The notes beneath the pieces were generated by a model. It was not told the DNA's origin, ran no database searches, and was given only the letters and a program-made list of their open reading frames with translations. Positions 1-49,042 of a DNA stretch of 49,042 bases are shown one piece after another. Positions within the stretch are counted from its first letter, which is position 1, and every line of letters starts with the position of its first letter. The position numbers and the translations under genes are program-made. Location of the stretch: NCBI RefSeq assembly GCF_017982655.1, contig NZ_JABXYX010000054.1, positions 1 through 49,042 on the forward strand, in the 5' to 3' direction. Source of the DNA: Brasilonema sp. CT11. GTDB lineage: Bacteria > Cyanobacteriota > Cyanobacteriia > Cyanobacteriales > Nostocaceae.

Positions 1-31
1 TGGATTGTTATCAAATTATTTAGTTCAGCAA

Positions 32-1579
32 CTAAAACGTCCTGATGTTCCCATGTTTATCACCTAGTTGTTTGGCGTGCGGCGCAGCTACGCTGCGCCA
101 TTGCTTGTGACAGTTGCGTAAGTCCTGGTCTAGATTCTCATGGAAAAATTCAATGTTCTCACTTTGCAAAGCAGAATTTTTTTTGCGTAGCGCAATCAGT
201 TTTTTATAGTATTCAAATAAATCCCGATTATGGTCTTTTTCTAATAAAGACCATGCAATTTTTTTTGGCTGAGTGACACTTTCACTTTTACGTTTGTCTT
301 CTCCAAATTCTTCTCCCATCCACAGCATCGGTACACCCATTGCTGTTAGCAATAGCGCTGCTGCTAACTTGGCTCGTCTAAATGCATCTTCGTCAAAAAT
401 ACCGCGATCACCCAATTCTCTCAAAATATGTTCCCGGTCATGACTCGCTAAGTAATTGACTACGTTTATACTAGCCTCATAACCCTGTTTTCTTGGATCT
501 AAAACCTCCTTGAGCTTTTGCGGTTCAAACATCTCACCGCAAATATGCGGAATCACAAAATAGCGAAAACTTTCATGCCAACAAGCATCTAACGGTCCTG
601 ATGGAGTCGTCACTTTACTGGTATCAGGAATATGTTCAGCAACGTTATAAAACTGTTTAGAAATCGCACTTTTTTTGGCTTGTTTACCCACCCAATCTAA
701 AAATTCATAGTTAGCTAATTGACGCACCGCATCAAAGCGAATTCCATCAATTTGATACTCCTGAACCCAAAACCGTATAATATCACCAACGTACTTCCAT
801 GCAGGCTTAATGTCTAACTTCTCGTCGTAATTGTCATAGTTCAACTCCGGACCCCAATAATTACCTGGATCTTCCGGATAATGCATATATTCGTAATACC
901 AATAATTCCTGTCTATCAGCATTAACGGACATTCTTCATCCGTGTGGTTAAAAATTCCATCAAGCAAAACGCGAATACCCCTCGCATGGCACTCGTCTAT
1001 AAATCGTTTTAAATCTTCTGTTGTGCCGTAGCTAGATTCTGTCGCGAAATAGTGACATACTTTGTATCCCCAATTATAATCACCAAAGTGTTCATTAACT
1101 GGCATTAGTTCAATAGCGTTAATTCCTAACTCATGCAGGTAATCTAATTTTTCAATAGCATCTACATACTTTCCGTGCTGATCAGAGTCAACTTCGCCTC
1201 CAGTAAAATCAGCTACATGCATTTCGTATATCACTAACTCATTATTGTTTGGTAATTTTATATTGTCGTGTTGCCAAACATAAGTATCAAGAATCTTCTT
1301 TCCATTTTTAATTCTTACTACACCGACTTTTAGTTTTTCATTAACCTCTGTTGCATAAGGATCAATAACATCTATCCATTGCTCTGGATTAAACTGTGGA
1401 CTCTTCGTTTGAATACGGAATTTATACTGATAAATATCATCTTCTAATTCTACTTGAGTACGAAAAAAGCCGTCATTTCCTTTTTCCATTGGTATTTCTT
1501 GCCACTCAGAAAAAGAACCAATTAAGGCGGCTTTTTGATTACGAGGAGCAAATAAAGAAAATTCAATACTAGTTGCCAT
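32..1579 (-). CDS. GH13 alpha-amylase-family glucan hydrolase, C-terminally truncated
   Basis: This 515-residue protein is a close paralog of the intact 552-residue enzyme at 7053-8711. An N-terminal immunoglobulin-like CBM48/E-set module (about residues 1-55) is followed by the GH13 barrel. The three catalytic acids are in DGIRFDAVRQ (nucleophile), YNVAEHIPD (acid/base) and LASHDREH. Similarity to the paralog stops at about residue 475, within HENLDQD. The last 35 or so residues are unrelated and are translated from a palindromic repeat element at about 62-126. The C-terminal beta domain (about 75 residues in the paralog) is therefore lost. Family members hydrolyse or transfer alpha-1,4-glucan, so glycogen or maltodextrin is the likely substrate. 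The catalytic acids remain, but folding without the C-terminal domain is doubtful. The start is the ATG that aligns with the paralog. Confidence 0.8.
   Translation of the reverse strand: MATSIEFSLFAPRNQKAALIGSFSEWQEIPMEKGNDGFFRTQVELEDDIYQYKFRIQTKSPQFNPEQWIDVIDPYATEVNEKLKVGVVRIKNGKKILDTYVWQHDNIKLPNNNELVIYEMHVADFTGGEVDSDQHGKYVDAIEKLDYLHELGINAIELMPVNEHFGDYNWGYKVCHYFATESSYGTTEDLKRFIDECHARGIRVLLDGIFNHTDEECPLMLIDRNYWYYEYMHYPEDPGNYWGPELNYDNYDEKLDIKPAWKYVGDIIRFWVQEYQIDGIRFDAVRQLANYEFLDWVGKQAKKSAISKQFYNVAEHIPDTSKVTTPSGPLDACWHESFRYFVIPHICGEMFEPQKLKEVLDPRKQGYEASINVVNYLASHDREHILRELGDRGIFDEDAFRRAKLAAALLLTAMGVPMLWMGEEFGEDKRKSESVTQPKKIAWSLLEKDHNRDLFEYYKKLIALRKKNSALQSENIEFFHENLDQDLRNCHKQWRSVAAPHAKQLGDKHGNIRTF
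62..126. repeat. palindromic repeat element that breaks the GH13 gene
   Basis: An 8-bp perfect inverted repeat with a 3-nt loop (GGCGCAGC at 81-88, GCTGCGCC at 92-99) is followed by TTGCGTAAGTCC at 114-125. Its complement GGACTTACGCAA is, from memory, a common intergenic repeat end in Nostocales. The homology between the two GH13 paralogs stops at this point, so the element is the likely cause of the truncation. Its other end is not evident and may lie beyond the window. Confidence 0.5.
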
Positions 1580-1779
1580 TTAAACTACTTAATCAGTGTA
1601 ATCAAGTCAAATCAAGAATATACAAATATATTTTCATCTCAAGATAAATCAATCTTCTTTCTTGAGTTCAATTTATTTTTCTAATAAATTATTTTCTCAA
1701 AGACCTAATAATTTTTTGGTAGTTATAATACACATTATACTTTTTGCCATTTGATGGAGAAAAAAGAATCAAAAGTCAC

Positions 1780-1813
1780 AAAAAAGTGGGAACTAGCATT
1801 CTCTAATTCCCAC
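1780..1813 (-). terminator. intrinsic terminator of the cyanophycinase-like gene
   Basis: Inverted repeat GTGGGAA (1786-1792) / TTCCCAC (1807-1813), followed on the minus strand by a run of six T. It lies about 40 nt downstream of the stop codon. Confidence 0.7.
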
Positions 1814-1851
1814 CTCTTTGTCAATGCATTTGGTGAAAATATAAGTATTTT

Positions 1852-2694
1852 TTAAGCAGCTGGTGCAGGGACAGTTGTTACAGTACGACTATCTAGGATA
1901 GGCTTACGGGTTTGAAAGTCAAATTTGTATCCATGTGGCAGAATATGAAGCTTTGCTCCGCAAACTGCTAAAGGTTCATCTTTCAAAATCTCGCCAACGT
2001 TGCTATGCACAACTTCTGAGTCATCAACAACTGTTACACAACCTTGCCCAACGACTTCAAACTGGTTATCGGTTACAACCATAGCGGTGTTCTCATCAAT
2101 ACCAAATCCCAAAACAGCAGGTTGCTGTACTAAAGCTGCAACCAAGCGTCCCAAGCGTCCGCGTTGTGAGAAATGTTGGTCTATCACCACTCCTGGAAGA
2201 AAAGCCAAACCAGGACCTAAGTCTACTATTTCCATTCGAGGATTTGTCTCGGAGTCGCCTTCCACAATCATCACATCTGGCATGACAGCGGCTCCTGCAC
2301 TTGTACCTCCAACAACTATACCTTCAGAGAAGCGCTGATGAATAGCTGCATCTACTTCGGTATCCTTAAGAATACTTGTGATACGGGCTTGGTCTCCTCC
2401 AGTAAAAAATATACCTGTAGCTTTATTTATCGCTGCTAACGCTGTAGATGAAGACCCATCTTCACGGGTTTCAGTGTCAAGTATACGAACATCCTCAGCA
2501 CCTAGCCGTTCAAACACTCTAATATAATTCTCTCCGACTTCTCTTGGCAGTTCTGTCGCGGCTGTCATGATCACAATTTTGGCTTTTGTACCCCCAGCGT
2601 AGCGAACAAACTCTCGAAGAATTTGGCAATCCCCCTCCTTATCTTCCGCCCCGCCAATAATGACTAGTTGGCGCCTAATGTCACTAGCTACCAT
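1852..2694 (-). CDS. cphB: cyanophycinase-family serine peptidase (peptidase S51)
   Basis: This 280-residue protein matches cyanophycinase, a cytoplasmic exopeptidase that cleaves cyanophycin (poly-Asp with Arg side chains) to beta-Asp-Arg dipeptides. Visible signatures are VIIGGAEDK near the N-terminus, FTGGDQ, the nucleophile elbow GGTSAGAAVM and the block VVIDQHFSQRGRLGRL. The start is set by a strong ribosome-binding site AGGAGG (minus strand, 2699-2704) ending 4 nt before the ATG at 2692-2694. A longer reading to 2760 exists but is not needed. An intrinsic terminator follows. It sits on the opposite strand to the cphA2-type synthase at 4170, about 1.5 kb away, so storage polymer synthesis and breakdown are linked locally. 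Cyanobacteria often have more than one cphB paralog, and this may not be the principal one. Confidence 0.88.
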   Translation of the reverse strand: MVASDIRRQLVIIGGAEDKEGDCQILREFVRYAGGTKAKIVIMTAATELPREVGENYIRVFERLGAEDVRILDTETREDGSSSTALAAINKATGIFFTGGDQARITSILKDTEVDAAIHQRFSEGIVVGGTSAGAAVMPDVMIVEGDSETNPRMEIVDLGPGLAFLPGVVIDQHFSQRGRLGRLVAALVQQPAVLGFGIDENTAMVVTDNQFEVVGQGCVTVVDDSEVVHSNVGEILKDEPLAVCGAKLHILPHGYKFDFQTRKPILDSRTVTTVPAPAA

Positions 2695-2698
2695 AGAG

Positions 2699-2704
2699 CC
2701 TCCT
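2699..2704 (-). promoter_or_regulatory. ribosome-binding site fixing the cphB start
   Basis: AGGAGG on the minus strand, 4 nt before the ATG at 2694. It supports the 280-residue form over the 302-residue one. Confidence 0.7.
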
Positions 2705-2896
2705 GATACAAGTGGTCTATTTATATAAAACATGATGATTTTAGTGTTAAAAACTACCATTTGGTAGAGAAAGATACAAAAAATTAATGCAGACTATAAT
2801 ATGCAAAGTAAATAATCACATGTCTCTCTGTAAAAAGAGTATGATTAGAGTAACAATAATGACTGTTATCTAATTCAAGTTCAAGTAAATAAATAA

Positions 2897-2947
2897 GGTC
2901 AAAAGTCAGAAACATTTAACCGTTATGACTTTTGACCCGTAAGAGGC
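2897..2947. repeat. 12-bp perfect inverted repeat between the RHH gene and cphB
   Basis: GGTCAAAAGTCA (2897-2908) and TGACTTTTGACC (2936-2947) can form a 12-bp stem with a 27-nt loop. It lies about 150 nt beyond the 3' end of the small RHH gene and 200 nt upstream of cphB. It has no T-run, so it is either a weak terminator or a repeat element. The rest of 2705-3095 is AT-rich with nothing recognisable. Confidence 0.45.
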
Positions 2948-3095
2948 TTGTATTAGCTTTTGTATAAATTTGAAAGGCAACTTTTTTGGCTCACCCCACG
3001 ACCATTGAAAATACCAAGACCGCTGATTTATGGCTAGCGCCGAACTACGCGAACAGCAAAAGCCGTGGGATAAGATAAACTATTTTACGTTGACT

Positions 3096-3248
3096 TTAAC
3101 CTAACGTAATGTTTTCTTTTTGCAAGTTACGTATAAGTTCTCTCAGTACATCAGTTTGCGTTCTGCCTAGTTTTTCGCAGTAATTGCGTAAGATTTCTTT
3201 CTCTAGATCATTAACCCGAAATGTAACAAAATTTGTTGGTTTTCCCAT
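3096..3248 (-). CDS. small ribbon-helix-helix (CopG/Arc-like) protein
   Basis: The 50-residue product begins with a short basic segment and a beta-strand (NFVTFRV). Two helices follow (DLEKEILRNYCEKLG and TQTDVLRELIRNLQKE), the layout of a ribbon-helix-helix DNA-binding fold. Such proteins bind operators as dimers and are often antitoxins or plasmid regulators. No toxin gene is visible beside it. The ATG at 3246-3248 is preferred; the only longer reading starts with GTG at 3287. No clear ribosome-binding site is seen. Its position between cphB and cphA2 permits, but does not show, a regulatory role. The fold call rests on pattern only. Confidence 0.55.
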   Translation of the reverse strand: MGKPTNFVTFRVNDLEKEILRNYCEKLGRTQTDVLRELIRNLQKENITLG

Positions 3249-3554
3249 AGCACTGACAGTAATATATGGCCCATAGAAATATAGCACAGGTAGCAGAACT
3301 GCGCTTTACGTGACAAAACGAGTCTGTGGAATCCACATATCTTTATGGTGAGAACACCAAGAATACTTTGGAAAAGTCCATAACTAGCTGTATTAAATAC
3401 AGGTGCAAGCCCCTCAGATTTTGAGCGTGCCTCCTTGTAAAATCAGGATGGTTGTAAAAATCAAAACACCTCCCGATTTCAATAATGTTCCGGAGGTCTA
3501 TCTGACTGAGTGCCGTATACTATTCATGGTGAGTTGTGGTGTTCTTGTTTAACG
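3249..3554. other. gene-free stretch with small hairpins
   Basis: No coding frame is convincing. The stretch contains a compact palindrome CTGTATTAAATACAG near 3390 and G/C-richer blocks around 3405-3435 and 3480-3500. It may hold remnants of a mobile element or a structured RNA, but I recognise neither. Confidence 0.3.
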
Positions 3555-3785
3555 TCAAATACTAAATTCTTCAGAATGTTGGTCACCCTGTTGTGTTTCA
3601 AACAGTAACTCGCATAAAAAAGAACGTGCCTCTTCTAAAGCGAAATGCCTGGGTTTACCTTGATATACAATTTGATACTCATTACCGTCTGGACCATCCC
3701 CATATCCAGAAATGAGTTTGTGTTGGAAAGCTTCCTCAGCAAGATGCTGAACCTCTTTTCTGAGAACAGCTTTTGCGTTAGTCAT
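3555..3785 (-). CDS. conserved hypothetical small protein
   Basis: The 76-residue soluble protein has an N-terminal helix (about residues 5-22), a central strand-like block (NEYQIVYQGKPRHFALEEA) and a helical, acidic C-terminus. It has no signal peptide, membrane segment or metal motif. A good ribosome-binding site (AAGGAGA, about 8 nt upstream) supports the ATG at 3785. I do not recognise a named family. It is transcribed divergently from cphA2, so the 384-nt gap between them holds both promoters. Function is unknown. Confidence 0.6.
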   Translation of the reverse strand: MTNAKAVLRKEVQHLAEEAFQHKLISGYGDGPDGNEYQIVYQGKPRHFALEEARSFLCELLFETQQGDQHSEEFSI

Positions 3786-3916
3786 ACTTGCCGTCTCCTT
3801 AGCGCTTCTTAGTGCTTACTATTTATAAATTAACTAGTGTCTAATTGCACCCTTCAAAGGTTATATGTTTAGGTACTAGTCAATAGCAATGGTTAAATGT
3901 TGATGCATCTGTTATT

Positions 3917-3945
3917 TTGACTATTGACTATTCACTTAGTATAAC
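3917..3945 (+). promoter_or_regulatory. sigma70-type promoter candidate for cphA2
   Basis: TTGACT (3917-3922), a 17-nt spacer, then TATAAC (3940-3945), near the vegetative consensus. Transcription would start near 3952 and leave a leader of about 218 nt before cphA2. No NtcA-type GTA-N8-TAC site was seen in 3786-4169. The rest of that gap shows nothing else recognisable. Confidence 0.5.
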
Positions 3946-4169
3946 AGCTCAACTATATCTTTAGATAGCTGAATGTTCTTGGTGATACTGAGTACAATAA
4001 GAAATATAAAAGTAGTTATTAATGCCAGTGTTAACCAGAAAGCACAGATGTAGCGTAGGCATTGACCTTCGCTTACAAAAGGGTATTAAACTCATAGACA
4101 GTAAATAAATCTGGGGAAACGCTAGTATTTATTCAGATTTCAGGGTGTTTAGTCAGAGGTAATAGTCTA

Positions 4170-6080
4170 ATGGTTCAAGACAAAATCACCAATACGGTTC
4201 GCATCAATGCCAGAAAAACTGATGCATTCGACATCTTCAAGTTCAAGCATTACATAGGACCAAATCCTTACTTGGACGCAGGCGCGTTGGTATTTGATTT
4301 TGCTATAACTGAGTTTACAAAACCTCTGCCAATTGAGGATTACGTCTCAATTATTAGCGCTCGCTACCCACAGCTGCGCGACGAAACATTTGATTCCTAT
4401 GCTCATCTGTTTGCCCGCACCGTGTCAGAAGTCGGAAAGCTAGATATGGGCTTGCACCTCAACCGTTGGGGTATCAAGCCATATGAAAGTTATGCGACAA
4501 TTAGCATACAATCGCTTCACGAGCGTACAACTAGAGGTGTACTTTACTTTGTATGGGATTGGTTTGAAGCCATAACTCAGCACAAAGACATTACTTTTGA
4601 AGAACAAGTTTCAACACTTCAAAGTAAATTCCGGCAATCTGTCTATGGTGGTCCTACAGTTTACGCTTTACTGCGTACAGCTGACACAAAAGGTATTCCC
4701 GCTTTTTATCTATGGGATGAAGGACTGACACAGTACGGATACGGTAAAAAACAGGTTCGCGGAATAGCAACGACATTTGACAGCGATAGCCATCTAGATT
4801 CCGACTTCACCACGCGCAAAGATGATTGCAAAGCGTTTCTAAAAACCTTGGGTTTTCCAGTGCCAAAAGGTGATATTGTGAATTCAGAAAAGCAGGCTCT
4901 TGCAGTAGCTAGAGAGATTGCCTACCCAGTAGCAGTCAAACCTGTGGCTGGTCACAAAGGAATTGGAGTCACAGCCGAAGTACGAGACGAGTATGAACTC
5001 AAATCTGCTTTTAGAAGGGCGCTTGAGGCAATTCCAGAAAACGAGCCGACCCGAGTTATTGTTGAAAAAAGCATTGTGGGGTCAGACTTCCGCTTGTTGT
5101 GTGTCAATGGCAGATTTGTTGCTGCTATTGAACGTCGTCCTGCATGGGTTGTGGGTGATGGGAAATCAACCATTCAACAGTTAATCCGAGACGAAAACCG
5201 AAAACCTGGGCGTTTGGATACACCCACCTCGCCGATGACGAAAATTCAGTGCGACGAAGCGATGGAACAGTATCTTGAACAACAGGGCTTGTCATTAGAC
5301 AGTGTCGTTGAGAAGGATCGAAACGTTTCTCTTCGCAAAGTTGCTAACCTCTCGGCTGGAGGTGTCAGCATTGACGCTACCCCCACTGTTCATCCTGACA
5401 ATATCATTTTGGCACAAGACATTGCCCAACACTTCCGCCTTGTTTGCCTGGGGATTGATGTTATTGCACCAAATCTTAGCGAATCTTGGAAGTCTAACGA
5501 CTTTTCTATCTTAGAAATCAACGCTGCGCCAGGAATTTTGATGCATCTCAAGCCTTCTACTGGTGAAAGCATTGATGTACCCTCACACATTCTCGAAACT
5601 TTTTATCAAGTGGGTACAGATGCCAGAATACCAATAGTCACGTTCAACAATATCTCAGTTCAGCAAATTCAAGAAACAATTGACCATATTCTTTTACAAC
5701 ATCCAGATTGGACAATAGGCGCTGTTTGTCGTGATGGTGTTTTCATAAATCGTTCAGCAAAAATTTTGAGTCCAGATTACAACACCAATATCCTTTCTTT
5801 GTTGCGTAATCCTAAGCTTGATATGCTTATTGCTGAATACAAAGAAGACGTTTTGGAAAATGAAGGAATGTTTTACTACGGGAGTAACATGGTAGTTTTA
5901 AACAATCCTACAGAAACTGAGATGACGCTAACGCGGGATGTTTTTGATGATTCAACTGTTGTAATTAAAAATGGAGACAACATTTCTATTAGGCGCAAGG
6001 GTTTGATAGAAGAGTATACTCTTGGTGTAGATGAACCTTTTACACGGGTTTATTTGAAGGAAATTGGAACAGTTTTGTAA
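4170..6080 (+). CDS. cphA2: CphA2-type cyanophycin synthetase (short form without Mur-ligase active site)
   Basis: The 636-residue protein follows cyanophycin synthetase through its N-terminal domain (about residues 1-200) and ATP-grasp domain (about 210-480). Visible ATP-grasp landmarks are PVAVKPVAGHKGIGV, the SAGGVSIDATP block and DFSILEINAAPG. Classical CphA1 is about 900 residues and has a Mur-ligase domain with a GTNGKTT P-loop. Here that domain is replaced by a 150-residue remnant without any P-loop. This matches CphA2, described in nitrogen-fixing cyanobacteria as re-polymerising beta-Asp-Arg dipeptides into cyanophycin with one ATP site. Assignment to CphA2 is by length and the missing P-loop; the substrate is inferred from the family. 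The enzyme would work with the nearby cyanophycinase, whose product is that dipeptide. Confidence 0.9.
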   Translation: MVQDKITNTVRINARKTDAFDIFKFKHYIGPNPYLDAGALVFDFAITEFTKPLPIEDYVSIISARYPQLRDETFDSYAHLFARTVSEVGKLDMGLHLNRWGIKPYESYATISIQSLHERTTRGVLYFVWDWFEAITQHKDITFEEQVSTLQSKFRQSVYGGPTVYALLRTADTKGIPAFYLWDEGLTQYGYGKKQVRGIATTFDSDSHLDSDFTTRKDDCKAFLKTLGFPVPKGDIVNSEKQALAVAREIAYPVAVKPVAGHKGIGVTAEVRDEYELKSAFRRALEAIPENEPTRVIVEKSIVGSDFRLLCVNGRFVAAIERRPAWVVGDGKSTIQQLIRDENRKPGRLDTPTSPMTKIQCDEAMEQYLEQQGLSLDSVVEKDRNVSLRKVANLSAGGVSIDATPTVHPDNIILAQDIAQHFRLVCLGIDVIAPNLSESWKSNDFSILEINAAPGILMHLKPSTGESIDVPSHILETFYQVGTDARIPIVTFNNISVQQIQETIDHILLQHPDWTIGAVCRDGVFINRSAKILSPDYNTNILSLLRNPKLDMLIAEYKEDVLENEGMFYYGSNMVVLNNPTETEMTLTRDVFDDSTVVIKNGDNISIRRKGLIEEYTLGVDEPFTRVYLKEIGTVL

Positions 6081-6108
6081 GTTGATGTAAACAAGAACGG
6101 TAATCTCT

Positions 6109-6216
6109 GTAGAGACGTTGCATGTGAGTCCAGCGCTGCGGGAGGGTTTCCCACAGCAGGCGACTGGCGTTAGCGAAGCGGAACCGAAGGTTCTCCCCGA
6201 AGGGTAACGTCTCTAC
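6109..6216. repeat. 108-bp inverted-repeat element
   Basis: The element is bounded by perfect 11-bp inverted repeats GTAGAGACGTT (6109-6119) and AACGTCTCTAC (6206-6216). Its interior is GC-rich with further small hairpins. The internal 13-mer GGCGACTGGCGTT recurs inverted at about 45509-45521, so the two loci share a repeat family. Confidence 0.7.
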
Positions 6217-6232
6217 ATTATTCAGTGTATAA

Positions 6233-6304
6233 ACTACAAATTAGCAGGGTTAGAACAAGATAATGCCCGTCAAAAAGCGGCGAAACTACAAACAATCTTT
6301 TTAA
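6233..6304 (+). pseudogene. possible remnant of a Uma2-family endonuclease C-terminus
   Basis: A short open stretch reads LAGLEQDNARQKAAKLQ before a stop. It resembles the charged helical tail of cyanobacterial Uma2 (DUF820) proteins. There is no start codon and the stretch is only 23 codons long. The resemblance is weak and based on composition. Confidence 0.25.
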
Positions 6305-6350
6305 AATTCCACTCAATGTAAATGTGTTGTAAACTTCAGAGCGATTAAGT

Positions 6351-6944
6351 TTGAGATGTTTGTTTTGCAAAAATGTCGGATATTTCCTGACCAAGACGGC
6401 TGAAGGCGGACGATTTTTATCAGAAACTCAACCAATAGAACCCAGTTTCTACCTCAAAGAAGCATTGAGTGAAGGGCTACCACCGGCAATTGCGACAGGT
6501 TCAGAAAAAGCCCATTCCGAACTCATTATCAGTCCTATTCTCGTAGAAGTACGTAAGATTTTAGAACGAAAAGTCAGCTTTTTTTCTGGTGAAGATTTTA
6601 CTGTTGCCCGAGAGTTGGGATTAAGTGGGGTGTGCGATTTTTTAATCAGTCGTTCTTCTGAACAAATATTTATAGAAGCACCTGCAGTTATTGTTGTGGA
6701 AGCTAAAAAAGCCGACTTGAAACTAGGTTTGGGACAGTGTGCAGCAGAAATGATTGCAGCACAAAAATTTAATGAGGCTAATAATATCCCAATTCCTACA
6801 ATTTATGGCAGTGTTAGTAGCGGGACTGCATGGCGATTTCTCAAATTAGAAGGACAAATATTGAGTATTGATTTTAATGATTATCCTGTTTCACCAGTGG
6901 AAGTCATTTTGGGAATGTTGGTTTGGATGGTGCGAGAGGGGTAA
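6351..6944 (+). CDS. PD-(D/E)XK nuclease-like hypothetical protein, 5' end uncertain
   Basis: The frame encodes up to 197 residues. The core has the order LSGVCDFLIS, then VIVVEAKKADLKLGLGQC, which fits the Asp...Glu-x-Lys pattern of the PD-(D/E)XK nuclease superfamily. A Gln-containing helix follows and IPTIYGSVSSGTAWRFL comes later. Such proteins are common and uncharacterised in filamentous cyanobacteria. The only in-frame start is TTG at 6351, without a ribosome-binding site. The first 20 codons look out of frame, and a short alternative reading (starting at the ATG near 6357) suggests a frameshift or truncation. It may be a decaying gene. Confidence 0.55.
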   Translation: MRCLFCKNVGYFLTKTAEGGRFLSETQPIEPSFYLKEALSEGLPPAIATGSEKAHSELIISPILVEVRKILERKVSFFSGEDFTVARELGLSGVCDFLISRSSEQIFIEAPAVIVVEAKKADLKLGLGQCAAEMIAAQKFNEANNIPIPTIYGSVSSGTAWRFLKLEGQILSIDFNDYPVSPVEVILGMLVWMVREG

Positions 6945-6958
6945 TATAATATTGAGTT

Positions 6959-7007
6959 TAAAAAACAAAAGTAGCAATCCTAAATCACGAACAATTTAAG
7001 ATTGCTA
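6959..7007 (-). terminator. terminator of the intact GH13 gene
   Basis: Inverted repeat TAGCAATC (6972-6979) / GATTGCTA (7000-7007) with additional inner pairing. On the minus strand it is followed by a T-rich stretch (complement of 6959-6971). It lies between convergent genes. Confidence 0.6.
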
Positions 7008-7052
7008 TATTACCTTCAGCTAACAACTGATGACAGACAGCTAATAACTGAT

Positions 7053-8711
7053 TTACTGCCAAACAAACACCTTAGCTTCATATGGTCCAATATCAATCGT
7101 AATGCTATTGTCGCTAGCTTCTACATCATAATTGCCTGTCCACTCGTGCCATGTGCCATTGTTGGAGAAGTTAGAAACTTGATACTCGCCTAAGAAGTTT
7201 TCTGAGAAATTCGCCACAACCACAACACGAGAACCTTCATCGTTCCAACGGCTATAAGCTAACACTTTATCTTCTGGATTTTCGTGGATGAAATCAACAT
7301 TTTCTGTGTAGAGAGCATGATTGCTTTTACGCAGGTGTATTAAGCCTTTGTAGTATTCAAACAAGCTACGATTCAAATCATTACCTAGCAAGCCCCATTC
7401 AATTTTAGATGATTCTTGTGTTTTCGGCTTGTACTCACCAAATTCCTGACCCATCCAAAGCATGGGTATACCCATCGCTGTTAAAAGGATAGCAGCTCCC
7501 AACTTCAACCGCCTAAAAGCTTCTTCATCAAAGATATTGTTATTACCCAATTCCACCATTAAGCGATCATGATCATGATTGGTGAGGTAATTCACAACAT
7601 TTGTAGCACCCATGAAGCCTTGACGCTTTGCGTCGATCGCATCTTTGAGGCGTTCTAAATCAAAGGTGCTACCACAGATATGGTCTTTAATACAATGATA
7701 GAAACTATCATGCCAGCAGCCATCCATTGGTCCATCAGCGTTGGTGATGCTAGTCGTTTCTGGAATATGTTCGGCAATGTTATAAAAAGGCTTCATGCTG
7801 GCAGTATTTCTGGCTTCTTCCGTAATCCAGTGCATGAAATCATAGTTAGCAATTTGCCGTGCTGCATCGTAGCGAATTCCATCAAGGTGATACTCACCAA
7901 CCCAATAACGAACTGTATCACCAATAAATTTCCGAGCAGGATAAGTCTCTAAATTTTCGTCATAGTGTTCGTAATTAAATTCTGGTCCCCAGTTATTATC
8001 GGGGTCGCGAGGCTCATGATGATACCAATAATCGTGGTCAATTTGTGTTAATGGGCTTGATGATTCTGAATGGTTATAAATACCATCCATAATCACACGA
8101 ATTCCTCTGGCGTGGCACTCATCAACAAGATTTTTCAATCCCGCTGTCGGACCGTAACTTGATTCTGGCGCAAAGAAGTGACGTGGATTGTAACCCCAAC
8201 TATAATCCCCTGGATATTCTTTAACTGGCATTAACTCAACCGCGTTAATTCCCAGTTCACTGAGGTAATCTAACTTTTCAACCACGTGCTTATACTTTCC
8301 TCGCGCATGTGGATCATCTTCTCCACCAGAAAAGTCACCAACGTGCAATTCATAAAGAACTAATTCCTGGTTTGCGGGCAGATGTTTATCGTCATGTTGC
8401 CAAACGTAAGTATCTACAACACGTTCCCCATCTTTTATATGTACAACACTGTCATCATTCCCACTCATTTCATCAATATCAGTTGCATAGGGGTCTGTGA
8501 CATCTACCCATTGGTCTTGTTCAAAAAACCAAGACTTTGACTGCACACGAAATTTATATTTATAATCACCATCTTCTAATTCAACGGTTGTGCGAAAATA
8601 ACCATCCTCACCTTTTTCCATTGAAATTGGTTCCCAATCTGAAAAAGAACCAATTAAAGAAGCTGCTTCGTTGTAGGGTGCAAATAAATTAAATTCAATT
8701 GGCTTTGCCAT
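7053..8711 (-). CDS. GH13 alpha-amylase-family glucan hydrolase
   Basis: The 552-residue protein is complete. An N-terminal CBM48-like module (about residues 1-55, containing LIGSFSDWEP) precedes a GH13 barrel (about 105-470) and a C-terminal beta domain. Catalytic signatures are DGIRYDAARQ (nucleophile Asp), YNIAEHIPE (acid/base Glu) and YLTNHDHDR (third Asp). The CBM48 plus barrel arrangement resembles glycogen branching enzyme and maltooligosyltrehalose trehalohydrolase. The protein is shorter than typical branching enzymes, so amylase-like glycogen or maltodextrin turnover is the safer call. No signal peptide is seen, so it is cytoplasmic. It stands alone with its own terminator. It is paralogous to the truncated copy at 32-1579. 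Confidence 0.88.
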   Translation of the reverse strand: MAKPIEFNLFAPYNEAASLIGSFSDWEPISMEKGEDGYFRTTVELEDGDYKYKFRVQSKSWFFEQDQWVDVTDPYATDIDEMSGNDDSVVHIKDGERVVDTYVWQHDDKHLPANQELVLYELHVGDFSGGEDDPHARGKYKHVVEKLDYLSELGINAVELMPVKEYPGDYSWGYNPRHFFAPESSYGPTAGLKNLVDECHARGIRVIMDGIYNHSESSSPLTQIDHDYWYHHEPRDPDNNWGPEFNYEHYDENLETYPARKFIGDTVRYWVGEYHLDGIRYDAARQIANYDFMHWITEEARNTASMKPFYNIAEHIPETTSITNADGPMDGCWHDSFYHCIKDHICGSTFDLERLKDAIDAKRQGFMGATNVVNYLTNHDHDRLMVELGNNNIFDEEAFRRLKLGAAILLTAMGIPMLWMGQEFGEYKPKTQESSKIEWGLLGNDLNRSLFEYYKGLIHLRKSNHALYTENVDFIHENPEDKVLAYSRWNDEGSRVVVVANFSENFLGEYQVSNFSNNGTWHEWTGNYDVEASDNSITIDIGPYEAKVFVWQ

Positions 8712-9040
8712 AGTGAGTATATAAAAAGAAGAGAAGGAGATGCATTGAAAAAAGACAATAATTAAGTTACTAATGACTATAAGGATAATGGCTTAAAGCG
8801 ATTAACTTATAGTGATTAGCAAGTGTTGAATGAATTTCGGCAATTATGAGTATTTTCTAATTTATAAACAAACTAGCCAATCTCCCTCAAGAGATAATCA
8901 AATTCTTTTTACGTCTATCTCAAGAAGTAAATTTGAGAAGATATTTGATTTATTAATTAATAATAAAGTTTTAGTGATTGAGCTAAGATAATTAGAAAAA
9001 AAAGGTCAAAAACTTGTCAATCAAAAAACAAAAAAGTTGT
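8712..9040. other. leader region of the GH13 gene with repeated CTCAAGA motifs
   Basis: This AT-rich stretch has no gene. CTCAAGA occurs near 8886 and again near 8919. The truncated paralog has CTCAAGA/TCTTGAG at about 1638-1666. The motif could be a shared operator. Confidence 0.35.
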
Positions 9041-9074
9041 AAGTGAGGAATAAGTCACTCCTCATTTCTCACTT
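9041..9074 (-). terminator. probable murQ terminator
   Basis: The stretch can pair AAGTGAG with CTCACTT, or TGAGGA with TCCTCA. On the minus strand it is followed by a T-rich segment (complement of 9023-9036). It lies 28 nt beyond the murQ stop codon. Confidence 0.5.
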
Positions 9075-9101
9075 TTTTAGTTCTAACTCGAAGTAGAATG
9101 T

Positions 9102-10046
9102 TCAGGTTTGCTCGTTGTTTTTATAACTAGCAACAGCCGCCCTGAGATTACCCTGGTATTGTGACAGGAGTTGTAAGCCCTCCTCTTTTTCCAAACCAGT
9201 CCAATGCATTAATAGTGCCAACTTTACCCACTTACCACTACGTTCCAATAAAAAACCAGCGGCTTCTCGACTTAAACCTGTGAGGTCTTGTAAAATACGC
9301 ATAGCGCGATCACGTAACTTTTGATTCGTTACCGCCACATCCACCATGCGATTGCCATAAACTTTACCCAACTTGACCATCACACCTGTAGACAGGGTAT
9401 TTAAAGCAAGTTTAGTGACTGTACCCGCTTTGAGACGAGTTGAACCTGCAAGGATCTCTGGCCCAGTCAACAAGCGAATATCAATATCAGCCTCACACTC
9501 CACTTGTTCAACAGGGACGCAAGCTATAAATATAGTAGTCGCTCCTCGCTGACGAGCAGCACTCATCGCGCCATGAACAAAAGGTGTTGTTCCACCGGCT
9601 GTAATGCCAACCACTACATCAAGTTGTGTGATTTGTCGTTGGGCGATCGCCGCCTCACCATCTTCAGCGCTGTCTTCCAAATCTTCCGAACTACGGACTA
9701 GTGCACCCGCACCACCAGCAATAATTCCTTGTACCATTTCTGGAGATGTACAAAAAGTAGGTGGACACTCTGCAGCGTCTAACACTCCTAAGCGACCACT
9801 TGTGCCTGCTCCGATGTAAAAAAGACGTCCTCCGTGATGCAAACACTCAGCAGTACGTTCAATTGCTTGAGCTAACTGAACTTTAGCTACACCTACTGCT
9901 GCCACTGCCTTTGCATCTTCGCGATTGAATAACTCTACCAGTTCAACAGAACTTAGCTGGTCTAAATTAAGACTATCAGGATTAACCTGCTCTGTCAAAA
10001 GATGACCGCGCCCCTGCAAATTCGTCGTCATTTGTTTTTTATCCAA
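9102..10046 (-). CDS. murQ: N-acetylmuramic acid 6-phosphate etherase
   Basis: The 314-residue protein contains the SIS (sugar isomerase) domain and the MurQ signatures GRLFYIGAGTSGRLGVLDA, ECPPTF, GITAGGTTPF and LKAGTVTKLALN. MurQ cleaves the D-lactyl ether of MurNAc-6-phosphate to give GlcNAc-6-phosphate, a cytoplasmic step in recovery of cell-wall sugars. Length and start (MDKKQMTTNLQGRGHLLTEQ) fit the family. No anmK or MurNAc transporter gene is adjacent. A ROK sugar kinase lies about 7 kb away, with no sign of an operon. Confidence 0.95.
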   Translation of the reverse strand: MDKKQMTTNLQGRGHLLTEQVNPDSLNLDQLSSVELVELFNREDAKAVAAVGVAKVQLAQAIERTAECLHHGGRLFYIGAGTSGRLGVLDAAECPPTFCTSPEMVQGIIAGGAGALVRSSEDLEDSAEDGEAAIAQRQITQLDVVVGITAGGTTPFVHGAMSAARQRGATTIFIACVPVEQVECEADIDIRLLTGPEILAGSTRLKAGTVTKLALNTLSTGVMVKLGKVYGNRMVDVAVTNQKLRDRAMRILQDLTGLSREAAGFLLERSGKWVKLALLMHWTGLEKEEGLQLLSQYQGNLRAAVASYKNNEQT

Positions 10047-10142
10047 AGTGCAATTGGGAGGCAGTACTGTGAGCGGGTTTTCCGGAAGTACTGCCGTTTA
10101 TTTGTAATAAGTCATCAGTAGTGACTAGTGACTAATGACTCA

Positions 10143-10565
10143 CTATAGTAATCCTTCCAGTTTGCGGCGAATGCTATCTAGTTCGGAATCAGAAATTTCC
10201 GGTTTTTCCTGGGACTCCTGGCTGCGAGGCAGAGTTTCCTCAGCAACATTCTCCTGGGACTCTAGTTTCCAATCTGTTTCTTCAACGTTGACTTCTGGGG
10301 GAATTGCCAAAGCACTGTCATTTGGGACAATTTCCCAATCATAGTCCGCACCTTGACAAAATTCTTTCACTTCCTCTGAATCAATCGCCTCTACAGTTGG
10401 TGAGAGGAAATCTTGAGCTTCCAGCATGAGGGCAAAGCGTGTCGCGTCGTCTTCTGACTCGAACATCAGAACTTTATTGCGATCGCCCACCTGAATTGTG
10501 TGGATTCCCTCATTTTCTGTCCGAGCATTAAACAGTAGTACAAAAACACGCATGGGTGTAATCAT
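10143..10565 (-). CDS. DUF3110 domain protein
   Basis: The 140-residue protein begins with a compact alpha/beta domain (MRVFVLLFNA, then GIHTIQVGDRNKVLMFESEDDATRFALMLEAQDF) typical of the cyanobacterial and plastid DUF3110 family. The acidic C-terminal half (about residues 75-140) is low in complexity and probably disordered. The family has no established role. A second ATG four codons in (10553) begins right at the conserved domain and is an equally good start; neither has a clear ribosome-binding site. It lies upstream of murQ on the same strand. The 96-nt gap contains an AGTCAT/ATGACT inverted repeat, so co-transcription is uncertain. Confidence 0.8.
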   Translation of the reverse strand: MITPMRVFVLLFNARTENEGIHTIQVGDRNKVLMFESEDDATRFALMLEAQDFLSPTVEAIDSEEVKEFCQGADYDWEIVPNDSALAIPPEVNVEETDWKLESQENVAEETLPRSQESQEKPEISDSELDSIRRKLEGLL

Positions 10566-10735
10566 TAATCTTACATTTTTGATCTATTTTTAATTAAAGT
10601 TCTAGAAGGCGTCCAATGAAAAGTCGAAGCAAAAATTTTCACTTTTTTATCAAATCTTAATATTTTCCTGACAAGGTAAAGACGACAATATCAATAATTT
10701 TCTTCAAGAAAGTGAGTAGTCTGTGAATAAACACA

Positions 10736-10774
10736 GGGGTGTAAGGGTGTAGGAGTGTAGGAGTGTAGGGGTGT
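10736..10774. repeat. GTGTAGG short tandem repeat
   Basis: About five imperfect copies of a 7-8 nt unit (GTGTAGG/GTGTAAGG). The same motif returns at 33611-33740. Confidence 0.75.
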
Positions 10775-10846
10775 TTCTTTCATCAATAACAAGCGGTACG
10801 CCTAAGAATGCGGTGCTTTCAAGAAACTAAATCCCCCTTCTTGTCT

Positions 10847-10916
10847 GTTAAGCGTTAAGCGTTCCCTATTCCCTGTTAAGCGTTAAGCGTTAAGCGTTAA
10901 GCGTTAAGCGTTCCCT
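10847..10916. repeat. GTTAAGC heptanucleotide tandem repeat
   Basis: Two exact GTTAAGC copies, a 14-nt interruption, then five more exact copies. This is a short tandemly repeated repetitive sequence of the kind typical of heterocystous cyanobacteria. The remainder of 10566-10934 has no gene. Confidence 0.85.
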
Positions 10917-10934
10917 CTTTTCTTACGAATACTG

Positions 10935-10978
10935 AAAAAAACTCCTGCCGTCTTTTGTATCGTCGGTTATCCTGGAGT
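10935..10978 (-). terminator. intrinsic terminator at the end of the decayed unit
   Basis: On the minus strand ACTCC...CCG pairs with CGG...GGAGT and is followed by a run of T. It overlaps the last codons of the fragment ending at 10967 and indicates that the unit was, or is, transcribed. Confidence 0.5.
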
Positions 10979-11298
10979 AGGCGCAATTAATTGTGTACCA
11001 ATCAGTTCTACCAGTGTGGCAGTTCCATCCGTATCTTGAGTGCTAAGTTCTGAATAAATCCTTACATATACATTCGGGGGATAAAATCAGGAAAAAAGGC
11101 TATGATGGCTCCACAAAGAAATTCGGGACGCAGTGCTGTGAGTGGCTGTACCGGCTTGATGTAAGTGCCGTTAGTTTTTCGCCTAGGATGCTTCCCAAAC
11201 TTAAGGCAGCAAGCACGTTGCACACGATAATGCTGTGTAAGGCAGCCACCGCCGGATTTGGGTTTCCCAGTATTCAGTGCAAGTGGCGTTTTCCCCAA
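10967..11298 (-). pseudogene. frameshifted hypothetical gene, or an RNA gene
   Basis: Two open stretches lie end to end in different minus-strand frames. The first is 11298 to 11062 (78 codons, beginning only with TTG). The second is about 11086 to 10967 and ends ELIGTQLIAPTPG then stop. A one-base shift at the five-C run near 11080-11084 would join them into one product of about 115 residues. A terminator follows directly. The first part is rich in Cys, Gly and basic residues and I do not recognise it; it may not be protein-coding. A structured RNA is the alternative. The stretch is richer in GC than its flanks. Confidence 0.35.
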
Positions 11299-11426
11299 AA
11301 GCGACTATTATGCAACTAGCATAGGCTTCAAACCTCTTTCTGAGCGCTGAGTCTCTCAAAGAATGTAAACTGATAACACTTTCAGAATTTACACTCGGCG
11401 CTCAAGACTGTTTCGGTGAGTCAGTA

Positions 11427-14400
11427 GTGAGAGACGACATGACCAAAGCTTTTAATCCAGATGATCACTCCCAATCCCTCCATTTTTATAAAAAGTATCA
11501 ATGGCTGCTGATTTTAAGTCGTAGTGGCATTGCCTTCGGCGGAATTTTGTTTCTTGGAATTCTCGGCAGTACTTGGCGACTGTGGAATTTGATTCATAAA
11601 GAATTAGTGCCACTGGCACAAAGCAATCTTACCACTACACTGAACCGTCCAGTAGAACTGGGACAGGTCAAGCAACTATCGCTTACGGGAGTGAAATTTG
11701 GAGCTTCAGCCATCCCAGCAACATCTATAGATCCAGATAAAGTTACAGTCGAGGGTGTGGAGGTAGGTTTTGATCCATTACAGCTGTTGTTTAACCGAAA
11801 GCTCAACCTAGACGTCACTTTAGTCAACCCAGATGTTTACATTAAACAAGATGAACAAGGGCGCTGGCTAACCACAAAAATAATCCCCTCACCTCAAAAA
11901 GGACCGATTAAAACAAATTTAGACAAACTGCGATTTCGCAATGCCAAGCTGATCTTGGTACCGCAGTTGAGGAAAGTTGTGGGAGATATTGATCAAGGAA
12001 CTTCTCCCCAATTTCCCTCGCCTGTCTCGTCTCCCTCATCCGTAGCATTCTCACAAATCAACGGAACCGCACAACTATTAGAAAACTACAAACTGATAAA
12101 ATTTGATTTGGGTGGACAATCAAATAATGGTGGTAACGTTTCGATACAGGGAGACCTTCATCCAAAGACACAAGAAATTAATTTAGAGTCCCTGCGTGGG
12201 CAAAACTTGCTTGCTACTGAGATTTCTCGCATCGTTAAGTTACCGGTACAATTTCAAGCAGGTCGAGTTGAGGGTGATCTGAAAATTCTCAACATTCAAC
12301 TCAAACAAAAACAGCAAAACCCGCTCATTTTCGGTAATGCTAGTTTGCAAGGGGTTCAACTTCAAGTTCCCCGAATGCCACAACCATTTATTAATTCTCA
12401 AGGTCACGTACGGTTTGAAAAAACCCAAATGCAGTTAGAGAATGTCTCTGCGGGTTATGGCAAAATTCCCTTGGTAAGTAGCGGTACCATTGACCGAAAA
12501 GCAGGCTACAACCTGGTTGCACGTGTGAATTCGGTGAACGTAGCAGATGCCCGCGAAACTCTCAAGGTAAAATTGCCAGTACCGACAATTGGGGAAGTTA
12601 AGGCAAACTTACAGCTTGTTGGACCAACTACCAATCCAATTCTCTCTGGCACAGTCGCTACCATCAAAACAGCAAAAATTGATAAAGTCGATTTTAATAC
12701 TGTTCAGTCACAGTTTGAGTTTTCTCCTGTTGCTTCTGTCATAACTTTTAAAAATATTCAGGGTAAAGCCGCAGTCGGTGGTGAAATCACAGGCGCTGGT
12801 AAAGTTCAATTTGTTAACAAAATTCCTCAGATTGATTTTAACGTCACCGCAAAGAACGTTCCTGGAGATGCGATCGCCTCTGTTTACGACACAAAACCAG
12901 GATTTCAAATTGGCACTGTCTCAGGAACAGCTCAACTGAGTGGCAGTGATAACAAGGTTCAGACAACAGTACAATGGCAAGCACCCCAAGCAACCTACCC
13001 CGGAAGCGGAGAAACTATCATCGCCCCAGACAAATCTGTTTCTTTCCGGAATGTTGCTGTTAATGTTGCTGGTGGTAAAGTACAAATTGCTGGCAATTGG
13101 GCTAATCAGCGTTGGCAGGCGATCGCCGATGCCTCCCAAGTGCAAGTGCAGCGTTTTGTCAATCCCACTCAACTACAAAATATCTCTGTTGATGAGGCAC
13201 GCTTCAACGGTCGTCTCATCTTATCAGGAACCTCAGCCCCATTCAAAATTGACACGATTCGCACCACAGATAACACAAAAGTTCAACTTGCAGGTGGCAC
13301 AGTTGCCATTTCTAATATTCAATTTGGCGAAGAAAGCTTTTCTGCTCAATTAGTTGCAGATGGTGTACAGTTGGGACGCTTACTAAAAAAAGCGCCCCCA
13401 AGTTTACAAGGACCATTAGCGGGTAAGTTCCAAGTTTCAGGAAACACAAACGCTTTCAACCTCAAAACATTGCATGCGACGGGCGAGGGACGGCTATTAG
13501 TTGCGGGTGGTGCAATTACAGCTTCCAACATCCAAGTGGCAGAGGGTTTGTACAAAGCACAACTTAACGCTAATGACGTTGATTTGAAACAGTTAGCACA
13601 ATCACCATCACAATTTCAGGGAAAATTAACCGGACAGTTCAACGTTGCAGGTTCGGTTGAATCTTTCAAACCAGAAGCTGTGACAGCAACAGGACAAGCA
13701 CGTGTGAGTTTTGGAAGTAACACAGTCAGCGCCTCCAATATTGAACTTGCTAACGGTCGTTATCAAATGCAACTTCAAGCAAATAACGTACCATTGCAGC
13801 GTTTGACACAAGTATCACCGCAGCTGAACGGTAATTTAAGTGGTCAATTCAATGTTGCTGGTCTCATTAATTCGTCTCAGCCACAAGCGATAAAAGCGAC
13901 AGGTAAAGCGCGACTAAATGTCGCAAATGGCACTGTGACTGCTTCCAATATCCAAGTGGCAGATGGTCGCTATCAGGCTGTAGTTGATGCTTCTGGTGTG
14001 GAATTAAAACGGTTGTCGCAGCAGCTGCGGGGGCAGTTCGGTGGTAAGCTGCAAGTCGCAGGCACCGTGGGAGCTTTCAATATATCTAACGTGCGTGCCG
14101 AAGGTCAGGTACAGTTTTCTCAAGGTATTGGTGGTATTGAGCAACCACTAACAGCAGCTGTTGGTTGGGATGGACAAAAGCTGAACATTGAGCGAGCCAC
14201 TTCCCCGGATTTGAATGCTAATGGTTACATTTTAGCCAAATCTAGTGGGGAAGGTATACCAGAAATTACTGAATTCAATTTGAACGTTCAGGCACAAAAT
14301 TTGAATCTGCAAAAGTTGCCAATACCGTTATCCAAGAGTGTAGGCTTAACGGGGAAAGCCGATTTTGGTGGGAGAATCAACGGTACACTACCAGCACCAA

Positions 14401-17189
14401 ATATACAAGGGGAACTAAGGTTACGTGACTTGGTGGTGAATCAATTGCCTTTTGAGTCGGTTTTAACTGGAAATATTCAGTCGGGACAGGGACAGGGTTT
14501 AAATTTAGATGTCGTGGGCAAACGCGATCGTATTACTGTGAACGCAGATGCAAACAATCGCCCCAACTCTTTCTTAGTGCGGTGGGAAGATTCATTAGCC
14601 AGCGGTCAAAGTCAAGGGGATAATTTGGCAATCAAAGTAGACAATTTCCCCTTGCCGATATTGAATATTACCCCGCCTGCTAACAGTCATCTTGGTAAAG
14701 GTACAATTGCAGGAGTTTTGACTGGGAATTTTCAAGTTAATCAAAAGACATTCGCCACACAGGGGGATGTTGCCATTGCGAAGCCTCAAGTTGGTCGGAT
14801 TAAGGGCGATCGCCTGAATGCACAGTTTAGTTACGGCGATGGTCAAATTACCATGAACAATGGTGAATTTGTCAAAGGTCTTAGTCGTTACGCCCTGGCT
14901 GGAACTTTCACCCAAACTCCCAAAGGTCCGCAAATCAAAGGTAAACTTAACGTGACTCAGGGTGAGGTGCAAGATGTCTTGAGTGCGCTACAGATATACC
15001 AATTCCAAGATGTCCAACGCGGTTTGTCTGAACCAAACTATGGCAAAGCAGCGGATTTGAGTTCTATTCAGTCAGTTGGGCTAGCAGATAATCAGCCTTT
15101 GTTAACCCAACTTAACCGCTTTGCTGATATTGAATCCCAGTTCGCACAACAAAAACAACAGCGTCGCGATGCTTCTCGCATACCAGATTTAGAAGATTTA
15201 AAAGGAACTTTCAATGGTGAAGTCTCCATAGATACTGCTGCTGCGAACGGACTGGATGTCAGCTTTAATTTTAATGGTCAAAACTTTGTTTGGGGCAGGG
15301 GAGATAAACTAGAGCAGTTGTATAAAGCAGACCAAGTGATTGCTCAAGGCAGATTTGAAAACGGTGTTCTGAGATTTTTACCTTTGCGAATTGAGTCTCA
15401 GAACCGGCTGATCGCCTTGACAGGTAACATTGGCGGTAGTGAACAATCTGGTCAATTGCGAGTGATCAACTTCCCCGTACAAGTGCTGAATAATTTTGTC
15501 AAAATGCCAGTTGGTATAACTGGTAATCTTAACGGCACAGCAGCAATAGCCGGGAGCATTCAAAATCCACAGGCAATGGGAGAATTGCAAATCGCACAAG
15601 GGACTCTGAATCAAAAAGCAGTAGAGTCAGCAATTGCGAGTTTCAACTATACCAATGGTCGCTTGGACTTTGGCAGTCACGTTGTGGTTTCTGGTTCAGA
15701 ACCTGTTAAGATTGCTGGTAGCATACCATATCAGTTACCTTTTGCTTCCGTAAAACCAGACAACGATAATATTAGTCTGGAGATGAAAGTGCAAAATGAA
15801 GGATTAGCAGTCTTAAACCTGTTAACCAACCAGGTAGCCTTTGAAAAAGGTGAGGGAGAAATAAACCTGATGGTACGGGGTACAAGGCAACAGCCAATCA
15901 TAGATGGACTTGCCACTGTTAATAATGCTACCTTTTCATCTCAAGCTTTACCAGGAAAGTTGACAGATATTACAGGAAAAGTGCAGTTTGATTTAGACCG
16001 CATCATCGTACAAAATCTTCGAGGTAAGTATAATAACCAAGGTAGTGTTGAGGCACAAGGGGAAATTCCTGTCGCCAACCAAGGAACGAAAATAGATAAT
16101 CCTCTCAATGTGACCCTTAATCAATTGGCTTTGAATATTAAGGAACTTTACAAGGGAGATGTCAGTGGTAACTTGCTCTTGACTGGTTCTGCGCTTAACC
16201 CAATGGTTGGTGGTCAATTGCAGTTAGATAATGGTCAGGTATCACTTGCAGAATCTAAAAATCCAACTACCCCTGAAAATAGCGATGATACGAATGTCTC
16301 ACGCCTAAAGGCTGCAAAGCAAGATTCACCTAAACCTAGTCCTAAATTTGGCAATACAACTACTAAGTTTCACGATTTAAAGTTAAAGCTAGGCAAAAAC
16401 GTAGAAATTACCCGTCCACCTATTCTTAGTTTCCGTGCAACTGGTTCCCTAACCGTCAACGGTTCATTTGGCGAACCAGTACCAGAAGGAACTATTCGGC
16501 TTAAGGGAGGAAGCGTCAATTTATTTACGACTCGATTTAACCTTGTTAATGGGTATAAGCATAAAGCTATTTTTCGGGCAAATCAACCTCGTGACCCCAA
16601 CTTAGACATCCAACTATTTGCCAAAGTACTCGACGTTCTTCAAAATACTGACCTCAATAAACCAAATATTACAGGGTTGGCAGCTTTAGAAAATATTCGT
16701 GTCGAAGCTAGGGTACAAGGTCCTGCAAGTAAACTCGATCAAAGTGTAGAATTGACAAGCAGTCCTGCACGCACCGAAACAGAAATTGTTGCCCTGCTTG
16801 GGGGTGGATATGTAAATAATCAAGAAGGCAGCAACAACGATGGTACTTTGGGACTTATTAATATAGCAGGTTCGGCTGTGCTGAACAATCTTCAGCAACC
16901 TCTTAACGAAATTGGTACTGCACTCGGTTTAAGTGAACTGCGTTTATTCCCAACTATTCTTTCTGACAGTGTACAAACAGGTAGGACGAGTTCAAGTTTG
17001 GAGTTGGCAGCGGAGGCTGGAGTAGACTTGAATCGTAAGATTTCTATTTCTACCCTCAAGATTTTGACAACAAACGATCCTTTCCAATGGGGTGTTAATT
17101 ATCGACTGAATAATTCCCTTCGTCTGCGTGCAACTACCAATTTCTTTGATGATAATCGCGCAGTTGTTGAGTATCACAAGAGGTTTTAG
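11427..17189 (+). CDS. tamB: TamB/DUF490-type envelope protein
   Basis: The 1,920-residue protein has one N-terminal membrane anchor (about residues 28-48, SGIAFGGILFLGILG). A very long beta-rich body of repeated short strands follows, and then a C-terminal DUF490/TamB domain (about residues 1500-1920) ending in strands NNSLRLRATTNFF and VVEYHKRF. TamB-like proteins span the periplasm and are implicated in outer-membrane biogenesis or lipid transfer. No Omp85/TamA gene is adjacent. Residues about 620-900 contain four near-identical 70-residue units (SNIQ/SNIE at 629, 700, 770 and 840). The listed start is GTG; an ATG at 11439, four codons in, is an equally likely start. The cyanobacterial form is longer than the proteobacterial one (about 1,260 residues). 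Confidence 0.9.
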   Translation: MRDDMTKAFNPDDHSQSLHFYKKYQWLLILSRSGIAFGGILFLGILGSTWRLWNLIHKELVPLAQSNLTTTLNRPVELGQVKQLSLTGVKFGASAIPATSIDPDKVTVEGVEVGFDPLQLLFNRKLNLDVTLVNPDVYIKQDEQGRWLTTKIIPSPQKGPIKTNLDKLRFRNAKLILVPQLRKVVGDIDQGTSPQFPSPVSSPSSVAFSQINGTAQLLENYKLIKFDLGGQSNNGGNVSIQGDLHPKTQEINLESLRGQNLLATEISRIVKLPVQFQAGRVEGDLKILNIQLKQKQQNPLIFGNASLQGVQLQVPRMPQPFINSQGHVRFEKTQMQLENVSAGYGKIPLVSSGTIDRKAGYNLVARVNSVNVADARETLKVKLPVPTIGEVKANLQLVGPTTNPILSGTVATIKTAKIDKVDFNTVQSQFEFSPVASVITFKNIQGKAAVGGEITGAGKVQFVNKIPQIDFNVTAKNVPGDAIASVYDTKPGFQIGTVSGTAQLSGSDNKVQTTVQWQAPQATYPGSGETIIAPDKSVSFRNVAVNVAGGKVQIAGNWANQRWQAIADASQVQVQRFVNPTQLQNISVDEARFNGRLILSGTSAPFKIDTIRTTDNTKVQLAGGTVAISNIQFGEESFSAQLVADGVQLGRLLKKAPPSLQGPLAGKFQVSGNTNAFNLKTLHATGEGRLLVAGGAITASNIQVAEGLYKAQLNANDVDLKQLAQSPSQFQGKLTGQFNVAGSVESFKPEAVTATGQARVSFGSNTVSASNIELANGRYQMQLQANNVPLQRLTQVSPQLNGNLSGQFNVAGLINSSQPQAIKATGKARLNVANGTVTASNIQVADGRYQAVVDASGVELKRLSQQLRGQFGGKLQVAGTVGAFNISNVRAEGQVQFSQGIGGIEQPLTAAVGWDGQKLNIERATSPDLNANGYILAKSSGEGIPEITEFNLNVQAQNLNLQKLPIPLSKSVGLTGKADFGGRINGTLPAPNIQGELRLRDLVVNQLPFESVLTGNIQSGQGQGLNLDVVGKRDRITVNADANNRPNSFLVRWEDSLASGQSQGDNLAIKVDNFPLPILNITPPANSHLGKGTIAGVLTGNFQVNQKTFATQGDVAIAKPQVGRIKGDRLNAQFSYGDGQITMNNGEFVKGLSRYALAGTFTQTPKGPQIKGKLNVTQGEVQDVLSALQIYQFQDVQRGLSEPNYGKAADLSSIQSVGLADNQPLLTQLNRFADIESQFAQQKQQRRDASRIPDLEDLKGTFNGEVSIDTAAANGLDVSFNFNGQNFVWGRGDKLEQLYKADQVIAQGRFENGVLRFLPLRIESQNRLIALTGNIGGSEQSGQLRVINFPVQVLNNFVKMPVGITGNLNGTAAIAGSIQNPQAMGELQIAQGTLNQKAVESAIASFNYTNGRLDFGSHVVVSGSEPVKIAGSIPYQLPFASVKPDNDNISLEMKVQNEGLAVLNLLTNQVAFEKGEGEINLMVRGTRQQPIIDGLATVNNATFSSQALPGKLTDITGKVQFDLDRIIVQNLRGKYNNQGSVEAQGEIPVANQGTKIDNPLNVTLNQLALNIKELYKGDVSGNLLLTGSALNPMVGGQLQLDNGQVSLAESKNPTTPENSDDTNVSRLKAAKQDSPKPSPKFGNTTTKFHDLKLKLGKNVEITRPPILSFRATGSLTVNGSFGEPVPEGTIRLKGGSVNLFTTRFNLVNGYKHKAIFRANQPRDPNLDIQLFAKVLDVLQNTDLNKPNITGLAALENIRVEARVQGPASKLDQSVELTSSPARTETEIVALLGGGYVNNQEGSNNDGTLGLINIAGSAVLNNLQQPLNEIGTALGLSELRLFPTILSDSVQTGRTSSSLELAAEAGVDLNRKISISTLKILTTNDPFQWGVNYRLNNSLRLRATTNFFDDNRAVVEYHKRF

Positions 17190-17212
17190 CTACCGCCATC
17201 CAGTGCAGTACT

Positions 17213-18133
17213 TTACACCAGCCCTACTTTTGAAAAAGCCAACTTTGCAGCACCTGCTATTCCTGCAAAGTTGCCTAACTCTGCTGGCAATATTTGTAAA
17301 CCCAGACGTGAAGTCAGCTGCACTCTCCGCTCAATTTCTGCTTTGACTGATGGTATAAAAAACTCGGCACTTGCACTCATTCCGCCACCAATGACAACAG
17401 CTTCTGGTGTCAACACATAAATCAAACTGGTCAATCCAATCCCCAAATACTTACCATATTCTTGCCAAAAAGTCAATGCTTTTGTATCTCCTGCTTTCGC
17501 AAGAGCGCACAGTTCTGCTGGTTCTTTCCCTGTACAACGACGAATGGCAGTGACTGACAAATGCTGCTCCAAAGAGCCTTGATTACCACTATTACACATT
17601 GGACCATCTGGATTGAGGGTGATTAATCCCAACTCACCTGCAGCGCCTAGATGACCAATAAACAGTTTACCATCCAAGATAATTGCACCACCCACTCCAG
17701 TTCCCAAAGTGAGTAAAATAAAATTTTGAAAGCGGCGACCTACTCCCAACCAAGCTTCTCCCAACCCTGCACAGTTAGCATCGTTGGCGATAATGGTAGG
17801 TTTTCCTGTCTTTGCTTCCAGCCACTCGGCTAACGGAACATCATACCATCCTGGCAAGTTTATGGCGACTTTGGCAATACGTCCTGCTGCATCCGCTGGT
17901 CCTGGAGTGCCAACACCAATAGCAATAGTATGACTTTGGTTGTCAACTTGAGCGTTAGCGGAACGTTCCAGAATGGAAATCGCATCTACCATTGCGAGCA
18001 TAACCGCCTCTGGTGTAGGTGGTTGCGGCGTTGCGACAGTTAACGATTGTAAACAAGTGCCATCTCTAGTAACACGCCCCAGCTTAATTGCTGTTCCACC
18101 TAAGTCAATGCCAATGACTTGAGAATCTGCCAC
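17213..18133 (-). CDS. ROK-family sugar kinase (glucokinase-like)
   Basis: The 306-residue protein shows the ROK fold: phosphate-1 loop GIDLGGTAIKLG near the N-terminus, ANDANCAGLGE, TLGTGVGGAII and GHLGAAGELG. The usual ROK zinc motif (CxCGxxGCxE) is reduced to MCNSGNQGSLEQ, so zinc binding is probably absent or altered. ROK kinases phosphorylate glucose or related hexoses, and glucokinase is the usual annotation in cyanobacteria. The start is the GTG at 18131-18133, supported by GAGGGG on the minus strand (18141-18146). A longer reading to 18169 has no such site. It is convergent with tamB, 23 nt apart. No hairpin with a T-run was found between them. Confidence 0.82.
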   Translation of the reverse strand: MADSQVIGIDLGGTAIKLGRVTRDGTCLQSLTVATPQPPTPEAVMLAMVDAISILERSANAQVDNQSHTIAIGVGTPGPADAAGRIAKVAINLPGWYDVPLAEWLEAKTGKPTIIANDANCAGLGEAWLGVGRRFQNFILLTLGTGVGGAIILDGKLFIGHLGAAGELGLITLNPDGPMCNSGNQGSLEQHLSVTAIRRCTGKEPAELCALAKAGDTKALTFWQEYGKYLGIGLTSLIYVLTPEAVVIGGGMSASAEFFIPSVKAEIERRVQLTSRLGLQILPAELGNFAGIAGAAKLAFSKVGLV

Positions 18134-18222
18134 TTTCAAACCCCTCACAAATAAGCACAAAGTTGTCACTGATTTGGCAACGGATGAGTAGATTTATGCA
18201 AAAATCTAGTTTGGGACGATTG

Positions 18223-18354
18223 AGAACCACAGATGGACGAGGCAGTTTCAGTCAGGGTTGAAATCCCCGCTTGAAACTGTCTTCAATGCGTGAATGTTGT
18301 TAGCGCAGTGGGACGCAGTCCATGAGCGAATTTTGAATTGTTAACTGTGGTTCT
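18223..18354. repeat. 132-bp inverted-repeat element with internal hairpin
   Basis: Outer arms AGAACCACAG (18223-18232) and CTGTGGTTCT (18345-18354) are perfect 10-bp inverted repeats. Inside, CAGTTTCA and TGAAACTG flank AGGG/CCCC blocks near 18245-18282. It resembles a small non-autonomous element. No coding sequence is seen in 18134-18463. Confidence 0.45.
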
Positions 18355-18463
18355 GTGATTCAAAGAAATTGACTTTTGCAAGAGGCAGCATGAGCAAATG
18401 CTCAACAAACAATCTGCGACATTGGCTAGAAAATTCCTTGCCACCCCTGCTAAATCTGCTACT

Positions 18464-18667
18464 TTATTTTTTACCAGTTTTGCTACCAAAAATTTCTACA
18501 TTTTCACTAGTCTTTGGTGCGGGTTGTAAAGTAGCGACAGTCAGGGGATTAAAATTAGGCTTACCCCCTAAAGATGCGACTGGCGCACCTCTTAAAATGC
18601 CAGTCAGGGCAACGGAAAGCATGAAGCCACCAGCAGCGGCAGCAATTAAAGAAAAATTATCTTTCAC
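18464..18667 (-). CDS. small single-span membrane protein, conserved hypothetical
   Basis: The 67-residue protein has one hydrophobic helix (about residues 5-26, FSLIAAAAGGFMLSVALTG). A short polar tail rich in Pro, Thr and Lys follows. The start is GTG, with GAGAGA about 7 nt upstream. There is no known domain. It has the composition of a real small membrane protein, and the competing frame at 18283-18489 lacks such features. Function unknown. Confidence 0.6.
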   Translation of the reverse strand: MKDNFSLIAAAAGGFMLSVALTGILRGAPVASLGGKPNFNPLTVATLQPAPKTSENVEIFGSKTGKK

Positions 18668-18787
18668 ACAAATCTCTCAATGATAAGTACAACAGATATT
18701 AGGGTAGCAAACGATATCAAGTATGATTTTTTATTGTTAGTTGTTGTATTGACGACTAACCACTATTTAATAACAAATCCCTCTCGA

Positions 18788-19678
18788 CTATTTCCGGATG
18801 TCTTTTCGTAAACGCGGATTGATATACTCATTTAACCCTTCACCAAGTAGCGACAGCCCCACAACCATTATTGTCATCCCTAATCCGGGGAAAAGAGCAG
18901 TCCACCAAACACCAACGGGTAGGGCTTGCAAAGCTTGTTGTAAATCGCGTCCCCATTCTGGCGTTTCTCTTGGAAGCCCTAACCCTAAAAAGCCCAAACC
19001 TCCCAGAATCAAGATTGCGTCAGCGGCGTTAAGGGTAAAAAGTACGGGTACGCTTTGAATGACGTTGAAAAACAGGTATCGAGAAAGAACCTGCCAAGTG
19101 TTAGCACCCATTGCTTGTGCTGCTTCAATGAACACTTCAGTTTTAACACTCACAGTGTGGTTGCGAACAACACGATAATACTGTGGTACATAAGCAATGC
19201 TGATAGCAAGAGCCGCGTTTAAGATTCCACGTCCCACAATAAATGCTAGCGTTATCGAAAGCAGCAGCCCCGGTAGAGTGTAGATACTATCCATAACGAA
19301 TAGTAATGCTTTATCTAATCTACCCCCCGCGTAGCCACTCAACATACCCAGAGGCACACCAATAAACATACTAAGCGCCGTAGCTAATAAAACGACTAGC
19401 AAGGCGGCTTGAGCACCAAATAGAGTGCGGGAAAAGACGTCATAACCTTCACGGCTAGTACCAAACCAATGTTGAAGTGAGGGTGGTTCTTGAATGGGGT
19501 TACTTAAGGAATCTATAGGGTTTTGCACCAAACCCAATAGCTGAAGTAAGGGAGCGAAAAGAGCTAGGAACACGAAAAATAGAGTAATAGTTAACCCAAT
19601 CAGCATCAATTGCTGGGAAAGGGTGGGGCTTTCGGGAAACCGTAAAAATCTTAGTTGGAAACTTTTCGTAATGGTCAT
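18788..19678 (-). CDS. ABC transporter permease, dipeptide/oligopeptide type (DppC/OppC-like)
   Basis: The 296-residue inner-membrane protein has an N-terminal helix (LMLIGLTITLFFVFLALFAP) followed by the periplasmic HWFGTSREGYDVFSR block typical of DppC/OppC. Five further helices follow. The coupling motif for the ATPase is EAAQAMGANTWQVLSRYLF. The C-terminal GLSLLGEGLNEYINPRLRK is also characteristic. It would import peptides, nickel or a similar solute as half of a permease pair. No partner permease, ATPase or binding-protein gene is in the window, so it is an orphan here, as is common in cyanobacteria. Confidence 0.9.
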   Translation of the reverse strand: MTITKSFQLRFLRFPESPTLSQQLMLIGLTITLFFVFLALFAPLLQLLGLVQNPIDSLSNPIQEPPSLQHWFGTSREGYDVFSRTLFGAQAALLVVLLATALSMFIGVPLGMLSGYAGGRLDKALLFVMDSIYTLPGLLLSITLAFIVGRGILNAALAISIAYVPQYYRVVRNHTVSVKTEVFIEAAQAMGANTWQVLSRYLFFNVIQSVPVLFTLNAADAILILGGLGFLGLGLPRETPEWGRDLQQALQALPVGVWWTALFPGLGMTIMVVGLSLLGEGLNEYINPRLRKDIRK

Positions 19679-19849
19679 AAACGAAGCGAGGAGTTCGCGG
19701 CTATGAACTATAAATGACCATTTTACATACCAGATGGTTTCATGTAATGGTGCAAAGCCGAGCCAGCGTGTCCAATATCAAAAATTAAATTCCTTATAAA
19801 GATTTGTAACATTATTTAACATGGCAACAATATCATTTAAAGTAGCAGA

Positions 19850-19886
19850 AGCCAGCACCTAACCACCGAAAGTGACAGCGCTGGCT
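19850..19886. repeat. hairpin upstream of the 60-residue gene
   Basis: AGCCAGC (19850-19856) and GCTGGCT (19880-19886) form a 7-bp stem with further pairing CAC/GTG inside. It would sit in the leader of the gene at 19922. Function is unknown. Confidence 0.4.
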
Positions 19887-19921
19887 CTGCCTCGTAATTT
19901 TTTGAAGAAGATAATCTCATT

Positions 19922-20104
19922 ATGGCTTATCAAGAACGCCTCAAACCCTGGGCGGTTATCAATTCAGTGTCCCCGTCAGAAAGGGTAGTCGTCAGCCGCC
20001 ACCGGAGTCGCGTTGATGCAGAAGAATACCTTCGGTTACTGCGTGAGCAAAAGCCCACTAGCAAACATGAAATAGTTTTCAGGGTAGCAGAGGAAAAGGT
20101 ATAG
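19922..20104 (+). CDS. conserved hypothetical 60-residue protein
   Basis: This small soluble protein is basic. It has a beta-strand pair (WAVINSVSPSERVVVSRHRS) and a helix (RVDAEEYLRLLREQKP), then a final strand (HEIVFRVAEE). The layout resembles small cyanobacterial alpha/beta proteins of unknown role. The ATG is preceded by an A/G-rich stretch (GAAGAAG) about 10 nt upstream. A strong intrinsic terminator follows directly, supporting a monocistronic gene. Confidence 0.65.
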   Translation: MAYQERLKPWAVINSVSPSERVVVSRHRSRVDAEEYLRLLREQKPTSKHEIVFRVAEEKV

Positions 20105-20114
20105 GGAAAAGTAG

Positions 20115-20148
20115 GGAGATGAAATTGCTTCATCTCCTTTCTTTTTTA
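20115..20148 (+). terminator. strong intrinsic terminator
   Basis: GGAGATGAA (20115-20123) and TTCATCTCC (20129-20137) form a 9-bp stem with a 5-nt loop, followed by a T-rich run to 20148. It lies between convergent genes and may also serve the NTRC gene. Confidence 0.85.
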
Positions 20149-20156
20149 CTCACTAC

Positions 20157-21530
20157 CTACAAATTGCTTGAAATCAATTGGCGGTACTCACTCTTTTGCT
20201 TAACGCCTTTGACTTCCTTGAGCAGATCCTTATCCTTAAAGAACTGAACTGTGGGTGTTCCTGTAACACCAGCATTTTCAGCAATGTCTCGGTCTTTGTC
20301 GATGTCAATTTCAACGAAGTGAATTTTATCGTCAAATTCATCCACGACTTTATTTAAGATGGGCTTGAGGGTATGGCAAGGACCACAACCAGGAGAGACG
20401 TATTTGACGATAATTAGGCGATCGCTTTCATGGAACAACTTCCGCAAAGCAATACCCCCCTGATGGCGGGTTGTATTCAAATCAAATTCAGCGGCTTGTT
20501 GTTCCTCGGTTTTCTTCTGGGCTAACTCTTCTAGTTCGTTATTTGGAGTTTCCGGTTTTTGATGGAATTCCTGAATTAACCCACTCGCAGACAACCAGCG
20601 TTCTGCCAACATCGCCGCCGTACAGCCACTACCAGCAGCGGTAATTGCTTGACGGTACTCATGATCTTGTACATCGCCTGCAGCGAAAACGCCCTCTAAG
20701 CTTGTTTCTGGAGAACTAGGCTTGGTGACAATGTAACCCACGTCATCGAGTTCCAGTTGTCCCTTGAATAAAGATGTATTGGGTTTGTGACCAATGGCGT
20801 AGAATAATCCTTTAACGTGCAGTTTACTCTCTTCACCAGTAGTGGTGTTGTGGATTTTTATCCCTTCCATGTGCTTGTCGTTGCCAAACACATCCACTGC
20901 GTCTGTCTTCCAATGAACCGTGATTTTGGGGTTGCTCAAAACCCGGTCTTGCATGGCTTTGGAAGCCCGCATCTTCTCAGTTCGCACCAGCAAATTCACT
21001 TTCGAGCCGTACTTAGTCAAGTAAATTGCTTCTTCCGCCGCCGAGTCGCCACCACCCACTACCGCTAATTCCGCTCCGTGGAAAATCGGCGTAGCACCGT
21101 CGCAGATAGCACAAGCAGAAATTCCACGGCTCCAGAATTGATGTTCACTGGCTAAACCCAAGCGCTTTGCTGTCGCACCCGTAGCGATGATAATGCTGTG
21201 GGTTTTTAATTCCCGTTCGTCTGAGCGGACTATAAAAGGACGCTGACTCAAATCAACTTCAACAACATCTTCTGTATATAATTCAGCCCCCCAGCGCTCC
21301 GCCTGAGCTTTCATTTTATCCATCAGCTCGGGTCCGGTAATTCCTTCGGGAAACCCAGGAAAGTTTTCCACTTCAGTCGTTGTCATCAACTGACCACCAG
21401 GTAACCCCCCGGATTGGAAACCCTCAAAGACAACTGGTTTGAGGTTAGCTCGTCCTGCGTAAATAGCAGCTGTATACCCTGCTGGACCAGAACCGATAAT
21501 TACTACGTTTTCTATTGTTGAATTAGTCAT
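20157..21530 (-). CDS. ntrC: NADPH-dependent thioredoxin reductase/thioredoxin fusion (NTRC)
   Basis: The 457-residue protein joins a flavin thioredoxin reductase (about residues 1-315) to a thioredoxin domain (about 350-457). Visible sites are the FAD-binding [16 protein letters not shown], the redox pair CAIC (about residue 142), the NADPH loop [12 protein letters not shown], the second FAD motif [10 protein letters not shown], and the thioredoxin active site [11 protein letters not shown] (about residue 381). NTRC reduces 2-Cys peroxiredoxin and other targets with NADPH and is known from cyanobacteria and plastids. The start [10 protein letters not shown] at 21530 matches family members; an ATG six codons upstream (21548) is possible. 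The symbol is not the nitrogen regulator NtrC; trxB is sometimes used. Confidence 0.93.
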
Positions 21531-21733
21531 AAAATTATATAAACTCATAACGACTATGACTTAATATAGCATACCAGACAGGGCGTGATAGAAAATCCCA
21601 ATCTAGGAATATTAAGACCCGGTTGCGCTCCAATTACCTTACCCTCTTTCCAAAGTATCCCGGAGGAGTGATTTGAAACTGAGAATAAGTAAATTAGTTC
21701 TATTTTTAGCTACACATATACGAAAAATTACGT

Positions 21734-22276
21734 ATGACTATCAAGATAAAAGCTAAATTACTGCATTACGTTATTAAGAAAAAAAAGGAGGATGAGGGCT
21801 TCACACTCATTGAACTCTTAGTAGTAATTATTATTATAAGTATTCTATCTGCTATTGCTTTGCCCTCGTTCCTTAGCCAAGCCAACAAAGCAAAACAATC
21901 AGAGGCTAAAACCTATGTGGGTTCCATGAACCGAGCGCAGCAAGCTTATTACTTGGAAAATGGTCGGTTCGCGGATATAAGTGAATTAGGGATTGGTATT
22001 AAATCCAAAACTGAGAACTACGAGTACAGAAGTACACCAAGTACCGACAATCAAGTTGTCGTCAATAATGGCATCTCTCAGAAAGACAGTCTCAAATCCT
22101 ATGCAGGTGTTGTCATTTTATCAAAACAAAACAGTAGCACTCAAGCAGATGTTTTAGCCATCTTATGTGAGTCTACTAATACTGGGAAAGGAACAGCACA
22201 GCAGCCTAATAGCACAACTAACGGAAACTCGTCGGAACCGCAATGCCCGAGTAACTACAAGGAACTGAATAAGTAG
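21734..22276 (+). CDS. type IV pilin-like protein
   Basis: The 180-residue prepilin has a positively charged leader (KKKKEDEG) and the cleavage motif G|FTLIELL, with Glu at position 5 after the cleavage site. The hydrophobic alpha-1 helix runs on to about residue 50. The globular part includes AKTYVGSMNRAQQAYYLENGR, the cyanobacterial PilA-like block. It ends with two Cys about 27 residues apart (CES... and QCPS), likely the disulfide of the D-region. It would be processed by PilD and assembled into pili for motility or DNA uptake. No other pil gene is near. An intrinsic terminator follows. Confidence 0.9.
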   Translation: MTIKIKAKLLHYVIKKKKEDEGFTLIELLVVIIIISILSAIALPSFLSQANKAKQSEAKTYVGSMNRAQQAYYLENGRFADISELGIGIKSKTENYEYRSTPSTDNQVVVNNGISQKDSLKSYAGVVILSKQNSSTQADVLAILCESTNTGKGTAQQPNSTTNGNSSEPQCPSNYKELNK

Positions 22277-22352
22277 CAGGTTAAATGATACCTCAAAGAA
22301 TCAGTCCTTATAAAAAAATTTAGCCGTTTCAATCTCTAATTGAATCGTTGAT

Positions 22353-22385
22353 AAAAGTGGGTAGTTCAAACTATCCACTTTTATT
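22353..22385 (+). terminator. intrinsic terminator of the pilin gene
   Basis: AAAAGTGGGTAGTT (22353-22366) pairs with AACTATCCACTTTT (22369-22382) with one G-U pair. The downstream flank is T-rich. Confidence 0.8.
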
Positions 22386-23009
22386 TCGGTTTGAATCCTA
22401 GCAAGACAACTAATATAAAAATTTTATACAACTCAAAATTCTTGTTTACGTATGATTTTTATGTCTTCCTTCTTTTGGAGTGTATTTTCCCGAATTTTTG
22501 CCTCTACTGAAAATATTAAATTTTTAGAGAAATTTTTCTGACCTCTATATAATAATGCTAGATGTTTAGTAGATCGTATATAACTAAATAATTCGGCATA
22601 ACTCCAGTTAACTGCACAGTTCACTGTTCCGTGAAAACCTTCAAAAAACCTTTCTTAACATAAGTTTTTTAAAACTTGCATAGTTCATGGTGAAAGAAAA
22701 AAATAACATTTTGCATATATCCTCTGAACGTGCCCAAAATGTATTGTTTATGAAAGATACAAAAGTAGGTACTGTTTGAAATCTGCCGAAAGTAACGACT
22801 TTCTGGTAAGAAAATGTAACTCCTACAGGTAGGGATTACCGTACAAAAGCCAATGAAATAGTTACTCACTTGAGTTAAGTTATGATATAGTTAGAAAGTT
22901 GAGACTTGCTTTGCCAAAGTAAAAAGCTCCACGCATCGGCAAGAATTCCAATACGGAAAGCAGTTTTGATTAAGCTTTTACCCAACCAAATCTGAATTTA
23001 ATCGAGGTT
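22386..23009. other. long AT-rich gene-free stretch
   Basis: About 620 nt without a convincing gene. Two open frames of 63 and 66 codons on the minus strand (22433-22624 and 22669-22869) have compositions typical of chance translation. Promoter elements for the gene at 23010 must lie at the right end, but none is clear. Confidence 0.4.
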
Positions 23010-23231
23010 ATGAGTAAGCAGCAAGTTATTCACCCAATGGTGAAGTTGCAGCGTAATGTGCGTTCACTCGCAGATTCTAATATTATCAAGCCCACAGATA
23101 GTATCTGGAAAATCGCTTTGCTCTTCGGCAATGAATGGCAGCACTTGAAGCAAGAATTGCTAGACTATGGGTTTAGTATGCAAGATCCAGTAAGCGAATT
23201 GCTAGCAGTGGAAGCTTGGGATGAAGAATAA
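23010..23231 (+). CDS. DUF4327 family protein
   Basis: The 73-residue protein is one of the small cyanobacterial DUF4327 proteins, recognised from VIHPMVKLQRNVRSLADSN, then IKPTDSIWKIALLFG, and the end DPVSELLAVEAWDEE. It is soluble and mostly helical. The ATG has GAGG 5 nt upstream. The family has no established role. It is convergent with the kinase gene, with 47 nt between them. Confidence 0.85.
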   Translation: MSKQQVIHPMVKLQRNVRSLADSNIIKPTDSIWKIALLFGNEWQHLKQELLDYGFSMQDPVSELLAVEAWDEE

Positions 23232-23278
23232 GAAGTAGGGCAATACGGTCTCTATTTCTTGTTTCTTATAGCTATTCC

Positions 23279-24502
23279 CTAAACTTTGCACACTGCTAAA
23301 GCCGCGACTAAATCCTTCGCCGTTTGATAGCGATCGCATGGCAAAGGCTCTGTGGCGTGGTCAATTACTTGCCGTAACTGGGGAGTAATTGTGGGCACAT
23401 TTGCGACTTCAAACCGAAAACTTCGCCCTCTCTGGCGGTAGAACTTAAAAGGGCTTTCGCCAGTTAACAAAAAAATAAGTGTCGGTCCAATGGCATATAA
23501 ATCGGATTGGGTGACGGGTTGTCCCCGTTCTTGTTCGGGGGCACAATAGCCCTCTGCACCAATACGAGTCCCAGGCGTTGTAGCAATCTCTTTGACAGCG
23601 CCAAAGTCTAGCACAACGATACGATCATTATGGTTTTGCACCATGAGGTTCGCCGGTTTAATATCCCGGTGAATCAAGGGTGGGTGTTGGCTATGGAGAT
23701 ATTCTAGAATATCGCAGGTTTGAATCATCCAACTAATCGCTTGATTTGGGACAACAGGCCCTTTTGAATAAACTAGTTTTTCCAAATCCTGTCCATGAAT
23801 TAATTCCATTGCCAAATATTTCTTTCCACCTTCGACAAAAGAGTCATAATATTTAGGAATTCCAGTATGGCTTAGGGATTTAAGAGTATTTGCCTCTCGT
23901 TCAAATAACTCTTGTGCCTTAGCAATTTTTGCCATATCAGCATTCATCTGCTTCAACACCAACAATTGTGGGTGTCCAGCTATTCTTCCTAATCCATCCC
24001 AAGCTAGATAAGTAGTACCCATACCTCCCTGTCCCAGAATTCGCAATACCTGATATTGGCGAATTGTCTGAATGATGGACAAAGGTTGACCGCAGTGGAT
24101 GCAAAACAAATTGTTAGGTGAGTTTCCTTCATGGGTGCAACTTGTATAAGGTAGCGCTGGATAAGGAAAATATTGTGAAGTTGTTTGCTTGTTAATTTCA
24201 AATCTCAGAATTGGACCTTTTTGCGCCAGTTGCAGTTCAGAGTTATCTGACAATAAAATTTGAGTGACTAAAACGCCGTTGAGAAAAGTGCCATTCGTGC
24301 CTTGACTAATGACCTGCCAAGAACCACCATTTTTATCGGAATTGACTTGCCGGAGTTCTAAATGATATCGTGACACCAAACTATCACTTAAAACCACGTC
24401 ATTATCAGCTGAACGACCAATCCGAATGATGGACTCGTCGTCAAAGTGCCACTGCTCAAGAGGTGTTTTTTGTTGAGGTTCTAACAGGGTCAGCGTGACC
24501 AT
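23279..24502 (-). CDS. FHA-domain serine/threonine protein kinase with zinc ribbon
   Basis: The 407-residue protein has three parts. An N-terminal FHA domain (about residues 20-95) shows IRIGRSADNDVVLSD and SRYHLEL, and binds phosphothreonine. A CxxC...CxxC-type zinc ribbon includes NNLFCIHCGQPL (about residue 135). A Hanks-type kinase domain (about 150-405) has P-loop ILGQGGMGTTY, the Lys in LLVLKQMN, catalytic loop HRDIKPANL and metal-binding DFGAVKE. All key residues are present, so it should be active. No membrane segment is present. It lies 143 nt downstream of the PP2C phosphatase gene on the same strand, so the two likely form a signalling pair. The start is an ATG with no clear ribosome-binding site. 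Confidence 0.92.
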   Translation of the reverse strand: MVTLTLLEPQQKTPLEQWHFDDESIIRIGRSADNDVVLSDSLVSRYHLELRQVNSDKNGGSWQVISQGTNGTFLNGVLVTQILLSDNSELQLAQKGPILRFEINKQTTSQYFPYPALPYTSCTHEGNSPNNLFCIHCGQPLSIIQTIRQYQVLRILGQGGMGTTYLAWDGLGRIAGHPQLLVLKQMNADMAKIAKAQELFEREANTLKSLSHTGIPKYYDSFVEGGKKYLAMELIHGQDLEKLVYSKGPVVPNQAISWMIQTCDILEYLHSQHPPLIHRDIKPANLMVQNHNDRIVVLDFGAVKEIATTPGTRIGAEGYCAPEQERGQPVTQSDLYAIGPTLIFLLTGESPFKFYRQRGRSFRFEVANVPTITPQLRQVIDHATEPLPCDRYQTAKDLVAALAVCKV

Positions 24503-24645
24503 AGGTAATTTTTAATTAAGGAGAAGGGAGTAGAAAGTGGCAAACAAGGAGTTGGGGAGAAGGAGTAAGGAAGTAACAGAAGTTTCCCTTGTTTTGTTAC
24601 TCTCTCCCTGTGTTGATCCTGTTTATCCTTGTCAGTAATTTACAA

Positions 24646-26601
24646 TTATTGCTGTTGTTTTATACTTGGGTGCACTCTTGCCCGAATAAGTATAGCAGTA
24701 ATATTGTCATGACCATTGTAATGGTTTGCCAAATCAATTAAAGCTTGAACACCACTTTCCAGATTGGCAGAATGACTTAACAAAGGTGCTAAGTAATTCT
24801 GCCCATGAAGAGTCAGCAAATCATTATCTGATAAACCATCCGAAGCAAGAACAAAAAGGGTATCTTCATTTATGTCAAAAAACTGGATATCGGGAATAAT
24901 AGACTGTTCATCGCGAGGACCAAGGGCTTGAGTCAACTGGTAAGCATCAGAGCGCGAATATGCTACAATACGCTCCACACCCCGAGAAATTTCCCGTTGA
25001 CCAACTTCATGATCCAATGTGACTTGTTCAAGTCCTGTTTTGCGAGTTACTCGGTACAGACGACTATCTCCGACATGAGCTACCGCAACTTGAGTATCTT
25101 GGATTAAAAGCATAACTAAAGTTGTGCCCATGCGCCCAATACCCGAACGGGCATCTTGTTGATTGACATTGAAAATTGCTTGATTGGTTAGCCGCACTGC
25201 TGCGCGAATATTATCTTCTGTTGGCAGTTGGTTAGAAGTCCAGTGAGTTTGAAAGTACTCGCGCAAAGATTTTACAGCCAAGGCACTAGCAACCTCGCCC
25301 GCCGCGTGTCCGCCCATTCCATCACACAGAATATACAAACCACGCGCCTGCAAGGTGTAGCTGTTGGGTGATTCTAGGTTGTATACTTTTGTATCAATAC
25401 CAAAATAGTCTTCATTATGATCGCGTTGACGTCCAACATTGGTAAGTCCTGCATTTTCCAGGCTTATTAATTGCACGCGTTGCGTAACTGTGGACTTATC
25501 ATCGCTTTTGAATTCAGTCTGATCCTCTTGGTCATCTAACTGCAACACAGTGGGTGCAGCATTGCTCTTAGGCAATGTAGAGGGAATTGAAACGCTTGTA
25601 GAATTACCTTGTAATTCAGACACAATATCTTCCAGAGATGATTGCAGCTGTGCTAGCGTTTGTATGTTTCCTTGTTCTAACTCTCCGAGTAGGTTCAAAA
25701 CAGAGCCAAATTGAGTGCGTTGAGACTGTCTAAAAAGTGCGTGCCAAACTCCCCCTAAAGCTTGGATTGTTGGCTGCGCAACTGTCACAACAGGTAGTGT
25801 TGCTTCTGTATCTTCTGAAGACTGAACAGCTGTATACTCTGGCGATTCTACATACAATCTTTGTAGTGCTAAGGACAGGTTTTCATCAACTCGTATATTG
25901 GATAATTCCAACAAACTTTCACCGCAGTGAGCTTTTTCCAGTACTGACCAAAGCTGAGTCATCTGGGAAAAAAAATGTACAATTTGTAACGAGCTTAGTG
26001 AATCATCCTCCCACAAATGAAGTAATTCTTGCCAATTTGAGCGATCTTCGATGAGTACTACCTGTATGTCGTCCTGCTGCCAAGCATCATGAATGGGCGG
26101 TATTCCCAGATGGCACCATGATCGTAAGGCAATATAAGGTTTGGCGAGACTAGGAATTTTATCAACCCCAGTTGATTCCATAACTAACCCCTTGTGCTGA
26201 TTTGTCAGCATAACCTCAAGGAGTGACACTTGGTATGGTTGGCAGTCTAGAACTCTTACCGAGACTTGAGTGTTAGGAGCAATTTCCTGTAACGCTGGCA
26301 GCGGTTCTAGCAGTTGATAACGCTTTTGTGAGTCTAGGTAAGAACCTGCTGATAGAGGAGATAAAGAAGATGAGGAAGCAAAATCTTCCTTATCCTCATC
26401 TACTGGCAAAGTCTCTTCTTTTGTAATAATTGCCCACAAAACGCTTCCGCATGCTGCGCCACAGTTATCACATTCTCGTGCATTTAAAGCCAAATGAGTG
26501 CAGCACTCAGGGCAGACCTTATGAGTCAGTGAAGCGCCACAGCGTTGGCAGAATTTGTTAGCATTGGGGTTTTCAAATTTACACTGAGGGCAAATCAGCA
26601 T
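24646..26601 (-). CDS. PP2C-type protein phosphatase with zinc ribbons and a kinase-like middle region
   Basis: The 651-residue protein starts with four CxxC pairs (CPQCKFENPNANKFCQRCG and two more pairs, residues 4-50), forming two zinc ribbons. A middle region of about 200 residues (about 95-290) resembles a degenerate protein kinase lobe: hinge-like VVLIEDRSNWQELL and SLLELSNIRVDENLSLAL where HRDxKPxNxxxD would be, with no HRD or DFG. The C-terminal PP2C domain (about 380-645) has all metal and core motifs: RDHNEDYFGID, LCDGMGGHAAGE, AHVGDSRLYR, ASDGLSDND and GHDNITAILI. It should dephosphorylate Ser/Thr, presumably on targets of the kinase encoded next to it. The start has AAGGAA about 9 nt upstream. 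Confidence 0.9.
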   Translation of the reverse strand: MLICPQCKFENPNANKFCQRCGASLTHKVCPECCTHLALNARECDNCGAACGSVLWAIITKEETLPVDEDKEDFASSSSLSPLSAGSYLDSQKRYQLLEPLPALQEIAPNTQVSVRVLDCQPYQVSLLEVMLTNQHKGLVMESTGVDKIPSLAKPYIALRSWCHLGIPPIHDAWQQDDIQVVLIEDRSNWQELLHLWEDDSLSSLQIVHFFSQMTQLWSVLEKAHCGESLLELSNIRVDENLSLALQRLYVESPEYTAVQSSEDTEATLPVVTVAQPTIQALGGVWHALFRQSQRTQFGSVLNLLGELEQGNIQTLAQLQSSLEDIVSELQGNSTSVSIPSTLPKSNAAPTVLQLDDQEDQTEFKSDDKSTVTQRVQLISLENAGLTNVGRQRDHNEDYFGIDTKVYNLESPNSYTLQARGLYILCDGMGGHAAGEVASALAVKSLREYFQTHWTSNQLPTEDNIRAAVRLTNQAIFNVNQQDARSGIGRMGTTLVMLLIQDTQVAVAHVGDSRLYRVTRKTGLEQVTLDHEVGQREISRGVERIVAYSRSDAYQLTQALGPRDEQSIIPDIQFFDINEDTLFVLASDGLSDNDLLTLHGQNYLAPLLSHSANLESGVQALIDLANHYNGHDNITAILIRARVHPSIKQQQ

Positions 26602-26936
26602 TGTGGAAGTTCCTTAATTCCCGTTCCAAGGTGCTTTTAGCCACTACAATCCAAAAGTGCCACATTTGTTAGCACCTGCCTACAATAGAACTACAATATA
26701 TTGTGATTCATCTGGCGAATTTTGGTGGCAGTCTTAATTTTGACGCATACTAACTATAAACTTGATATATTGGCAAGCTATATCTTTACAAAAAATTGCC
26801 ACGAAAACTAGGCATGTTCACATATTCCGACACATATCTTTAGGTTTAGGAAACAATACAAGCTGATGAGATTTGGGATGATAGGCTCTACAATGATAAT
26901 TACACTCATACTTTAGTTATAATCTAAAAGCTTTGT
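26602..26936. other. intergenic stretch between the phosphatase and the pseudouridine synthase genes
   Basis: About 335 nt, AT-rich, with no coding frame. It should contain the promoter of the phosphatase-kinase unit. I see no clear promoter box, operator or repeat. Confidence 0.4.
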
Positions 26937-27545
26937 TCATTTGCTTTTTAACTTTCTAGAGCCTGCAAAAGCTAAATCGACTAACAACTTGAGTTCACCG
27001 GATGTTAGCTCACGCCATTGACCTGGTTGTAGGTTATCTAAGTGTAGGTGGGCAATGGTTACCCTGACCAGGCGCAAAGTTGGAAATCCCACAGCCGCCG
27101 TCATTCTCCTGACCTGACGATTTTTGCCCTCTGTCAAAGTCATTTCTAACCACGCTGTCGGCACATTTTTGCGAAACCTAATCGGCGGTTCGCGTTCTGC
27201 TAAAGAAGGCTCCATTGGCAATAGCGCCACCTTAGCTTGGCGAGTGCGGTAATCTTGGATCGTCACACCTTGTTGTAGCTGCGTCAAAGCCGCAGCATCA
27301 GGAATTCGTTCTACCTGCACCCAGTAAGTCCGTTCGTGTCCAAACTGAGGGTGAGAAAGGCGATGTTGTAATTGCCCGTTATCGGTTAATAGCACTAACC
27401 CCTCACTGTCCCAGTCCAAACGACCCACAGGATATATATCGGGTATGTCGATATAGTCTTTGAGGGTGCTACGAGTGGGAGTGTCTTTAGTAAACTGGCT
27501 GAGGACACCATACGGTTTGTAAAACAGAATGTGTCGGTAAGTCAT
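26937..27545 (-). CDS. rluE: 23S rRNA pseudouridine synthase, RluE-like
   Basis: The 202-residue protein belongs to the RsuA/RluB/RluE/RluF family. The catalytic Asp is in [27 protein letters not shown] and the family block [23 protein letters not shown] are also present. It lacks the N-terminal S4 domain, and short forms without S4 are typical of RluE (which modifies U2457 of E. coli 23S rRNA). The exact target site is inferred. It stands alone, with an ATG start. Confidence 0.85.
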
Positions 27546-27827
27546 GAGTAAAAATTTAAAATAAAAATGAAAACAAAAATTAAAATATTAGGACTTACAT
27601 ATTGACACTTGAATCGTATTTAAGCATTTCTCTGTTTCACAAGTTCAAAGCTTGATAGTTAGATCATACTCTCGAACCGCCAGAAGAATACCTATTTTTG
27701 AACAGCACCAGGCGCTGGCGCGACACAGAGGGAGGAGTAAATTGTTATAAGTAATTTTAGACCACTGATACAAGTAACAAGCACTAGCAACTGTATCGCC
27801 TAAGAAGACGAAACCTAACACTAGTAA

Positions 27828-28190
27828 TCATTTTTGTATATCTTGGCAATATTGACCTATTTCAACTTCCCGTAACTTCATCATATCGTCTATGTTGCCG
27901 CTTGCTATCATTTTGCCATCTAGACTACATCCTAGTGAAAGTATAATCAAAGACATATTAATAGCTTCACTCCAATTAACGCCTTTCTTGAATTGCTCCT
28001 TACCAAGGGGAGAAATAGAAGGGTTTGGATTTTGGATTGTAGAGACGTTAGATGTAACAGATCCAGTTGCGTACGCGGGTTTCTCCACTTGAGCAATATA
28101 GCATTTTTGACAGTTGTGTTGAAGTTTGTAACCTGCATTTTCCAGCAGTTTCGAGATATTATACCAACCTTTTATACACGTATCCGTCAA
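27828..28190 (-). pseudogene. degenerate WD40-repeat protein fragment
   Basis: The frame holds 120 codons, with only a TTG start and no ribosome-binding site. Its C-terminal end resembles one WD40 blade: LSLGCSLDGKMIASGNIDD then MKLREVEIGQYCQDIQ, compared with the common pattern FSPDGKTLASGSDD then KLWDVETGQCLRTLQ. The Trp of the WD pair has become Arg and the blade is solitary. This is best read as the decayed end of a larger WD40 protein of the type abundant in filamentous cyanobacteria. The N-terminal 70 codons are not recognisable. Confidence 0.55.
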
Positions 28191-28238
28191 AGTCTCAATG
28201 TATCGATTTTAAGCTGAAAGCGAAAGTTAGCGTTTAGC

Positions 28239-28349
28239 TGGGAGTTTGGAGATCTCAACAATGATGGAACGAAAGCACGTCTAACAGCTTTGCTGTCAGC
28301 ACAATCAAGTGGTCGAGAGGTCATGGTTGGCTATCCAATCGCTGGCTAG
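28239..28349 (+). pseudogene. short orphan coding fragment
   Basis: 36 in-frame codons with protein-like composition (WEFGDLNNDGTKARLTALL... ending VGYPIAG then stop) and no start codon. It looks like the C-terminal end of a lost gene. I cannot name the family. It lies in the decayed region between the WD40 remnant and the thiC riboswitch. Confidence 0.35.
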
Positions 28350-28379
28350 AACTGTAATCAAGAAAACTTGTCAGAAGAG

Positions 28380-28495
28380 GCTCACATTGTTAGAACCTAC
28401 TAGGTAGAGCGAAGAATTACTGGGAATTATCTAAAGTAGTGATGCTTTAGCTCTTTTCCAAAGTAGTATGATAAGCAGTCTAACATAGCCTCTAA
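28380..28495. repeat. imperfect inverted-repeat element
   Basis: The left arm AGAGGCTCACATTGTTAGA and the right arm TCTAACATAGCCTCT are complementary apart from a small insertion. The span is about 116 bp. The element has no coding capacity and may be a decayed non-autonomous element. The remaining stretch to 28892 has no gene that I can support. Confidence 0.45.
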
Positions 28496-28895
28496 GGGAG
28501 ACGAGATTCTGCTACCATCAGGGCATTAAACTTGGAAGTGCTTAGTACAAGTCACCGCTCATTTTTGCCGTTACGGAGAGACATCATGCAGGAATCGAGC
28601 GTTTATCGTTCGCTCTAAAGAGAGGCTGAGAAAAAAAGACACGGGCGACGCTATCAATCTCTTGCGTAGAGGAGTGGCGATCAACATCGACGCTGATTAA
28701 AAACGAATAATTTTGATCGTGCGGCGCGATCGCTGAAAACAGACATCTTTTTCTGATAGATAATAAAGTTTCTCAATACATCAGTCATAAAATTATTTTT
28801 TGAAATTTTGAATTTGCGTGTCAGCGAGAGTCACCTTACAAATTTTTAACTCCCATGCTCCGACCCATAACGAAAATGCTAAGATAATTTCTTAT

Positions 28896-30371
<1,476 letters not shown>

Positions 30372-30397
30372 GAATTGGGAATAGTTAGTCTCAGTAA

Positions 30398-30433
30398 TTA
30401 GCTGGTAGTAGAAAATTCACTACTACCAACTAA
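30398..30433. terminator. hairpin between convergent thiC and pyrE
   Basis: TGGTAGTAG (30403-30411) pairs with CTACTACCA (30420-30428), and the stem extends with TTAG/CTAA. There is no T-run, so it may be a weak bidirectional terminator. Confidence 0.45.
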
Positions 30434-30436
30434 CCA

Positions 30437-31060
30437 CTAACTATTTCTAAGTTGCCGATATCGCTCTTGAATTTCCTTAATCGTATACACCGCGTTAAAC
30501 TGCAAGCCTGCTTGTTGGTATAATTCGGCTCCTCCTTGCTGACGATCTACTAGTGAAATCACTTTGTTCACGGTATAACCTGCCTCTCTAAGTCGGTCAA
30601 CGGCTTTCATAGCAGATTGTCCAGTTGTGACAACATCTTCTAAAACTACTACTTTTGCCCCTTCTGGCAAACTGGGACCTTCAATATATGCCCTTGTTCC
30701 ATGTCCCTTGGCTTCCTTACGAATAATCAACGCTGGTATCGGTCGATTTTCATATGCAGAAACCACACTGACAGCGCTGACAATCGGATCTGCTCCTAAT
30801 GTTAAACCAGCAACTGCTTGAGTCTCTAATTGCAGCATAGATAGGAGAATACGACCAATTGCCAGAGCACCTTGGGGGTGAAGTGTTACTTGCTTGCCGT
30901 TGATATAGTAAGAACTCCGCTGTCCTGAGGAGAGGACAAAATCACCTTCTTTATATGCCAGTTGACAAAGTAAATCGAGTAAGTATTGGCTAACGGTTAC
31001 TAAATCAGTAATTGTTGCGCTGATATTGGGTTGCGCATAAGTTTCGGCTTGATATGTCAT
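30437..31060 (-). CDS. pyrE: orotate phosphoribosyltransferase
   Basis: The 207-residue protein transfers ribose-5-phosphate from PRPP to orotate, giving OMP in pyrimidine synthesis. The PRPP-binding motif is VVVLEDVVTTGQSA. Catalytic-loop residues lie in IRKEAKGHGT, and the early block FVLSSGQRSSYYINGK is typical. The start is the ATG at 31058-31060, with GGAG about 9 nt upstream; a longer GTG reading to 31075 is less likely. It is convergent with thiC. Confidence 0.93.
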   Translation of the reverse strand: MTYQAETYAQPNISATITDLVTVSQYLLDLLCQLAYKEGDFVLSSGQRSSYYINGKQVTLHPQGALAIGRILLSMLQLETQAVAGLTLGADPIVSAVSVVSAYENRPIPALIIRKEAKGHGTRAYIEGPSLPEGAKVVVLEDVVTTGQSAMKAVDRLREAGYTVNKVISLVDRQQGGAELYQQAGLQFNAVYTIKEIQERYRQLRNS

Positions 31061-31224
31061 CACAATACGCTCCACTGCGTTCCACTCATAATGACAAAAA
31101 TATACTTCTCAGACATCCTAGCAACAAGTGCTGAGCGTGTGATTTCTTTTTTTCAAACCCGACTCAGGAATGCTGTTCACTATCCTTACGGAAAATCCAA
31201 AAAGTTTTTCCTGACTATTTTTAA

Positions 31225-31298
31225 ATCCAGGGTGCAGGAGTTGAACCTGCCTAGCGCGAATTATGAGTTCGCTGCCTCAACCGCTCGGCCAACCCTGG
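31225..31298 (-). tRNA. tRNA with CAU anticodon, probably Ile2 (lysidine-type)
   Basis: A full cloverleaf can be drawn: acceptor CCAGGGT/ACCCTGG, anticodon stem GCGAA/TTCGC with loop CTCATAA, T stem GCAGG/CCTGC, and discriminator A. The anticodon is CAU. The D arm (TGGCCGAGCGGTTGAGGC) and the loop context AACTCATAATT resemble plastid trnI-CAU more than elongator Met. I therefore favour tRNA-Ile2, whose C34 is converted to lysidine by TilS. An automatic caller may report Met. CCA is not encoded. Confidence 0.85.
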
Positions 31299-31486
31299 TC
31301 GAGTTTCGATCATAGCACAAGTCAATAGAATTTGACAATGCTAATATAATATACCAGATTTTTATACCATATAGTTTGACGTGGCAGTAGTGGAGACTAA
31401 TATTGATTAAGCTCCTCTATAAATTGAAGTAAATAACTTCGATACTTTTAAATAGACCAGCATTCTTTTGCAATGACTTGTTGGCA

Positions 31487-32191
31487 ATGAAACTAAATTC
31501 TACGATACTTCTGACTTTGATTTTGCTAGTTCTGATGTTGGGGGCTGGTTCTGTAAGTGCATTTTGGGGATTTACTTTAGGAAGTGCAGCACTCAAAGGT
31601 GTTACAGCACCTGATGCTCGTCCTACCAGCAAATTTACCAGCGCTAAATCAGCTAAGGAGCAACACGCAGGAGTTGCTTTTCTCCAGGAGAATGAAATCC
31701 TGAAAATTGTCAAATCGCGAATTGAGGGCAAAACTAAAGCTGCCAAATCTAGAAAAAAAGGTGATGATGATGAGCAGGTAAATACCAGCAAGCTCAAGAA
31801 AGATGAAAAATCAACGCCCGCCGCTGAACAAGAAAAGCCTCAGGAAGGATTTCCCATTAACGCCCAAAGCGAAGGTGTTAACCTTTCAGTACAATCAGCT
31901 CGCTTTTCTGGTGGTGCTTTGCTTTTAAAAGTACAAATGCAGAACAAAGGCAAAGATTCTGTACGCTTCCTATATAGTTTTTTGGATGTATCAGATGATA
32001 AAGGACGAACCTTAAGTGCGAGCACAGAGGGTTTACCATCTGAATTGCCAGTAAATGGACCTTCTGTTTCTGGTACAGTCAGCATTCCCGCACCTTTACT
32101 TGATAATGTCAAGCGTATTTCACTCGCCCTGACAGATTATCCTGCTCAAAGATTACGCCTAGAAGTATCAAATATTCCCGTAGAAAGATAA
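31487..32191 (+). CDS. exported conserved hypothetical protein
   Basis: The 234-residue protein has an N-terminal hydrophobic segment (about residues 4-26) ending GSVSAFWGF, either a signal peptide or an anchor. A charged, Lys-rich, disordered linker (about 70-120) follows. The beta-rich C-terminal domain (about 125-234: GVNLSVQSARFSGGALLLKVQMQNKG and later strands) has an immunoglobulin-like pattern. The start is the ATG at 31487; the longer reading begins with TTG. I do not recognise the family. It is 44 nt upstream of the CNNM-type gene and on the same strand, so the two may be co-transcribed. Confidence 0.7.
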   Translation: MKLNSTILLTLILLVLMLGAGSVSAFWGFTLGSAALKGVTAPDARPTSKFTSAKSAKEQHAGVAFLQENEILKIVKSRIEGKTKAAKSRKKGDDDEQVNTSKLKKDEKSTPAAEQEKPQEGFPINAQSEGVNLSVQSARFSGGALLLKVQMQNKGKDSVRFLYSFLDVSDDKGRTLSASTEGLPSELPVNGPSVSGTVSIPAPLLDNVKRISLALTDYPAQRLRLEVSNIPVER

Positions 32192-32235
32192 ATATTAGTG
32201 GTGAGTAGCATAACTAACCATTAAGAAAAATATTC

Positions 32236-33621
32236 ATGGGGCATCAGTATTATACGGCTTCAACAGTGAGTGCTTTTCTTAGCTTAAGTTGGACAGACGT
32301 GGGGCTGCGATTGTTATCAGTGCTACTGCTGATTACTATCAATGCCTTTTTTGTAACAGCAGAATTTTCTATGGTGACAGTCCGGCGATCGCGCATCCAT
32401 CAACTGGTGGAGGCTGGCGATATTCAGGCGATCGCTGTTGAAGTTTTGCAACACAGTATTGACCGATTGTTATCGACAACTCAATTAGGTATTACTCTCT
32501 CTAGTTTGGCACTAGGCTGGATTGGAGAAAGCACGATAGTTGTGCTTGTAAAATCATGGCTACTATCTTTACCTCTACCTAAAGGAATGAGTACAGTCAT
32601 AGCTCATTCTCTATCAATTCCAATTGCCTTTTTTTTCATAGCTTATTTACAAATAGTTTTAGGAGAATTATGTCCCAAATCAGTATCCATACTCTATTCA
32701 GAACAGCTGGCAAAATTTTTAGGCCCTTCGATCAGAGCAACTGTCAGATTTTTTAGCCCTTTTATCTGGATTCTTAACCAATCAACTCGTTGGCTATTGC
32801 GACTTTTTGGTATTGAATACACAGGTAAAAGTTGGAAGCCGCCAGTTACACCTGAAGAATTACAACTGATTATTTCCACAGAACGCGAATCTAGCGGATT
32901 ACAAGCACAAGAACGACAACTACTCAAAAACGTCTTTGAGTTTGGGGACGAGACAGTACAAGCAGTCATGGTTCCTCGCACCAGCGTTATCGCTTTGCCA
33001 AAAATCGCTACTTTTGCGACTTTTCTACAGGAAGTAATAGCTACACGTTACTCTTGCTACCCTATTATTGGAGAATCCTTGGATGATATTCGCGGCATAG
33101 TTTACTTCAAAGACTTGGCAAAACCTTTAGCTTTAAGAAAGATAACTTTAGAAACACAAATTCAGCCCTGGATACGTCCTGCAAGATTTGTCCCAGAACA
33201 TACTCCCTTAAAGGAACTCTTGCCAACCATGCAGCGAGAGGAACCAACTATGGTCATGGTAGTAGATGAATTTGGTGCAACAGTGGGGTTGGTTACGATC
33301 CAAGACATTATTGCTCAAATCATCGGTAATCCAGGCGAACCAGACACCACTAGCGATTTGCTTATCAAGATTTTAGACGAGCAAACTTTTCTTGTACAGG
33401 GTCAAACAAATCTGGAAAACCTGAATGAGGTTTTGCATCTCGATTTGCCCTTGAGAAAAGAATACCAAACTTTAGGAGGGTTTTTACTTTACCAGTTACA
33501 GAAAGTTCCCACCCTTAGCGAAACCTTTCGCTATGAAAATCTAGAATTTACCGTCATCTCAGTCACTGGACCACGCTTACATCAGATTCAGGTGCGACGG
33601 TTGCAGGAATCAACAAACTAG
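32236..33621 (+). CDS. CNNM/CorC-type membrane protein (DUF21 + CBS pair + CorC/HlyC domain)
   Basis: The 461-residue protein has a DUF21 membrane domain (about residues 15-190) with helices such as LLSVLLLITINAFFVTAEF. A CBS pair follows (about 235-365; VMVPRTSVIALPK and MVVDEFGATVGLVTIQDI). The C-terminal CorC/HlyC transporter-associated domain spans about 375-455. It is usually labelled hemolysin family protein. Relatives (CorB/CNNM) move Mg2+ or other divalent cations, with ATP-Mg binding to the CBS domains. Cation transport is the best inference. Its stop codon lies at the edge of a repeat that probably terminates transcription. Confidence 0.9.
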   Translation: MGHQYYTASTVSAFLSLSWTDVGLRLLSVLLLITINAFFVTAEFSMVTVRRSRIHQLVEAGDIQAIAVEVLQHSIDRLLSTTQLGITLSSLALGWIGESTIVVLVKSWLLSLPLPKGMSTVIAHSLSIPIAFFFIAYLQIVLGELCPKSVSILYSEQLAKFLGPSIRATVRFFSPFIWILNQSTRWLLRLFGIEYTGKSWKPPVTPEELQLIISTERESSGLQAQERQLLKNVFEFGDETVQAVMVPRTSVIALPKIATFATFLQEVIATRYSCYPIIGESLDDIRGIVYFKDLAKPLALRKITLETQIQPWIRPARFVPEHTPLKELLPTMQREEPTMVMVVDEFGATVGLVTIQDIIAQIIGNPGEPDTTSDLLIKILDEQTFLVQGQTNLENLNEVLHLDLPLRKEYQTLGGFLLYQLQKVPTLSETFRYENLEFTVISVTGPRLHQIQVRRLQESTN

Positions 33622-33740
33622 GGGTGTAAGGGTATAGGGGTATTGGGGAAATGCATTTATATTCTCAACAAACTAGGGGTGTAGGGGTATTGGGAAAATG
33701 CATTTATATTCTCATCCCCCTTACACCCTTACACCCCTAC
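33611..33740. repeat. duplicated G-rich repeat with inverted copy (bidirectional terminator candidate)
   Basis: A block of about 50 bp beginning CAACAAACTAGGGGTGTA and containing AAATGCATTTATATTCTC occurs twice in tandem. A C-rich segment complementary to its GGGGTGTAAGGG part follows (CCCTTACACCCC near 33726). It lies exactly between convergent genes and could form a long hairpin. The same GGGGTGTA motif is at 10736. Confidence 0.7.
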
Positions 33741-34414
33741 TTCGCATAAGCCAATGGGTCTTTCAATCCCAGTTCTGCAAAAGCTGCAAGACGCAAACGG
33801 CAAGAATCACAAACACCACAAGCAACATCGCCTCCTTGATAGCAAGACCATGTGAGTTCCCAAGGAACACCCAATTTATTCCCGAGTTGGATAATTTCAG
33901 TTTTTTTTAGCTGAATTAAGGGTGTATTGATAGAAATGCTTTGTCCTTCGCGTCCTTGTTTTGTTCCTAAACGAAATACTTCCTGCATGGCTTGGATGTA
34001 GTCAGGACGACAATCAGGATATCCAGAATAATCTAGAGCGTTAACACCTATGTAAACACACTGAGCAGAAATCGTTTCAGCATAACCAAGGGCAAAACTT
34101 AAAAAGATGGTGTTGCGAGCTGGAACATATGTAACCGGAATACTTTGAGACATTTCCTCTATGTCACGCTTTAGTGGTAATTCTATAGCATCATCCGTAA
34201 GAGCCGAACCACCCCATTGTCTTAAATCAAACTTTACCAATTGCTGGTCTACCACACCTGCTTTTTTAGCAATTGCCAAAGCTGAGTCTAACTCTCGTCG
34301 GTGTCGTTGTTGGTAATCAAAAGAAATGGTATGGCAGTTATAACCATCAGCGATCGCTTGGTATAAAACCGTAGAAGAGTCTAAACCACCAGATAATAAA
34401 ATGACAGCTTTCAT
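33737..34414 (-). CDS. queC: 7-cyano-7-deazaguanine (preQ0) synthase
   Basis: The 225-residue enzyme converts 7-carboxy-7-deazaguanine to preQ0 with ATP and ammonia, in queuosine synthesis. Landmarks are the PP-loop LLSGGLDSST and the C-terminal zinc site with Cys in CYQGGDVACGVCDSC. The start is the ATG at 34412-34414; the two-codon-longer TTG reading is not needed. No other queuosine gene is near. A terminator-like hairpin lies in its leader. Confidence 0.95.
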   Translation of the reverse strand: MKAVILLSGGLDSSTVLYQAIADGYNCHTISFDYQQRHRRELDSALAIAKKAGVVDQQLVKFDLRQWGGSALTDDAIELPLKRDIEEMSQSIPVTYVPARNTIFLSFALGYAETISAQCVYIGVNALDYSGYPDCRPDYIQAMQEVFRLGTKQGREGQSISINTPLIQLKKTEIIQLGNKLGVPWELTWSCYQGGDVACGVCDSCRLRLAAFAELGLKDPLAYAK

Positions 34415-34434
34415 AATCAACTTGCTACACGTGT

Positions 34435-34469
34435 AAAAACCCAGTACTTGTGTCTTTCGGACACGCTAC
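34435..34469 (-). promoter_or_regulatory. terminator-like hairpin in the queC leader (attenuator candidate)
   Basis: On the minus strand GTGTC (34460-34464) and GACAC (34450-34454) form a stem around a CGAAA loop, extended by GTA/TAC pairing. TTTTT follows at 34439-34435. It ends about 20 nt before the queC ATG. The shape suits transcription attenuation. I could not match a known preQ1 aptamer upstream. Confidence 0.4.
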
Positions 34470-34910
34470 AAAGAACAGGTCTGGGAGGAAGCACAATCCG
34501 GAACTTTTAAGTTCACTCTCAAATCTACTAATAATGATTGTGTCAGGCAATTGAGCCACACCCGTAACTAAAAATTAGGGGCTACCACCCTACTGCTTTA
34601 TTGTAGATTTACCTTTCAGTAATCATTTTTTTTGTGAAACAAAGAGCACTTGACTAACGTCCTAGTTATGTTCAAAAGGTAAAAAAAAAAGTGATTCTAG
34701 TTTTTGTAAAGTACAAAAAAAGCATCAATTTAAACACTTCTTATAAAAGCGAGTCATATGGCGGGAACTCACAAGAAACTTTGAAATTCTTTATAAATAG
34801 AAGCTCTATGTTACCATCTGGATGGTTTTAGACGCATAGTGATTGGTAGCTGAGTATCAAGTTCAAGGACTATAACGTCTCTAAGTGTGGTGGTTGAGGA
34901 GAGAATAACA
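34470..34910. other. intergenic stretch between divergent queC and the oxidoreductase gene
   Basis: About 440 nt. It holds the promoters of both genes and an A-rich tract near 34680-34690. No further gene or recognisable RNA was seen. Confidence 0.4.
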
Positions 34911-35981
34911 GTGCAGAATAGAAGTATGTCAGTGGGAGAACAAAATGGTCAAGTACAGCGCAATTATCCACGACCGATCCGCATAGGCGTGATCGGCGTG
35001 GGTAATATGGGACAGCATCACGTCCGAGTACTGAGTTCAATGAAGGACGTTGAACTTGTTGGTGTAGCAGATATAAATGTTGAACGAGGATTAGAAACAG
35101 CCAGCAAGTACAAGGTACGCTTTTTTGAAGATTATTGCGATCTCCTGCCACATGTACAGGCAGTTTGTATTGCTGTACCTACGCGTTTGCATTACGCCGT
35201 TGGAATCAACTGTCTTTTGGCCGGAATTCATGTTCTGATTGAAAAGCCAATCGCAGCCAGTATATCTGAAGCCGAATCACTCGTAAACGCTGCCGCCGAT
35301 TCTCAATGTATTCTACAAGTAGGTCATATAGAGCGGTTCAGCCCAGCATTTCAAGAATTGAGCAAGGTCTTGAAAACTGAGGAAGTGCTGGCGCTAGAGG
35401 CACATCGTACAAGTCCATATTCAAGTCGGGCAAACGATGTGTCAGTTGTTTTGGATTTAATGATTCATGACATCGACCTCCTTTTGGAATTAGCCGCAGC
35501 ACCTATAGTAAAGTTAACAGCTAGTGGTAATCGTACATTAGACTCTGGTTATTTAGATTACGTAACTGCTACTTTAGGATTTGCCAATGGTATTGTTGCT
35601 ACTGTGACTGCCAGTAAAGTGACTCACTGCAAAATCCGCCGCATTGTTGCTCATTGTAAAAACTCCTTCACTGAGGCAGATTTTCTTAGAAATGAAATTT
35701 TGGTTCATCGACACACTAACGATTATCGGCAAGCACTTTACAGACAGGATGGCGTGATTGAAAAAGTTTCTACAAGCAACACTGACAAATTAGGAGCAGA
35801 GTTAGAGCATTTTGTCAACTGCGTACGTGGAGGTAACCAACCTTCAGTTGGTGGTGAACAAGCACTCAAAGCCCTGAGATTAGCAAGCTTAATTGAGCAG
35901 ATGGCGTTAGAAGACCGTGTTTGGAACCCATTAGATTGGCAATCTGAACCAAAAGTGCAATCTTTGACACCGACTGTTTAA
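34911..35981 (+). CDS. Gfo/Idh/MocA-family NAD(P)-dependent oxidoreductase
   Basis: The 356-residue protein has an N-terminal Rossmann fold (RIGVIGVGNMGQHHVRVL, about residues 22-40) and the family lysine in HVLIEKPIAASISEAE. The substrate-side block is QVGHIERFSPAFQEL, with MIHDIDLLLEL further on. These resemble nucleotide-sugar dehydrogenases such as WlbA (UDP-GlcNAc-type 3-dehydrogenases), but the substrate cannot be assigned. The start is the GTG at 34911, with GAGGAG about 10 nt upstream; a longer GTG reading begins at 34887. No sugar biosynthesis genes lie next to it. Confidence 0.88.
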   Translation: MQNRSMSVGEQNGQVQRNYPRPIRIGVIGVGNMGQHHVRVLSSMKDVELVGVADINVERGLETASKYKVRFFEDYCDLLPHVQAVCIAVPTRLHYAVGINCLLAGIHVLIEKPIAASISEAESLVNAAADSQCILQVGHIERFSPAFQELSKVLKTEEVLALEAHRTSPYSSRANDVSVVLDLMIHDIDLLLELAAAPIVKLTASGNRTLDSGYLDYVTATLGFANGIVATVTASKVTHCKIRRIVAHCKNSFTEADFLRNEILVHRHTNDYRQALYRQDGVIEKVSTSNTDKLGAELEHFVNCVRGGNQPSVGGEQALKALRLASLIEQMALEDRVWNPLDWQSEPKVQSLTPTV

Positions 35982-36113
35982 GGGAACAAAAGACAGTTAA
36001 CAGCAGGGTACATCAATGTATAGAAAGGGAATGGGGGATCGGTTGAGTGGTGGGCGAGACAATACAATCTCGTTATCATCCACAACCTGTAACCTATACC
36101 CTTTTTTATTTAG

Positions 36114-36227
36114 ATAAAGTGTATTTTTTAACAAAAATAGTTAAAAAGTATTAAATAAAGCAAGTTTTCTGTGGTCATGACAAATTACTACAAAACTTCT
36201 GTCGCAACTTCACCGAATACACTTTAT
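36114..36227. repeat. 114-bp inverted-repeat element reaching into the dedA start
   Basis: Perfect 11-bp arms ATAAAGTGTAT (36114-36124) and ATACACTTTAT (36217-36227). An inner hairpin (TTTTTTAAC/GTTAAAAA) lies near 36124-36147. The right arm overlaps the first two bases of the dedA start codon. It resembles a MITE. Confidence 0.55.
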
Positions 36228-36840
36228 GCTTGAATGGATAACCAATACTATTAACTCTCTGGGCTACTGGGGGATAGCTGTGCTGATGTTTCTGGAAAAT
36301 GTCTTTCCCCCAATTCCTTCAGAACTGATTATGCCATTGGCGGGATTTACAGCAAGGGCAACCCCAGAAAAGCTTAATGTCATCGGCATATTTTTTGCAG
36401 GACTGCTGGGTTCGGTATTGGGGGCACTTATCTGGTACTATCCTGGTAGATTATTAGGGGAAAAGCGTTTACAGGCTTGGGCTGATAAGTACGGTAAGTG
36501 GCTGAGTATATCAAGTAAAGACATAACTAAGGCAAAGAACTGGTTTGATCAACAAGGTAGCAAAGCAGTTTTTCTTGGTCGGCTTGTACCGGGAGTACGT
36601 ACCTTAATTTCTGTACCCGCAGGCATGAGTCATATGCAGCTGCTACCATTTTTAATCTACTCAACTTTAGGCAGCGCTGTATGGGTTGGTTTGCTAACAT
36701 ACTTAGGATATGCCTTGGGTAGTCAGTATCAACTCGTGGATAAGTATCTGGCTCCTGTTTCTAAAATTGTGGCTGTAGTTCTGATCCTGGGATTTGTCGT
36801 CTGGGTGATGAAGCGTAAGCGAAAAAACAGGAGAAAGTAA
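36226..36840 (+). CDS. DedA-family membrane protein
   Basis: The 204-residue integral membrane protein of the DedA/SNARE-associated (VTT) family has the typical re-entrant region FLENVFPPIPSELIMPLAGF. The conserved Arg/Gly/Pro block is FLGRLVPGVRTLISVPAG, and several helices lead to a basic C-terminus (KRKRKNRRK). DedA proteins are linked to membrane lipid flipping (undecaprenyl phosphate and phosphatidylethanolamine flippases) and to proton-motive-force maintenance. The ATG lies at the end of an inverted-repeat element, so the promoter must be inside or upstream of that element. Confidence 0.9.
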   Translation: MLEWITNTINSLGYWGIAVLMFLENVFPPIPSELIMPLAGFTARATPEKLNVIGIFFAGLLGSVLGALIWYYPGRLLGEKRLQAWADKYGKWLSISSKDITKAKNWFDQQGSKAVFLGRLVPGVRTLISVPAGMSHMQLLPFLIYSTLGSAVWVGLLTYLGYALGSQYQLVDKYLAPVSKIVAVVLILGFVVWVMKRKRKNRRK

Positions 36841-37219
36841 AAATTATTATTTATAACTAGCGTTGGAAAAATAAGTAAGTAGATAGTTTGAATTAAATAT
36901 AAAATTTAGCGTTGACCAGAAAACCCGCATTGGTAATAAAGTAGGGAACTTTCCGGGTTCCACTAACGCTCATCGTGGAATTCATTACGGCTATTTACTT
37001 ATTCTTTAGTATAAAGGCAAATTTTTGCAACTCTGCTTGTTAGTTTTGTCATTCTATGATATTCAGTGAAACTTACGTGCCATGTTTATCGCTCAACAAC
37101 TAAGTGATTGTTTTTATATTGCTTGCTACAGTTGACGCAACAGATGTTTTCTGGTACACCCATTTCTGTAAGATGAGCATGATAACTTGTGAGAGCTAAG
37201 TAAAGTACTAGGAGCTTTT
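36841..37219. other. intergenic stretch upstream of the ParM-like gene
   Basis: About 380 nt with no coding frame. I looked for iterated repeats of a parC-like centromere site and saw none obvious. A good ribosome-binding site AGGAG lies 7 nt before the ATG at 37220. Confidence 0.4.
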
Positions 37220-38365
37220 ATGACAGACCAACCTTCCGCTGCCACTCCGATGAATGCCGCTGCTATTCCAATGAATAGAGTTTCAGCAGCGACTCCGATA
37301 AATACTGCTCCCCCTCAACCAATTGCTGGTGTTCCAGGGAAAAAGATTCTCAGTATTGATTTAGGTAGAACTTCTACAAAGACTTGTATTAGCCGCGAGT
37401 CTAATAATGTGACGTTCGTCTCCGCCAACGTGAAAGAGATGTCAATGGAACAAGTGCGTGGAGGTGTTTTTGAAGCCCGCGCGACTGATCCTTTGATGGA
37501 TCTGTGGTTGGAATATCAAGGCAATGGATACGCTGTTGGTCAATTGGCAGCAGATTTCGGAGCTAACTTAGGAGTGGGTCAATCTAAAGTCGAATCCGCA
37601 CTGATCAAAGTCTTGGCTTGCGCTGGCTACTTTAAGCTCAAAGATGAGATCTCTGTGGTACTCGGTCTGCCTTACCTTTCTCAAGAACAATTTGAGAAGG
37701 AAAAAGCACAGCTCATCAGCCAACTCAGTGGTCCTCATGTGATGAATTTTCGTGGAGAAAGCGTACCATTGAATATCAACAAGGTTTGGGTCATGCCAGA
37801 AGGCTATGGCAGCTTACTATGGTGTGAAGCTCAACCAAAGAGAGGTACAGCAATGCCCGACTTTACCAAAGTCTCTGTAGCCATTGTTGATATTGGACAT
37901 CAAACCACCGATTGTTTGATGATTGATAATTTCCGCTTTGCCCGAGGTGCGTCAAAGAGTGAAGACTTCGGTATGAGCAAGTTTTATGAACTGGTTGCTG
38001 CTGAAATTGAGGGCGCAGATAGCCAGTCTCTATCTTTAATTGCTGCAGTCAACCGAATCAAAGGCGATCGCTTCTACCGTCCCAGAGGTGCAAGCAAGCC
38101 TACCAATTTAGATGACTTTCTCCCCAATTTGATAGAAATGTTTTCTCGCGAAATCTGTAACCGCGTGCTAGCATGGCTACCAGAGCGCGTTACCGATGTG
38201 ATTCTCACCGGAGGAGGTGGAGAATTCTTCTGGGAAGATGTTCAACGCTTGCTCAAAGAAGCAAAAATTAATGCCCATTTAGCTTCGCCGTCTCGGCAAG
38301 CAAACGCTTTAGGGCAATATATTTATGGAGAGGCACAGTTATCCAACGCTCGCGCTAGAACTTAA
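37220..38365 (+). CDS. ParM/StbA-type actin-like ATPase
   Basis: The 381-residue protein has an actin-fold ATPase pattern: phosphate-1 ILSIDLGRTSTKT (about residue 45), phosphate-2 VAIVDIGHQTTDC (about residue 221), and the adenosine motif VILTGGGGEFF (about residue 326). Low-complexity Ala/Pro/Thr repeats (ATPMNAA, ATPINTA) make up the first 38 residues and are probably disordered. ParM-like proteins polymerise with ATP and segregate plasmids when joined to an adaptor bound to a DNA centromere. Here the gene is surrounded by chromosomal housekeeping genes. The next gene, 5 nt downstream, has the layout of an adaptor. MreB and FtsA are less likely, since MreB-type signatures are missing. Confidence 0.85.
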   Translation: MTDQPSAATPMNAAAIPMNRVSAATPINTAPPQPIAGVPGKKILSIDLGRTSTKTCISRESNNVTFVSANVKEMSMEQVRGGVFEARATDPLMDLWLEYQGNGYAVGQLAADFGANLGVGQSKVESALIKVLACAGYFKLKDEISVVLGLPYLSQEQFEKEKAQLISQLSGPHVMNFRGESVPLNINKVWVMPEGYGSLLWCEAQPKRGTAMPDFTKVSVAIVDIGHQTTDCLMIDNFRFARGASKSEDFGMSKFYELVAAEIEGADSQSLSLIAAVNRIKGDRFYRPRGASKPTNLDDFLPNLIEMFSREICNRVLAWLPERVTDVILTGGGGEFFWEDVQRLLKEAKINAHLASPSRQANALGQYIYGEAQLSNARART

Positions 38366-38370
38366 CACTG

Positions 38371-38898
38371 ATGTTCCAATGGTCAAAAAAAGTAGTGAAA
38401 TCCGTTACGTTTGAGCCAGGGGTGGCTGACGAAAGCTTGTTAGCTCTTGTGGAAAGTCATTTGGAGAAAGATCCCCAAAAAACTTTCAGCGACCTCTGTA
38501 AAGAAGCCTTATGGCAATCTTTGTGCGTACCGGAATCTGTACGACCAGCCCCGAAACCAGCAGCAGCAACAGCAACACAAGGGGTGGAACAAAAAATTCT
38601 GGAACAAAAAATTGCTGCACTGCAAAGTCAGATAGCTAACCTTGAGGAACGTTTTTTTGCTAAGGAAGCTAATCGGTTGGAAATGCTGGAACAGCAGCTA
38701 ATACAACTGAGCCAACAAGTGGCTCAATTGGCTATTATGCTGAACAATGTTTCCACCACTTCCCCTCCAACCCCTCAACAGGTCTCAGCCATAGAAGTAA
38801 TCAATCATACTTCTAGTCCTAATCATGCTGCTGCCACTCCTTCTCAAGAAGTTGATCCAGTTATCAGCCGTATTAGCCAGTTTCTGGATGATTTCTAA
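38371..38898 (+). CDS. probable adaptor protein of the ParM-like ATPase (RHH-like N-terminus, coiled coil)
   Basis: The 175-residue protein has a possible beta-strand (KSVTFEP) and two helices (DESLLALVESHLEKDP and TFSDLCKEALWQSLC) in the first 50 residues. The order fits a ribbon-helix-helix fold. A Pro/Ala linker, a Gln/Glu/Leu-rich coiled coil (about 70-125), a Ser/Thr/Pro-rich linker and a conserved-looking tail (DPVISRISQFLDDF) follow. Plasmid ParR proteins bind DNA with an RHH domain and ParM with their C-terminal tail. By position (5-nt gap) and layout this is a ParR-like partner. That is inference, since no sequence match to ParR is claimed. A terminator follows. Confidence 0.65.
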   Translation: MFQWSKKVVKSVTFEPGVADESLLALVESHLEKDPQKTFSDLCKEALWQSLCVPESVRPAPKPAAATATQGVEQKILEQKIAALQSQIANLEERFFAKEANRLEMLEQQLIQLSQQVAQLAIMLNNVSTTSPPTPQQVSAIEVINHTSSPNHAAATPSQEVDPVISRISQFLDDF

Positions 38899-38931
38899 GG
38901 ACATTTCAGGCTGTGAATGTGTTTGACTGCT

Positions 38932-38972
38932 ATAAAACCTCCTTAATGAGAATTCTCTTAAGGAGGTTTTAT
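38932..38972. terminator. strong bidirectional terminator
   Basis: Perfect 15-bp arms ATAAAACCTCCTTAA (38932-38946) and TTAAGGAGGTTTTAT (38958-38972), with an inner GAGAATTCTC palindrome. It lies between the convergent adaptor gene and the lamin-tail gene, whose stop codon begins 2 nt away. Confidence 0.9.
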
Positions 38973-38974
38973 AT

Positions 38975-39511
38975 TTATGAATTTTTATTGTTTTGTGTTA
39001 ACCACTTAGCAGGGCTAGTTTGTGGTGTTTGTGGCTGCTTTGAGACGGCAGTTGCTTTATCGGTTTTTTTATTACCATAGCTGAAGCTATCCACCAGATT
39101 GCCTTGTCCATCATACAGTAGCCCCACATTCCCTTTATTGTTCCAAAGTGCTCGCTTAATGCCAAAACTCAAACCCCCGGTTTCTGGGTGTATCTCATTG
39201 GTATACACTCGCAAACTTTTTCCTGGTGTCAGTAGCGTTCCTTTGGGAAAATAAAAGTTTTGCCGACCATCGTCACTATTGAGTCGCCACCCTGATAGAT
39301 CTACTTTTGCTAGTCCCTGATTGTTAATTTCAACATATTCATCTGATTCTGTCTGTTTTACGACCCCTTTATAGAAAATGTCTTTAATCACTACTCCCCG
39401 TGGACTAGTATTGACGCTAGCCTCAGCCCTAGTCGGCAAGCCTAGTACTGTTGTGAAGCACAAAACCAAAGCAACAATGGCAACAGCCATCTGTGAGAAA
39501 AGTTTTTTCAT
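38975..39511 (-). CDS. secreted lamin-tail-domain (LTD) protein
   Basis: The 178-residue protein has a signal peptide (MKKLFSQMAVAIVALVLC, then LPTRAEA, likely cleaved after AEA at about residue 31). One lamin-tail domain (about 40-140) follows: VVIKDIFYKGV, DEYVEINNQG, VDLSGWRLNSDDGRQNFYFP and GNVGLLYDGQGNLVDSFSYG. LTD modules are immunoglobulin-like and occur in bacterial surface proteins and in secreted nucleases and phosphatases. Here the domain stands alone, so a binding role is possible but unproven. The C-terminal tail is Thr/Pro/Gln-rich. Confidence 0.85.
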   Translation of the reverse strand: MKKLFSQMAVAIVALVLCFTTVLGLPTRAEASVNTSPRGVVIKDIFYKGVVKQTESDEYVEINNQGLAKVDLSGWRLNSDDGRQNFYFPKGTLLTPGKSLRVYTNEIHPETGGLSFGIKRALWNNKGNVGLLYDGQGNLVDSFSYGNKKTDKATAVSKQPQTPQTSPAKWLTQNNKNS

Positions 39512-39619
39512 AAAATCCTTGCTTACTCCCTCTGTTCAGGATAGATCATGAGAACTAGTATGAAAGTTATCCAAAATTAAAGTAATTTAATATACTAGTT
39601 CCATAATTTAGGCGGTCAA

Positions 39620-40579
39620 ATGCAAAGAATTCAAAAACTTTACCCACCCATCGAACCTTACAAACAAGGCAAGTTAAAGGTTTCTGACCTGCACACCATT
39701 CATTTTGAAGAGTCAGGCAACCCACATGGCAAGCCAATTGTTTTGCTACATGGAGGACCTGGAGGTGGATGTCCCCCCTTTTATCGACAATATTTCAATC
39801 CAGAAAAATGGCGTCTTGTAATGTTTGACCAACGTGGTTGTGGTCAAAGTACGCCTCATGCAGAACTACGGGAGAACACCACTTGGGACTTGGTTAGTGA
39901 TATTGAAAAGCTGCGATCGCATTTGGGTATAGAAAAGTGGGTTGTCTTCGGTGGAAGTTGGGGAAGCACTCTAGCATTAGCTTACAGTCAAACTTATCCC
40001 TCTCGATGCACGGGACTCATTTTACGTGGCATATTTATGTTAAGGCACAAAGAATTGCAATGGTTCTATCAAGAGGGGGCTAGTTATATTTTTCCTGATG
40101 CTTGGGAAGAATATCTCAAACCAATTGAGCCTACAGAACGTAAAGATCTGCTCACAGCTTACTACAAACGCTTAACCAGTTCAGATGCACAAACTCGGTT
40201 GGAAGCAGCCCGTGCTTGGTCAATTTGGGAAGCTAGTACAAGTCGATTGTTTCTAGACACAGAACTGATGCAAAAGTTTGGCACAAATGAGTTTGCAGAA
40301 GCATTTGCACGAATTGAGTGTCATTATTTTATTAATAAAGGATTTTTTGAATCAGAAAATCAATTACTTTCAAATGTTGAGCGCATCCGCCATATTCCTG
40401 CAGTGATTGTTCAGGGACGTTACGATGTTGTTTGTCCGATGATCTCAGCTTGGGAATTACATCGTGCTTGGGAGGAAGCAGAATTTGTTGTTGTCCCGGA
40501 TGCTGGACATTCAATGAGTGAACCAGGAATTCTCAGCGCTTTGATTTCGGCAACAGATAAGTTTGCAAACTTTCAATGA
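39620..40579 (+). CDS. pip: proline iminopeptidase
   Basis: The 319-residue alpha/beta hydrolase of peptidase family S33 releases N-terminal proline from peptides in the cytoplasm. Family signatures are LYPPIEPYKQGKLKVSDLH at the start, oxyanion HGGPGGGCPPF, DQRGCGQSTPHAEL, nucleophile elbow GGSWGSTLALAY (Ser) and near the C-terminus GRYDVVCPM (Asp) and PDAGHSMSEPG (His). Length is typical. It appears monocistronic. Confidence 0.94.
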   Translation: MQRIQKLYPPIEPYKQGKLKVSDLHTIHFEESGNPHGKPIVLLHGGPGGGCPPFYRQYFNPEKWRLVMFDQRGCGQSTPHAELRENTTWDLVSDIEKLRSHLGIEKWVVFGGSWGSTLALAYSQTYPSRCTGLILRGIFMLRHKELQWFYQEGASYIFPDAWEEYLKPIEPTERKDLLTAYYKRLTSSDAQTRLEAARAWSIWEASTSRLFLDTELMQKFGTNEFAEAFARIECHYFINKGFFESENQLLSNVERIRHIPAVIVQGRYDVVCPMISAWELHRAWEEAEFVVVPDAGHSMSEPGILSALISATDKFANFQ

Positions 40580-40714
40580 GTTAGGAACACATTTAGTTAT
40601 TTGTGTGTCATCAATAGTATCATAATTACTATTACACTTTTTATACTAAAAGTCTTGTTACCGGGTGCCCTGTGTGAATGCTAGAATCCACTGTTAGAAA
40701 GTAGGGATACCTCA

Positions 40715-42151
40715 ATGTCAGTAGCAGCTAACGTAGTCAAATTTGGTACAGACGGCTGGCGGGGCGTCATTGCCGATGAGTTCACCTTTGAGCGTGTAGC
40801 CTTAGTTGCGCCACTTGCCGCAAAAGTTTTACTTGATACATACGGAAAAACAACAGGCACCCGTACAATTATTGTCGGGCACGATCGACGGTTTATGGCA
40901 GAAGATTTTGCTCATAAAGTCGCGGATGTTGTCTGTGCTGCTGGATTTGATGTACTACTCACGGATACTTATGCCCCAACTCCAGCTTTTAGTTGGGCGG
41001 CGAAGGAACAAAATGCCTTGGGTGCACTCGTAATTACTGCGAGTCATAATCCGGGCAAATATTTGGGATTAAAAGTCAAAAGTGCTTTTGGTGGTTCTGC
41101 ACCGCCAGAAGTTACCAAGCAGATAGAAGCACTTTTATCGGACGAACTACCACCCGCATCAACTCCAGGCAAAATAGAGAAGTTCAACCCCTGGGGCAGT
41201 TATTGTCAAGCACTCGAAGGTAAAGTCAAGATTGCGAAAATCCGCGATGCTATAGCTGCAGGCAAACTCACAGTATTTGCCGATGTGATGCATGGCGCGG
41301 CTGCTGGTGGATTGGCAATGCTACTTGGCAATGAGATCAAAGAAATTAACAGCAATCGTGATCCCCTGTTTGGTGGCGGCGCACCAGAACCACTACCCAA
41401 ATACCTTTCGCATCTGTTTGAGGTGATGCAAAATCATCAAAAGACGAATCAAGGAGGTTTAGCGGTAGGGTTGGTGTTTGACGGGGACAGCGATCGCATT
41501 GCCGCTGTTGATGGAGACAGCAATTTCCTAAGTTCACAAATCTTAATCCCAATATTAATCGACCACTTAACCCTACGCCGCGATTTCAAAGGCGAAATAG
41601 TCAAAACTGTGAGTGGTTCTGACTTGATTCCTCAGGTAGCAGCACTCCACAACTTGTCAGTGTTTGAAACAGCCGTCGGTTATAAATACATTGCTGACAG
41701 AATGTTAGAAGCACAAGTTTTGTTGGGTGGCGAAGAATCGGGAGGAATTGGCTACGGAAGCCATATACCTGAACGCGATGCACTTTTATCAGCATTGTAC
41801 GTGCTAGAAGCGATCGTGGAATCTGGGCTGGATTTAGGTGATTACTATCGCCATTTACAAGAACAAACAGATTTCACCTCCGCATATGATCGCATCGATT
41901 TACCCCTCGCCAGCATGGAAGTGCGATCGCGTCTTTTACAACAACTGCAAACCCAACCTTTAACACAAATAGCTGGAAAACCAGTCATTGATTGCCAGAC
42001 AATTGATGGCTACAAATTCCGCCTAGCCGACAACAGTTGGTTAATGATTCGTTTTAGCGGTACCGAACCCGTTTTACGGTTGTACTGCGAAGCACCCACA
42101 CTTCAACAAGTACATCAAACTCTAGCTTGGGCAAAAAACTGGGCAGAGTAA
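40715..42151 (+). CDS. phosphoglucomutase/phosphomannomutase family protein
   Basis: The 478-residue alpha-D-phosphohexomutase has the phosphoserine loop in TASHNPGKYLGLK (Ser110), the metal loop VFDGDSDRIA, the sugar loop GGEESGGIGYGSHIPERD and the phosphate loop RFSGTEPVLRLYCEAP. Family enzymes interconvert hexose 1- and 6-phosphates. Whether glucose, mannose or glucosamine is the substrate cannot be read here; the GEESGG motif fits glucose/mannose types. It is upstream of rdgB on the same strand, with a hairpin-forming repeat between. Confidence 0.92.
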   Translation: MSVAANVVKFGTDGWRGVIADEFTFERVALVAPLAAKVLLDTYGKTTGTRTIIVGHDRRFMAEDFAHKVADVVCAAGFDVLLTDTYAPTPAFSWAAKEQNALGALVITASHNPGKYLGLKVKSAFGGSAPPEVTKQIEALLSDELPPASTPGKIEKFNPWGSYCQALEGKVKIAKIRDAIAAGKLTVFADVMHGAAAGGLAMLLGNEIKEINSNRDPLFGGGAPEPLPKYLSHLFEVMQNHQKTNQGGLAVGLVFDGDSDRIAAVDGDSNFLSSQILIPILIDHLTLRRDFKGEIVKTVSGSDLIPQVAALHNLSVFETAVGYKYIADRMLEAQVLLGGEESGGIGYGSHIPERDALLSALYVLEAIVESGLDLGDYYRHLQEQTDFTSAYDRIDLPLASMEVRSRLLQQLQTQPLTQIAGKPVIDCQTIDGYKFRLADNSWLMIRFSGTEPVLRLYCEAPTLQQVHQTLAWAKNWAE

Positions 42152-42158
42152 TTCAGTT

Positions 42159-42216
42159 GTCATAAGTCAGTGATCACTGTTAACTGTTAACTGTTAACTG
42201 TTAACTGACTTATGAC
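42159..42216. repeat. inverted repeat with GTTAACT tandem core, covering the rdgB start codon
   Basis: Perfect 12-bp arms GTCATAAGTCAG (42159-42170) and CTGACTTATGAC (42205-42216) enclose four exact GTTAACT copies (42179-42206). The ATG of rdgB (42212-42214) lies within the right arm, so the hairpin could hide it. Confidence 0.75.
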
Positions 42217-42796
42217 ATTACTCGTAGTAGCGACAGGAAATCCAGGTAAGTTGAAAGAAATGCAAGCTTACCTAACTGATTCTGGTTGGGACTTAACTCT
42301 CAAGCCTGAAGAATTGGAAATCGAGGAAACAGGAGACACCTTTAGTGCTAATGCCTGCTTAAAAGCATCCCAAGTAGCACTTGCAACAGGAAAATGGGCG
42401 ATCGCTGATGATTCTGGCTTACAAGTGGATGCCCTTGATGGTGCACCAGGAGTGTATTCTGCACGCTATGGCAAAACTGATGAAGAGCGAATTGCCAGAG
42501 TGTTGCGGGAATTAGCCGACACACCAAATCGGCAAGCCCAATTTGTTTGTGTGGTGGCGATCGCTCGTCCAGATGGTACAATCGCTTTACAATCAGAAGG
42601 GGTTTGTCGTGGTGAAATCCTCTACACGCCTCGTGGAAATAGCGGTTTCGGCTATGATCCAATTTTTTACGTTCAACAAAAGCAATTGACATTTGCTGAG
42701 ATGACGCCACAGTTAAAGCGTTCAGTTAGCCATAGAGGCAAAGCTTTTGCATCTTTACTTCAAAAGTTGCCTCATTTAAATAACACTGATTGTTAG
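42212..42796 (+). CDS. rdgB: RdgB/HAM1-family XTP/dITP diphosphatase
   Basis: The 194-residue pyrophosphatase removes non-canonical purine triphosphates (dITP, XTP, ITP) from the nucleotide pool. Signatures are VVATGNPGKLKEMQAYL (N-terminal), IADDSGLQVDALDGAPGVYSARYG and GFGYDPIFYV, then SHRGKAF at the end. There is no conventional ribosome-binding site, and the start codon lies in an inverted-repeat arm. It is followed by a heptamer-repeat hairpin and is convergent with glnB. Confidence 0.95.
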   Translation: MTLLVVATGNPGKLKEMQAYLTDSGWDLTLKPEELEIEETGDTFSANACLKASQVALATGKWAIADDSGLQVDALDGAPGVYSARYGKTDEERIARVLRELADTPNRQAQFVCVVAIARPDGTIALQSEGVCRGEILYTPRGNSGFGYDPIFYVQQKQLTFAEMTPQLKRSVSHRGKAFASLLQKLPHLNNTDC

Positions 42797-42868
42797 TTGT
42801 TAGTTGTTAGTTGTTAGTTCAACTTCTATCTAAATATGAACGACTAACGACTAACGACTAACTTTTTG
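42792..42868 (+). terminator. terminator built of heptamer tandem repeats between rdgB and glnB
   Basis: Four exact GTTAGTT copies (42792-42819) and three exact GACTAAC copies (42842-42862) are largely complementary and are followed by TTTTT (42863-42867). The first copy overlaps the rdgB stop codon. The glnB stop begins 4 nt further on. Confidence 0.7.
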
Positions 42869-42871
42869 TCG

Positions 42872-43237
<366 letters not shown>

Positions 43238-43479
43238 CTATCAAAGCAGATCCAGTGTCTAACATTTTTGCGTTTGTTGTTACAGATTGCAGATTTCACT
43301 TGTGAGATTTGTTAAGATTCAAAAGTCAAGAGTTACTGTTAACCGTAGATAGTCTTAACAAAAAATTGCAATCAGCATGCTAATTAGCTTAGCAATGTCA
43401 CCTCAAATAAATATTGAATCACTTGCCACATGACTTAACAGTAGATGATTTACTTATCATTTGAAAAGTAAAACTAGTA

Positions 43480-43593
43480 ATACCAAATCCGTATACTTTC
43501 TTTTTTCCATTAGTCTGCACGAGTTTTGGGCAAGTCTCGTTTAGTTCCACCTATTTTAGGGGAAAAAGGAGACTATGAAAGCGGATTTGGTAT
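43480..43593. mobile_element. MITE-like 114-bp element
   Basis: Terminal perfect 12-bp inverted repeats ATACCAAATCCG (43480-43491) and CGGATTTGGTAT (43582-43593), with further imperfect pairing inward (T-rich/A-rich stems). It has no coding capacity. GGATTTGGTAT ends are, from memory, a common repeat in Nostocales genomes. It lies about 270 bp upstream of glnB. The rest of 43211-43732 shows no gene. Confidence 0.65.
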
Positions 43594-43732
43594 AAGCATT
43601 ATCTACCTTAATCATCTTTTCAGTTATTCTATGAGGTTTCTACGTTCAATTTATCATTTTTCGTAGCTTATTTAACTTTTAAACGAAGATGAAGTGTGAT
43701 GTGTCACACTTTGAGTTTAAGAATGATTTGAC

Positions 43733-44323
43733 TTAACGACTATGACTTTGAAGCAAAGGGCGTACAACCAAATACCCAGCACTAAAACCAAGAGCAATAA
43801 TGAACAAGATACCTATTATTAACCACCAGCCCTTAATTCGTAAAGGCTCTGATTCCCTGTAAGAATCATAGCTAACTTGCTGTTCTTCTATAAAGACTGG
43901 TTCTGGAATGGAACTTGGAATTTCTATTTTTTGGGAAAAAACACGTGTCTGGAAATTTTCTGGATAAAAAGCAGGCGTATGGGAAACTTGCTCTTTAGAA
44001 CCTACTTCAGTAATAGGTGGTTTTGTTTGGGTTCTAGAATCAGAAGATGCTTGGTAAGCTTGAGAAAAATGAATCTTGGCTTGTGAATCAACCAGCTTTT
44101 GCAAGCGCGAAACAGACTCAACAGCTTTGGTTATTTCTTGCCGAAGTAATTGATTTTCTTTTACGACTTGTTGATTTTGAGCATTGAGAGTGTCTAACTT
44201 TCCTTGGACAGTTTGCAACTCTGTGGCCAAGTCGCGATACACAGAAAGCGGTACAGAGGGAGAATAGACTTGTGTATTTCCTGTTGGTGTATTGCTGTGA
44301 ACTGAATTTGAGATTGTTCGCAT
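43733..44323 (-). CDS. coiled-coil protein with C-terminal membrane anchor, hypothetical
   Basis: The 196-residue protein has a Ser/Thr-rich N-terminus and a coiled coil (about residues 30-85: DLATELQTVQGKLDTLNAQN and on). A disordered linker with many Ser, Gln and Pro follows, and one transmembrane helix (about 168-190, WWLIIGILFIIALGFSAGYL) before a short basic tail. The tail-anchored layout places the coiled coil in the cytoplasm. I do not recognise the family. It stands alone. Confidence 0.65.
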   Translation of the reverse strand: MRTISNSVHSNTPTGNTQVYSPSVPLSVYRDLATELQTVQGKLDTLNAQNQQVVKENQLLRQEITKAVESVSRLQKLVDSQAKIHFSQAYQASSDSRTQTKPPITEVGSKEQVSHTPAFYPENFQTRVFSQKIEIPSSIPEPVFIEEQQVSYDSYRESEPLRIKGWWLIIGILFIIALGFSAGYLVVRPLLQSHSR

Positions 44324-44587
44324 TGGTAAATTTCAATCAAAATTTAATGTCAGTCAGTTAAGCGAATTTGCTACCAGAGACAATTAGTCTGGTGAAAGTA
44401 TGCCCAAGAATAATAGAAAGATATTCTTGAAGCGAAAAATGATTAATTTACAATTTAAGAGGAGAAAGATACAAGTTTATCAAAAATCGGATATAAATTT
44501 GTAAAGTATGAGCTTAAAAAGGAATGTTGGTAAAAAAGAAGTTTAAACGATTTTGCAACTTCTGTCATTCCTTACTCTGTGACTCCC

Positions 44588-45409
44588 TTACTTATTCAAC
44601 AGTGGGAAGAAGTGTCCCACAGGACCTTGTCCTTTGCCAATATCTAAAGCGTAAGAAAGGGCTGAAGTGACATACTCCTTTGCCTGTCTTACTGCTGTTA
44701 TCAAGTCGCATCCTCGTGCAAGATGGGCGGCGATCGCCGCAGACAGAGTACAACCAGTACCGTGAGAATTTTTTGTTTCTACGTGTTTTGTTGTCAAAGT
44801 TTCCATCTTGTGTCCGTCGAACCAGATATCAACACCACGCAAATTCCCTTGCATACCTCCACCCTTGACTAAAACAACCTTTGCCCGTACATTCCTGTGA
44901 ATCATTTGAGCTGCTGCTCTCATATCATCTAGTGAATTAATTGGTAAACTGCTTAAAATCTGGGCTTCATAGCGATTTGGTGTCACTATAGCAGCCTTAG
45001 GAATGAGCAAATGACGCAGAGTGTTCACAGCATCATTATCTAGTAATTGTGCCCCTGTGCGAGAAACCATCACTGGATCGACGACTAAGTTTTGAATTTG
45101 TAAAGCCTCCACCTGTTCAGCAACAGCGGTAATAATTTCCTTGTTAAATAGCATTCCCGTTTTCACCGCTTGGACGCCTATATCTTCATACACGGCGCGA
45201 ATTTGTGCCACAACAGCGTCTGCTGGTATAGGATCAACCCGCATTACGCCCAAAGTATTTTGTGCTGTAACGCAAGTGATAGCGCTTGTTCCGTGAACGC
45301 GGTGAAAGGCAAAAGTGCGTAAATCTGCTTGAATACCCGCACCGCCACCGCTATCAGATCCGGCGATAGTTAAAGCAACGGGCACCGTGGATGTTGTTTC
45401 GGAGTTCAT
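44588..45409 (-). CDS. thiD: hydroxymethylpyrimidine / phosphomethylpyrimidine kinase
   Basis: The 273-residue ribokinase-like enzyme phosphorylates HMP to HMP-P and then HMP-PP, the step after thiC in thiamine synthesis. Signatures are TIAGSDSGGGAGIQADLRTF, VVDPVMVSRTGAQLL, ITPNRYEA-like VTPNRYEAQIL, and the anion hole with catalytic residues in SHGTGCTLSAAIAAHL. No thiE fusion is seen. The leader directly upstream of the ATG is a pyrimidine tract (purine-rich on the plus strand) with no ribosome-binding site. No TPP riboswitch precedes it. Confidence 0.95.
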   Translation of the reverse strand: MNSETTSTVPVALTIAGSDSGGGAGIQADLRTFAFHRVHGTSAITCVTAQNTLGVMRVDPIPADAVVAQIRAVYEDIGVQAVKTGMLFNKEIITAVAEQVEALQIQNLVVDPVMVSRTGAQLLDNDAVNTLRHLLIPKAAIVTPNRYEAQILSSLPINSLDDMRAAAQMIHRNVRAKVVLVKGGGMQGNLRGVDIWFDGHKMETLTTKHVETKNSHGTGCTLSAAIAAHLARGCDLITAVRQAKEYVTSALSYALDIGKGQGPVGHFFPLLNK

Positions 45410-45414
45410 AGATT

Positions 45415-45458
45415 AGGGGAGGGAGGGAGAGAGGGAGGGAGAGAGGGAGGGAAGGAAA
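45415..45458. repeat. mirror-symmetric GGGA purine tract (G-quadruplex/H-DNA candidate)
   Basis: The plus strand has repeated GGGAGGG and GAGAGA blocks with at least four GGG runs separated by one to five nt. The central part reads the same in both directions (mirror repeat). It begins 6 nt upstream of the thiD ATG. Confidence 0.75.
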
Positions 45459-45507
45459 CTTCCCTTACTTCCCCATTTGGTGTTAATGGTGGTTGTTCTT
45501 CGTTTTT

Positions 45508-45612
45508 AAACGCCAGTCGCCTCAACGGGGGGAACCCCCCTCCGGGTTCGCCAGATGCCTACGGAGGGAGACCCTCCTGCAGCACTGGTCTCACAGCACG
45601 GCGCTGGCTCGT
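45508..45612. repeat. GC-rich repeat element related to the one at 6109
   Basis: AACGCCAGTCGCC (45509-45521) is the exact inverted form of a 13-mer at about 6160-6172. The stretch has several small GC hairpins (for example GGGGGGAACCCCCC). It lies between thiD and the gene at 45621 and has no coding capacity. Confidence 0.6.
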
Positions 45613-45620
45613 TTAGACTT

Positions 45621-46043
45621 TTAACTTTCAAGGCTTTGCAATTGACTTTGCAAATATTTGCCCCATTCTGCGGCTAAGGGAATCTCTGTAAAAGGAACAC
45701 GTACTGTTTTGTCTGGTTCGGAAAATAAAAATTCCAACTCAATAGTACGACCTTTTTCGGGTGGTTTTTCTACTTCTACTTGTTTTGAGTCTACCAAAAG
45801 GGTGATGCTTTGCACATCAAGCAAAGAAAACGTTTCTAACTTGATTGGTCCTTTTGGGGTTGGTTTGCCCCAAGTTATGTTGTTGCCTTTGTGACCCAAA
45901 ACTGCATAAATATCATACTTAGCTTGTTCAAATTGCTCTGCCCAAGTGCGGTATGCTTCTATCTTTTGATATTCCTGTGAACCTTGCCAAGCCAACCAAA
46001 AAAATGCGAATAACAGCGGTAACCATAAAAGACCACGTTCCAT
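45621..46043 (-). CDS. anchored conserved hypothetical protein
   Basis: The 140-residue protein starts with a short hydrophobic helix (about residues 4-21, GLLWLPLLFAFFWLAWQG). A soluble alpha/beta domain follows: a helix with EAYRTWAEQFEQAKYDIYAVLG, then strands such as ETFSLLDVQSITLLVDSKQV and RTIELEFLFSE. It is probably a single-span membrane protein. I do not recognise a named domain; similar small proteins occur in cyanobacteria. It is transcribed divergently from the subtilisin-like gene, with 120 nt between the two starts. Confidence 0.65.
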   Translation of the reverse strand: MERGLLWLPLLFAFFWLAWQGSQEYQKIEAYRTWAEQFEQAKYDIYAVLGHKGNNITWGKPTPKGPIKLETFSLLDVQSITLLVDSKQVEVEKPPEKGRTIELEFLFSEPDKTVRVPFTEIPLAAEWGKYLQSQLQSLES

Positions 46044-46163
46044 CTTTTAAGAATTGTCCTCCAGTTTGTATAAAAATCCTAAGTTTAGTGCCAGATGCAC
46101 CACCAAAGGGCTTGTATGAGTTATGGTAGTGAGCAAACTGGCAAAAAGCGGTAATGGTTTGAA

Positions 46164-48020
46164 ATGAGAAAGTTAATATTATTTTGCTTATTTGTCATCG
46201 GGCTGAGCGTTGCCTTGTTTAATTTTATGAATTTTCAGGGACTCGCAGCTAAAGGGGAGTTTGAGACAATAGTCCTAAATTTTCGAGAAAATATTCCCAA
46301 AGAGGTATTGCAGCAGGATCTGCAAGCTATTGCTCAACAGTACAACGTCACTCCCGAACTAGATAATCAATATTTGGCCAAGGAGAATGTTTACATCATC
46401 AAGGGCGATAAGCTGCGACTCAAAGAATTGAAAAAGTCGCCATTTGCCCAGGTAATGGATTTTATTGAACCAAATTATATCTACAAAATTCCAAAACCAG
46501 GTCAAGCAACTTGGCTGGGAGAATTATTAGAACCCTCGCAAGAGGCTGACGAAGCGAAACCGACATTGAAAGGTCCCAACGATCCCTATTACAGCAAGCA
46601 GTGGAATCTCCACAATATTCATGTTGAAGGCGCGTGGACTCAAACCAAAGGCAAAGACATTACGGTTGCAGTGATTGATAGCGGCGTCACTCGCGTGCGT
46701 GATCTCATAGAGACAGAATTTGTCCCTGGTTACGACTTTGTTCACGATAGAGCAGAAGCCAACGACGACAATGGACATGGCACTCACGTAGCTGGTACGA
46801 TCGCCCAATCGACTAACAACAGCTATGGCGTAGCTGGAATTGCCTACGAAGCCAAGCTGATGCCTCTCAAGGTTCTGAGTGAGTATGGCGGTGGTACTGT
46901 TGCTGATATCGCAGCAGCGATTAAGTTTGCTGCTGATAACGGTGCAGATGTGATTAATATGAGCTTAGGCGGTGGCGGTGAAAGTCACCTGATGAAAGAT
47001 GCAATTGACTATGCCCATAGAAAAGGAGTGATCATCATTGCTGCTGCTGGTAATGAAAATCAGAACTCTGCTTCTTACCCAGCGCGTTATCCCCATGTTA
47101 TCGGCGTTTCGGCATTTGGTCCAGATGGCGATCGCGCACCCTATTCTAACTTTGGTGCTGGAGTAGACATATCCGCCCCTGGTGGTAGTGATGCAGGCAA
47201 GATTTTACAAGAAACCATTGACCCTGATAACAAAGGCACTGGAGTGTTTATGGGCTTCCAGGGGACAAGCATGGCAGCCCCGCACGTTGCTGGTGTTGCT
47301 GCATTAGTAAAAGCCTCTGGCGTCAAAGAACCAGACCAAATTATCGAAGTCCTCAAGCAGTCAGCACGAAGTGTTCAAGATGACAGTTTGAACTACTATG
47401 GCGCTGGACAACTCAACGCAGAAGCTGCAGTACAATTAGCCACTCAAGGGCAAATTTCTTTCCAAGACTTCTTCCGTTGGCTACGGGATAGCGGCTATCT
47501 CAACCCCGGTTTTTGGATTGATGGCGGTGCTATAGCGTTGTTACCCAAGATTTTGATGGTCGTCGGTTCTTATGTCCTGGCTTGGTTTTTACGGGTTTAC
47601 TTGCCGTTCCGCTGGGGCTGGAATTTATCCTGGGGATTGATCACAGGTAGTTCCGGATTATTCTTTTCCCCGGGGATCTTTATTTTTGACCTTCCTCAAT
47701 GGCCCTTCCGTGTGTTGGGCAGTTCTATTCCGGAATTAGGCAATACCCTTCAAGGAACAGATGCTTTTAACCCACTGTTTGCCAGCGTACTAATTCCCTT
47801 AGGCTTAACGGCCCTGTTGCTAGGAAATCCTAAATGGAAGTGGTTTGCCATTGGTTCATCACTAGGTGTAGCAGCGTGTTTAGCGGTAAATGCAGTCTTA
47901 GATCCTGCCGTTTGGGGGTTGGGCAGTGGTATTTTAGCCCGTATGTTCCTCATCGTTAATGCCGTGTTATGTTTCGGTTTAGCTCGTTTAGCTGTCAAAA
48001 ACGAAGAACAACCAGCTTAA
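46164..48020 (+). CDS. membrane-anchored subtilisin-like (S8) protease
   Basis: The 618-residue protein has four parts. An N-terminal signal/anchor helix (about residues 2-22) is followed by a propeptide-like region (about 35-110). The S8 peptidase domain (about 135-430) has catalytic Asp172 (VIDSGVT), His205 (GHGTHVAG), Asn297 (AAAGNENQ) and Ser369 (GTSMAAPH). A C-terminal region (about 455-610) holds about four or five hydrophobic helices, for example ILMVVGSYVLAWFLRV and FLIVNAVLCFGLARL. All catalytic residues are intact. The peptidase domain would lie between two membrane regions, presumably in the periplasm. Substrate unknown. Confidence 0.9.
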   Translation: MRKLILFCLFVIGLSVALFNFMNFQGLAAKGEFETIVLNFRENIPKEVLQQDLQAIAQQYNVTPELDNQYLAKENVYIIKGDKLRLKELKKSPFAQVMDFIEPNYIYKIPKPGQATWLGELLEPSQEADEAKPTLKGPNDPYYSKQWNLHNIHVEGAWTQTKGKDITVAVIDSGVTRVRDLIETEFVPGYDFVHDRAEANDDNGHGTHVAGTIAQSTNNSYGVAGIAYEAKLMPLKVLSEYGGGTVADIAAAIKFAADNGADVINMSLGGGGESHLMKDAIDYAHRKGVIIIAAAGNENQNSASYPARYPHVIGVSAFGPDGDRAPYSNFGAGVDISAPGGSDAGKILQETIDPDNKGTGVFMGFQGTSMAAPHVAGVAALVKASGVKEPDQIIEVLKQSARSVQDDSLNYYGAGQLNAEAAVQLATQGQISFQDFFRWLRDSGYLNPGFWIDGGAIALLPKILMVVGSYVLAWFLRVYLPFRWGWNLSWGLITGSSGLFFSPGIFIFDLPQWPFRVLGSSIPELGNTLQGTDAFNPLFASVLIPLGLTALLLGNPKWKWFAIGSSLGVAACLAVNAVLDPAVWGLGSGILARMFLIVNAVLCFGLARLAVKNEEQPA

Positions 48021-48070
48021 ACACCAGATGGAGGAGATGAAGAAGTAGGAGAAGCAAAACGAGAAATCAC

Positions 48071-48102
48071 TCCCTCACTCCTTCACTCCCTCACTTTCTC
48101 AC
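48071..48102. repeat. TCCCTCAC octamer tandem repeat
   Basis: Four 8-nt units (TCCCTCAC, TCCTTCAC, TCCCTCAC, TTTCTCAC) just upstream of the gene at 48126. Confidence 0.65.
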
Positions 48103-48125
48103 CCATTAGGAGCAGTTTTACGAAT

Positions 48126-48359
48126 ATGAGCATCACAGTTACAGGTACCGTTGAACGCCGTGACATTGGTACTGGCGCTTGGGCGCTAGTTACTGATAAG
48201 GGTGAGACGTATGAAATCCTTAGAGGAGTTGATAAAAATTTACTCAAACAAGGACAACAAGCAAAAGTCACTGGACAAGTGCGTGAAGATGTTATGACTG
48301 CTGCAATGATTGGTCCAGTGCTAGAAGTAAAATCTTTTGAGGTGATTAACTCTCCTTAG
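48126..48359 (+). CDS. small OB-fold-like conserved hypothetical protein
   Basis: The 77-residue protein is all-beta: TVTGTVERRDIGTGAWALVT, GETYEILRG, KVTGQVREDVMTAAMIGPVLEVKSFEV. The order of strands with a central Gly-rich turn fits an OB fold. It is soluble, with no signal peptide. GGAG lies 11 nt before the ATG. The function is unknown. Its last 14 nt overlap the end of the convergent thioredoxin-like gene. Confidence 0.7.
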   Translation: MSITVTGTVERRDIGTGAWALVTDKGETYEILRGVDKNLLKQGQQAKVTGQVREDVMTAAMIGPVLEVKSFEVINSP

Positions 48360-48690
48360 ACGCTGGTGAATTGAGAACTTCTTGCAAGCGACTTCTAAAT
48401 TCGCCTTTGGGATGACCACCTTTGACCTCGCCCAAAATTTCAAATTCTCCTTCTGGCGAATCACAAATAATGTAGGTAGGCCATCCCATCTGTGACTTAT
48501 CAGGGTATTGAGTCAACAGAATCTGACGATACTTCCGATAAGTCGCCGTATCCTGCATTTTCACGTCAATAAATTGCAAACCCAATTCTTCTGTCACCTT
48601 TTTGTCATAGAAAGACATCTTGTGGCAGAGACCGCAGTCTTCGGAAGAAAACTTGATGACAGCTAAATTCATAGATTTACCTAACTCCAT
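48346..48690 (-). CDS. thioredoxin-like protein
   Basis: The 114-residue protein has a thioredoxin-like fold: LAVIKFSSEDCGLCHKMSFYD with the redox pair CGLC, then LQFIDVKMQD and MGWPTYIICDSPEGEFEILGEVKGGHP (the cis-Pro position is GWPT). The active-site sequence differs from the usual CGPC, so the partner and redox potential are not predictable. The start at 48690 has GGAGG about 6 nt upstream. An inner ATG (MNLAVIKF, six codons in) has a poorer context. Cytoplasmic. Confidence 0.82.
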   Translation of the reverse strand: MELGKSMNLAVIKFSSEDCGLCHKMSFYDKKVTEELGLQFIDVKMQDTATYRKYRQILLTQYPDKSQMGWPTYIICDSPEGEFEILGEVKGGHPKGEFRSRLQEVLNSPASKES

Positions 48691-49042
48691 AAGAAGCCTC
48701 CCACTATAACGGTACTCCGTTTGGCGGTGATCGACTTGAATAGTGATTTTTGGAATCCCTCACACTTGCCCCAAAGGTTAACGGTGGGAGGAAGTCAAAA
48801 CTCTCGAACTATTAACACTAGCTTGTGAAATAACATAATATAGAAGAATACCAAATATTACCAGTCAGCGAGATCCTAGTTAAGTGCAAACCGCTAAATA
48901 TCGCTGGTTTCGTGTAAAAAAATAAATCCCCAGCAGCGAGTAGCCAACTAGGGAAGTGAGTTATCAGGGTGCATCTACCAATTCTATGTTCTATGAATAA
49001 CTAGGGTGTTCCGGACAAAAACTGCTAAATCTCGCCACTTTT
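48691..49042. other. right-end intergenic stretch
   Basis: About 350 nt to the window end, AT-rich. No coding frame, RNA or repeat could be supported. Confidence 0.4.

What the first reader, a model, noticed from the sequence alone, without database searches (positions are those of the whole stretch)
37220..38898. Chromosomal ParM-like ATPase with an adjoining ParR-like adaptor candidate
An actin-fold ATPase with all three nucleotide motifs is followed after 5 nt by a protein with an RHH-like N-terminus, a coiled coil and a short conserved-looking C-terminal tail, ending in a strong terminator. Such pairs normally segregate plasmids. Here the neighbours are chromosomal housekeeping genes, and no replication or centromere repeats were seen. 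The pair could be a domesticated filament system for a chromosomal or cell-biological task.
Basis: partly seen in the sequence, partly recalled or inferred. Interest (0 to 1): 0.7.

Follow-up and report, generated by a model that had tools for sequence, protein, structure and literature searches.

The report
Known actin-like cell-shape gene pair

Summary
Window 37220-38365 encodes a ParM-like actin ATPase with intact nucleotide motifs. Five nt later, 38371-38898 encodes a helix-helix/coiled-coil/short-tail protein, followed by a strong hairpin. The ATPase matches NCBIfam FcmB (736 bits, cut-off 300) and the solved protein CorM (PDB 9rmi); the partner matches FcmC (220 bits, cut-off 90). In Nostoc punctiforme both genes are needed for rod shape, and FcmB membrane filaments depend on FcmC (PMC12645912).

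My tests: the pair is adjacent in 56 of 56 own-family genera and 24 of 24 genera outside. No direct repeats lie just upstream. The RHH fold of FcmC stays inconclusive. In the own family the pair keeps one site, behind a Gfo/Idh oxidoreductase (55 of 55) and often a VTT/DedA gene (41 of 56).

Side lead outside the window: a second FcmB core is fused to a membrane/coiled-coil anchor beside an HNH-like membrane protein, where relatives carry a dynamin GTPase; some copies lie on plasmids labelled 'ParM/StbA'.

The parts
37220..38365 (+). fcmB (corM): ParM-derived actin-like ATPase, 381 aa
   Evidence: NCBIfam NF052678 FcmB 736 bits, cut-off 300; PDB 9rmi_G CorM, phmmer E 4e-215, residues 1-379 aligned; Pfam ALP_N + MreB-like_C
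37220..37342 (+). N-terminal tail (residues 1-41) with three copies of an A-x-P-[MI]-N motif
   Evidence: direct repeats D1/D2; 31 of 31 own-family loci L001-L031 start MTDQP; many FcmB model matches in families f2 and f9 begin only at model positions 12-30
37346..37381 (+). phosphate-1 motif ILSIDLGRTSTK of the ATPase
   Evidence: conserved columns in alignment A1; motif name recalled from general knowledge of actin ATPases
37880..37912 (+). phosphate-2 motif AIVDIGHQTTD
   Evidence: conserved columns in alignment A1; motif name recalled
38195..38230 (+). adenosine motif DVILTGGGGEFF
   Evidence: conserved columns in alignment A1; motif name recalled
38371..38898 (+). fcmC: ParR-like partner, 175 aa
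   Evidence: NCBIfam NF052682 FcmC 220 bits, cut-off 90; adjacent to fcmB in 56 of 56 own-family genera and 24 of 24 genera outside
38371..38526 (+). FcmC N-terminal domain: M-x-x-W plus basic stretch, V-x-F strand candidate, then two helices (ribbon-helix-helix-like pattern, fold not proven)
   Evidence: A3 (16 rows) invariant M1, V12, F14, D20, L23, F39, L42, K44, L47; Trp in the first five residues in 54 of 57 rows; helices 21-33 and 39-52 in the model
38578..38757 (+). FcmC coiled-coil helix (residues 70-129)
   Evidence: model helix H70-129, block-mean pLDDT 69-94
38854..38895 (+). FcmC C-terminal tail DPVISRISQFLDDF, candidate FcmB-binding peptide
   Evidence: 57 of 57 rows end in D/E-F preceded by D, E, Q or L; D162, P163, I165, R167, S169, D174, F175 invariant in 31 rows; helix 163-174 in the model; binding not tested
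37117..37219 (+). conserved leader just before fcmB (approximate limits), with a ribosome-binding-site-like AGGAG; likely promoter/leader region
   Evidence: denser conservation in 31 aligned upstream regions than further up; transcription start sites upstream of fcmB are reported in PMC12645912, not mapped here
38931..38973 (.). hairpin terminator, possibly shared with the convergent gene 38975-39511
   Evidence: -23.9 kcal/mol, z -8.8

Best explanation
The pair is the chromosomal fcmBC (corM plus its partner) operon of a Brasilonema-like heterocystous cyanobacterium. FcmB binds ATP and polymerises into actin-like filaments. FcmC dimerises through its coiled coil, binds FcmB, probably with its short C-terminal helix ...DPVISRISQFLDDF, and brings the filaments to the cytoplasmic membrane. 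Membrane-bound FcmB filaments wrap the cell circumference and promote rod shape, by placing lateral wall synthesis or by constriction. Shown in Nostoc punctiforme by others: need for rod shape, membrane filaments, dependence of their membrane location on FcmC, FcmB-FcmC contact in a two-hybrid test, reduced lateral wall labelling in hormogonia. Shown here: family membership by sequence, gene pairing, conserved motifs, fixed locus. Inferred: that the tail is the FcmB-binding site; that the coiled coil dimerises; that the conserved Met-x-x-Trp-basic N-terminus helps membrane contact; that this organism uses the pair in the same way.
For: NCBIfam equivalog hits far above cut-off for both genes. 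Near full-length match to solved CorM. FcmB found in 145 of 145 own-family genomes (144 over cut-off; 0 of 14 control genomes) and FcmC in 144 of 145. The one genome without FcmC, G097, also has only a weak FcmB match (E 5e-27). The pair is adjacent in 56 of 56 own-family genera and 24 of 24 others. It lies on a complete chromosome (HT-58-2) and a nearly complete genome (NIES-4073) among named relatives. Published phenotypes.
Against: No functional data exist here for this organism. In the published work the C-terminal GFP fusions were non-functional and fcmB complementation failed, so the mechanism is not fully settled. The RHH origin of FcmC was not confirmed by any profile or fold search, and hhalign of its N-terminus against proteins encoded next to ParM on two Nostocales plasmids gave nothing usable. 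The N-terminal membrane-contact idea rests on composition only: the calculated helical amphipathicity is 0.45-0.58 for the window protein but 0.15-0.23 for four others tried. Four of the 24 outside-family FcmB rows carry one internal stop (G185, G255, G299, G348), and the G006 fcmC is in two pieces, so some copies may be decaying or misassembled.
Confidence: 0.95

Rival explanations
1. It is a working type II (ParM/ParR) partition system that segregates the chromosome or a resident plasmid: FcmC binds a centromere through an RHH dimer and FcmB filaments push copies apart.
For: ParM-like ATPase plus RHH-patterned adaptor with a coiled coil and tail; NCBIfam also gives weaker, sub-cut-off ParM-type hits.
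Against: No direct-repeat family in the 420 nt upstream; fixed chromosomal site with queC, Gfo/Idh and VTT/DedA genes; no obvious nucleoid change by DAPI in the published mutants.
Confidence: 0.03
2. It is a recently inserted plasmid or prophage remnant that still carries its partition genes.
For: ParM-type ancestry and the literature's inference of an old horizontal origin.
Against: Present in nearly every own-family genome searched and at the same site in the one-per-genus set and the named loci; base composition near that of the window (46% and 44% GC against 42%); no viral contig found to encode a relative at the sensitivity used.
Confidence: 0.01
3. The functional unit is larger: the upstream VTT/DedA gene (36226-36840, undecaprenyl-phosphate-carrier-like) or the Gfo/Idh dehydrogenase (34887-35981) works with fcmBC in wall synthesis.
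For: Gfo/Idh upstream, same strand, in 55 of 55 genera with a match (56 searched); VTT/DedA between in 41 of 56; the VTT protein scores best against UptA models, though below cut-off.
Against: The divergent queC gene is also kept (71 of 80 named loci), so the upstream block looks like passive synteny; no full VTT/DedA copy was found at the locus in 15 of 56 (one of these, G039, shows a 56% match there as L145); outside the family the Gfo/Idh gene is present but elsewhere in 24 of 24.
Confidence: 0.1

Closest known systems
FcmB/FcmC of Nostoc punctiforme (Npun_R4472/R4471; NCBIfam NF052678 and NF052682)
   Same: Both proteins pass the equivalog cut-offs over nearly full length; same order, orientation and chromosomal setting as described.
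   Different: Another organism (closest named locus Brasilonema angustatum, 99%); no experiment known to me in it.
[quoted passage not shown]
   Same: Residues 1-379 align with the CorM chain at 717 bits.
   Different: The preprint was not readable here; that it is the source of the CorM name and describes the locus in Anabaena is recalled, not seen.
ParM/ParR type II plasmid partition systems
   Same: Actin-like ATPase, downstream coiled-coil adaptor with a short C-terminal helix (the ParR anatomy is recalled).
   Different: No iterated site found, chromosomal, ParM model hit far below cut-off (NF010498 58 bits against 417); the other Nostocales plasmid ParM rows listed are 23-29% identical (25 of 95 records listed).
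MreB rod system
   Same: Actin-like, membrane-associated, rod shape.
   Different: Separate lineage; published two-hybrid tests found no FcmB-MreB contact.

Membership tests
FcmB (CorM) family | Full-length match above the curated equivalog cut-off | tested here: met
   736 bits against 300, model positions 1-373 of 373
FcmB (CorM) family | Three actin-type nucleotide motifs intact | tested here: met
   conserved in 10 of 10 aligned rows
FcmB (CorM) family | Chromosomal, fcmB-fcmC order | tested here: met
   56 of 56 genera adjacent; chromosomal records among named relatives
FcmB (CorM) family | Membrane filaments and need for rod shape | not testable with these tools
   reported in N. punctiforme only
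FcmC family | Match above the equivalog cut-off | tested here: met
   220 bits against 90
FcmC family | Membrane association and binding to FcmB | not testable with these tools
   reported in N. punctiforme
Type II ParMRC partition system | Centromere-like iterated DNA sites next to the genes | tested here: not met
   0 direct-repeat families in 36841-37260; distant or degenerate sites not excluded
Type II ParMRC partition system | RHH DNA-binding fold of the adaptor | tested here: inconclusive
   helix pattern fits; no Pfam, PDB or Foldseek RHH match
Type II ParMRC partition system | Carried on a segregating replicon such as a plasmid | tested here: not met
   fixed chromosomal neighbourhood in relatives

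The most novel reading that the evidence does not exclude
The FcmB core is also a donated part. In a minority of heterocystous cyanobacteria a second FcmB core is fused to an N-terminal membrane-helix/coiled-coil domain, directly downstream of an HNH-nuclease-like membrane protein. In sister operons that slot holds a dynamin-like GTPase. Some copies lie on plasmids or near defence genes (SspB; a PD-Lambda-4 homologue) and are annotated as plasmid-partition ParM. The fused actin could be a membrane-stress sensor, or a decoy of the host's own shape filament, in a defence module.
Probability: 0.4. Interest if true: 0.65.

Novelty: already known. Interest (0 to 1): 0.25.

Why it matters
The pair is a clean case of a plasmid-segregation filament turned into a cell-shape cytoskeleton, and it shows that a blind read can recognise such a case. 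What is added here is breadth: pairing in every one of 80 genera checked, over nine families by the search tool's labels; a conserved FcmC head and tail with a free middle; and a fixed site in the heterocystous family. The side lead, an FcmB core sitting in the place of a dynamin in an HNH-type membrane operon, would be new if it proves functional, and it suggests that some 'ParM/StbA' labels on cyanobacterial plasmids mislead.

Tried and rejected
RHH proof for FcmC: Pfam scan of 16 N-termini, PDB profile search, Foldseek of the monomer model and hhalign against two plasmid ParM-neighbour proteins all gave nothing usable. Viral relatives: 76 pattern matches, none a relative. Functional coupling with the upstream Gfo/Idh and VTT/DedA genes: downgraded because queC is kept as well and the linkage is absent outside the family. 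Text searches: 'CorMR' with 'cyanobacteria' gave no paper; some searches gave PMC12645912 as the only paper on this pair that I recognised in the listings; a search for a dynamin/HNH/anti-phage/actin-like module gave one unrelated paper. An amphipathic-helix calculation for the FcmC N-terminus was weak. Rows dropped: L069, L080 and L082 before the FcmC counts (L069 because the wrong ORF had been picked, the other two because they are not FcmC), L083 never gave a row. A3 holds the window plus 15 of the 19 outside-family N-termini printed. In the fused-FcmB motif table two of seven rows (G028, G130) were not parsed. PADLOC was run on five neighbours of the side-lead modules; two hit (L036, L166) and three did not (another L166 gene, L164, L053). 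The module proteins themselves had only weak PADLOC matches (best E 9e-5) and the dynamin fusion of L045 none.

Full report
Observation. Two ORFs on the + strand at 37220-38365 (381 aa) and 38371-38898 (175 aa) are 5 nt apart. The first matches Pfam ALP_N and MreB-like_C above cut-off. The second has no Pfam family above cut-off, yet its head and tail are strongly conserved among 31 relatives while the middle varies. A hairpin at 38931-38973 folds at -23.9 kcal/mol, z -8.8; it lies between fcmC and the convergent gene at 38975-39511. No direct-repeat family was found in 36841-37260, only two widely spaced inverted pairs.

Identity. NCBIfam release 20 names both: FcmB, 736 bits (cut-off 300), and FcmC, 220 bits (cut-off 90). 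The only strong PDB sequence match is CorM, 9rmi_G, 717 bits over residues 1-379. The published account is Nguyen et al., mSphere 2025, PMC12645912; I read the abstract, Results and Discussion and searched the text for neighbour-gene words (DedA, UptA, dynamin, ribbon, neighbor, 0 each). It reports loss of rod shape in fcmB and fcmC deletions, membrane-bound FcmB filaments round the cell that need FcmC, FcmB-FcmC contact in a bacterial two-hybrid test, reduced lateral wall labelling in hormogonia, no obvious nucleoid change by DAPI, and absence from unicellular strains among 126 species. A second work, Springstein et al. 2025 (bioRxiv 2025.06.27.661541), was seen only as a reference with its title and could not be read.

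Distribution. In 145 genomes of the own family, FcmB matched in 145 (144 over cut-off) and FcmC in 144; the exception G097 has no FcmC and only a weak FcmB (E 5e-27). In 291 genomes drawn from the order, own family included, 95 had FcmB at E <= 1e-40. One genome per genus was used for gene order: fcmC directly follows fcmB in 56 of 56 own-family genera (the G006 fcmC is in two pieces). In 24 further genera from eight other families FcmC lies downstream of FcmB on the same strand within about 415 nt in 24 of 24 (read from the rows). FcmC is over cut-off in 21 of these 24, and the FcmC model also rang, below cut-off, in 1 of 14 control genomes. Four of the 24 FcmB rows have one internal stop.

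Locus. In the own family the Gfo/Idh-type oxidoreductase (34887-35981) lies upstream on the same strand within 1.6 kb in 55 of 55 genera that have a match, of 56 searched. The VTT/DedA gene (36226-36840) lies between in 41 of 56. The phosphoglucomutase-type gene (40715-42151) lies within 4 kb downstream in 18 of 55, a lower bound since 20 are on other contigs. Among 80 named loci, which partly come from the same genomes, the figures are fcmC 80, Gfo/Idh 77, queC 71, VTT/DedA 64, pgm 38 (loci cut by contig ends included). Because queC, a tRNA-modification gene by name, is also kept, I read the upstream block as an old fixed site and not as proof of shared function. Outside the family the Gfo/Idh gene is present in 24 of 24 but not near fcmB: in six it is on the same contig at more than 150 kb, in the rest on another contig. 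The pair, and not its neighbours, is the conserved unit. The closest named locus is Brasilonema angustatum, 99%.

Anatomy and mechanism. FcmB keeps the phosphate-1, phosphate-2 and adenosine motifs (names recalled). Its N-terminal tail carries three A-x-P-[MI]-N repeats and begins MTDQP in 31 of 31 own-family loci taken for this; many matches in families f2 and f9 start only at model positions 12-30. FcmC: in 57 rows (three dropped, see Tried and rejected) Trp occurs within the first five residues in 54, at least two Lys/Arg at positions 5-13 in 57, and a D/E-F end in 57. The single-chain model (pLDDT 64, pTM 0.26) has two short helices, a long helix and a C-terminal helix. This is the order expected of a ParR-like adaptor: head, dimerising coiled coil, filament-binding tail. 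That ParR binds ParM through a C-terminal helix is recalled, not tested here. My inference is that the tail binds FcmB and that the Trp/basic N-terminus helps membrane contact; neither is shown, and the amphipathicity calculation was weak. RHH homology was not found by three searches, so the RHH label stays inconclusive.

Side lead. Some own-family genomes carry a second FcmB in ORFs of about 510-530 aa. These begin with what looks by eye like a membrane helix and a coiled coil, about 150 aa together. That anchor domain occurs in 21 of 145 genomes, none of them the window's genome. In the 17 with a strong match (E < 1e-40) an HNH-like protein of about 336 aa lies 23-60 nt upstream in 17 of 17. 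The HNH assignment rests on weak Pfam matches, E 0.11, and at least three of the 17 upstream genes are split, partial or interrupted (G015, G087, G121). In 7 of these 17 the anchor is joined to an FcmB core (five full; two truncated, G015 and G087). In three the partner is a dynamin by Pfam, Dynamin_N E 1e-17 to 9e-17: fused in L045 and L053, a separate gene in L047. Four more (G142, G138, G076, G097) were judged dynamin-like by ORF length or by eye, and three (G045, G019, G050) were not settled. G024 carries a longer-anchor FcmB fusion with no HNH match in that genome, and G408 a further fusion.

A tree of 68 FcmB cores puts the seven full fused rows among own-family FcmBs, with 3 changes of state and at least 2 forced by well-supported branches. 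The G057 fusion groups with that genome's own FcmB (100/98); the other six do not group with their own genome's FcmB, and several sit on an open fork. In 8 rows read for the phosphate-2 motif the first Asp is kept in 8 and the last Asp is replaced in 4. One search listed four PLSDB plasmid records at 60-80% identity; three were opened. Two carry HNH plus anchor-FcmB (L164, L166), one anchor-FcmB without an HNH gene seen (L165); all three are annotated as ParM/StbA. L166 lies beside an SspB homologue (PADLOC E 2e-77) and L036 beside a PD-Lambda-4_A homologue (E 7e-80), but three of five neighbours tested had no PADLOC hit. A defence role is a guess from neighbours. The literature searches that I ran (and the text search) showed no description; the library is partial.

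Verdict. The finding is real and correctly interpreted, and it is already known. Its interest as given is low. The captured FcmB core is the part worth a separate look.

Noticed in passing
L032:2857-5428 (+), L036:4376-6945 (-), L164:2069-4625, L166:1971-4544: Two-gene module: HNH-like membrane protein plus membrane-anchor/coiled-coil domain fused to an FcmB core; the plasmid copies are annotated ParM/StbA.
   Followed up: partly
L045:2996-6776 (-), L053:2412-6201 (-), L047:946-4811 (-): Sister modules with a Dynamin_N GTPase in the slot that FcmB occupies elsewhere.
   Followed up: partly
window 34887-36840: Gfo/Idh oxidoreductase and VTT/DedA (UptA-like, below cut-off) genes keep a fixed place upstream of fcmBC in the own family; the Gfo/Idh gene is elsewhere in 24 of 24 outside genera.
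   Followed up: yes
window 38975-39511 (-): Small protein with a signal-peptide-like start (by eye) and a Lamin Tail Domain (Pfam LTD E 6e-20) convergent with fcmC; found near fcmBC in 3 of 80 named loci.
   Followed up: partly
L066 (G244), L068 (G190): FcmC variants of 442 and 326 aa; the 442-aa one shows repeated matches to the coiled-coil part of the FcmC model.
   Followed up: no
L082, L083 (f15 genomes G257, G378): A more distant FcmB relative (about 44% identity) in addition to the normal FcmB, in ORFs of about 460 aa.
   Followed up: no
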